Shown in pieces: positions 1-32,130 of a DNA stretch of 32,130 nt (positions are counted from its first letter, which is position 1; the number at the start of each line of letters is the position of its first letter). The stretch is from an uncultured Bacilli bacterium (GTDB taxonomy: Bacteria > Bacillota_I > Bacilli_A > RF39 > UBA660). The notes beneath the pieces were generated by a model. That model had not been told where the DNA came from, searched no databases, and worked only from the letters and a program-made list of their open reading frames with translations. Both the position numbers and the translations under genes were made by a program. Location: positions 1-32,130 of the forward strand of contig CANQFJ010000018.1 of assembly GCA_947598485.1 (NCBI GenBank), written 5' to 3'.

Positions 1-364
<364 letters not shown>

Positions 365-429
365 TAATTTTTATTTAATTGTTTTGAGATATATTTACAT
401 TATCGAGTTTTTAAAGGACAAAATCCTTT

Positions 430-544
430 TATTGGTGACGATAGCTTAGGTGGTACACCTCTTCCCATCCCGAACAGAGAAGTTAAGACCTAATACGCCG
501 AAAATAGTTTATGCTAAGATAGGTAGTTGCCAATATTTTTTTTT
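430..544 (+). terminator. rRNA operon terminator using 5S helix I
   Basis: The terminal 5S helix can extend to 10 bp (430-439 with 526-535, two G-U pairs) and is followed at once by nine T residues (536-544). No separate hairpin is seen before tsaE. The mature 5S stem plus U-run may therefore double as the intrinsic terminator. This is inference from base pairing. Confidence 0.45.
432..534 (+). rRNA. rrf: 5S rRNA (short, about 103 nt)
   Basis: The 5S core is present (CTTCCCATCCCGAACAG, GAAGTTAAG, ACGCCG). The 5' TTGGTGAC pairs with the 3' GTTGCCAA to form helix I, which sets the ends. At about 103 nt it is shorter than the usual 115-117 nt, because the helix IV/loop D region is reduced. 5S rRNAs of about 104-108 nt are known from Mollicutes, so this may be a lineage trait. 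Nine T residues follow at 536-544. Confidence 0.93.
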
Positions 545-592
545 GCTTAAAAATACTAGTTGGTAATATTTAGTCAAATAATTTATTTTATA

Positions 593-622
593 TTGTGTAT
601 ATTATTGAAAGTATTTTATAAT
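593..622 (+). promoter_or_regulatory. sigma-A promoter of tsaE operon
   Basis: TTGTGT (593-598) and TATAAT (617-622) are separated by 18 bp. The tsaE start codon with an AGGTGAT ribosome site follows at 639, leaving a very short 5' UTR of about 10 nt. Confidence 0.55.
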
Positions 623-638
623 AAAAATAGGTGATTTT

Positions 639-1094
639 ATGAACAACTATAAATATACATCTCGTAATGAGAACGATACAATGACTTTGGCTCAAAATTT
701 TGAATCAGAAAAATTCCCTAATATGGTAATTTGTTTAGAAGGTGAGCTAGGTAGTGGCAAAACTATTTTTACTAAAGGTTTTGCTAAGGCTTTAGGAATT
801 GAAGAGACAATAACCAGTCCCACTTTTAATGTTGTAAAAGAATATAATAGTGGAGAACTTCCGCTTAATCATATGGATGTTTATCGTTTAGATCCTGATG
901 ATAATACCATTGGCTTTAATGACTATTTTACAAACGGAGGAGTTACTATCATTGAATGGGCGGATATTATTAAAGATAAGTTACCTGAAAATAGATTAGA
1001 AATCAAATTTAATATTATTGATGAAAATACGAGAGTTCTTGTTATCACTCCATATGGATCTGAATACGAAGAACTTTGTGATTCTGTGCTATAA
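639..1094 (+). CDS. tsaE: TsaE, ATPase of tRNA t6A37 synthesis
   Basis: This 151-residue protein is the usual length for TsaE/YjeE, the small P-loop ATPase that works with TsaB and TsaD to transfer threonylcarbamoyl to A37 of ANN-decoding tRNAs. The Walker A motif GELGSGKT lies at about residues 35-42. It is followed by the family signatures TSPTFNVV (about 59-66) and HMDVYRL (about 78-84), and by IIEWAD (about 104-109). An AGGTGAT ribosome site sits before the ATG. The stop codon overlaps the tsaB start (TAATG), which indicates translational coupling. The next three genes complete the t6A/RimI cluster found in many Bacillota; tsaC is not in the window. Confidence 0.95.
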   Translation: MNNYKYTSRNENDTMTLAQNFESEKFPNMVICLEGELGSGKTIFTKGFAKALGIEETITSPTFNVVKEYNSGELPLNHMDVYRLDPDDNTIGFNDYFTNGGVTIIEWADIIKDKLPENRLEIKFNIIDENTRVLVITPYGSEYEELCDSVL

Positions 1095-1657
1095 TGAAAA
1101 CTTTATTTATTGACACTCATTATAATGATGTATATCTTCGTTTATATAATGATAATACTTTATATAAGAAAGAAGAAATAATGGGAGAAAAGCAAAATAG
1201 TACATTAATAATGCCCATGCTTGCTAAACTTTTAGAAAACCAAGAATATGATGAAATTTTAGTCGTGAATGGGCCTGGATCCTTTACGGGAGTAAGACTG
1301 GGTGTAACAATTGCTAAAACTTTAGCTTATACTTTAAAAAAGCCTATTAAAGTTATTGATTACTTAAATATGATGAATTTATCTTTAGATAGTAATGATC
1401 ATATAGTTGCTTTGTCAGATGGCAATGGTTTTTTTGTTGGCGAATTTAAAGAATATAAAAAAATAAAAGAATATTATTATCTTAATAATTCTGAATTTAA
1501 AGAATTTAATCATGATAATCATGTAGATACAGATGTTTCCATAGATATGGATAAAGTTTTAAACTATGTCAAAACCATTGATTATACAAATCCTCATGCC
1601 GTAAATCCTATATATATTAAACTTATTGGAGTTGAGTATGCTAAGAAAAATAGCTAA
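1094..1657 (+). CDS. tsaB: TsaB, t6A synthesis scaffold protein
   Basis: The 187-residue protein opens with the ASKHA-type strand MKTLFIDTHYNDVYL and carries VVNGPGSFTGVRLGVTIAK (about residues 57-75), the hallmark of TsaB/YeaZ. TsaB is an inactive paralogue of TsaD that dimerises with it and recruits TsaE. It is somewhat shorter than E. coli TsaB (231 aa) because the C-terminal part is reduced, as in other small Bacillota. The start overlaps the tsaE stop and the 3' end overlaps rimI, so the four genes form one tight operon. Confidence 0.93.
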   Translation: MKTLFIDTHYNDVYLRLYNDNTLYKKEEIMGEKQNSTLIMPMLAKLLENQEYDEILVVNGPGSFTGVRLGVTIAKTLAYTLKKPIKVIDYLNMMNLSLDSNDHIVALSDGNGFFVGEFKEYKKIKEYYYLNNSEFKEFNHDNHVDTDVSIDMDKVLNYVKTIDYTNPHAVNPIYIKLIGVEYAKKNS

Positions 1658-2051
1658 AAAGGATTTAGAATGTATTTACAATTTGGGCAATAATTATGAT
1701 TCGAAATTTAAAGACAAATACAATCTTGAAGCATATCTTGATAATAAGATTTATGTAATGAATCTTGATGAAAGTGATGGAATAATTACAGGATTTATAA
1801 TAGGCACTATTATGCAAGAAGCAGTTGAAATTCTTCTTATATATGTTGATGAAAATTATCGTCATCAAGGGATAGGAAAAGCACTTTTGCAAAGTGTTGA
1901 AGATGGTGCCAAGGAAATTATCCTAGAAGTTTCAAAAAACAACGAGGTGGCTCTAAATTTATATAATAAAAGCGGATATCAAATAATTGCTACAAGGCAA
2001 GGATACTATAATGGTATTGATGCCTTAGTCATGAAGAAGGTGTTAAAATGA
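1638..2051 (+). CDS. rimI: RimI-like GNAT N-acetyltransferase
   Basis: The 137-residue GNAT protein has the acetyl-CoA binding motif A ENYRHQGIGKALL (R/Q-x-x-G-x-G/A type) in its middle. The C-terminal part, EVSKNNEVALNLYNKSGYQIIATRQGYY, is typical of RimI, which acetylates the N-terminal Ala of ribosomal protein S18 in E. coli. ATG 1638 was chosen because a GGAG ribosome site lies 7 bases upstream (1628-1631); a TTG at 1626 would overlap that site. The gene overlaps tsaB by 20 bp and tsaD by 4 bp (ATGA). The S18 gene rpsR is also in this window. The in vivo substrate here is inferred from context. Confidence 0.88.
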   Translation: MLRKIAKKDLECIYNLGNNYDSKFKDKYNLEAYLDNKIYVMNLDESDGIITGFIIGTIMQEAVEILLIYVDENYRHQGIGKALLQSVEDGAKEIILEVSKNNEVALNLYNKSGYQIIATRQGYYNGIDALVMKKVLK

Positions 2052-3055
2052 AAGATGTTTATATTTTGGCGGTTGAAACTACATGTGATGAAACTAGTAT
2101 AGCTATTGTTAAAAACGGTCATGATGTAGTAGCTTTAACTATTTTAACCCAAATGGATGAACATGCTTTATATGGAGGAGTTGTACCCGAGATTGCTTCA
2201 AGAAGACATGCGGAAAATATTACGATGGTTCTAGAGGAAACTTTAAAGAAAGCCAACATGGAAGTAAGCGATGTTGATGCTATTGCAGTATCTTATAAGC
2301 CAGGTTTACTTGGTTCTCTACTCGTAGGCGTAGAATTTGCCAAAACCCTTAGTTTTGTTTATAAAAAGCCTTTAATAGGAGTTAATCACTTAATTGGCCA
2401 TATATATGCCAATAACTTAGAAGATAATCTAGAATTTCCGGTTATTGCCCTTGTTGTTAGTGGAGGACATACAGAGCTTTCTATTATGCATAACGATTAT
2501 GAGTTTGAAATGCTTGGATCAACCATGGATGATGCTATAGGGGAAGCTTATGATAAAGTTGCTAGAGTCTTAGGATATCCTTATCCCGGAGGTCCTCATA
2601 TAGATAAAGCCGCCGCTTTGGGAAAAGATACTTATAAATTAACAAAACCTGTAGATGATGATACATATAACTTTAGTTATAGTGGACTTAAGAGCCAAAT
2701 TATTAATTTGGTTAATACGGAAAAAATGCGAAATAATGACATAAGAAAAGAAGATTTAGCTTGCTCATTTCAAAATATTGCTGTTGATGAACTATTAAGA
2801 AAAGTAGAAAAAGCCTTCAATGAAATGGGAATAAAAAGACTCGTTATCGCAGGAGGGGTTTCTGCGAATAGTTATTTAAAAGAGCAAATGAAAATTTTAT
2901 GTGATAAACATGAGGCTAAATTGTATATTCCAAGGCTTTTATATTGTACAGATAATGCGGCAATGATTGGTGCTGCAGCATATCCTTTATATTTAAAAAA
3001 AGAGTTTAAAGATTTATCTTTAAATCCAAGCAGTCACTGTGATTTAGAGCCATAA
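2048..3055 (+). CDS. tsaD: TsaD, tRNA threonylcarbamoyl transferase
   Basis: This 335-residue Kae1/Qri7/YgjD-family ASKHA protein is the catalytic subunit of t6A37 formation. Visible signatures are AVETTCDETS near the N terminus, GGVVPEIASRRHAEN, the metal-binding pair HLIGHIYAN, ALVVSGGHTEL, the nucleotide site GEAYDKVARVLG-PYPGGP, and RLVIAGGVSANSYL with CTDNAAMIG near the C terminus. Length is normal. It is the last gene of tsaE-tsaB-rimI-tsaD, and its stop codon lies at the top of a small hairpin that probably ends the operon. Confidence 0.97.
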   Translation: MKDVYILAVETTCDETSIAIVKNGHDVVALTILTQMDEHALYGGVVPEIASRRHAENITMVLEETLKKANMEVSDVDAIAVSYKPGLLGSLLVGVEFAKTLSFVYKKPLIGVNHLIGHIYANNLEDNLEFPVIALVVSGGHTELSIMHNDYEFEMLGSTMDDAIGEAYDKVARVLGYPYPGGPHIDKAAALGKDTYKLTKPVDDDTYNFSYSGLKSQIINLVNTEKMRNNDIRKEDLACSFQNIAVDELLRKVEKAFNEMGIKRLVIAGGVSANSYLKEQMKILCDKHEAKLYIPRLLYCTDNAAMIGAAAYPLYLKKEFKDLSLNPSSHCDLEP

Positions 3056-3071
3056 TATTAAGGCTCTTTCT
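3046..3071 (+). terminator. terminator after tsaD
   Basis: AGAGCC (3046-3051) pairs with GGCTCT (3062-3067) across a 10-base loop that contains the tsaD stop codon. A weak T-rich tail follows. The stem is short, so termination may be partial. Confidence 0.5.
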
Positions 3072-3100
3072 TTGACAAGTACCATTTCATTTGGTATAAT
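3072..3100 (+). promoter_or_regulatory. consensus sigma-A promoter of ssrA
   Basis: TTGACA (3072-3077) and TATAAT (3095-3100) are both perfect consensus hexamers, 17 bp apart. Transcription would start near 3107, seven bases before the mature tmRNA 5' end at 3114, so RNase P trimming of a short leader is expected. This is the strongest-looking promoter in the window. Confidence 0.9.
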
Positions 3101-3113
3101 TAGAGTACATCTC

Positions 3114-3480
3114 GGGGTAGTTTATTGGTTTCGACATGTGTTACTAGGTATGATAGCAAGTAGTTGGCAAACTATAAATGCACTTAAAATAAATAACAAA
3201 AATAATAACGAAGCTGTTTATGGCTTCACTCCAGTATTTGCTTAACCATAGTTAGCAAGGAGAATCCACTTTAAGTCTTATCTACGGATTTAATCTGGGT
3301 TTCATATTTAGTAGATTATAAAATTAATATCGTTTAAGCATTAATTTCGAACTTTATTAAACTTACTATTTATTAGGTTCGTGCTAGCCATTTAAATAGG
3401 ACATTCAAATAGTACTAAACTTGTAGGCATTGTATCATAGGACATATTGGACACGAGTTCAAATCTCGTCTACTCCACCA
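3114..3480 (+). ncRNA. ssrA: tmRNA (transfer-messenger RNA)
   Basis: The 367-nt RNA begins GGGGTAG and ends CTACTCC-ACCA with CCA encoded. The acceptor stem holds a G3-U70 pair, the alanine identity element. The T arm ACGAG-TTCAAAT-CTCGT is at 3453-3469, and the 5' TTGGTTTCGACAT motif is typical of the tRNA-like domain. The best tag reading frame resumes at GCA 3180 and stops at TAA 3243. It encodes a 21-residue peptide that starts ALKINN, is Asn-rich, and ends GFTPVFA. tmRNA with SmpB rescues stalled ribosomes and tags the product for proteolysis. Most Bacilli tags end in ALAA, so a VFA ending is closer to the FA endings of Mollicutes tags. The exact resume codon is inferred. Confidence 0.95.
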
Positions 3481-3491
3481 ATGTAGAATTA

Positions 3492-3548
3492 AACAAACTT
3501 TTAGTTTGTTCATATAGTTTTTGGGAGAGGTTAATCCTCTTCCTTTTT
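3492..3548 (+). terminator. tandem hairpins / terminator after ssrA
   Basis: Two hairpins follow tmRNA. The first pairs AACAAACT (3492-3499) with AGTTTGTT (3503-3510) but has no good T-run. The second pairs GGGAGAGG (3523-3530) with CCTCTTCC (3536-3543), with one G-T wobble, and runs into five T (3544-3548). The second is a convincing intrinsic terminator. Confidence 0.8.
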
Positions 3549-3591
3549 GATACATTTTTATATAATCTTTGCATATAATAATTTTAGATAC

Positions 3592-3623
3592 TTGACGTAC
3601 GTAAAAAAGTACATTACAATGTA
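3592..3623 (+). promoter_or_regulatory. yefM-yoeB promoter with overlapping palindromes
   Basis: TTGACG (3592-3597) and TACAAT (3615-3620) are 17 bp apart. The -35/spacer contains ACGTACGT and a second GTAC core. The -10 lies inside the inverted repeat TACATT-AC-AATGTA (3610-3623). E. coli YefM binds palindromes with a TGTACA core across its promoter, so these GTAC-centred repeats are likely autoregulatory operators. Operator function is inference. Confidence 0.6.
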
Positions 3624-3639
3624 AATGAGGTGATTAGTA

Positions 3640-3897
3640 GTGAGTACCATAAATATAACCAATGCTAGAGCAAACTTATACCAATTGGTAGCTGATGTTA
3701 ATGTTGGCTTTAATCCCATTACTATTGTAAATAATAAAGGTAAAAATGCTGTATTAATATCTGAAGATGAATGGAAAAACATTGAAGAGACATTATTTTT
3801 ATCGAGTATTCCAGGATATGTAGATAATATTAATAATATAAGAGAAAATGAAAATTGGGAATCAGCAAAAAAATACGAAAAGGATGAAGAATGGTAA
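3640..3897 (+). CDS. yefM: YefM-family antitoxin
   Basis: The 85-residue protein has the Phd/YefM layout. The N-terminal DNA-binding/dimerisation part is INITNARANLYQLVADVN..PITIVNNKGKNAVLISEDEWKNIEETL. A disordered acidic C-terminal segment follows, which in this family wraps the toxin. It starts with GTG behind a GAGGTGAT ribosome site. It overlaps the YoeB gene by 7 bp, the usual antitoxin-first arrangement. Repression of its own promoter by the complex is typical of the family and is supported here by palindromes over the promoter. The module sits directly downstream of ssrA. Confidence 0.92.
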   Translation: MSTINITNARANLYQLVADVNVGFNPITIVNNKGKNAVLISEDEWKNIEETLFLSSIPGYVDNINNIRENENWESAKKYEKDEEW

Positions 3898-4166
3898 AAG
3901 TATATACAATTAAGTTTTCTAAACAGGCCGAAAAAGACAAATTGAAACTAAAAAATTGTAATCTTGATAAAACTTGCAAAAACATATTAAACTTAATGCT
4001 TGAAAATCCTTTTTGTTATCCACCATCGTATGAAAAATTAACTGGTGAATTGTCAGGTATATATTCTAGAAGAATTAATAGACAACATCGAATTGTTTAT
4101 GAAGTAGATGAGGAAAAAAAAGAAATTCATATTATTAGAATGTGGACTCATTATGATAAAATTTAG
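3891..4166 (+). CDS. yoeB: YoeB-family mRNA interferase toxin
   Basis: This 91-residue RelE-superfamily toxin matches YoeB closely across EKLTGELSGIYSRRINRQHRIVYEV and the C-terminal HY. By alignment to E. coli YoeB the catalytic residues are all kept: Glu48 (E46), Arg67 (R65), His87 (H83) and Tyr88 (Y84). YoeB binds the 70S A site and cleaves mRNA, inhibiting initiation, until bound by YefM. A GGAT ribosome site lies within the end of yefM and the reading frames overlap by 7 bp. The toxin looks intact, so the module is probably functional. Confidence 0.93.
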   Translation: MVKVYTIKFSKQAEKDKLKLKNCNLDKTCKNILNLMLENPFCYPPSYEKLTGELSGIYSRRINRQHRIVYEVDEEKKEIHIIRMWTHYDKI

Positions 4167-4272
4167 TAATTTAATTGTATAAGAATAAAAAATATTAAAA
4201 ATTTAAAGTTTAGTTTAGTTAGTAAGATCCACGAATAAAAATAAATTAGCTTTGTATAGCTTTTAAATATTG

Positions 4273-4296
4273 TCAGTTAAATATGACTGATTTTTT
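4273..4296 (+). terminator. terminator downstream of yefM-yoeB
   Basis: TCAGT (4273-4277) pairs with ACTGA (4286-4290), extendable by flanking wobble pairs, and is followed by six T (4291-4296). The rest of the 207-base gap between yoeB and the next gene (4167-4373) is AT-rich. I see no further gene there and no repeat of the ssrA 3' end. Confidence 0.6.
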
Positions 4297-4373
4297 GTTT
4301 ATAATGAATAAAATATATTTACAGATTTATTTAAAACGTGGTACTATAATTCATAAATTAATAAGGAGTGTTT

Positions 4374-5477
4374 ATGCAATCTGAAGAACAAACATTAAAA
4401 AGAATTCAAAGTTATATTGATTTAAATTTTTATAATAAAAGTGGTGTTTTATGGAAATTGCCCACAGAAGCAAGAACTAAAAAAGTTGTTGAATTAGTTT
4501 TATCTCGTCCTGATATATTTAATATAGATAAAGAACTTAGTATTATTCCTCCCAATTTAGTTGATGATGAAACAAAGATTAAGTGTATTTTATATAATCC
4601 TGGAAACTTTAATACATTATCAAAATCTGGTTGTGATATGCCAATGATGGTGGCTTTTATGATGTCTAAAAAAATGCATGATTTTTTTATAAGTCAAGGG
4701 GCTCCCGTTTTAGGATATGTTTATCCCAGAGTTTATGTTCCGGAAGTAGTATCTAATAATAGGGCTGAAATAAATGATATCATTGAAAAGATAAATATTA
4801 ATTTTACTTCCGCTTATGCTGTGCAAGATTATAAAGATTTTATTCATTACGTAGCTCAAAGAATAATGGCTTATTTCAATCCTGAGCTAATTCCTGAAAA
4901 ATTACCTAATGTTGTTCCTTTTGGAGTTCCAAATCCTTGCGCATCAGATTTTGATGATCTACCTACAGTGCCTGAAGCTCAGAAGCCTGAACCTAGGGTT
5001 GCAATTCTTATATCAGGATGTGGAAAATCTGGTAAAACCACGATTGGTAAGAGCTTAGCTAGCCGGATTAAGGGTGCTACTTTCATAGATTCAGATCAAT
5101 TACTTGAAGAAGATTTATATGGTCTTCCTTTGGCCGAGGTGCTTCCTGAAGATACAAACATTATTGTTTTTGCCGACCTTTTTGCCCACCGTTATTTTGT
5201 ACCTGAAGATTTTGCTAGTTACACAGTAGTAAATATTTTAGTACAACCAATAAATGGTGAGCTTGATGTGGAGCATTCACGTTACAGAGCAGCCGAGTTT
5301 AGAGCTTTAAATAACCCTATAATTGCCTTAAATGATTATACCGAAAAGGGCCTTGATGATTTAGTACCTAAATTAGTACAAAAGATTTCCGAAAGAATAG
5401 GAACTCCTTTAGAAATGGTATATCCTGGTGCTCCTGGAAAAAAAGGTTCTTCCATGAAAAGAAAGAGATTAAGATAG
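4374..5477 (+). CDS. uncharacterised protein with C-terminal P-loop kinase-like domain
   Basis: I do not recognise the family. The 367-residue protein has an N-terminal region (1-170) of mixed helices, then a Pro-rich linker (about 172-207), then a P-loop NTPase domain. That domain carries the Walker A motif GCGKSGKT (215-222) and an acidic strand end FIDSDQ (Asp239/Asp241), a layout seen in small-molecule or nucleoside kinases. No clear LID or Walker B motif is visible; IIVFADLF (263-270) is a candidate strand. The C terminus is basic (KKGSSMKRKRLR). ATG 4374 was chosen because AAGGAG at 4363-4368 sits 5 bases upstream; a GTG at 4368 would overlap it. It stands alone between terminators, with a TATAAT at 4345-4350. 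Confidence 0.8.
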   Translation: MQSEEQTLKRIQSYIDLNFYNKSGVLWKLPTEARTKKVVELVLSRPDIFNIDKELSIIPPNLVDDETKIKCILYNPGNFNTLSKSGCDMPMMVAFMMSKKMHDFFISQGAPVLGYVYPRVYVPEVVSNNRAEINDIIEKININFTSAYAVQDYKDFIHYVAQRIMAYFNPELIPEKLPNVVPFGVPNPCASDFDDLPTVPEAQKPEPRVAILISGCGKSGKTTIGKSLASRIKGATFIDSDQLLEEDLYGLPLAEVLPEDTNIIVFADLFAHRYFVPEDFASYTVVNILVQPINGELDVEHSRYRAAEFRALNNPIIALNDYTEKGLDDLVPKLVQKISERIGTPLEMVYPGAPGKKGSSMKRKRLR

Positions 5478-5508
5478 CATTAAAAAAGATGCTATTTTTT
5501 TTAGCATC
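5474..5508. terminator. bidirectional terminator with shared central arm
   Basis: On the plus strand ATAGCAT (5474-5480) pairs with ATGCTAT (5489-5495), followed by eight T (5495-5502). On the minus strand GATGCTA (5508-5502) pairs with TAGCATC (5494-5488), followed by T at 5487-5482. The central arm serves both hairpins. It also overlaps the stop codon of the P-loop gene and the stop of the TspO gene. Confidence 0.85.
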
Positions 5509-5962
5509 AATTTAGAATAAATACGCCAATATTTAAGTAAAGTGCAAAGCATAGCCATAGAAGATAAGGTATTTGGAGATAAGTAGAAAGTTTATTTACT
5601 TTAGAATATAAAACCATTAATTTTATTAACATGATTATAATTAATACTATCCATAGTGCTGCTATAAAATATAAGTTAAAATTAAAGAAAATAAAAGGCC
5701 ATATTAAGTTAATTGCTAGTCCTAAGTAATATGTTGAATTTATTTTATCGTTTTCTTCTTTTTTCTTACTAAGATAAAATGATATTCCCATTAAGATATA
5801 TAAGATACTCCAAACTATTGGAAAAACAATTCCTGGAGGACTTAAAGGAGGTTTATTAAATGATTGGTACTCTTTAGTTTTAATCAAAATACTATAGATA
5901 CCACCAAGTAGCAAAGGAAGGAATATAGTTAATGCATTTTTAAAAAAAATTTTATATTTCAT
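5507..5962 (-). CDS. TspO/MBR family membrane protein
   Basis: This 151-residue, five-helix membrane protein is of the tryptophan-rich sensory protein family. Family landmarks are KPPLSPPGIVFPIVWSILYILMGIS after helix 1, NLIWPFIFFN in helix 3, and the C-terminal YLQIPYLLWLCFALYLNIGVFILN (the YL-PY-W---A--LN pattern). TspO proteins bind porphyrins and other hydrophobic ligands; the physiological role in Bacillota is unclear. It follows the transglutaminase-like gene after 39 bases. No SD sequence precedes its ATG. Instead a TATATT (5974-5969) ends 6 bases before the start, which would give a leaderless transcript. Confidence 0.9.
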   Translation of the reverse strand: MKYKIFFKNALTIFLPLLLGGIYSILIKTKEYQSFNKPPLSPPGIVFPIVWSILYILMGISFYLSKKKEENDKINSTYYLGLAINLIWPFIFFNFNLYFIAALWIVLIIIMLIKLMVLYSKVNKLSTYLQIPYLLWLCFALYLNIGVFILN

Positions 5963-5968
5963 ATTATT

Positions 5969-5974
5969 AATATA
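5969..5974 (-). promoter_or_regulatory. possible -10 box for leaderless transcription of the TspO gene
   Basis: TATATT on the minus strand ends 6 bases before the ATG at 5962, and no purine-rich ribosome site is present. No convincing -35 is seen, so this is tentative. Confidence 0.35.
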
Positions 5975-6001
5975 CGAAAAAAAAGTTATTATTATGACTA
6001 A

Positions 6002-6850
6002 TTATTTCCTTAAAAGCGAGTAGTGATTGTCTTCATCCTTTTCTTCTTGATAAGTGATAGTTTTTCCATCAGCATCAACATCAATCGTAATAGCAAAGTT
6101 ACAATTTGGATCTAAAGAAAGTTTTACTAAAGACTTTTCTGGCTTTGTGAAAGCAGTTAAAAAGAAATATTTATACATTAAGTTTCTTTCAATAGGACCA
6201 TGCACTGCACCAATATTTAAGTAGTATTTTCCAATATCTTCAATTTTGGCAACAACCGTTTCTGTATATGGAGCTTTAGGATCCATTCCTTTTTTCTTCC
6301 GATAGTGATTTAAATCTTTACCTCCAATAATATTAGGATCAAAAAAAGAATTATTATTTGGCAGTTTAAGTTCACTATCAAGTTCACTTATATAAGCAGA
6401 TGTAAGCATTTCAAGATATGGATAAGACTCTAAGACAAAATCGTGATTAGAAAAACCGATTATACCATATTCGTCAGAATTAATACCAAGTTGATGGCTC
6501 CATAAGTCTTTTAAAGGATTAATATAATACCAGCCATTGTCGCCTTCAACTATTAAAGCAAATAAAGGCACTTTACCTTCTTCAGTTTTACTAGCTTGAA
6601 TAACTTTAGATCTGATATCAAATCTTGCTAATATCTTTTGATAAGCTTCACAAATGGTTATGCAAAACACATTAGGAACAATGGGCCTATATCCTCCATA
6701 GAAAAGTTTATATTGTTTTTGAGGCGATGATAAAAAATAGAACAAGTCTCTTTGAAAGTAAGGAGCAAGTTCAACTATAACGTATCTAATTATTACGTCT
6801 TTGCTCCAATGAGGATTAACGTTATTTAATTTGTTTTCTATTGCTTCCAT
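6002..6850 (-). CDS. transglutaminase-like fold protein, possibly inactive
   Basis: The 282-residue cytosolic protein has no signal peptide. Residues 60-116 resemble a transglutaminase-like core: NVFCITICEAYQKILARFDIRSKVIQ matches the usual C-x(n)-A-x(n)-GI-a-x-V segment, and ALIVEGDNGWYYINPLKDL matches the H-A-W...W-x-x-D-P strand pair. Cys63 is present. The expected His is replaced by a hydrophobic residue (about 97-98) and the Asp by Asn111, so catalysis is doubtful. The N-terminal helix IIRYVIVELAPYFQRDLFYF is also seen in such proteins. ATG 6850 was preferred because AAAGGA lies 8 bases upstream; a longer frame to 6931 lacks a ribosome site. The fold assignment is by motif only. Confidence 0.6.
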   Translation of the reverse strand: MEAIENKLNNVNPHWSKDVIIRYVIVELAPYFQRDLFYFLSSPQKQYKLFYGGYRPIVPNVFCITICEAYQKILARFDIRSKVIQASKTEEGKVPLFALIVEGDNGWYYINPLKDLWSHQLGINSDEYGIIGFSNHDFVLESYPYLEMLTSAYISELDSELKLPNNNSFFDPNIIGGKDLNHYRKKKGMDPKAPYTETVVAKIEDIGKYYLNIGAVHGPIERNLMYKYFFLTAFTKPEKSLVKLSLDPNCNFAITIDVDADGKTITYQEEKDEDNHYSLLRK

Positions 6851-6951
6851 TTTTATTTTCCTTTCAAAACGCACTCGAGTATAATAACATTTTATTATTT
6901 TAAAATAAACAAAAAATTGTGTATTTTGCAATTTTTAACACATAAAATGTA

Positions 6952-6980
6952 TGGACAAATCTTCTTAGGTTTGTTATACT
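6952..6980 (+). promoter_or_regulatory. sigma-A promoter of rpsF operon
   Basis: TGGACA (6952-6957) and TATACT (6975-6980) are 17 bp apart, giving a predicted start near 6987 and a leader of about 68 nt before rpsF. Confidence 0.75.
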
Positions 6981-7000
6981 ACTTGCGAGTAAATTAATTA

Positions 7001-7044
7001 CTCCTTGCTTTCTTGTTGTAAGAAAGCCGAAAGACCATAAGGAG
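7001..7044 (+). promoter_or_regulatory. rpsF leader, candidate S6:S18 autoregulatory RNA
   Basis: An outer stem CTCCTT (7001-7006) with AAGGAG (7039-7044) traps the rpsF ribosome site. Inside it is a perfect 8-bp hairpin, GCTTTCTT (7007-7014) with AAGAAAGC (7020-7027). An 11-base one-sided bulge, CGAAAGACCAT (7028-7038), lies on the 3' side, with CCG at the stem junction. This geometry resembles the known S6:S18-binding leader of Bacillota rpsF operons, which imitates 16S helix 22. Ligand binding is inferred. Confidence 0.65.
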
Positions 7045-7054
7045 GTGAAAAAAG

Positions 7055-7348
7055 ATGGACAAATACGAAATTATGTTTATTATTAAAAATACGATTGAAG
7101 ACGAAAAAGTTGCTAAAGAAGCTGAAAATCTTCAAAACTTAATAACAAACGATAAAGGAAAAATCATCGAATTCAAAGAAATGGGTAAAAGAAAATTAGC
7201 TTATCCTATTAAGAAAGAATTGACTGGTACTTATTATGTTATGACTGTTGAAGCTAGTCATGATACAATTAAAGAATTTGATCGTAAAGTACTTATTAAT
7301 GAAAATATTTTAAGACATTTAATTATTAAGAAAAATGAAGGAGAATAA
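7055..7348 (+). CDS. rpsF: 30S ribosomal protein S6
   Basis: The 97-residue protein starts MDKYEIMFIIKNTI and contains FKEMGKRKLAYPIKKELTGTYYVMTVEA and the C-terminal INENILRHLIIKK, all standard S6 features. S6 binds S18 on the platform of the 30S subunit. Length is normal for Bacilli. A strong AAGGAGGTG ribosome site precedes it, but the site is paired in the predicted leader structure. First gene of rpsF-ssb-rpsR; ssb starts 2 bases after the stop. Confidence 0.97.
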   Translation: MDKYEIMFIIKNTIEDEKVAKEAENLQNLITNDKGKIIEFKEMGKRKLAYPIKKELTGTYYVMTVEASHDTIKEFDRKVLINENILRHLIIKKNEGE

Positions 7349-7350
7349 AA

Positions 7351-7821
7351 ATGAATAAAGTTATACTAATAGGAAGATTCACTAGAGATCCTGAGTCTAG
7401 AATGGGTGCAAATAACTCTGAAGTTGCGCGATTCTCCTTAGCGTGTCAAAATGACTTCACTAATCGTGATGGTCAAAGAGATACGGAATTTGTTAATTGT
7501 GTTGCTTTTGGCAGAACAGCATCTACCATAAATAGATATTGCCATAAAGGTCAACAAATAAGTGCAACCGGTAGAATAAAAAATAGTAGTTATGATGCTC
7601 CCGATGGTAGCAAAAGATACACAACTGATGTAATAATTGATCAATTTGAATTCTTAGGTAGTAAGGATGGTAGTAATAGCAATACTTCTAGTTCATTTGA
7701 TGAACCTTCAGGTGGTAGTGACATAAATAATGATAATATTGAAACTACAGACGTATCTGAAGACCCTTATAAGGATTTTGGCGAAGAAATTAATATTAGT
7801 AGTGATGACTTACCATTTTAA
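7351..7821 (+). CDS. ssb: single-stranded DNA-binding protein
   Basis: This 156-residue SSB has an N-terminal OB fold (about 1-105): MNKVILIGRFTRDPESR, FVNCVAFGRTASTINRYCHKGQQISATGRI. A low-complexity Ser/Asn/Asp linker follows, and the acidic tip SSDDLPF is the partner-recruiting C-terminal peptide of replication and repair SSBs. It is the main housekeeping SSB by its position between rpsF and rpsR, conserved across Bacillota. Confidence 0.97.
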   Translation: MNKVILIGRFTRDPESRMGANNSEVARFSLACQNDFTNRDGQRDTEFVNCVAFGRTASTINRYCHKGQQISATGRIKNSSYDAPDGSKRYTTDVIIDQFEFLGSKDGSNSNTSSSFDEPSGGSDINNDNIETTDVSEDPYKDFGEEINISSDDLPF

Positions 7822-7838
7822 AAAGGAGGAATAATATT

Positions 7839-8057
7839 ATGGCAGAATTTTATCATAAAAAGAAAAAAATTTGTCAAATGTGTGCAGGAAAATCAGTTGA
7901 CTATAAAGACACAATGATTATTAATAAATATATTAATGAAAAAGGAAAAATTTTACCTCGTCGTATGACAGGAGCTTGTGCAAAACATCAAAGACACATT
8001 GCTGAACAAGTTAAATATGCTAGATTTATGGCTTTAATACCATATGTTAAAGACTAA
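7839..8057 (+). CDS. rpsR: 30S ribosomal protein S18
   Basis: The 72-residue protein contains the signature YKDTMIINKYINEKGKILPRRMTGACAKHQRHIAEQVKYARFMALIPY. Cysteines at 12 and 15 plus the CAKH group suggest the zinc-binding (C+) form of S18. A strong AAGGAGG site precedes the ATG. It ends the three-gene operon, followed by a clear terminator. The RimI homologue in the window is the presumed S18 N-acetyltransferase. Confidence 0.97.
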   Translation: MAEFYHKKKKICQMCAGKSVDYKDTMIINKYINEKGKILPRRMTGACAKHQRHIAEQVKYARFMALIPYVKD

Positions 8058-8068
8058 TAGAGTTTAAG

Positions 8069-8104
8069 AAGACAATACTTCATAATAGTTATTGTCTTTT
8101 TTTA
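8069..8104 (+). terminator. terminator after rpsR
   Basis: AAGACAATA (8069-8077) pairs perfectly with TATTGTCTT (8090-8098) and runs into a T tract to about 8103. Confidence 0.9.
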
Positions 8105-8116
8105 ACGAATATAATG

Positions 8117-8125
8117 TGTTATAAT
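8117..8125 (+). promoter_or_regulatory. extended -10 promoter of rplI-dnaB operon
   Basis: TGTTATAAT is a TGnTATAAT extended -10. No good -35 at 17 bp is seen (T-rich terminator tail). A leader of about 17 nt with a GGAGG ribosome site precedes rplI. Confidence 0.6.
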
Positions 8126-8148
8126 AATACCGATTTAGGAGGCTTATT

Positions 8149-8589
8149 ATGAGAGTAATATTACTTGCAGATGTTAAAGGCCAAGGCAAAAAAGATGATA
8201 TTATAGATGTTTCTACAGGGTATGCAAATAATTATTTGATAAAGAATAAATTGGCAGTACCTTATACTTTGGGTAGTAAGAAAGTTTTAGATGCTCAAAT
8301 TAAAGTACGGCAAGATACAGAAGATGCTTTAGTAGCCTCATTAAATGAAATTAAGCAAAAGCTTGAAAATAAAACTATTAACTTTAAAGTTAAAACAGGT
8401 GCTCAAGATAAAGTTTTCGGCAAAGTATCAACAAAACAAATTAGTGATGAGTTAAGTAAGTTAGGGTTTAAAGTTCCTAAGCAAAGTATTATACTCGATC
8501 ATGAGTTAGATACTCTTGGTACGCATATTGTTACTTTAAAGTTACATAAGAAAGTGGTATTTAATATAAATGTCAATTTAGTAAAATAG
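8149..8589 (+). CDS. rplI: 50S ribosomal protein L9
   Basis: The 146-residue protein starts MRVILLADVKGQGKKDDIIDVSTGYANNYLIKNKLA, the diagnostic L9 N-terminal domain. A connecting helix (about 42-75) and a C-terminal domain with VFGKVSTKQISDEL follow. L9 binds 23S domain V and helps maintain reading frame. It opens a seven-gene operon. In B. subtilis rplI follows gdpP, but no DHH phosphodiesterase gene is present here. Confidence 0.97.
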   Translation: MRVILLADVKGQGKKDDIIDVSTGYANNYLIKNKLAVPYTLGSKKVLDAQIKVRQDTEDALVASLNEIKQKLENKTINFKVKTGAQDKVFGKVSTKQISDELSKLGFKVPKQSIILDHELDTLGTHIVTLKLHKKVVFNINVNLVK

Positions 8590-8596
8590 GAGAATT

Positions 8597-9937
8597 ATGG
8601 CTAGAGTAAAACCAAGCAATCTTGAAGCAGAAATGTCAGTCTTGGGTGTGGCTTTCATTGCCCCAGACTTGGTTTCTAAAATTTGCGAATCTGTTGTTGA
8701 AGACATGTTTTATGACGAAAGAAACAGATATGTTTTTAATGCTATAAAATCCTTATATGAAAGTAGAACCCCTATAGATGTAGCTACAATTAAAAATGAA
8801 TTAGATAAGAATAAAACACTTTCTATAGTTAAGTTAGAACATATATCTGATATAATTGATTCCGTAGTTACAAGTGCTAATATTGATTATTACATTCAAA
8901 TGTTATTAGATAGCTATACTAGAAGGGTGTTAATTGAAACTTCGGAAGATATTATCAATGAAGCTTATGAAGACAAAGATGTTTCTACTTTGCAAGAAAG
9001 TGCTGAAAGAAAAATATTATTTGCGGTACGTAATCGACGTATAGGAGATCTTCTATCTATTCAAGAAGCACTTAAAGAGGCCCATGATAAGCTTGAGCAA
9101 CTTGCAAAAAATAAAAGACTTGTCACGGGCTTAGAAACAGGTTTTTATGATTTAGATAAAATTACTACGGGGTTCCAAGGCGGTGAAATGATTATCTTGG
9201 CGGCTCGTCCTGGTATGGGTAAAACTGCCTTGGCTCTTAACATGGCAACATATGCTGCGAGCACAACAAAGAAAGCCATTGCAATATTTAATTTAGAGAT
9301 GAGCTCAGATATGTTAGTTAATAGGATGATATCTTCAATGGGAAGGGTTGAGTTTTATAAATTGCAAACGGGAAATATGCAAGAAAGAGATTGGCAACGA
9401 TATAATGAGGCAGTGGATCGTCTATCTAAAACTAACATTTTTATCGAGGCGGATAGTGCTGCTACCATTTCTGACATTAGAGCTAAATGCCGTAGGCTTG
9501 CTACTAGTGAAAATGGGTTAGGTTTTGTTATAATAGATTATCTACAATTAGTTAATTCTGGAGATAAAAAATCCGAATCAAGACAAGTAGAGGTTTCTGA
9601 TATATCAAGATCACTAAAGATGATGGCTTTAGAATTAAACGTTCCAGTACTAGCTTTATCTCAATTATCAAGAACTGCTGAAAAAAGAGAAAGTAACCAA
9701 CCAATTCTTTCTGATTTACGTGAATCAGGTTCTCTAGAACAAGATGCCGATATGGTATTATTTATTAATCGTAAAGACTACTATGAACCCAAGAAAGACC
9801 AAAGAGAGACAATTGTACCCGCAGAGCTTGTTATTGCTAAGCATAGAAAAGGTAGCTTAGGAACGATTGATTTAATGTTTGAGCTAAGTATAGGCTCATT
9901 TAAAAGTGTTTTAAAAGAATTAAATAAGGATGAATAA
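8597..9937 (+). CDS. dnaB: replicative DNA helicase DnaB (DnaC in Bacillus)
   Basis: This 446-residue helicase has the N-terminal DnaB domain (NLEAEMSVLGVAF) and the RecA-like C-terminal domain. Walker A is ARPGMGKTAL at about 209-218; the Walker B strand is GFVIIDYLQLV, with the downstream sensor ALSQLSR and the arginine-finger region AKHRKGSLG. It unwinds DNA ahead of the replisome as a hexamer. Length is normal and no intein is present. A GGAGA ribosome site lies before the ATG, and the stop overlaps the next start (TAATG). Confidence 0.97.
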   Translation: MARVKPSNLEAEMSVLGVAFIAPDLVSKICESVVEDMFYDERNRYVFNAIKSLYESRTPIDVATIKNELDKNKTLSIVKLEHISDIIDSVVTSANIDYYIQMLLDSYTRRVLIETSEDIINEAYEDKDVSTLQESAERKILFAVRNRRIGDLLSIQEALKEAHDKLEQLAKNKRLVTGLETGFYDLDKITTGFQGGEMIILAARPGMGKTALALNMATYAASTTKKAIAIFNLEMSSDMLVNRMISSMGRVEFYKLQTGNMQERDWQRYNEAVDRLSKTNIFIEADSAATISDIRAKCRRLATSENGLGFVIIDYLQLVNSGDKKSESRQVEVSDISRSLKMMALELNVPVLALSQLSRTAEKRESNQPILSDLRESGSLEQDADMVLFINRKDYYEPKKDQRETIVPAELVIAKHRKGSLGTIDLMFELSIGSFKSVLKELNKDE

Positions 9938-11436
9938 TGAAAGTAAAAGAAATTATAATATGTACTTTGTGGTGTGTGCTAGTACTTAGTTTATTTGGCA
10001 TAAATTATGTTACTAATAAAATAATTATTGGTGCTGATAAAGTTTATGAAATTTATTTAGGTGGAAAAGTAATAGGATACATATCTAATGAAGATGAACT
10101 TTATGATATGATAAATAACAAACAAAAAGATATTAAAAAGGAATTTAATGTGAAAAATGTATATCCTCCTAGTGACTTTCAAATTATTAAAACTAATTCT
10201 TATACGGCTATAATAGAGCCAGTTGAAAAAGTATATAACCAGCTCTCTGAATTAAGTACTTTTACTATCGAGGGATATAGTATCAATATTAAGGGTGAAG
10301 ATAAGGATATAACCATTAAGGTTTTAGATAAAAATGTTTTTGATGAAGCCGTAAATACTTTTATTATGGCATTTATTGATGAAGATGAATATAATGCCTA
10401 TATGGAAAATAAACAACCTGAAATTGAAACAACTGGTAAAATTATAGAAGCAATGTTTTTTAATGAAACTATAACTATTAAGAAAGATTATGTTGGTGTT
10501 AATGAAAAAATATTTACCGATTCTAAAGATTTAAGTCAATTTTTGTTATTTGGAGATAATGCAGATATTAAAAGTTATACAGTTAAATCAGGCGATACTA
10601 TTGCTTCAATTTCTAAAGAAAATAAGCTTAATCCTAAAGAATTTTTAGTAGCTAACCCTCAATATAAGTCTGAAGAAAGTATGCTTGCAATAGGTGATAA
10701 AGTAAATATTACTCTTATTAAACCGGTATTATCATATGGTTATGATGTTCATGAAGTTGCTGATCAAAAAGATCCATTTGATGAAGAGGTAGAATATGAT
10801 TATACGAAAGATTCATCTTATGAGGTAATTACTACTGCAGGGGTTAACGGTATTACAAGAACCACTACAAAATATAGGGTTCTAAATGGTGAAACTTTAG
10901 CAGGAGCTCGTATCGTTGCTAGTGAGGAAATTACCAAAAAGATAAATCAAGTAACGGTTAAGGGTAGACCTAATAATGGAGGTTCTGGATCTTATGGACC
11001 TGGAACAGGTGCGTATGTTGATACAGGAACTAAATGGCAATGGCCTACCAATACACCATATGTTATTACTTCTTATTATGATTATCGTTGGGGTGCTTTT
11101 CATGATGGTATAGATATATCAGGAACTGGATGTGGTTCACCAATTTATGCTGCTGAAACCGGAACTGTATATCAATCTGGATGGGAGCCTAGTGCTTGTA
11201 TCGGCGGTGGCGAATGTATAATTATTGGCCATGAAAATGGTTATTATACTGAATATGCGCATATGATGTTAGGATCAAGACTAGTTTTTGATGGTCAACA
11301 AGTTCAAAGAGGTCAACAAATTGGCCGAATGGGAGCTACAGGAAATGCTGACGGATGCCACTTACACTTTGGCGTGTTCAATGGTGTACCATGGCGCTCA
11401 GGTGGTACATTAAACCCATTATTACTTTGGAGTTAA
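9937..11436 (+). CDS. membrane-anchored LysM-G5-M23 peptidoglycan endopeptidase
   Basis: The 499-residue protein has an N-terminal membrane anchor (about 5-27), an extracellular region of unknown fold (30-210), a LysM domain (YTVKSGDTIASISKENKLNPKEFLVANPQY, about 213-259), a G5-like domain (about 264-343), a Gly-rich linker, and an M23 peptidase domain (about 370-499). Zinc ligands are visible as H389/D393 (HDGID) and H477 in HLHFG, with the catalytic-type His at AH442. M23 enzymes cut peptide crosslinks of peptidoglycan. In B. subtilis walRKHI lies between dnaC and walJ; here this hydrolase sits between dnaB and walJ instead. It is translationally coupled to dnaB and ends 2 bases before walJ. 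Confidence 0.93.
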   Translation: MKVKEIIICTLWCVLVLSLFGINYVTNKIIIGADKVYEIYLGGKVIGYISNEDELYDMINNKQKDIKKEFNVKNVYPPSDFQIIKTNSYTAIIEPVEKVYNQLSELSTFTIEGYSINIKGEDKDITIKVLDKNVFDEAVNTFIMAFIDEDEYNAYMENKQPEIETTGKIIEAMFFNETITIKKDYVGVNEKIFTDSKDLSQFLLFGDNADIKSYTVKSGDTIASISKENKLNPKEFLVANPQYKSEESMLAIGDKVNITLIKPVLSYGYDVHEVADQKDPFDEEVEYDYTKDSSYEVITTAGVNGITRTTTKYRVLNGETLAGARIVASEEITKKINQVTVKGRPNNGGSGSYGPGTGAYVDTGTKWQWPTNTPYVITSYYDYRWGAFHDGIDISGTGCGSPIYAAETGTVYQSGWEPSACIGGGECIIIGHENGYYTEYAHMMLGSRLVFDGQQVQRGQQIGRMGATGNADGCHLHFGVFNGVPWRSGGTLNPLLLWS

Positions 11437-11438
11437 GT

Positions 11439-12203
11439 ATGAAAATTTGTAATTTAGCAAGTGGATCAACAGGAAACAGTACATATATAAAAACCGAAAA
11501 ATTTCAAATATTAATTGATTTGGGTAAAACTAAAAAATATCTTGTAGAACAGTTAGCATCAATTGGTGTTAATTATCAAGATATTGATTATGTTTTTCTT
11601 ACCCATACTCATGATGACCATATATCAGCATTAAACGTTTTCTTAAAGGATCATAAAGCAACATTAGTAGTTTCAAGAGACATGTATAAGCAACTTAAAA
11701 ATATCAATCAAATAGAGCATGTTTTAGTTTATGATGATAATCCCGTTATAGAGGGCCTCAATATTAAAACATATAAAATGTCTCACGATGCTGGTGATAC
11801 TAGAGCTTTTGTAATTGAAGAAAATGGAGCTTCTTTAGTGTACATTACTGATACTGGTTATTTGAATGGGAAATATTTTAACTCTTTAAAAGGCAAGACA
11901 GCTTACTATATAGAATGTAATCATGATATTGAAATGCTTACACACGGACCATATCCAATATATTTGCAAAAAAGAATATTATCCGATTTAGGCCACTTAT
12001 CAAACAAATTTACAGGTATGTATTTATCTAAATTAATAGATAATAATACTAACTATATAATGCTTATGCATCTTAGCGAAAAAAATAATACGGAGCAAAT
12101 AGCATTAGCTACAGTTACAGATTCTTTAAGAGATAATGATTTATCTAAAATTAAGATTGAATGTTGTAAGCCTAATACTCATGGAGATGTAATTAATATA
12201 TGA
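11439..12203 (+). CDS. walJ: WalJ/YycJ-type metallo-beta-lactamase-fold hydrolase
   Basis: This 254-residue MBL-fold protein has the metal motif HTHDDHISAL and the YycJ signature NHDIEMLTHGPYPIYLQKRILSDLGHLSN. YycJ/WalJ is linked to coordination of cell division and DNA metabolism in Bacilli; its precise substrate is unsettled (nuclease-like activity has been reported). ATG 11439 follows GGAG at the end of the preceding gene; earlier in-frame codons lie inside that gene and were rejected. The gene overlaps rlmH by 4 bp (ATGA). The walJ-rlmH order is conserved in Bacillota, but walR and walK are absent from this operon. Confidence 0.93.
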   Translation: MKICNLASGSTGNSTYIKTEKFQILIDLGKTKKYLVEQLASIGVNYQDIDYVFLTHTHDDHISALNVFLKDHKATLVVSRDMYKQLKNINQIEHVLVYDDNPVIEGLNIKTYKMSHDAGDTRAFVIEENGASLVYITDTGYLNGKYFNSLKGKTAYYIECNHDIEMLTHGPYPIYLQKRILSDLGHLSNKFTGMYLSKLIDNNTNYIMLMHLSEKNNTEQIALATVTDSLRDNDLSKIKIECCKPNTHGDVINI

Positions 12204-12637
12204 TAAGAATTATAGCCTTAGGTAAAATAAAAGAGAAATACTTAGCGGATGGTATTAATGATTACTTAAAAAGAATTAATAAATATCACAAAGTAGAAAT
12301 AATAGAACTAAAAGATGATGTTGATATTTTAAAGGAAGAAAAGCAAATTCTTAAACATATTAAAAAAGAGGAGTTTAATATTTTAATGGATATAAAAGGT
12401 GAGCCAGTTTCTAGCGTGGAACTAGCTCATCTTATTTCAGATAAACTTATGACTTTTGCTAATATAAACATAATAATAGGAGGATCAAGTGGTGTCACTA
12501 ATAAAATTAAAGAATTAGTGAACAAAAGAATAAGTTTTGGCGATATAACATTGCCTCATGGACTTTTTAGGCTCGTTTTGCTAGAACAATTATATCGCGC
12601 ATTTAAAATAAACAACAATGAAAGCTATCATAAATAG
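12200..12637 (+). CDS. rlmH: RlmH, 23S rRNA pseudouridine-1915 N3-methyltransferase
   Basis: The 145-residue SPOUT methyltransferase starts MIRIIALGKIKEKYL and contains the SAM-binding knot NIIIGGSSGV and the C-terminal GLFRLVLLEQLYRAFKINNNESYHK, which match RlmH throughout. It methylates m3-Psi1915 in 23S helix 69 on 70S ribosomes. Its start overlaps the walJ stop. The usual terminal YHK is complete. Confidence 0.96.
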   Translation: MIRIIALGKIKEKYLADGINDYLKRINKYHKVEIIELKDDVDILKEEKQILKHIKKEEFNILMDIKGEPVSSVELAHLISDKLMTFANINIIIGGSSGVTNKIKELVNKRISFGDITLPHGLFRLVLLEQLYRAFKINNNESYHK

Positions 12638-12644
12638 GTGGAGT

Positions 12645-13841
12645 ATGAAAAATAAAGAAATATTTAAATTATTTTTAGTACTAATATTCTTTTCTTTATC
12701 GGGAGGTATTTATTATAATTTCCAAGAAATATGGCTCGCCGAAAATGGTTTATCAGTAAGTTCTATTAGTATTGTTTATAGCCTTTGTGCCCTCATTACC
12801 GTATCATCTATTTTTCTGTGTAGTAATATTATTAAACAAAATAAAATCAAAAAATTTGCTTGTATATTTTTGTTTATAAAATCATTTACAATTTTTAGCT
12901 TATTTTTATTAAATAACTCAGGCTATAATGTAATTATAAAATTTTTGATTATGGTAGATTATGCTCTTGATGTTGAAATATATGCTTGTATTTATCCCAT
13001 GATAAGCCTCATAAGTAAAAGTGATAAAATATATGCTGCTCGGGGACTTACTTATAGTTTTGTTTATTATTTAGGAGTTGCTCTTTCAGCTTTATTATTA
13101 GGCAAAATGATAGGTGGTTTTAAAATAAATAATAATATTTATGTTTTAATTGGAGCAATTCTTTCTTTATTATCATTACTTGTGTTATTATTTACTGATT
13201 TAGATAAATATAACAAAGCAGATAAAAGTGAAAGAAATTTATTGTTTAAATTACTAGGTAAGATAAAAAAAGACAAAATTTCCATTATGTATTTAATATC
13301 ATCTTTAGTAGGTCAAATATCATATAGTTGTGTTCTTGGTATGCAAATATCATTATTAGTTAATTTATATGGAGTTACTTCCCAAATAGCGTCTATGATA
13401 TATTTAGTTTTAGGTATTAGTGCCTCTGTTTTTGGTTTTATAGTTTTATGGAAATTAACTTTTAAAAACAATTATGTTAATATTAGTATTAAACTTTTAG
13501 GTAGAGCTATTGTATATTTTTTAGCCTTAGTATTTAGTAAAAATATTTTTTATGTAATAGCATTAATATATCCTGCATTCACGGCAGAAAGTCATACTCA
13601 TATTATTGATGCTCCATATATAAATAGATATGAAGACAAATTTCAACTTGCTTATTGTAATTTGAAAGACATGACATCATACGCTGGTAAAGCTTTGGGC
13701 GTATTAATATGTGGTATTGGTATAACATATGGCATAAAATATATTTTTGGCTTTGCTTTAGCATTTGTTACTATTCAATTAATACTATGTTATACCTGTT
13801 TATATTTACGAAATAAGGAAGGTAAGGAAGTAGCACTATGA
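12645..13841 (+). CDS. MFS-like multi-pass membrane transporter
   Basis: The 398-residue protein is highly hydrophobic with about 11-12 predicted membrane segments and a charged cytoplasmic loop in the middle (about 195-220: LDKYNKADKSERN), the classical 6+6 major facilitator arrangement. No substrate-specific motif is visible and I cannot name the substrate. ATG 12645 was chosen because GGTGGAG (12638-12644) lies directly upstream; an ATG at 12618 lies inside rlmH without a site. The stop overlaps the ung start (ATGA), so it is co-translated with ung. Confidence 0.75.
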   Translation: MKNKEIFKLFLVLIFFSLSGGIYYNFQEIWLAENGLSVSSISIVYSLCALITVSSIFLCSNIIKQNKIKKFACIFLFIKSFTIFSLFLLNNSGYNVIIKFLIMVDYALDVEIYACIYPMISLISKSDKIYAARGLTYSFVYYLGVALSALLLGKMIGGFKINNNIYVLIGAILSLLSLLVLLFTDLDKYNKADKSERNLLFKLLGKIKKDKISIMYLISSLVGQISYSCVLGMQISLLVNLYGVTSQIASMIYLVLGISASVFGFIVLWKLTFKNNYVNISIKLLGRAIVYFLALVFSKNIFYVIALIYPAFTAESHTHIIDAPYINRYEDKFQLAYCNLKDMTSYAGKALGVLICGIGITYGIKYIFGFALAFVTIQLILCYTCLYLRNKEGKEVAL

Positions 13842-14497
13842 TAGGTAATAATTGGGATGATGCCTTAAAGGTTATATGGAGTAGTAAGAATTTTAATAAA
13901 TTTTATAATAGCGTTTTAGCTTTATATGATAAAAAAACTATTTACCCTGCTAAAGAAAATATTTTTAATGCTTTAAAATTAACAAATTATGATGATGTTA
14001 AAGTTGTTATCATGGGTCAAGATCCTTATCATGGTGAAGGTGAAGCTCATGGTCTTTCCTTCAGTGTGCAAAAAGGTATAAAAATACCTCCTTCACTTCA
14101 AAACATATATAAAGAACTCGAAAGTGACCTAGGTGTTCCACCAAAAAAAGATGGCGATTTGTCGGGTTGGGCTAAACAAGGCGTACTTCTTTTAAACAGT
14201 GTGTTAACAGTTGAAAAAGATAAACCTGCTTCACATAGTAAAATTGGCTGGGAATTATTTACGGATTATATTATTAAGTTACTTAATACTAGAGAAGATC
14301 CAATTGTTTTTATCTTATGGGGAAATTTTGCTAGAAGTAAAAAGAAATACATAACAAATCCTAAACATTTAGTTATTGAGTCTGCTCATCCAAGTCCCTT
14401 TTCCGCAAGTTATGGTTTTTTTGGTAGTAAGCCCTTTTCTAGAACTAATAATTTTTTAATTAAAAATAAAAAAGAACCTATTGATTGGTCTTTATAG
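13838..14497 (+). CDS. ung: uracil-DNA glycosylase, family 1
   Basis: This 219-residue protein removes uracil from DNA at the start of base-excision repair. The catalytic water-activating motif GQDPYHGEGEAHGLSFSV and the C-terminal HPSPFSASYGFFGSKPFSRTN loop (catalytic His, DNA-intercalation loop) are both intact. The uracil-stacking segment VLLLNSVLTVEKDKPASH is also present. It is the last gene of the rplI operon and overlaps the convergent LemA-like gene by 6 bp. Confidence 0.97.
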   Translation: MIGNNWDDALKVIWSSKNFNKFYNSVLALYDKKTIYPAKENIFNALKLTNYDDVKVVIMGQDPYHGEGEAHGLSFSVQKGIKIPPSLQNIYKELESDLGVPPKKDGDLSGWAKQGVLLLNSVLTVEKDKPASHSKIGWELFTDYIIKLLNTREDPIVFILWGNFARSKKKYITNPKHLVIESAHPSPFSASYGFFGSKPFSRTNNFLIKNKKEPIDWSL

Positions 14498-14520
14498 AGA
14501 ACTTTCAACAGGTTCTTTTA
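14472..14520. terminator. possible bidirectional terminator between ung and the LemA-like gene
   Basis: AAGAACCT (14472-14479) is repeated inverted as AGGTTCTT (14510-14517) around a 30-base loop holding both stop codons. T-runs lie outside on each strand (minus strand about 14471-14466; plus strand TTTTATTT). A smaller plus-strand hairpin, AGAAC (14498-14502) with GTTCT (14512-14516), competes with it. The large loop lowers confidence. Confidence 0.45.
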
Positions 14521-15016
14521 TTTCATAAGAGTTTTTAACACTTATTTTAGCTATTTTAGCAGCAATTTTTGTGTAGCCTTTCATTTGCTTAAATAAATCA
14601 TTATTATTTTTGTTAAAAAATACTTTATTGGCTCTAATGATTTGATCTATTTGTTTTATTTCCGCAAAAGTTTTATTAATTGCTTTAGTATCTAAGTTTT
14701 TATTATCTTCTTTAAGGTTAATCATCGTTTGTAAATATTCATTTAGTTCTTTATCCAGTTCATAATTATTTAAGTTTCTATTTTTAAGGTTTTTAAAATC
14801 TTTTAAATAATCTTTTGTAGTAACTACACTTCTGATTTTTTCATATAACTTTTCCATTAAAGCTTGTTTTTTTTCTAAATTATCCGCAATAATATTATTA
14901 GCATTATCCATTTTAATTTTGATAATTGATAGTCTATTGTAAGCGGTAAAGTATAGTATTAATAAAACGCCAATTATAATAACTAGAATAAAGAACCCAA
15001 TTAATAATGGCCCCAT
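14492..15016 (-). CDS. LemA-like membrane protein
   Basis: This 174-residue protein has an N-terminal membrane helix (about 4-24) followed by a helical-bundle domain. YNRLSIIKIKMDNANNIIADNLEKKQALMEKLYEKIRSVV resembles the LemA pattern (YN-L-----V--A-S-ID--L--R-DL---L---V), and the C-terminal half holds ANKVFFNKNNNDLFKQMKGYTKIAAKIAK, comparable to the LemA R-x-YN segment. It is divergent, so the assignment is moderate. LemA function is unknown. An AAAGGTGAT ribosome site precedes ATG 15016. Its own promoter lies in the 53-base gap after the flippase gene. Confidence 0.65.
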   Translation of the reverse strand: MGPLLIGFFILVIIIGVLLILYFTAYNRLSIIKIKMDNANNIIADNLEKKQALMEKLYEKIRSVVTTKDYLKDFKNLKNRNLNNYELDKELNEYLQTMINLKEDNKNLDTKAINKTFAEIKQIDQIIRANKVFFNKNNNDLFKQMKGYTKIAAKIAKISVKNSYEIKEPVESSL

Positions 15017-15034
15017 TTATTATCACCTTTTATA

Positions 15035-15063
15035 ATTATATATTATTATCCCTTGTTTTGCAA
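15035..15063 (-). promoter_or_regulatory. sigma-A promoter of the LemA-like gene
   Basis: On the minus strand TTGCAA (15063-15058) and TATAAT (15040-15035) are separated by exactly 17 bp. Confidence 0.6.
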
Positions 15064-15069
15064 AATAAA

Positions 15070-16662
15070 TTACTTTTCTTTTGTAAATAATAAATCTTTT
15101 AAAAGTTTATAATTAATGATTATATATATAGCAACACTTACTATGCCTATTATAGCAAGATACAAACAATTTAAAATAAATCCATTACCAAAATTTGGTA
15201 TGAAGTTTTTATATAATAAGCAGATAGTTATAAATAACATTAAAGAAACTATAAGTTTAGGTATCTTTTTAAAAGTGTCTTTATATTCAACATTTTCTGT
15301 TTTATGAAGTACTATAAGAGGAATTCCTAAGGAAATAATATAACCGATAACTGTTGCCGTTATAGCTCCATAATAAGGATAAATACCTAAGTAATTAAAT
15401 AAGTACATAAAAGGAACATCTAGTAATAAATTAATTCCTAAGCCTAATATAACTGATACATAAACAAGTTTAGTTTTATATAATCCTTGTAATGTAGAAC
15501 AAATAATAAGATATGCACTATCTAAAATGGCTACTATAATTAAATATTTAAAAATAATAGGACCATGGGCATTGGTTGTATAGAAAATATTCCATACTTC
15601 GTTACCAAAAATACTTATAAAAATAGTAATAGGCGTAATTATAAATAATAATACTTGGAGGGCTTTGTTAAAATATTTATTGACTTTTTTAGTATCTTTA
15701 ACAACATAAGCTGAAACAATAGAAGGTATAAGACTGACAGTTAATCCTGTTGCTACAGATGTTACGATTGTCACAAGTTTGTTGCCCCATACCGTAAATA
15801 CGGAACTTATTGTTTCAATTTCTTGGGCAGTAAAATTGCCAAGATTATCAAGCGTTCTCATCATTAAAATCATGTCCGTTGTGTTATATAAACTACTTGC
15901 GATGCTAACAATAATAAAAGGAATGCTATAATTTAGGATTTTAAAAAAGATTTCTTTTTTCTCTTTTTTAGTAATGTTTTTATAAGTTTTAATATCCATA
16001 GTTTCAACATTGCGCATTTTAACTAAAAGATAAAAATATCCTGCCAAAGCTCCAAAAAAAGCTCCTAAAACGGATATTCCAACTGCATATTTAATGGGTA
16101 GTCCTAAAACTTTAACGGCAATTAAACTGCCTACGAGCACAATAATTATTCTAACAATTTGCTCTATTACTTGGGAAAAGGAAGAAGAGCTAATAAACTT
16201 ATGGCCTTGTAAATATCCTCTTGAAATACTTAGGAGGGGAACAATCAATAGAGCTACAGACACACATCGGATAGCAAAAACTACATCATTAACTGTATTA
16301 CCACCCTCGAGATTGCCAATAATTAACATAGCAATGGGCTTAGCGCCTATAAAGCAGATTAGAAAAGATATAATTGAAAATATGATTATAACGTGTTTAG
16401 CTAAAGTGAACATAGCCATTTTCTTGTTTTTTTCTTCTTTGGCTTCATATTCGCTTGTAAGTTTACTTATTGCTAAAGGAATTCCGGCGGATGAAATAAT
16501 TAAAAAAATATTATATATATTATAGGCATAGCCATATAATGCTCCTCCTTGCTCACCAATTATACGATAAAATGGTATAACATAAAGAGCTCCCAAAAGC
16601 TTAGAAAAGATAATTGCAATAGTAGCAATCATTGCTCCTTCCATAAAACTATTTTTCTTCAA
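15070..16662 (-). CDS. SpoVB/MviN-like polysaccharide flippase (MOP superfamily)
   Basis: The 530-residue protein has about 14 membrane segments. The N-terminal part is typical of the SpoVB/YtgP/MurJ-like branch: IFSKLLGALYVIPFYRIIGEQGGALYGYAYNIYNIFLIISSAGIPLAISKL, then SRGYLQGHKFISSSSFSQVIEQIVRI. Members flip lipid-linked cell-wall precursors or polysaccharides (YtgP/Amj can replace MurJ; SpoVB acts in spore cortex). Which role applies is undecided. TTG 16662 was chosen because AAGGAG lies 9 bases upstream and a good promoter lies just before that. A longer TTG start at 16713 would fall in the -35 box. Confidence 0.88.
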   Translation of the reverse strand: MKKNSFMEGAMIATIAIIFSKLLGALYVIPFYRIIGEQGGALYGYAYNIYNIFLIISSAGIPLAISKLTSEYEAKEEKNKKMAMFTLAKHVIIIFSIISFLICFIGAKPIAMLIIGNLEGGNTVNDVVFAIRCVSVALLIVPLLSISRGYLQGHKFISSSSFSQVIEQIVRIIIVLVGSLIAVKVLGLPIKYAVGISVLGAFFGALAGYFYLLVKMRNVETMDIKTYKNITKKEKKEIFFKILNYSIPFIIVSIASSLYNTTDMILMMRTLDNLGNFTAQEIETISSVFTVWGNKLVTIVTSVATGLTVSLIPSIVSAYVVKDTKKVNKYFNKALQVLLFIITPITIFISIFGNEVWNIFYTTNAHGPIIFKYLIIVAILDSAYLIICSTLQGLYKTKLVYVSVILGLGINLLLDVPFMYLFNYLGIYPYYGAITATVIGYIISLGIPLIVLHKTENVEYKDTFKKIPKLIVSLMLFITICLLYKNFIPNFGNGFILNCLYLAIIGIVSVAIYIIINYKLLKDLLFTKEK

Positions 16663-16683
16663 GTTTTTCAACTCCTTATTGTT

Positions 16684-16713
16684 ATTATAAGCCAAAAAGG
16701 CTTTTAAAGACAA
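16684..16713 (-). promoter_or_regulatory. promoter of the flippase gene
   Basis: On the minus strand TTGTCT (16713-16708) and TATAAT (16689-16684) are 18 bp apart. The predicted start near 16677 supports the TTG 16662 start codon. A small AAGCC/GGCTT hairpin lies in the spacer. Confidence 0.6.
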
Positions 16714-16740
16714 GCTTATTAGAATATTATATAGATAGAG

Positions 16741-17247
16741 GTGATTAGTCTGAAAATAGAAACACTCATTTTACCACCAATTAATAATAATTGCTATATT
16801 TTAACCTCTGGAGATAAAGCTATTATAATTGATCCGGCATCAGAAAAGGATAAAATTATTGAGGCTTGTAATGGCTATGAAGTAGTAGAAATATTAGTAA
16901 CTCACCATCATTTTGATCATATTGGAGCTTTACTAGATTTAGAAAATTATTATCATTTAAAACATAATAATTTTAAAAATACCTTTAATTATGAGGTTAT
17001 AAAAACCCCAGGTCATAGTAGTGATTCTCTAACTTTTTATTTCCCTAAAGAAAAGGTTATGTTTTCTGGAGATTTTATCTTTAAAGACAGTATTGGTAGA
17101 ACTGATTTCCCAGAGTCTAATCCTTTAGATATGATTAATTCTTTAAAAATGATTAGCACTTATTCTGATGATATTACTATTTACCCAGGACATGGTCCAA
17201 TTACTAATTTAGGTCAAGAAAAAAGACATTTTAATTACTATTTTTAA
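16741..17247 (+). CDS. glyoxalase II-like MBL-fold hydrolase
   Basis: This protein of 165-168 residues has the metal-binding motif THHHFDHIGAL, the second-site His in TPGHSSDSLTFYF, the bridging Asp in FSGDFIFKDSIGR, and the terminal His in YPGHGP. These are all hallmarks of the hydroxyacylglutathione-hydrolase-like group (YqgX/GloB-like). Substrate is unknown; many Bacillota members act on thioesters. The start is unclear: GTG 16741 is itself inside the ribosome-site-like GAGGTGAT, while in-frame CTG 16750 sits at proper spacing and yields the family-typical N terminus (M)KIETLILPPINNNCYIL. The gene ends inside a hairpin shared with the convergent GerQ-like gene. Confidence 0.9.
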   Translation: MISLKIETLILPPINNNCYILTSGDKAIIIDPASEKDKIIEACNGYEVVEILVTHHHFDHIGALLDLENYYHLKHNNFKNTFNYEVIKTPGHSSDSLTFYFPKEKVMFSGDFIFKDSIGRTDFPESNPLDMINSLKMISTYSDDITIYPGHGPITNLGQEKRHFNYYF

Positions 17248-17257
17248 AATGTCTTTT
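17221..17257. terminator. perfect 14-bp bidirectional terminator
   Basis: AAAAGACATTTTAA (17221-17234) pairs perfectly with TTAAAATGTCTTTT (17244-17257) around a 9-base loop. The outer A and T runs supply a U-tract on either strand. Both the MBL gene (stop 17245-17247) and the GerQ-like gene (stop 17244-17246) end within it. Confidence 0.85.
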
Positions 17258-17612
17258 CAGAATAAAGATGATTGTAATTTATTGGTTCCATAAACTCAAC
17301 GTAATCAAGATATAAGATTCTTATTAAGTACCAATTGCCATTTAAAGTATCTTTAATAATTAAATGATCTTTTCCTGCTTCTTCTATTAAACCTGTGAAG
17401 ATGCTGTTTTTCCATTCCGTGCTATCAGGAAAAGATACATAAGCTTTAACTTTACGCCCCTTATTAAGTCTTAAAATATTTTCAATATAACTTTGTTCAT
17501 TATAATCTTCTTGCTCGCTAACAGAACTTATGTTTCCTGGTGGAGTATTATAACCATTATTATTCATTTGATTGCCAGGAAATGTGGGGTTTTGATAAAA
17601 ATTTCCGTTCAT
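17244..17612 (-). CDS. gerQ: GerQ-like spore coat protein homologue
   Basis: The 122-residue protein has an Asn/Gly/Pro-rich N terminus (1-28), then a domain closely matching B. subtilis GerQ (YwdL). Matches are QSYIENILRLNKGRKVKAYVSF, STEWKNSIFTGLIEEAGKDHLIIKD, and GNWYLIRILYLDYVEFMEPINYN. In B. subtilis GerQ is a coat protein crosslinked by transglutaminase Tgl and needed to place the cortex hydrolase CwlJ. Length is slightly below the Bacillus protein (181 aa) because the N terminus is shorter. A GAGGTG ribosome site precedes the ATG. TATAAT (17635-17630) is a candidate -10. Whether the host sporulates cannot be told from this window. Confidence 0.85.
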   Translation of the reverse strand: MNGNFYQNPTFPGNQMNNNGYNTPPGNISSVSEQEDYNEQSYIENILRLNKGRKVKAYVSFPDSTEWKNSIFTGLIEEAGKDHLIIKDTLNGNWYLIRILYLDYVEFMEPINYNHLYSEKTF

Positions 17613-17653
17613 AATACACCTCTTGGTTTATTATATGAAATAAAAAAAATAAA

Positions 17654-17682
17654 TTGATTAATTAGTCCAAATAATATATACT
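17654..17682 (+). promoter_or_regulatory. sigma-A promoter of the YitT-family gene
   Basis: TTGATT (17654-17659) and TATACT (17677-17682) are 17 bp apart, with the ribosome site AGGAGA following at 17692. This gives a very short leader. Confidence 0.6.
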
Positions 17683-17704
17683 TATTAAAGTAGGAGAGAT
17701 GGTT

Positions 17705-18580
17705 ATGACTAGGGAAGAAGTAATTAAAACAATCTTTCGTGGGCTTACTTTTGTATTAGGAACTTTTTTACTGGGCTTAACATTTAACTTATTTTTTAAA
17801 CCATATAATTTAATTGTGGGAAGTATGAGTGGTGTAGGCCTTATATTAGAGAAAACAACAGGCTTTTCTGCTACTTTATTTATTTGGATATCTTCCATAG
17901 TTTTATTAATTATAAGTTATATATTATTAGGTAAGCAATCAACCTCTAATGCCGTCATTGGGTCAATTTTATATCCCATAATGGTATCTACTACAGCTCC
18001 TATTGCATCTCTTATTGAACGATATGTAACGATTGATGAGCATTTATTAATTGTTGCTTTAGCGGCAATTTCTTATGGTATATCTAATGGTATGATTTAT
18101 AAAGTAGGATTTTCGACCGGTGGTGGCGACATATTAATGCAACTTCTTAGCAAGTATTTAAATGTTCCAACCGCTTCTGCAAATGCCTTATATAGTGCGA
18201 TAATAGTCTTTCTAAGTGGCTTCGTTTTTGGTTGGACATCATTTATATATGCAGTTATTATTTTAATTATTAGTAATATTGTTATTAATAAACTTTTAGT
18301 AGGTATTTCTAATAGTAAAGTGTTTTTCCTAAAAACGGAAAAAGCTAAAGAAATTAAAAAAATGATTAATGAAGAATTTGCATCAGGGTATACTATTCTT
18401 AGTACAGAATCTTCTTTTTTAAAAAAGCATGGCGAATTAATTATGGTAGCGGTTAGTACCCGAAAATATTATCAATTAAAAAATCGTATTTTAGATATAG
18501 ATCCTGAGGCCTTTTTCGTCATAAACGATTGTTATGAAGTAAATGGTGGAATGCGTAAAAGCAATATTCCATTTTTATAG
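17705..18580 (+). CDS. YitT family membrane protein
   Basis: This 291-residue protein has an N-terminal half with five or six membrane segments (DUF161-type: GLTFNLFFKPYNLIVGSMSGVGLILEKTTGFS, and GFSTGGGDILMQLLSKYLNVPTASANALYSAII) and a C-terminal cytosolic DUF2179 domain (about 210-290: GYTILSTESSFLKKHGELIMVAVSTRKYYQLKNRILDIDPEAFFVINDCYEVNGG). The family is widespread in Bacillota with unproven transport function. ATG 17705 is 8 bases after GGAG; the ATG at 17699 is too close. No clear terminator follows in the 128-base gap before ftsE. Confidence 0.92.
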   Translation: MTREEVIKTIFRGLTFVLGTFLLGLTFNLFFKPYNLIVGSMSGVGLILEKTTGFSATLFIWISSIVLLIISYILLGKQSTSNAVIGSILYPIMVSTTAPIASLIERYVTIDEHLLIVALAAISYGISNGMIYKVGFSTGGGDILMQLLSKYLNVPTASANALYSAIIVFLSGFVFGWTSFIYAVIILIISNIVINKLLVGISNSKVFFLKTEKAKEIKKMINEEFASGYTILSTESSFLKKHGELIMVAVSTRKYYQLKNRILDIDPEAFFVINDCYEVNGGMRKSNIPFL

Positions 18581-18673
18581 CTTTTAAACCTAGCATAAGA
18601 TTTTAATTATCATTGGTATATTGATATTAAGTTGATAAAATAAGATATCTGGGTTTTAATGTGCCTTTTTTTG

Positions 18674-18682
18674 TGGTATAAT
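18674..18682 (+). promoter_or_regulatory. extended -10 promoter of ftsEX operon
   Basis: TGGTATAAT is a TGnTATAAT extended -10; the -35 region (TTTTAA) is weak. The upstream gap 18581-18673 is AT-rich with AAACCTAG and CTGGGTTT near its ends, able to pair distantly, but I see no gene there. Confidence 0.6.
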
Positions 18683-18708
18683 TATTTTACAATGGAGGTC
18701 TAGAAGTA

Positions 18709-19410
18709 GTGAAGTTTATAGAATTTAAAGATGTAACAAAAACTTATGGCAACGGCATTACAGCCTGTGCTGATGTTTCTGTTGAAATAAATAAAGGTGA
18801 GTTTGTTTTTGTCATCGGGCTTACCGCGAGTGGTAAATCTACATTTGCAAAAATGCTTTACCGAGAAGAAAAACCTACCAAAGGTACTGTAATGGTTGGA
18901 GGAGTAAACGTTGGTGCTCTAAAGAATAGAAAAGTATATAAATTTAGAAGAAAAGTTGGTGTTGTTTTCCAAGATTTTAAATTGCTTCCGCAACTTAACG
19001 TATATGAAAATGTCGCATACGCTTTAGAGTGTGTAGGAATGAAAGCTAAAGATATCAGGCCTAAAGTCTTAGACGCTTTAGAGCGCGTAGGCTTAAAGGA
19101 TAAGGTAAGAAGCTTCCCTGATGAATTATCAGGGGGAGAACAACAAAGGGTTTGTATAGCAAGAGCAATTGTTAATTCGCCAAAACTACTAATTTGTGAT
19201 GAACCTACAGGAAATCTTGACCCTAAGACAAGTAAAGAAATTATGGATGTAATTTCATCTATAAATAAAGATTTAGGAACAACTGTTATTATGGCTACTC
19301 ATGATAAAGAAATAGTTAACCGGATGAAAAAAAGAGTTTTAGTAATTAATAATGGTATGTTAGTAGGTGATTACGAGAAAGGAAGTTATAAAGCCAGTGA
19401 AAGCAATTAG
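18709..19410 (+). CDS. ftsE: FtsE, cell-division ABC ATPase
   Basis: The 233-residue ABC ATPase carries Walker A GLTASGKST (a slightly unusual version of the common GxSGAGKST), Q-loop VVFQDFKLLPQLNVYENVAYAL, signature LSGGEQQR, Walker B LLICDEPTGNLDP and the H-loop in MATHD. These match FtsE. With FtsX it forms a mechanotransmitter that activates periplasmic or extracellular peptidoglycan hydrolases at the septum. It starts at GTG behind GGAGGT. It overlaps ftsX by 14 bp, and the cognate M23 hydrolase follows. Confidence 0.95.
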   Translation: MKFIEFKDVTKTYGNGITACADVSVEINKGEFVFVIGLTASGKSTFAKMLYREEKPTKGTVMVGGVNVGALKNRKVYKFRRKVGVVFQDFKLLPQLNVYENVAYALECVGMKAKDIRPKVLDALERVGLKDKVRSFPDELSGGEQQRVCIARAIVNSPKLLICDEPTGNLDPKTSKEIMDVISSINKDLGTTVIMATHDKEIVNRMKKRVLVINNGMLVGDYEKGSYKASESN

Positions 19411-20290
19411 AATATTAGGAAGAAGCATTAGAGATGCTTTCAAAAGCGTAATTAGAAACTTTTCTTTATCAATGGCAAGCATTCTTTGCGTAACGATTAC
19501 TTTAATTATTATGTCCGTAGCCATTATTGTGGCGTGTAATATAAAGGAATCTACTAAGACCATTGAAGAAGAAATGCACATTATAGTTTATATGAAAAAT
19601 GAAGCAACTGATGAAGATAAAGAAAATCTTGAATTAGAAATTAAAAATACTAAAAATGTTCGCAAAGTTGAATACATAAGTAAAGAAAGTCAAAAGCAAT
19701 CTATGGAAGAATATGATGAATTATTTAAAACTTTATTAGATTACTTAGATGTTAACCCACTTCTTAGTTCATTTATTATCTATGTTGATGATATTGAAAA
19801 GATGAGTGATACTGCCGATGATTTAAAAGAGCTTCCAAATGTTGAAACAGTAAAATATGGTGAACAAACCGTAGAAGAAGTTGTAGGAGCCTTTGATGTT
19901 GTTGAAAAAATAACGCTAGGAATTGTTATTGCAATGCTTTTAGTTACAATTTTCTTAATAAGTAATACTATTAAATTAACAATTTTCTCAAGAAGAAGTG
20001 AAATTGAGATTATGCGTTTAGTTGGTGCTAGCAATATGGCAATAAGATTACCATTTTTATTCGAAGGATTAATTATTGGAATTATAGGATCAATTATTCC
20101 GGTTTGTATTACTATTTATGGCTATGTAATATTAAATAATGCTATGAATGGTCATATCTTTACTGAGCTTCTTAAATTAATCGAACCATATAATTTTGTC
20201 TTCTATGTATCAGGCGTTCTAATTTTAATAGGCGCTATTGTTGGTATGTTAAGTAGTGGACACTCTGTAAGGAGGTATTTAAAGATATAG
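19397..20290 (+). CDS. ftsX: FtsX, cell-division ABC permease
   Basis: This 297-residue protein has four membrane helices. Helix 1 follows RDAFKSVIRNFSLSMASILCVTITLIIMSV, an extracellular domain (about 50-160) follows, and helices 2-4 are in the C-terminal half with SRRSEIEIMRLVGASNMAIRLPFLFEGLIIGIIGS, the FtsX/MacB-type permease signature. GTG 19397 was chosen because AAAGGAAG lies 11 bases upstream and this gives the family-typical N terminus. An in-frame GTG at 19367 lacks a ribosome site. The extracellular domain is expected to contact the PcsB-like hydrolase encoded next. Confidence 0.93.
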   Translation: MKAIRILGRSIRDAFKSVIRNFSLSMASILCVTITLIIMSVAIIVACNIKESTKTIEEEMHIIVYMKNEATDEDKENLELEIKNTKNVRKVEYISKESQKQSMEEYDELFKTLLDYLDVNPLLSSFIIYVDDIEKMSDTADDLKELPNVETVKYGEQTVEEVVGAFDVVEKITLGIVIAMLLVTIFLISNTIKLTIFSRRSEIEIMRLVGASNMAIRLPFLFEGLIIGIIGSIIPVCITIYGYVILNNAMNGHIFTELLKLIEPYNFVFYVSGVLILIGAIVGMLSSGHSVRRYLKI

Positions 20291-21501
20291 TGAAAAAATT
20301 TGTAAAAATACTTTTGCTATTAAGCGTTTGCTTTGTTAACTTAAAAAATGTTTATGCCGATAATACATTAAGAGATTTAAAGAATGAATTACAAGGCTTA
20401 ATTAATAAAAAGGCTGCCAATGAAGCCGAGAAAAATCAAACTCAAAGTGAAATCGACTCTACTAATGCTGCTATTACAAAAGCTCATCAAGACGTTGAAA
20501 AGGCTGAAACAGAGATTGAATTAGCTAAGGAAAAGATTGAAAGTACTAATACTAAAATAGAATCTTTAAAAGATCAAACTGGTCGTCTTTTAGTTTTCTA
20601 TGAAATAACAATAAATGATAACTCTTTAACTAGTTATATCGATTCAGCTTCAAGTGTAACGGATTTAATCATGAGAGGTGAGGCCATATCTCAAGTTTTA
20701 GATTATAACCAAAAGCAATTAAGAGGACTTGAAGACCTTATCTTAGAAAATGAACAAATGCAAATTGATTTAGCAAAAAAGCAAAAAGAATTAAATGAGA
20801 AAATAGATACATTTGAGGAAAGTGTAAAAAGTCTTAAAAATAATCTTTCTTCTCTAGTAGAGGTTACTGTAGGCATTGATGATGAAATAAGTGCCTTAAA
20901 ACAAAGAGTTACGTTTTATGAAAAAATAGGTTGTGAGCTTGATCAAGATTTAGATGAATGTGTAAAAATAAAATCTACTGATAGCTGGCTTAAACCTACA
21001 ACCCAAGGCTATATATCTTCAGGATTTGGTTGGCGTTCATTTATTTTAAATGGTGCTCCTTATTCTGACTTCCACCCTGGTGTTGATGTTGCTAATGCTG
21101 GGGCTCAAGCTCCTGTATATTCTGTATCTAATGGTACTGTAGCTGCTATAATATATCGTTCTGAGTGCGGTGGTAATCAAGTCTTTGTCCATTCAATTGT
21201 TCAAGGACAAAAATATACCCTTCATTATGCTCATTTATATTCCGTTAATGTTAATGTAGGAGACACTGTAACCCAAGATACTATTGTTGGTACGGTAGGT
21301 GGCGGTGGCGCTACTTTAAGGCAAAATGGAGGATGGGATACTTGCTCTACTGGTTGGCATTTGCATTTTGCTGTCGCTATGGGATATTATTTAGGAGGAA
21401 AATGTGACGGTTGCTATTCAGATTTTAATACCTTTGTATCCAAGAGTATAGAGCCTCCGTTTATGCCAAAATTTGGCCAAGCCTATTATTCAAGATATTA
21501 G
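20290..21501 (+). CDS. PcsB/EnvC/CwlO-like coiled-coil M23 hydrolase
   Basis: The 403-residue secreted protein has a signal peptide (MKKFVKILLLLSVCFVNLKN-VYA, cut near residue 24) and two long coiled-coil stretches (about 25-105 and 130-215). A C-terminal M23 domain (about 240-400) has zinc ligands HPGVDV and HLHFA and a YAHL motif. Coiled-coil-plus-hydrolase proteins encoded beside ftsEX are activated by it during division. B. subtilis CwlO and S. pneumoniae PcsB use other catalytic domains, while EnvC/M23 versions occur in many lineages. GTG 20290 overlaps the ftsX stop (TAGTG), so translation is coupled. Cys residues in the M23 part are numerous (at least six). Confidence 0.9.
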   Translation: MKKFVKILLLLSVCFVNLKNVYADNTLRDLKNELQGLINKKAANEAEKNQTQSEIDSTNAAITKAHQDVEKAETEIELAKEKIESTNTKIESLKDQTGRLLVFYEITINDNSLTSYIDSASSVTDLIMRGEAISQVLDYNQKQLRGLEDLILENEQMQIDLAKKQKELNEKIDTFEESVKSLKNNLSSLVEVTVGIDDEISALKQRVTFYEKIGCELDQDLDECVKIKSTDSWLKPTTQGYISSGFGWRSFILNGAPYSDFHPGVDVANAGAQAPVYSVSNGTVAAIIYRSECGGNQVFVHSIVQGQKYTLHYAHLYSVNVNVGDTVTQDTIVGTVGGGGATLRQNGGWDTCSTGWHLHFAVAMGYYLGGKCDGCYSDFNTFVSKSIEPPFMPKFGQAYYSRY

Positions 21502-21504
21502 ATT

Positions 21505-21528
21505 AAGATAACGAAAGTTATCTTTTTT
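21505..21528 (+). terminator. terminator of ftsEX operon
   Basis: AAGATAAC (21505-21512), GAAA tetraloop, GTTATCTT (21517-21524), then T to 21528. The stem is perfect with a stable GNRA-type loop. Confidence 0.92.
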
Positions 21529-21565
21529 CTATATAAAAAGGATTTAAATAACTTTAATAAAAAGA

Positions 21566-21571
21566 TATAAT
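21566..21571 (+). promoter_or_regulatory. -10 box positioned for leaderless lipoprotein mRNA
   Basis: TATAAT ends 6 bases before ATG 21578, so transcription would start at the A of the start codon. No SD sequence is present. The -35 region (TTTAAA at 21543-21548) is weak. Confidence 0.5.
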
Positions 21572-21577
21572 AATGTT

Positions 21578-22252
21578 ATGAAAAAAATAATGATTATAAT
21601 GATATTTAGTTTATTAACCACTGGATGTTTTAAAGAAGAAAAAAATAATTTAGTTGATGTGCCTATAGATACCACACCTATAGAAACTAGTGATGAATAT
21701 GTAGATAATAATCCGGTTATAGTTAGTATTTATAAAGAAAATGAAACAGGAGCTTTAGATAAAGTTATTGATAAATATGTAACTAAATGGGAGAAGAAAA
21801 AAGACATAGTTGTTTTAGCTACACTGCCTACGGATATAGAACACCCAGAATATGATTATATGCAAAATTTATGGCCTAAGTTTGATTCAGAATATGAAGA
21901 TGTAAACTATAAAATTGGCTGGAGTTTAAGCTTTGATTTAAAAAATGGCGAAAATATAACCTCAACTATTTTAAAGCCTAGTGATGCAGCATTTTATTAT
22001 GATTACCTTGAGGTATATCTTTATGATGATGTTAATGTTTCTATTGGCCAATGGCACTCTCATTTACTTGATGATGAAATAAATGATAATACTATAATGG
22101 ATGCAATTAAGCTAACTGCCGGAGAAAATTATGATGAGATAACTGGACCCATCAGTTTGACAGTATTTTCTTATGACGATCTTGAGGACTTTGATGAAAA
22201 TGGTAAATACCAAGGTAAAAGTTTATATCAAGTAAAAATTTATAATAGTTAA
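21578..22252 (+). CDS. putative lipoprotein, unknown function
   Basis: The 224-residue protein has a lipoprotein signal: MKKIMIIMIFSLLTTGC, lipobox LTTG-C17. An acidic spacer (18-50) and a globular domain rich in beta strands and Asp/Glu follow. That domain includes YKIGWSLSFDLKNGENITSTILKPSDAAFYYDYLEVYLYDDVNV and QWHSHLLDDEIN. I do not recognise the fold. It is expected to be lipidated and face outside. It lies just upstream of the repeat-protein/SipW locus but has its own predicted promoter, so a shared role is only suggested. Its start lacks a ribosome site and looks leaderless. Confidence 0.85.
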   Translation: MKKIMIIMIFSLLTTGCFKEEKNNLVDVPIDTTPIETSDEYVDNNPVIVSIYKENETGALDKVIDKYVTKWEKKKDIVVLATLPTDIEHPEYDYMQNLWPKFDSEYEDVNYKIGWSLSFDLKNGENITSTILKPSDAAFYYDYLEVYLYDDVNVSIGQWHSHLLDDEINDNTIMDAIKLTAGENYDEITGPISLTVFSYDDLEDFDENGKYQGKSLYQVKIYNS

Positions 22253-22256
22253 ATTG

Positions 22257-22285
22257 TTGTTATAAAAATTCGATTATGCTATAAT
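22257..22285 (+). promoter_or_regulatory. promoter of the repeat protein-SipW operon
   Basis: TTGTTA (22257-22262) and TATAAT (22280-22285) are 17 bp apart. The -10 is extended (TGC-TATAAT). A GAGGAG ribosome site follows before TTG 22312. Confidence 0.75.
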
Positions 22286-22311
22286 TTTATATATAATGAG
22301 GAGAGTATAAA

Positions 22312-24387
22312 TTGAGTGAACTAGAAAATGAAAAAGCTATAATTAATGAATCTCCTGATTTTGAGACTCAAAGAGAAATAATAAATGAAGAAAAAGTTGC
22401 TCAAAAAAAGTTGAGAAAATTTTATATACATATAGGCTGTGTATTTTTTTTGATATTTATAATTATAATTACAGCTTATGTAACGGTTGATTTATATCGA
22501 GAATATAATTTCTTTAGTAATGATGTTTGTCTAAATGTTAATATTAATACTGATGGTGATGATTTTAAAAATATTAATGTTGCGGAAACTAAAGCCTGTG
22601 CTCCCGATTACAATATTGATTATTTTAATAATCGAAAAGCAACCTTTAATATTGACCTATTTGGTGATAAATCATATATTTTCAATCCTGTAGCTCAAAA
22701 TGATGAAAATGGTTATTGTAAATTAAATTGTGATTCTAATGGTGATAATTGGCCAGACTATAATATTGATTTAAATGGGGATAAAATTGCAGATATTAAT
22801 ATTGTTAAAGACTATGTTAATAGTAACAGATGTGATTTAAATTGTGATTTAAATCATGATACAATACCTGATACTAATATTGATACAAATAATGATGGTA
22901 TACCTGATATAAATATAACGGATTCCCTTAACAATAATAAACCGCGTTATAATGTTGATTACAAAGGTAATCGCAAACCTGAGTTTAATATTCAAAATCC
23001 TGATGGATCAATATTTAACCCCGTTAAAGAAGTTACTCCAGGCGTTTATTGTGATTTAAATTGTGATATAGATGGTGATGGTTGGCCTGATTATAATATA
23101 AAATTATCTGATAGAGAAACTCTTTTAAATCAGTTATATCAAACAGGAAATTCTTCTGTAGATTATAATAGTAGTAAAACAGCAGATTGGAAATGTTTTA
23201 TTTCAAGTATTTTGCCTAGTTGCGATACGAATAAGAAGACCGCGGACAATGAATACCTTAATATTGATGTTAATGGTGATGGTATACCTGATGTCAATCT
23301 ATCTAGTGATAATGGAAATAATATAACTAATAAGGTAAATACTAAAGCAACTTATAATGGTAATTCCATTATTTTAAATGAAGATTATGATAATAATGGG
23401 TTCCCCGATTTTAATATTGATATAAATGGGGATGGTATTCCCGATTTAAATATCACACAGCCGGGTACGCATACTTGTAATAAAAATTGTGATACTAATT
23501 ATGATGGCATCGCGGATTATTTGATTGATTATGATGGTAAACAAAATAATGTTATAGGAGTTAATAACTCAAATTTAGATATTGATTTTGATGGTATATG
23601 TGATGTCAATTGTGATACAAATTATGATTTATATCCAGATTTAAACATTGATATTGATGGAGATAATATTCCCGACATTAATATTGATACGAATAATGAT
23701 GGCCTAGCTGATTTCAATATCGATACTGATGGTAATCATATAGCTGATAGCAATCTTTCTGCAAGACTTGATGGAACGTGTAATTTCAACTGCACTGATA
23801 GACCTGAAACTATAATCGATTACTCTGAAAGCTGCACTACAAACTGTGATACTGATAAAGATGGTTGGCCAGATACTAATGTTGATTTGGATTATGATGG
23901 TATATGCGACATAAACTGTGATAATAAGACAAATAATATTGATAATAATCATGATTATTTTATAGATGATAATGATAAAACGAAAGATTTAGTTATTGAT
24001 CAAAATAATCGCGGTACATTTTATGTCTTAAATCCGATTGATATAACTGCTAATGATATTGAGCCTGGGTGGAAAGACACTTACGTTTTAAAAGTTACTA
24101 ATAATGCCGAATATGCTATGGCATATACTATTGACTGGCAAGATGTCATTAATGAATTTACAGAAGAAAATAATTTAAATTATGAAATAGTAAAAAATGG
24201 GGGACTTTTTTTAGGAGAAATGAGGACTCCGTACCAAAATATAGTAATAAAAGATGAAATATATATAAGACCTAAATCTACAGTTAAATATATTTTAAAA
24301 ATTGAATGGCGTGAAACTGGTGAAAATCAAAATATTGACAGTGGCAAAAGATTTTATGGAAAGCTAATTATAACACCAAAAAACTAA
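22312..24387 (+). CDS. membrane-anchored Asp/Asn-rich (TSP3-like) repeat protein with TasA-like C-terminal domain
   Basis: This 691-residue protein starts at TTG behind GAGGAG. It has a charged cytoplasmic segment (1-37), one membrane helix (about 38-60, ending ITAYVTVD), and an extracellular region (70-560) of imperfect repeats of the type D-x-N/D-x-D-G-x-P-D-x-N-I. Examples are DVNGDGIPDVN at 319-329 and DIDGDNIPDIN at 447-457. Such Asp/Asn loops bind calcium in thrombospondin type 3 repeats. Eight CxxxC pairs sit at repeat borders (136/140, 174/178, 247/251, 389/393, 430/434, 490/494, 508/512, 532/536). The C-terminal 120 residues (IEPGWKDTYVLKVTNNAEYAMAYTIDW) look like the TasA/camelysin sandwich. 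A SipW-type peptidase follows 19 bases downstream. Function is unknown; a calcium-stiffened surface stalk or fibre is inferred. Confidence 0.85.
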   Translation: MSELENEKAIINESPDFETQREIINEEKVAQKKLRKFYIHIGCVFFLIFIIIITAYVTVDLYREYNFFSNDVCLNVNINTDGDDFKNINVAETKACAPDYNIDYFNNRKATFNIDLFGDKSYIFNPVAQNDENGYCKLNCDSNGDNWPDYNIDLNGDKIADINIVKDYVNSNRCDLNCDLNHDTIPDTNIDTNNDGIPDINITDSLNNNKPRYNVDYKGNRKPEFNIQNPDGSIFNPVKEVTPGVYCDLNCDIDGDGWPDYNIKLSDRETLLNQLYQTGNSSVDYNSSKTADWKCFISSILPSCDTNKKTADNEYLNIDVNGDGIPDVNLSSDNGNNITNKVNTKATYNGNSIILNEDYDNNGFPDFNIDINGDGIPDLNITQPGTHTCNKNCDTNYDGIADYLIDYDGKQNNVIGVNNSNLDIDFDGICDVNCDTNYDLYPDLNIDIDGDNIPDINIDTNNDGLADFNIDTDGNHIADSNLSARLDGTCNFNCTDRPETIIDYSESCTTNCDTDKDGWPDTNVDLDYDGICDINCDNKTNNIDNNHDYFIDDNDKTKDLVIDQNNRGTFYVLNPIDITANDIEPGWKDTYVLKVTNNAEYAMAYTIDWQDVINEFTEENNLNYEIVKNGGLFLGEMRTPYQNIVIKDEIYIRPKSTVKYILKIEWRETGENQNIDSGKRFYGKLIITPKN
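22729..23955 (+). repeat. coding tandem repeats (Ca-binding type, degenerate)
   Basis: The DNA encodes many near-repeats of GAT-x-AAT-GGT-GAT-GG-ATA-CCT-GAT-x-AAT-AT type units of about 12-13 codons. Some occur in runs (about 23566-23745) and some are separated by unrelated spacers. Recurrent blocks include TGTGATTTAAATTGTGAT, found at about 22831 and 23050. The pattern suggests growth by internal duplication with later drift. Confidence 0.75.
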
Positions 24388-24406
24388 ATAGAAAGGATAA
24401 AAAGGG

Positions 24407-25087
24407 ATGAAAACAAAATATAATCGTAAATATATTTTTAAATATCTATCCACGATATGTTCATGGACCCTTTTTATATATTTAGTCCTTATCGCGGCAT
24501 TTTTACTGTTTTATTTTATTAATATTAAAATAATAAATCGAGATAAAGTAAGTCAACCATTATCAATTTACACAATTATAAGTGGTTCAATGATTCCGAC
24601 TATAGATATTTATGATGTTGTAATTAATATTAAGGTCGATAATCCCAAAGATATTAAAGAAGGCGATATAATTACCTTTATATCACAAAGTTCTATCTCT
24701 AAAAATTTGACAGTTACTCATAGAGTAAAAGATATTCAAGTCGTAAATGGAGAATATCAATATACAACCAAGGGAGATAATAATCCAATTCAAGATTCTG
24801 CTCCCGCTACATATGACAATGTAATTGGTAAAGCTGTTCTTAGAATTCCTCAATTAGGAAGGGTACAAGCCTTTATTGCTAGTAGATTTGGCTGGCTGGT
24901 TATAGTAATATTACCAGCAGTATACATTATTTTTAAAGATGTAGTTAAACTAATTAGAATAAGTAAACTTCAAAATGTTTCTAAGAAAGAAAAAGAAAAG
25001 ATTATAGACAATGATAAAAAAGATTATGACGATGATGAAAATGATGATATAATAGACGATGATGAAAGGGACGATGAAGATGACTGA
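24407..25087 (+). CDS. sipW: SipW-type signal peptidase I (Ser-His dyad)
   Basis: The 226-residue protein has a membrane helix (about 16-38), the catalytic serine motif ISGSMIPTI (Ser61), and TVTHRV with His105 in place of the usual bacterial Lys. A Gly-Asp motif TKGDNN (122-127) and a second membrane helix (about 162-177) follow. The Ser-His pair marks the archaeal/ER-like SipW branch, which in B. subtilis matures TasA and TapA. The last 26 residues (201-226) are almost entirely Asp/Glu/Asn and cytosolic, an unusual tail. A GAAAGG-type site precedes the ATG. Its likely substrate is the repeat protein just upstream. The end overlaps the DUF1292-type gene by 8 bp. Confidence 0.92.
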   Translation: MKTKYNRKYIFKYLSTICSWTLFIYLVLIAAFLLFYFINIKIINRDKVSQPLSIYTIISGSMIPTIDIYDVVINIKVDNPKDIKEGDIITFISQSSISKNLTVTHRVKDIQVVNGEYQYTTKGDNNPIQDSAPATYDNVIGKAVLRIPQLGRVQAFIASRFGWLVIVILPAVYIIFKDVVKLIRISKLQNVSKKEKEKIIDNDKKDYDDDENDDIIDDDERDDEDD

Positions 25088-25334
25088 AGGCGATTTAATA
25101 ATTCTTGATAATGAGGAAAGATATTCCTTACTAAAAAAGATATCTCTTAATGGAGATACCTATTTTATGGCCGCTTTTGTAAAAGATGATGATTTAGTAG
25201 ATAAAGAAAGAATAGTTTATTTTAGAGTAGAACAAGATGAAGATGAACAATATGTCGATCTAATAACAAGTGAAAAGGTTATAACTGAACTTACTAAAAA
25301 ATTAGCCGATGATGTAACGAAGGGTGCTAAATAG
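25080..25334 (+). CDS. DUF1292-type small acidic protein
   Basis: The 84-residue protein MTEGDLIILDNEERYSLLKKISLNGDTYFMAAFVKDDD..VYFRV-like..VDLITSEKVITELTKKLAD matches the DUF1292 pattern (short beta-rich acidic proteins of unknown function, often beside yrrK/yqgF in Bacillota). Here it is coupled to sipW instead: ATG 25080 lies 9 bases after GAAAGGG and overlaps the sipW end. Earlier in-frame ATGs (25059, 25062, 25074) are badly placed relative to the site. It overlaps the convergent symporter gene by 8 bp, inside a terminator. Confidence 0.75.
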   Translation: MTEGDLIILDNEERYSLLKKISLNGDTYFMAAFVKDDDLVDKERIVYFRVEQDEDEQYVDLITSEKVITELTKKLADDVTKGAK

Positions 25335-25344
25335 CATCTTTTTT
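25323..25344 (+). terminator. terminator of the repeat protein-SipW operon
   Basis: GGTGCT (25323-25328) pairs with AGCATC (25333-25338), one G-T wobble, AAAT loop, followed by six T (25339-25344). The DUF1292 stop codon is in the loop/3' arm. Confidence 0.8.
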
Positions 25345-26514
25345 AGTGAATTTATCTATCCATATAGAGGCAGCAGTATCACCTAGAGAGTTAAGCATGG
25401 TTGCAGGAGCATCCGTTATTGTCGCAATAATAGTTAGAATAGGAAGCGCTGATATTGGAAAGCCTAGTAGAGTTAATATTAACATTTCTGAGATAGTGCC
25501 TCCGCCTACAGGAACTGCTGTTATAAGAAGACTGGCAATTATGGCTACTATACATACTTTGAAAATGCTGATAGGACTAGCAAATAAATAAACAAGAAAC
25601 ATGATTTTAAATACACTATCAATTACTGAACCATCCTTATGAAAACTTGTTCCTAAAGATAAAGTTGTATTACAAACGTCTTCATTCACACCCATATTTT
25701 TTATAGCCTTAACATTAACGGGCAAAGTCGCAGCCGAGGAGCACGTTCCTAATGAACATAAAATAACAGGTAAACTTTCTTTCCAAAATGTTTTAACACT
25801 TTTACCACATAAAAGGGCTATTAAGGAGTAAACTACGAAAGCAAAAACAATTGATATTAATGTGTAATATATAAATACTTTTATGTAGCTCGTGGCTATA
25901 CTTGCTCCAAAAGATCCAACCATGGCAGCAAAATAGGCACATATTCCGACAGGAGCATAATACATGATTATTCTAATAATATTCATAATTATACTATTAG
26001 CAGTTTCAAAAACTTTTAAAATATTACTTTTATTTGGAAGACCATTTATGGCAATACCGGTTATAATACTAATGGTAATTAAAGCTATAATATTATTTTT
26101 AGATAATAAGTCAGGAAAATCGGAAACACTGAACATTGAAACAAACTTTTCTAAATAGTTCATACTTTCACTAGTTATGCCATTATCCATTGAACTTAAT
26201 GCTGAAGACGAAACAAAGTTATAAGCATATGTTGCAATAACTCCTACGGCGACAGATACAATCGTCATTAAAAGGAAAACTATAAATATTTTACTAATTA
26301 ATTTAAAAGCTTTTTTAGGCCTTATTTTAGCAATAGCAAGCGTTATAGTTACAAATATAAGTGGTACTATTATTACAGATAATAAATTAATAAACAAATC
26401 TCCTAAAGGAGCTAGATAAGATGCTTTATCTTTAAATATAAGACCTATGATAACACCAATTACCATACTTAAAATAAGCGATATAGTTTGTCCCCATCTT
26501 TTTAAAAATCTCAT
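25327..26514 (-). CDS. amino-acid:cation symporter, DAACS family
   Basis: This 395-residue multi-pass protein carries the family hairpin and binding motifs: LCSLGTCSSAATLPVN (HP1), TSFHKDGSVID (the NMDGT-like unwound helix), AVPVGGGTISEM (HP2), and TDAPATMLNSLGDTAAS (TM8). Compared with GltPh, Asp394, Thr398, Asn401 and Asp405 equivalents are kept but Arg397, which holds the acidic side chain of aspartate or glutamate, is Ala. A neutral amino acid such as serine, threonine or cystine-like ligand is more likely than glutamate. ATG 26514 follows AGGTGAT; the upstream GTG lies inside that site. It overlaps the DUF1292 gene tail to tail. Confidence 0.9.
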   Translation of the reverse strand: MRFLKRWGQTISLILSMVIGVIIGLIFKDKASYLAPLGDLFINLLSVIIVPLIFVTITLAIAKIRPKKAFKLISKIFIVFLLMTIVSVAVGVIATYAYNFVSSSALSSMDNGITSESMNYLEKFVSMFSVSDFPDLLSKNNIIALITISIITGIAINGLPNKSNILKVFETANSIIMNIIRIIMYYAPVGICAYFAAMVGSFGASIATSYIKVFIYYTLISIVFAFVVYSLIALLCGKSVKTFWKESLPVILCSLGTCSSAATLPVNVKAIKNMGVNEDVCNTTLSLGTSFHKDGSVIDSVFKIMFLVYLFASPISIFKVCIVAIIASLLITAVPVGGGTISEMLILTLLGFPISALPILTIIATITDAPATMLNSLGDTAASIWIDKFTKKDAI

Positions 26515-26592
26515 TATAATCACCTATATTATATATATTCAAAGCATTAGGATATTTACCCAAATTTTGTTTTAAATAAGCAAATTAATAAA

Positions 26593-26622
26593 TTGACTAG
26601 GAATATTAAATGTGTTAATATT
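26593..26622 (+). promoter_or_regulatory. rubrerythrin promoter with inverted repeat over the -10
   Basis: TTGACT (26593-26598) and TAATAT (26616-26621) are 17 bp apart. A perfect inverted repeat AATATTAA-N5-TTAATATT (26602-26609, 26615-26622) covers the spacer and -10, a good place for a repressor operator. The repeat is AT-only, so chance is possible. It does not match the PerR or Rex consensus well. Confidence 0.55.
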
Positions 26623-26646
26623 AAAATGAAATTTAAGGAGGAAGTA

Positions 26647-27186
26647 ATGGAATTAAAAGGTAGTAAAACAGAAGCTAATTTAATGGCAGCTTTCGCAGGA
26701 GAAAGTCAAGCAAGAAATAAATATACATATTATGCATCAAAAGCTAGAAAAGATGGCTATGAACAAATAGCAGCTATCTTCGAAGAAACTGCTAATAATG
26801 AAAAAGAACATGCAAAATTATGGTTTAAAGAATTAAATGGAGGAGAAATTCCTTCAACAGAAGAAAATCTAAAAGATGCAGCTCATGGTGAAAACTATGA
26901 ATGGACAGAAATGTACAAAGAGTTTGCCGAAACTGCTAGAGAAGAAGGTTTTGATCAAATAGCTTTCTTATTTGAAAAAGTTGGTGAAATTGAAAAACAT
27001 CATGAAGAAAGATATTTAAAATTATTAGACAATGTTGAAAAAGATCAAGTATTCCATAAGGATGAAGAAGTAATTTGGATTTGCCGTAACTGTGGCCATG
27101 TTTACTATGGTAAGGACGCTTTAAAGGTTTGTCCTGTTTGTAAACATGCTGAAAGCTTTATGGAACTTAAAGCTGTTAACTATTAA
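26647..27186 (+). CDS. rbr: rubrerythrin
   Basis: This 179-residue protein has a diiron four-helix domain (1-140) with repeated ExxH-type ligands: [49 protein letters not shown]-terminal rubredoxin knuckle pair follows: WICRNCGH and [13 protein letters not shown]. Rubrerythrin reduces hydrogen peroxide in anaerobes and microaerophiles, so the host is probably an anaerobe. ATG 26647 sits behind AAGGAGG; upstream in-frame codons lie in the promoter. Confidence 0.97.
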
Positions 27187-27204
27187 TATACGATGATTTA
27201 TTAA

Positions 27205-27385
27205 AGTAGTTTTAGAAGACTAATAGAGAGTAATAAAGATGGTGAAATTATTACACAAAACTAAAATGAAGTTCAAATAATGAGTATAAACGAATAAGTC
27301 GCGTTAAGACAAAAGAGTGTATGAAGCTTCATAAATTAAGGTGGTACCGCGGGCATTGCTCGTCCTTAAGTTATGGAGTTTTTTT
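27205..27385 (+). promoter_or_regulatory. T-box riboswitch (tRNA-Phe) of pheST
   Basis: The T-box core AAGGTGGTACCGCG is exact at 27338-27351, with CGTCCTT (27361-27367) completing the antiterminator. The competing terminator pairs 27327-27341 with 27364-27378 (one mismatch, one wobble) and runs into seven T (27379-27385). Upstream, GTAATAA (27230-27236) with TTATTAC (27248-27254) forms a distal stem-I hairpin, and TTC at 27272-27274 is the candidate Phe specifier. Uncharged tRNA-Phe would favour read-through into pheS. The 5' boundary is approximate. Confidence 0.9.
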
Positions 27386-27404
27386 GTTAGAGAAAGGATA
27401 TATA

Positions 27405-28412
27405 ATGGAAAATAAAATAGAAACTATATTAAAAGCCGCTAAAGAAGAAATAGAGAAAACAACTAAAGAAGCCGATTTAATGAATGTTAAATCAAAATTA
27501 TTGGGTAAATCAAGTGAGATGTCAGCTTTACTATCTTCGCTAAAAGATATGCCTATCGAAGATAAAAAGAAATATGGAAGCTTAATAAATAATGCTAAAA
27601 AAGAAATAGAAGAGTATGTTACTAATCATTTAGCAAGTTTGGAAAGCAAGAGCAATATTACATTTGATGACACTATTGACTATGATGTTAAAAAGGGATC
27701 ACTTCATCCTGTGACAATCGTAGGAAAAGAAGTAACAGATTTGCTTCGTAAAATGGGATTTACTATTGTAAGTGGTCCAGAAATGGAAACGGAATACTAT
27801 AATTTTGAAGCTTTAAATGTTCCTAAAAATCACCCTGCAAGAGATATGCAAGATACATATTATCTTGACAATGGAATGCTTTTAAGAACGCAAACAAGTG
27901 ATAACCAAATTCATGCTATGGAAAAATATGGAGCTCCTTTAAGAATTTGTGCACCAGGAAGGACTTTTAGAAACGAAGATATGGATGCCGGACATGAAAC
28001 CACATTCTTTCAACTTGAAGGCATGGTTATCGATAAGAATATATCCATTGAAAACTTACTTTATACAGTAAGAAGTTTAGTAAGAGAAATATTAAAACAA
28101 GATGTTGAGGTAAGACTTAGACCAGGATTTTTCCCATTTACGGAGCCCTCATTTGAAATGGATGTAAGTTGTACTATCTGTGGTGGTAAAGGGTGTCCTA
28201 CTTGTAAAAATAGTGGTTGGGTAGAGCTTGTTCCTGGGGGAATGGTTCATCCTAATGTCTTAAGAGCAGGAGGTATAGATCCTAATGAATACACTGGCTT
28301 TGCTTTTGGTTTTGGCTTAACAAGACTTGCGATGATGAAATATAAAATAAGTGATATAAGACTTTTAAATAGTGGAGATGTTCGTTTCTTAGAACAATTC
28401 AATATTAAATAG
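27405..28412 (+). CDS. pheS: phenylalanyl-tRNA synthetase alpha subunit
   Basis: The 335-residue class II synthetase catalytic subunit has an N-terminal coiled coil (1-85) and motif 2-type RTFRNEDMDAGHETTFFQLEG. The Phe-binding region GPEMETEYYNFEALNVPKNHPARDMQDTYYL is present, as is the C-terminal motif 3 FAFGFGLTRLAMMKYKISDIR. A Cys cluster CTICGGKGCPTCKNSGW is present, as in many bacterial PheS. ATG 27405 follows AGAAAGGA after the T-box terminator; the reading frame extends upstream into the riboswitch but is not coding there. Confidence 0.97.
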   Translation: MENKIETILKAAKEEIEKTTKEADLMNVKSKLLGKSSEMSALLSSLKDMPIEDKKKYGSLINNAKKEIEEYVTNHLASLESKSNITFDDTIDYDVKKGSLHPVTIVGKEVTDLLRKMGFTIVSGPEMETEYYNFEALNVPKNHPARDMQDTYYLDNGMLLRTQTSDNQIHAMEKYGAPLRICAPGRTFRNEDMDAGHETTFFQLEGMVIDKNISIENLLYTVRSLVREILKQDVEVRLRPGFFPFTEPSFEMDVSCTICGGKGCPTCKNSGWVELVPGGMVHPNVLRAGGIDPNEYTGFAFGFGLTRLAMMKYKISDIRLLNSGDVRFLEQFNIK

Positions 28413-28429
28413 GAAAGGAGTTATTATTA

Positions 28430-30769
28430 ATGTTAATTTCGTGTAATAAATTAAAAACTCATATTAAAAATAGTGAGGATATAGATTTCTTAAAAATATG
28501 GGATAAATTTACGATAAGAACTGCTGAAGTTGAAGATGTAAAAGTTGTTGGTAACAATATAGATGGTGTAGTTGTAGCCCAAATAGTTGATTGTAAAGAG
28601 CATCCCGATAGTGACCATATGCATGTTTTAATGGTTGATTATGGCGAAAAAGAACCTATCCAAGTTGTATGTGGCGCTCCTAATGTTCGTAAAGGATTAA
28701 AGACTTGCTTTGTTAAAGTTGGAGGCCATATTGATGGTATTGAAATCAAACCTCGCCCTTTAAGAGGCGTTGTATCTAATGGTATGTGTTGTAGTGGAAG
28801 AGAACTTGGAATATCTGATAATCATGAAGGTATCCTTGAACTTCCAGATGATTACCCAGTAGGTAAAGATATTAAAGAATTATGGCCAATTGATGATATA
28901 ATTGTCGAAATTGATAATAAGTCTTTAACTAATCGCCCTGATTTATGGGGACATTATGGCATTGCTAGAGAAGTAGCGGCTATAACTGAACATGAACTTC
29001 TTCCTTTAGAAATTGAAGAAATTAAAAATGATAAAGAAGATTTGGATATTGTTATAAAAAATCCTGAATTGTGTTATCGTTACTGTGGACTTACCGTGGA
29101 AAATATCAAAAATAATACCACTCCTATGGATATGCAAATATTCTTATATTATGCTGGTATGCGTTCTATTTCTCTTTTAGTAGACTTAACTAATTACTTA
29201 ATGTTAGAGCTTGGCCAACCAATGCATGCTTTTGATAAAAGGGTTGTTAAATCTTTAGAAATAGGTCTTGCTAAAGATGGGGATACTTATACCACTTTAG
29301 ATGGTGTAGAAAGAAAACTTACTGGTGATAATTTAATGATTAAAAATGGTGATAAATACTTTGCTATCGCCGGTGTAATGGGTGGTCTTGATAGCGAAAT
29401 TTTATCGGATACCGATTCATTATTCTTGGAAAGTGCCACTTTTGATCCGGGCTCTATTAGGAAAACCGCAATTAGTTTAGGACTTAGAACGGAAGCTAGT
29501 GCTAGATATGAAAAATCACTTGATCCAAATATGGCTGATTTAGCTATTAAAAGATTTGTTTATCTTCTTCATAAAGAAAATAAAGATATGAAGATTACTT
29601 CTAATTTAACAGATGTATATCCTACAAAACTTGAAGAAGGACATATATCTCTTACTAAGAGAAAATTAGCTATTTATATGGGTAAAACTTTAGAGGACAA
29701 TGTTGTTAAAAATATCTTAGAAAGAATTGGTTTCCAAGTTGAAATAAAAGATGATACATATGAAGTAGTAGTTCCAACTTTTAGACATAGTAAAGATGTT
29801 AATATTGAAGAAGACTTAATTGAAGAAGTATCAAGATTCTATGGCCTTGAGAACTTTGGACCTAGTCCTCTTTGTTTGGAACTTAGTTCTAAAGAACAAG
29901 ATAAAGTTTATAATGAAGAATATGAAGTTAAGTATCTTCTTGCTAATAAATATGACATGAATGAAGTACATAGCTATATTTGGTATGATACTAATATGCT
30001 TAAACAACTAGGAGTTCAAAAAGATGGAGTTAAACTATTAGGCAAAGAACAAAATAATATATTAAGAGATGATCTACCATTTTCTTTATTAAATATTATT
30101 AATAATAATTTAAAAAACTTTAATGCTTTAAGGGTTTTTGAAATAGCTACTACTATAGTAAATAATCAAAATGAACGCCATTTAGCGGTTATTTATGCTG
30201 ATGATGAAAAGAATATCGAAAGAGTATATAATGAAGCTAAAAACACTATTAAAACTATATTTAATAACCTTAAAAATTTAAATGTGGTATTTAAAGATAG
30301 TGCTTTAGAAAAAGATTATTATGTTAATACTTTAGGTAAAACGATTATGGTAAATGATATAGCTTTAGGATCACTAAATGTTTTAAATAAAGCATGTACT
30401 AATAAAATTGCTAAAAAGAAAGTCATTATTATGATTGATATTGACTTTGATAAATATGTTAATTTAGAAGTTCCTGATATTAAAGTAAAAGAAATAAGTA
30501 AATATCCTTGTGTTAATTTAGATTATACAATTGTAGCTAAAAAAGATACTAAATATTCTTACATAAGTGAAGTTATCTCTTCCTTTAAAAATAAATTTAT
30601 TAATTCTTCTCATTTAGTAGGAGTATATGAAGATGATAAAAATAAAAAGTACACTATTTCATTTAATGTAGGATCTAATGAGAAAACTTTAACTCAAGAA
30701 GATTTAACAAAGTTTAAAGATAAGTTTATTAATCATATAAAAGAAAATGCTTTAGAAATAATTGAATAG
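28430..30769 (+). CDS. pheT: phenylalanyl-tRNA synthetase beta subunit
   Basis: This 779-residue beta subunit has a tRNA-binding OB domain (about 40-150: HPDSDHMHVLMVDYG, VVCGAPNVRKG), a B3/B4 editing domain (about 210-385), a B5 domain (about 395-475: FRHSKDVNIEEDLIEEVSRFYG), a catalytic-like core, and a C-terminal anticodon-binding FDX-ACB domain (about 690-779). Length is normal. An AAAGGAG site precedes the ATG, 18 bases after pheS, under the same T-box. No hairpin terminator is visible before the next promoter. Confidence 0.97.
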   Translation: MLISCNKLKTHIKNSEDIDFLKIWDKFTIRTAEVEDVKVVGNNIDGVVVAQIVDCKEHPDSDHMHVLMVDYGEKEPIQVVCGAPNVRKGLKTCFVKVGGHIDGIEIKPRPLRGVVSNGMCCSGRELGISDNHEGILELPDDYPVGKDIKELWPIDDIIVEIDNKSLTNRPDLWGHYGIAREVAAITEHELLPLEIEEIKNDKEDLDIVIKNPELCYRYCGLTVENIKNNTTPMDMQIFLYYAGMRSISLLVDLTNYLMLELGQPMHAFDKRVVKSLEIGLAKDGDTYTTLDGVERKLTGDNLMIKNGDKYFAIAGVMGGLDSEILSDTDSLFLESATFDPGSIRKTAISLGLRTEASARYEKSLDPNMADLAIKRFVYLLHKENKDMKITSNLTDVYPTKLEEGHISLTKRKLAIYMGKTLEDNVVKNILERIGFQVEIKDDTYEVVVPTFRHSKDVNIEEDLIEEVSRFYGLENFGPSPLCLELSSKEQDKVYNEEYEVKYLLANKYDMNEVHSYIWYDTNMLKQLGVQKDGVKLLGKEQNNILRDDLPFSLLNIINNNLKNFNALRVFEIATTIVNNQNERHLAVIYADDEKNIERVYNEAKNTIKTIFNNLKNLNVVFKDSALEKDYYVNTLGKTIMVNDIALGSLNVLNKACTNKIAKKKVIIMIDIDFDKYVNLEVPDIKVKEISKYPCVNLDYTIVAKKDTKYSYISEVISSFKNKFINSSHLVGVYEDDKNKKYTISFNVGSNEKTLTQEDLTKFKDKFINHIKENALEIIE

Positions 30770-30771
30770 TT

Positions 30772-30799
30772 TTGACAAAATAGCCCTTTATGATATAAT
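30772..30799 (+). promoter_or_regulatory. consensus promoter of the TetR gene
   Basis: TTGACA (30772-30777) and TATAAT (30794-30799) are both perfect with a 16-bp spacer. The -35 begins 3 bases after the pheT stop codon. Confidence 0.8.
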
Positions 30800-30839
30800 A
30801 GAAACATAAGTTATCGCAGTATAGGGGAAGGGTGATAAT

Positions 30840-31388
30840 ATGGCTAAGGCTTTGGCTTTAACTAAAGAGAACATTGTCTTAAGTGCAGTAAAACTAATTA
30901 ATGAAGAGGGATACTTAGCGCTTAATGCTAGAAGCTTAGCTAAAAAAATTGGCATATCAACTAAACCATTATACAGAATATACAAAAACATGGATGAGAT
31001 TAAAGCTGATGTAATCGCGGAAATCTATCGTCAATATGATGAATTTATAAATAGCAAAATAGATAGTAAAAAAGCTTTGCTTACATTATGCATCTCTTAT
31101 GTTGATTTTGCTAACAACTATAAAAATTTGTTTTGCAGTTTATTTTTATCTAATAATTTAAAGTGGCAAAAAATCGAAGATGTATTTGATGAAAAATGGA
31201 ATCAATCTACCATAATTAATATGGTAAATAAACATGGATATACTTTTGAAGAAGCTAAGGAATTGTTTTTACACATGTGGTTATATTCAAATGGCCTTGC
31301 AACTTTACTTGCCACAAATCAAATAAAGCTCGATGAAAATGCGGTAACCGTTAGATTAGTTAAAATATATAAAAGTCTTGTTAAATAG
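30840..31388 (+). CDS. TetR family transcriptional regulator
   Basis: The 182-residue protein has an N-terminal helix-turn-helix (about 8-55: ENIVLSAVKLINEEGYLALNARSLAKKIGISTKPLYRIYKNMDEIKADV), clearly TetR-type, and a helical ligand or dimer domain behind it. The C-terminal part (YVDFANNYKNLFCSLFLSN, ELFLHMWLYSNGLATLLATNQI) resembles TetR_C/WHG-type domains. It has its own consensus promoter and an AAGGGTGATA site. A TTATC...GATAA pair in its leader (about 30811-30837) could be an operator but is weak. The targets may be itself and the thioredoxin-like gene 35 bases downstream. Confidence 0.92.
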   Translation: MAKALALTKENIVLSAVKLINEEGYLALNARSLAKKIGISTKPLYRIYKNMDEIKADVIAEIYRQYDEFINSKIDSKKALLTLCISYVDFANNYKNLFCSLFLSNNLKWQKIEDVFDEKWNQSTIINMVNKHGYTFEEAKELFLHMWLYSNGLATLLATNQIKLDENAVTVRLVKIYKSLVK

Positions 31389-31423
31389 ATATTTTTAACC
31401 ATGATAATTTTAAGGAGGTTATA

Positions 31424-32026
31424 ATGAAAAAACTTATTTTAAACTTGATTTGCTTTTTAACGCTTATTATATTTATACCAACAGTTAGTGCTGCTGAGGA
31501 AAATAATGCTAAGGAACCTGTAAATGTATATATGTTTACTCGAGAAGCCTGTTCTCACTGCGAAGAAGCAGAAGAATACTTTGCTGAGTTATCTACTGAT
31601 GAAGAATATGGCGACTTATTTCGTTTAAACATTTTAGAAGTTTATGATGTAAGTTGGAACATTGTTAATGAAGATTATTATGATATTCTTATGGAACTAT
31701 CTAGATATGAAACTGTTCATTATAGTGGAACACCTTACATTATTGTAGGTGAGGAGGTATTTGATGGTTTTACCTCTAGTTATGATAAAGCTATTAAAGC
31801 CGAAATAAAAAGGTGTTATGATGATGGCTACTTAGATCCAGTTGTTAATTTAGATATTCTTAAAGATAGAAAAAATGATGAAGACAAGGGTATTAAAATC
31901 TTTATTAATATTGTAGCTATTACCATTGTAGTAGGAGTTGTAGCATCACTAATTGTTATCAATTTACCAAAGAAAAAAACTAATAAGTTAGAACCAAAAA
32001 GCAAATTAAAAAATAATAAAAATTAA
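31424..32026 (+). CDS. membrane-anchored thioredoxin-fold protein (CSHC)
   Basis: This 200-residue protein has a signal peptide (1-23, cut near VSA-AEE), then a thioredoxin-like domain (about 30-145) with a redox motif CSHC (in TREACSHCEEAEEYF) and a cis-Pro strand SGTPYIIVGEEVFDGF. A C-terminal membrane helix (about 157-178) and a Lys-rich tail follow. The topology places the CxxC outside, tethered to the membrane, suggesting a thiol oxidoreductase for exported proteins. The Cys-rich repeat protein at 22312-24387 is a plausible type of client, but no link is shown. An AAGGAGG ribosome site precedes the ATG. Confidence 0.88.
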   Translation: MKKLILNLICFLTLIIFIPTVSAAEENNAKEPVNVYMFTREACSHCEEAEEYFAELSTDEEYGDLFRLNILEVYDVSWNIVNEDYYDILMELSRYETVHYSGTPYIIVGEEVFDGFTSSYDKAIKAEIKRCYDDGYLDPVVNLDILKDRKNDEDKGIKIFINIVAITIVVGVVASLIVINLPKKKTNKLEPKSKLKNNKN

Positions 32027-32067
32027 AGAAAAAAGTAAATTACACTGAGCAATTGAAATGGTAAAGT

Positions 32068-32109
32068 AAAAGTAGACACAAAAAAAGAAAGTGATCTACT
32101 TTTATTTTG
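32068..32109 (+). terminator. terminator after the thioredoxin-like gene
   Basis: AAAAGTAGA (32068-32076) pairs with TCTACTTTT (32095-32103), extended by CAC (32077-32079) with GTG (32091-32093) past one bulged A. The T-rich tail is TTTTATTTTG. Confidence 0.8.
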
Positions 32110-32130
32110 TTATAATCAAATAAGAAAGGA
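32108..32130 (+). promoter_or_regulatory. extended -10 promoter and ribosome site of a gene beyond the window
   Basis: TGTTATAAT (32108-32116) is an extended -10. AGAAAGGA at the window end (32123-32130) looks like a ribosome binding site, so a start codon is expected just outside. Confidence 0.5.

Follow-up and report, generated by a model that had tools for sequence, protein, structure and literature searches.

The window, that is, the whole stretch of 32,130 nucleotides analysed here (contig C18 of a genome of only 1.26 Mb, 97% complete), encodes a membrane-anchored protein in which a long stalk of calcium-type repeats carries a C-terminal head that profile comparison assigns to the TasA/camelysin type, and the stalk gene is followed by a gene for a Ser-His signal peptidase of the SipW type. 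The pairing of stalk and sipW is no local accident. Indeed, the stalk was present in nine of the ten genomes of the genus, the window's own included, and sipW adjoined it in all nine. So far, TasA-type fibres have been described chiefly in Bacillus and its relatives and, in a related form, in archaea. We find that such a system is widespread in a large family of bacteria with reduced genomes, whose gene content suggests that they are Bacilli, and that many of its genera have a membrane-bound version with a calcium-type stalk and a SipW of its own. We propose, with about even confidence, that the stalk is calcium stiffened and made together with SipW, and that its head serves as a base for secreted TasA-like proteins. 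This offers a hypothesis for how TasA-type fibres might be held on the cell without a sortase, by pairing of the stalk head with small TasA-like proteins. The initial annotation of this locus held up as an observation, and its interpretation held in part.

The cassette consists of genes for a lipoprotein, the stalk protein, SipW, and a small acidic DUF1292-like protein, in this order (Table 1). The lipoprotein gene is preceded on its 5' side by ftsE, ftsX, and an M23 peptidase gene, identified by Pfam/NCBIfam matches, and a gene resembling a dicarboxylate symporter, assigned by eye, faces the cassette from the opposite strand. Further away, positions 17244-17612 (- strand) encode what we take to be a GerQ-like protein, with a YIENILRLNKGRK motif. 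The TTG start codon of the stalk gene has an AGGAG at 22299-22303. The last three genes had been described as coupled and enclosed by one promoter and one terminator, and all of this was recovered. The promoter (TTGTTA, 17 nt, TGCTATAAT) is kept in most of the genus, although a simple promoter scan alone did not place it above shuffled sequences. The terminator, a hairpin followed by a run of U, ends the three-gene unit.

Table 1. Features of the cassette (positions in the window)
Feature	Position	Strand	Evidence or remark
Lipoprotein, 224 aa, lipobox-like LTTGC	21578-22252	+	Next to stalk gene in 9/9 genus cassettes
Promoter TTGTTA-17-TATAAT with TG (extended -10)	22257-22285	+	Recognisable in 8/9 genus members
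Stalk protein gene, 691 aa, TTG start	22312-24387	+	Orthologues in 9/10 genus genomes (own included), 49-73% identity
Predicted cytoplasmic tail, residues 1-40, conserved DFETQREIINEE motif	22312-22431	+	Genus alignment and background comparison
Transmembrane segment, residues ~41-59	22432-22488	+	Exit TAYVTVDLY, a degenerate SipW-type GATFA↓YF site
D/N-rich calcium-type repeat stalk, residues ~73-545, period 12, 20 Cys	22528-23946	+	Loop counts, genus alignment
TasA/camelysin-like C-terminal domain, residues 558-691, IEPGW ... NQNIDSGKRFYG	23983-24384	+	hhalign Prob 98.6, E 8.9e-16
sipW, Ser-His (ER-type) signal peptidase, 226 aa, acidic C-terminal tail	24407-25087	+	TIGR02228, alignment, SEC11 matches
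SipW Ser61 codon	24587-24589	+	Column invariant
SipW His105 codon	24719-24721	+	Column invariant
DUF1292-like small acidic protein, 84 aa	25080-25334	+	Start overlaps sipW stop by 8 nt
Intrinsic terminator, over last codons of DUF1292-like gene	25319-25342	+	-10.2 kcal/mol, z -3.3, six U

The sole genus genome without the cassette (G001) is rearranged in this region. A profile search across the family matched 83 of 291 genomes, spread over 47 of 150 genera; these counts are upper bounds, since some of the matches are heads of small proteins. We annotated 42 loci, chosen from the better profile matches and hence not a random sample; co-occurrence was counted in draft genomes, where contig ends cut several loci. 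The annotated stalks fall into two classes, a short-tail class, to which the window's stalk belongs, and a long-tail class with ~95 residues before the membrane. Among 21 short-tail stalks elsewhere in the family that had five or more loops, 13 had 3 kb or more of flanking sequence on each side. In 11 of these 13, sipW lay within 3 kb; L100 and L120 are fully flanked short-tail loci without a neighbouring sipW. Of 13 long-tail stalks, 8 of which were fully flanked, one had sipW within 1 kb. The co-occurrence of repeat protein and sipW is thus a property of the genus and of most short-tail loci. Relatives in which the repeat protein has no sipW beside it, named initially as a ground for refutation, do exist, mainly in the long-tail class, so that the initial interpretation is refuted in part on this point. 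A small TasA-like gene lies at most ~220 bp from the stalk in L051, L099, L104, L105, L110, and L112 and is often the next gene in short-tail loci; no such gene adjoins the genus cassettes. In the remainder of the class, matches were very weak or confined to repeats on their own, and stalk and head did not occur together; a scan of genome and viral contigs returned no stalk and one weak archaeal SipW relative.

The long-tail proteins (L114, L115, L118, L119, L121, L123-L125, L127, and L129; e.g., L124:8307-9590) are mostly ~425 aa long, and their ~95-residue region ahead of the membrane helix is conserved (..LPxxLxVxK..). At L110:1434-2840, a tandem pair of SipW-type genes adjoins one stalk gene.

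The initial description of a 691-residue anchored protein with D/N repeats and a TasA-like C terminus was borne out by the gene call, the loop counts, and the profile comparison. The motif of its N-terminal tail is the genus version of a family tail motif, DYEEQYxxLEEEE, which is conserved across genera. D16, Q20, I23, E26, and E27 are invariant across the genus, and none of 42 background tails harbored a related motif. Such conservation, together with the conserved N-terminal region of the long-tail class, would suit a mechanosensor or calcium sensor whose tail signals inward upon stretching of the rod or loss of Ca2+. We consider this very improbable, since no signalling gene (kinase or anti-sigma factor) was recognised beside the genus stalks and the tail has merely about 40 residues in the window's genus.

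Between residues 65 and 560, the strict loop D-x-[DN]-x-[DN]-[GN]-x-x-[DN] occurs 13 times versus 0.8 expected from 2000 composition-preserving shuffles (shuffle maximum, 6), and a looser form occurs 29 times versus 3.6. Nine of the 13 strict loops are exact Dx[DN]xDG, a calcium motif common to many unrelated families (PMC3123361). The repeats recur every 12 residues (36 nt), and their copies are only about 60-80% alike, suggesting that they are old rather than freshly amplified. The extracellular cysteines, mostly in CxxxC pairs and mostly invariant within the genus, suggest disulfides. The repeats had been called TSP3-like. Calcium-type DxDxDGxxD loops far above chance agree with this, but TSP3 identity is not supported: neither TSP3 nor dockerin models matched the stalk at E values up to 1, in a search where the HMMER composition correction may mask such repeats, and "calcium-type" is therefore as far as the sequence allows us to go. 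In common with other Dx[DN]xDG calcium loops, those of thrombospondin type 3 repeats included, they combine DxDxDGxxD with Cys pairs (PMC3123361); unlike TSP3, they have a 12-residue period, NID-xxGDGxPD. Matches of Pfam Ntox24 and NCBIfam MSCRAMM models were judged compositional, since they were located on the D/N-rich repeats. Single-sequence AlphaFold2 models were of low confidence (pLDDT 40 for residues 548-691 and 36 for residues 388-691) and were not used. Across the family, stalks range from 318 to 1473 residues, with about 5 to 96 loops. In the stalk at L051:5380-6690, the calcium loops give way to an Asn/Asp-rich linker and a beta-sandwich domain of the cadherin-like type (PF12733), which shows that the middle part of the stalk can be exchanged.

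The head comprises the last ~134 residues of the protein. Compared as profiles, the nine genus heads matched a set of 17 small secreted family proteins (Table 1), and 45 stalk heads matched the small-protein profile even more strongly (Prob 99.5, E 1.3e-22), while reversed and unrelated control profiles reached a Prob of just 0.1-0.3%. The common core reads xEPGW ... NNxxxYxxxW ... QNxDxGKxF. One of the 17 proteins, P0004 (L051), passes the cut-offs of PF12389 (27.2 versus 22.5) and of the SipW-signal model TIGR04088. The window protein had no match to PF12389, the head reached no Pfam or NCBIfam TasA model, and PDB profile searches with A1 and A2 gave no TasA chain among the matches. As the head alone falls short of PF12389 and TIGR04088, its link to TasA is transitive, through P0004. 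On these profile comparisons, the domain is of the TasA/camelysin type, in good agreement with the initial annotation. P0004 also resembles C. perfringens BsaA (TIGR04090), SipW-dependent matrix proteins, with a score of 31.2 bits; it remains, however, under the TIGR04090 cut-off of 60, and BsaA has no stalk fusion.

In the small proteins of the family, the membrane segment ends in GATFA↓YF, close to the TasA cleavage site TWA↓AF (PMC10269814). A SipW-like motif, [GASV][ASTV][TS][FYW], is found at the membrane exit of 17 of 36 family stalks versus 12 of 144 background membrane proteins, and in alignment the stalk corresponds to a TasA-type protein whose signal region and sandwich are set apart by an insert of repeats. 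Both observations would fit a secreted fibre subunit, in which SipW cuts the stalk at its transmembrane end and frees a donor strand and the calcium rod spaces TasA-type beads in the polymer. Nevertheless, the window's stalk lacks a cleavable GATFA↓YF-like signal, and the motif is kept in only one of the nine genus members, which mostly have Y or D instead of Ala at the expected -1 position. Its loss in the other eight, together with the conserved cytoplasmic tail motif, which would have no purpose after cleavage, favours membrane retention in the genus and makes a secreted subunit quite improbable. Rather than a secreted fibre subunit, we therefore favour a probably uncleaved membrane anchor for TasA-like material. 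Somewhat less doubtful, though still unlikely, is that the protein represents a TasA-type subunit with a calcium rod between donor strand and sandwich, a design known to date from this genome-reduced Bacilli family alone. It would form either a donor-strand-exchange fibre or the base of one, with a repeat length set by the number of loops.

The assignment of the neighbouring gene as a Ser-His SipW peptidase was confirmed. The protein scores 99.9 bits against the archaeal/ER-type model TIGR02228 (cut-off, 51.85), its best PDB matches are SEC11A and SEC11C, which belong to the signal peptidase complex of eukaryotes, and the invariance of Ser61 and His105 holds in an alignment with 20 family SipWs (21 sequences in all). 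It reached 85.6 bits of the 190 required by NF046067, the Bacillus SipW equivalog, and is thus of the SipW type but outside the Bacillus orthologue model. Long extensions at the C terminus bring the SipW proteins encoded at L051:4015-5310, L054:978-2186, L130:9438-10520, and L105:6750-7847 to 360-431 aa. The window's own genome also encodes a bacterial type I signal peptidase of the ordinary kind (TIGR02227), a second Ser-His peptidase (G000:C1:57259), and about 11 further TasA-like matches. These potential substrates and the second Ser-His peptidase leave the enzyme's supposed dedication to the stalk unproven, and the cassette SipW may also process other TasA-like proteins of the genome. For the same reasons, the description of the locus as self-contained is not supported. 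Six of the TasA-like paralogues lie in tandem at G000:C11:26849-31697 (L169:6850-11698), each with a GATFA↓YF-type signal; they mostly end in xDQSxLxGKxFxGxVxVxxxxC, and no signal peptidase gene adjoins them within the L169 stretch. Near the second Ser-His peptidase, at L065:533-4986 (G000:C1), there are Tad/Flp pilus-like genes (TadE-like and CpaF-like, by eye).

In TasA fibres, each subunit donates its N-terminal strand to the one that follows (PMC9674648), and membrane-associated TapA gives the first strand and so starts the fibre (PMC10151520); a role comparable to that of TapA is ascribed to B. cereus CapP (PMC13082335). On the simplest reading, the N-terminal tail of the stalk would remain cytoplasmic and the single transmembrane helix would anchor the protein, while the Dx[DN]xDG repeats, by binding Ca2+ and with the help of disulfides, would form a rod of adjustable length that keeps the Ig-like, TasA-type head away from the membrane. 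SipW would free the small secreted TasA-like proteins from their signal peptides. Most likely, the head would then act as the cell-bound base that starts or holds fibres of these proteins, presumably through a strand contact, and would play toward them the role of TapA or CapP toward TasA/CalY.

Several lines of evidence argue for such a membrane tether: the homology of the head to small SipW-type secreted proteins, P0004 among them; the position of sipW beside the stalk in the genus and in most short-tail loci, with small TasA-like genes near several stalks; the TasA-like matches in the window's own genome, including the six-gene run; and the excess of calcium-type loops in a stalk whose range of lengths fits a spacer. 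Against it stand the genus cassettes without an adjoining small TasA-like gene, L100, L120, and the long-tail stalks without sipW, and the failure of the head to reach TasA models or PDB chains. In addition, the tight linkage of the stalk to SipW has an indirect explanation if the stalk is uncleaved.

Long-tail stalks without sipW, the widely varying stalk length, and the compositional likeness of the family's repeats to MSCRAMM Sdr/Clf stalks would also be expected of a free-standing adhesin, whose TasA-type head binds host, mucus, or neighbouring cells and whose sipW linkage is a relic of an origin as SipW substrate. We regard this as unlikely, if the least so of the alternatives, since sipW linkage persists in short-tail loci, TasA-like genes frequently adjoin stalks, and the head retains the motifs of the small secreted proteins instead of diverging as a ligand-binding tip would. 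The staphylococcal Sdr/Clf adhesins share the long D-rich stalk bearing a beta-sandwich head; however, the stalk described here is N-terminal and helix anchored, the head is C-terminal, and the C terminus (KLIITPKN) has no LPXTG.

A close parallel to the tether is the tapA-sipW-tasA operon of B. subtilis, which likewise places a Ser-His SipW gene beside a TasA-type domain protein. There, TapA, the membrane-associated partner of TasA, is encoded alongside, and reading frames overlap (PMC10151520). Here, no TapA-like gene was recognised, a membrane anchor and a long calcium-type stalk form one protein with the TasA-type domain, and lipoprotein and DUF1292-like genes are added. Similarly, the sipW-tasA/CapP/calY system of B. 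cereus combines SipW and TasA-type subunits with a third protein controlling filament assembly; CapP, however, is described there as cell-wall localised, and the available part of that source mentions no calcium-type stalk (PMC13082335). We found no published description of SipW or TasA combined with calcium-type repeats in the open-licence literature, in line with the initial view that the arrangement is uncharacterised.

The lipoprotein and DUF1292-like genes are genus-level accessories, as neither was found in the ~60 other loci searched outside the genus cassettes. The start of the DUF1292-like gene, ATG 25080, was set by conserved relatives. Its product is small and acidic, as annotated, but scores 21.2 bits against PF06949, below the Pfam gathering cut-off of 24, and hence is called only DUF1292-like. 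The gene is present in eight of nine genus cassettes and in none of the other loci. The lipoprotein matches no Pfam or NCBIfam family. Its gene, absent from the initial annotation, is the immediate 5' neighbour of the stalk gene in all nine genus cassettes, even in L013 and L020, which have a different gene further upstream, indicating that it moves together with the cassette.

Follow-up and report, generated by a model that had tools for sequence, protein, structure and literature searches.

Paired cysteines exchange with hydrophobic pairs in the calcium-type loops of a predicted surface rod from gut Bacilli

Introduction

Bacillus subtilis tapA-sipW-tasA and BsaA are among the described systems closest to the locus analysed here, which resembles them in a C-terminal domain, related by profile, and in an adjoining SipW-type peptidase gene. 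TasA is reported to polymerise by a donor-strand mechanism (PMC9674648). Unlike in TasA and camelysin, the domain in our protein is C-terminal and is preceded by a long repeat stalk that is anchored in the membrane and rich in cysteine.

Animal TSP3 repeats combine calcium with disulfides. The TSP3 models (PF02412, PF18884) share DxDxDG calcium-type loops with the protein described here, which differs in its uniform 12-residue units and in the placing of its cysteines, at 8 and 12 within a single loop. The twin CX3C proteins of the small Tim family have the same CxxxC spacing; there, each cysteine bonds to a partner in the opposite motif of a helical hairpin, whereas in the rod family isolated single pairs are common. 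BAD-1 of Blastomyces is likewise a surface protein that binds divalent cations and has one disulfide per tandem repeat, yet it is eukaryotic and built of an unrelated WxxWxxW repeat, so that the likeness ends at a disulfide per repeat (PMC3708853). BAD-1 is reported to bind calcium, yet NMR gave no evidence of an EF-hand (PMC3708853), a reason for caution when calcium loops are deduced from sequence.

Here we analyse a stretch of 32,130 nucleotides (the window) that makes up contig 18 of a genome of 1.26 Mb, with a completeness of 96.6%. Relatives named through protein matches (n = 14) carry Bacilli MAG labels in the majority; seven have 'Lapin' isolate names, which we read as rabbit, and others come from goat rectum and sheep rumen. 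Given these gut sources, the lineage is probably anaerobic. Obligate anaerobes are reported to tend to exclude exported cysteines (PMC12453122). Among the matches listed in searches of open-licence PMC, none describes the repeat reported below or its setting.

Results

The rod gene encodes, from N- to C-terminus, a cytoplasmic tail, a transmembrane segment, a repeat stalk and a TasA-like domain:

22312..24387, + strand: rod gene, open reading frame of 691 aa, with a TTG start and a GAGGAG-type ribosome site upstream
22426..22485, + strand: transmembrane segment by hydropathy, residues 39-58 (signal anchor, possible SipW-type signal)
22492..23976, + strand: exported stalk, residues 61-555, of 12-residue DxDxDGxxDxN[I/C] loops and linkers, with 20 Cys
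23977..24384, + strand: C-terminal all-beta domain, related by profile to TasA/camelysin (hhalign 99.4%, E 8.9e-22)

Within the genus, 9 of 10 genomes, the window's own included, have a match to the rod protein; the unmatched genome is 88% complete. We aligned the window protein with eight orthologues that are 49-73% identical to it. By a first-start rule, the start codon is non-ATG in all nine sequences (TTG in eight, GTG in one), which may lower translation of the rod gene. In the cytoplasmic tail (residues 1-38, window 22312-22425), D16, Q20, I23, E26 and E27 are kept across the nine, and a DYxEQY...EE-like stretch recurs in the tails of several more distant family members. At E up to 0.1, the TIGR04088 model of a SipW-type signal had no match among the 28 family members searched; by eye, several family members have a GATF-like segment end.

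The relationship of the C-terminal domain to TasA/camelysin rests on its profile alignment with two camelysin-type proteins, which themselves match PF12389 (42.4 and 27.2 bits, cut-off 22.5), one of them also passing TIGR04088. For the TasA jelly-roll fold, a structural second look placed TasA at the top (5of2 and 5of1, both Z 8.0, over 124 and 123 residues at rmsd 3.1 and 3.0), a place it shares with the GOLD domain of a p24 protein, also at Z 8.0. Foldseek ranked the TasA fibre 8aur 39th (E 8.3e-3), behind unrelated folds, so a fold match alone would not settle the relationship. PF12389 itself has no match in the window protein or in the window's genome (both E up to 1), nor is it among the 18 Pfam families matched by 28 family members (E 0.05), and we therefore do not file the rod protein as a TasA/camelysin member. 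Profile searches found no second TasA-type gene in the window's genome.

The genes around the rod are conserved:

21578..22252, + strand: lipoprotein-like gene, upstream neighbour in 8/8 genus loci
24407..25087, + strand: SipW-type (archaeal/ER-type) signal peptidase I (TIGR02228, 99.9 bits, cut-off 51.85)
25059..25334, + strand: DUF1292-like small gene overlapping the SipW gene (PF06949, 21.2 bits, below the cut-off of 24), in 7/8 genus loci

The lipoprotein-like, rod and SipW genes remain linked in all eight genus loci. The peptidase scores 85.6 bits with the Bacillus SipW model NF046067, below its cut-off of 190. Outside the genus, where flanks are mostly short, a SipW-like gene lies close to 12 of 30 family proteins; one locus (L037) has no SipW-like match in about 6 kb on either side. 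Further upstream, an M23 peptidase (20290-21501) adjoins ftsE/ftsX-like genes, named by eye, and has several cysteines in its apparently exported part. A phage or plasmid origin is unsupported, with no match at 1e-5.

The first-pass annotation had counted 20 cysteines in the extracellular region, 16 of them as eight CxxxC pairs, and its sequences and places for the pairs are exact. The protein has 21 cysteines in all, one (C43) in the membrane segment and 20 exported, of which C73, C96, C295 and C304 stand outside the CxxxC set:

22528..22599, + strand: C73 and C96, invariant pair outside the CxxxC set (9/9 sequences)
22717..22731, + strand: CxxxC pair 1, CKLNC (Cys invariant 9/9)
22831..22845, + strand: CxxxC pair 2, CDLNC (Cys invariant 9/9)
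23050..23064, + strand: CxxxC pair 3, CDLNC (Cys invariant 9/9)
23194..23223, + strand: C295 and C304 (both present in 7/9; both gone with a block deletion in 2/9)
23476..23490, + strand: CxxxC pair 4, CNKNC (Cys invariant 9/9)
23599..23613, + strand: CxxxC pair 5, CDVNC, positions 8/12 of an in-register loop (Cys invariant 9/9)
23779..23793, + strand: CxxxC pair 6, CNFNC (Cys invariant 9/9)
23833..23847, + strand: CxxxC pair 7, CTTNC (Cys invariant 9/9)
23905..23919, + strand: CxxxC pair 8, CDINC, positions 8/12 of an in-register loop (Cys invariant 9/9)

The interval first given for the feature, 22717-23920, holds the pairs but is too narrow for the stalk, which runs over about 22492-23976; C73 and C96 lie upstream of that interval. 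Eight CxxxC pairs compare with a shuffled mean of 0.71 and a maximum of 5 (residues 61-590, 20,000 shuffles).

Aligning homologues was the check proposed at first pass, and it did not find poor conservation. The 16 CxxxC cysteines together with C73 and C96, thus 18 of the 20 exported cysteines, are invariant in the nine sequences. In the stalk as a whole invariance is lower (47/85 Asp, 34/88 Asn, 144/495 residues overall), and the membrane cysteine C43 is not conserved. Both TGT and TGC are used in 16 of the 18 invariant columns. The codons thus drift while the residue stays, and we conclude that selection holds the cysteines.

We then compared 39 family proteins, the window's included, taken from the best-matching loci (L009, L028-L071, with L040, L042-L045 and L065 left out as repeats or near-copies), a set that is biased towards this repeat type. 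Their loop has a 12-residue consensus, D1 x D/N3 x D/N5 G6 x7 x8 D9 x10 N11 x12. There are 450 CxxxC motifs, which contain 899 of 969 cysteines; 500 shuffles gave 49.7 motifs on average and 72 at most. In one partial sequence (L057) every one of 106 cysteines, the highest count, lies in a CxxxC pair. Successive cysteines are most commonly 4, 8 or 20 residues apart; 32, 44 and 56 recur, and other spacings, for example 47 and 23, occur.

Loop positions 8 and 12 change together. Both are cysteine in 309 units and both are something else in 554, among which P-I (257), P-V (85), A-I (51) and P-L (38) lead, so that 449 of the 554 combine Pro or Ala with Ile, Val or Leu. Eight units appeared mixed, and all eight are out of register, their cysteine being part of a CxxxC in another register. 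Removal of five near-duplicates left the result the same (289 and 478 units, 7 mixed). The remaining loop positions are similar in make-up in the two kinds of unit, with Lys7 and Leu10 richer in cysteine units, and 36 of the 39 proteins mix both kinds. The co-variation of pairs that had been suggested for checking is thus present: in the orthologues and across the 39 proteins, the cysteines of a pair are gained and lost jointly. Exported cysteines are even in number in 30 of 31 complete family proteins (the exception, from G005, has 19), a count made without eight proteins cut at locus ends.

The cysteine states of neighbouring units are not associated (counts of 85, 168, 111 and 236; odds ratio 1.08, p 0.72), and this favours a disulfide within each unit. 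Similarly, 48 of the 309 C/C units are flanked by two contiguous non-C/C units, and for these, pairing inside the unit is simplest. The pairs are not independent events, and these statistics overstate independence: the proteins share ancestry, and units multiply by duplication, with contiguous units numbering 46, 41 and 33 in the longest arrays. The codon evidence from orthologues is less affected by duplication and kinship. A pairwise comparison over 220 protein pairs, in which repeat alignment is ambiguous, gave 1755 shared pairs, 1324 swaps and 30 half cases; many of the half cases listed involve transmembrane cysteines, and we base no claim on it.

An AlphaFold2 model of the last 267 residues, built with the 39-sequence alignment, has a mean pLDDT of 84, with most loop blocks at 85-92. 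As read from its secondary-structure string, bridge residues fall at loop positions 10 and 12 with a 12-residue recurrence, suggesting turns that stack, one loop to each. Its residues 131-144 (555-568 of the window protein), just N-terminal to the beta domain, are uncertain, and a full-length model from the nine sequences was poor (mean pLDDT 43). Sequence searches of the PDB found no match with either the orthologue profile (E up to 1) or the two TasA-type proteins (E up to 0.01). The C-terminal profile drew four at chance level, the best at E 0.042, and a repeat array drew weak ones to filamin or polcalcin (E 0.03 or worse). No stalk fold appears among the matches listed in the structural second look, which is uninformative because the C-terminal domain filled that list.

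The window's genome has no match to DSBA or VKOR at E up to 1; the same VKOR and DSBA searches exceeded the cut-off in 3 and 9 of 14 control genomes. It does hold five mutually matching thioredoxin-like genes with the motifs CSHC, CPFC, CPIC, CQFC and CTDC, which look exported, having signal, lipoprotein or membrane segments by eye. One of them lies in the window:

31424..32026, + strand: thioredoxin-like protein, CSHC, with a signal-like start and a C-terminal transmembrane segment by eye (Glrx-like, 18.4 bits, below the cut-off of 26)

It is a possible thiol-redox partner of the rod. In a related genome (G008), L079:787-1959 encodes a 390-aa protein in which an exported-looking thioredoxin domain (CPHC) is joined to a polytopic membrane domain that bears the motif DGFNPCA and looks CcdA/DsbD-like; the best match to this protein in the window's genome spans the thioredoxin part only.

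A profile search for the repeat protein matched 115 of 386 genomes and 48 of 150 genera of the same family (E <=1e-6, at most three candidates scored per genome), some of which may be matches to the C-terminal domain alone. A class-wide search of 395 genomes at 1e-8 matched 31, of which 27 belong to the family. The four outside it (G585, G627, G633 and G705) have the same loop pattern, for example DGDGKPDINID, and none of 65 units in their seven ORFs has a cysteine pair. Unlike in the rod, the matches listed for these proteins end before the profile's C-terminal domain, and their C-terminal ends resemble wall anchors by eye. Because the same loop occurs in other Bacilli families without cysteine pairs, the form with cysteines seems to have arisen locally, judged from a small outgroup sample. 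TSP3-type proteins of G007 (same genus), G027 and G055 likewise have no CxxxC in the stretches read. The earlier expectation that bacterial calcium-repeat proteins are usually cysteine-poor is supported by the stretches read in these three and in the four same-loop genomes.

Discussion

We consider it probable that the protein is a surface rod or matrix-fibre subunit whose calcium-type loops are individually stapled by intra-loop disulfides. The observations behind this reading are the conservation of the cysteines, their paired swapping, the repeat period, the domain relationship and the gene neighbourhood. After a short cytoplasmic tail and transmembrane segment, the chain would form a stalk from 12-residue calcium-type loops, with the TasA-like domain at its tip. 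To close its turn, each loop would bring positions 8 and 12 into contact. In some loops these would be a hydrophobic pair (Pro/Ala with Ile/Val/Leu), in others two cysteines, with Cys8 and Cys12 joined as an intra-loop disulfide that staples the chosen turn. That the pairs are oxidised is suggested by conservation, parity and swapping. Calcium, which the loops may bind to judge from DxDxDGxxD alone, would order the turns, and calcium and staples together would make the stalk stiff and protease-resistant. We infer a fibre or anchor role, in which the adjacent SipW-type peptidase would process the rod or help its assembly.

The absence of a DsbA or VKOR match, together with the avoidance of cysteines by anaerobes, means that the rod thiols could stay reduced. 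Reduced CxxxC pairs and nearby Asp might jointly hold a soft metal such as zinc or iron, making the rod a metal store or ordering it by metal, and in-register pairs do lie within an Asp/Asn frame. However, a hydrophobic pair, Pro/Ala with Ile/Val/Leu in four-fifths of the non-cysteine units, substitutes for the cysteines on a near-constant Asp/Asn frame, as expected of a structural contact. Lone pairs would supply just two thiol ligands, and C73/C96 and C295/C304 behave as pairs without the CxxxC spacing. We therefore regard reduced, soft-metal-binding pairs as improbable.

It is about equally improbable, in our estimate, that the disulfides run between neighbouring loops or between molecules and cross-link fibres. 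The second commonest cysteine spacing, 8, is that from Cys12 to the next Cys8 (123 cases), and TasA is reported to polymerise (PMC9674648). Against such cross-links stand the lack of association between adjacent units, the C/C pairs flanked by two contiguous non-C/C units and the even cysteine counts within single proteins.

Both cysteines would also travel along if two ancestral repeat types were simply copied, and the longest arrays look grown by duplication. That the pairing is a functionless by-product of such copying is very unlikely, given that the eight window pairs have diverged middles (KLN, DLN twice, NKN, DVN, NFN, TTN and DIN) and that 18 of the 20 exported cysteines are fixed in the nine sequences despite codon drift.

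The parallel with animal TSP3 drawn at first pass is not borne out. TSP3 (PF02412, PF18884) has no match in the window's genome at E up to 1, two orthologues have sub-threshold TSP matches of 11.5 and 14.3 bits, and TSP3 is absent from the 18 Pfam families matched by 28 family members (E 0.05); the same searches reach their cut-off in other proteins of the relatives. Its DxDxDG loops, those weak matches and the disulfides of animal TSP3 might suggest that the rod is a true TSP3 protein that has diverged and still forms the calcium wire typical of the family. This is very unlikely, because the window gene and its orthologues do not reach the 25-bit cut-offs of TSP_3 and TSP3_bac that relatives' other proteins do reach, and because the period is a uniform 12 residues, the cysteines sit at 8/12 and the turns are predicted to stack. 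Dockerin, EF-hand and RTX models are absent from the window protein's Pfam matches (E up to 1), from the 18 families of the 28 members (E 0.05) and from the matches of five further proteins (E up to 1). NCBIfam searches of the 28 members returned chiefly MSCRAMM low-complexity matches; we read the Sdr/Clf matches (14-17 of 28 members) as low complexity arising from SD repeats. A toxin reading was dropped, all Ntox24 and GBD_IRG7_N matches being under the cut-off.

Neither calcium-type loops nor TasA domains nor SipW are new. What appears to be new is the loop-by-loop exchange of a hydrophobic for a cysteine pair, at such a density and in a lineage whose one tested genome has no DsbA/VKOR match. 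Under the intra-loop reading, the repeat is a natural experiment that sets a hydrophobic contact against a cysteine pair in each loop, so that the worth of one staple becomes measurable, and it connects calcium-type loops with the TasA/SipW matrix system. Obligate anaerobes are said to avoid exported cysteines (PMC12453122), yet surface proteins of this probably anaerobic lineage reach 106, and the oxidant of anaerobic surface proteins becomes a direct question. It is tempting to speculate, though we hold this to be doubtful as a whole, that an uncatalogued calcium-loop repeat in which each turn has two states (P/I or C/C) forms a stapling code in the rods of gut Bacilli. On that view a rod would have as many as 53 staples, oxidised by something other than DsbA or VKOR, for which the exported thioredoxin-like family is a candidate, and its stiffness would follow redox state and calcium.

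Two proteins carry a longer variant of the repeat, of about 18-19 residues (for example CDRNCDDGSFGGxPNDGI): one from G020 (L046:1501-3534) with 26 CxxxC pairs and one from G119 (L102) with 53. The variant gives the impression of another calcium-type loop inserted into the same cysteine frame. Finally, a multi-transmembrane, transporter-like protein of G028 (L027:1090-2802, - strand) has NID-type repeats and one CxxxC in a loop, and a match in another genome (G190:C6) is similar to it.
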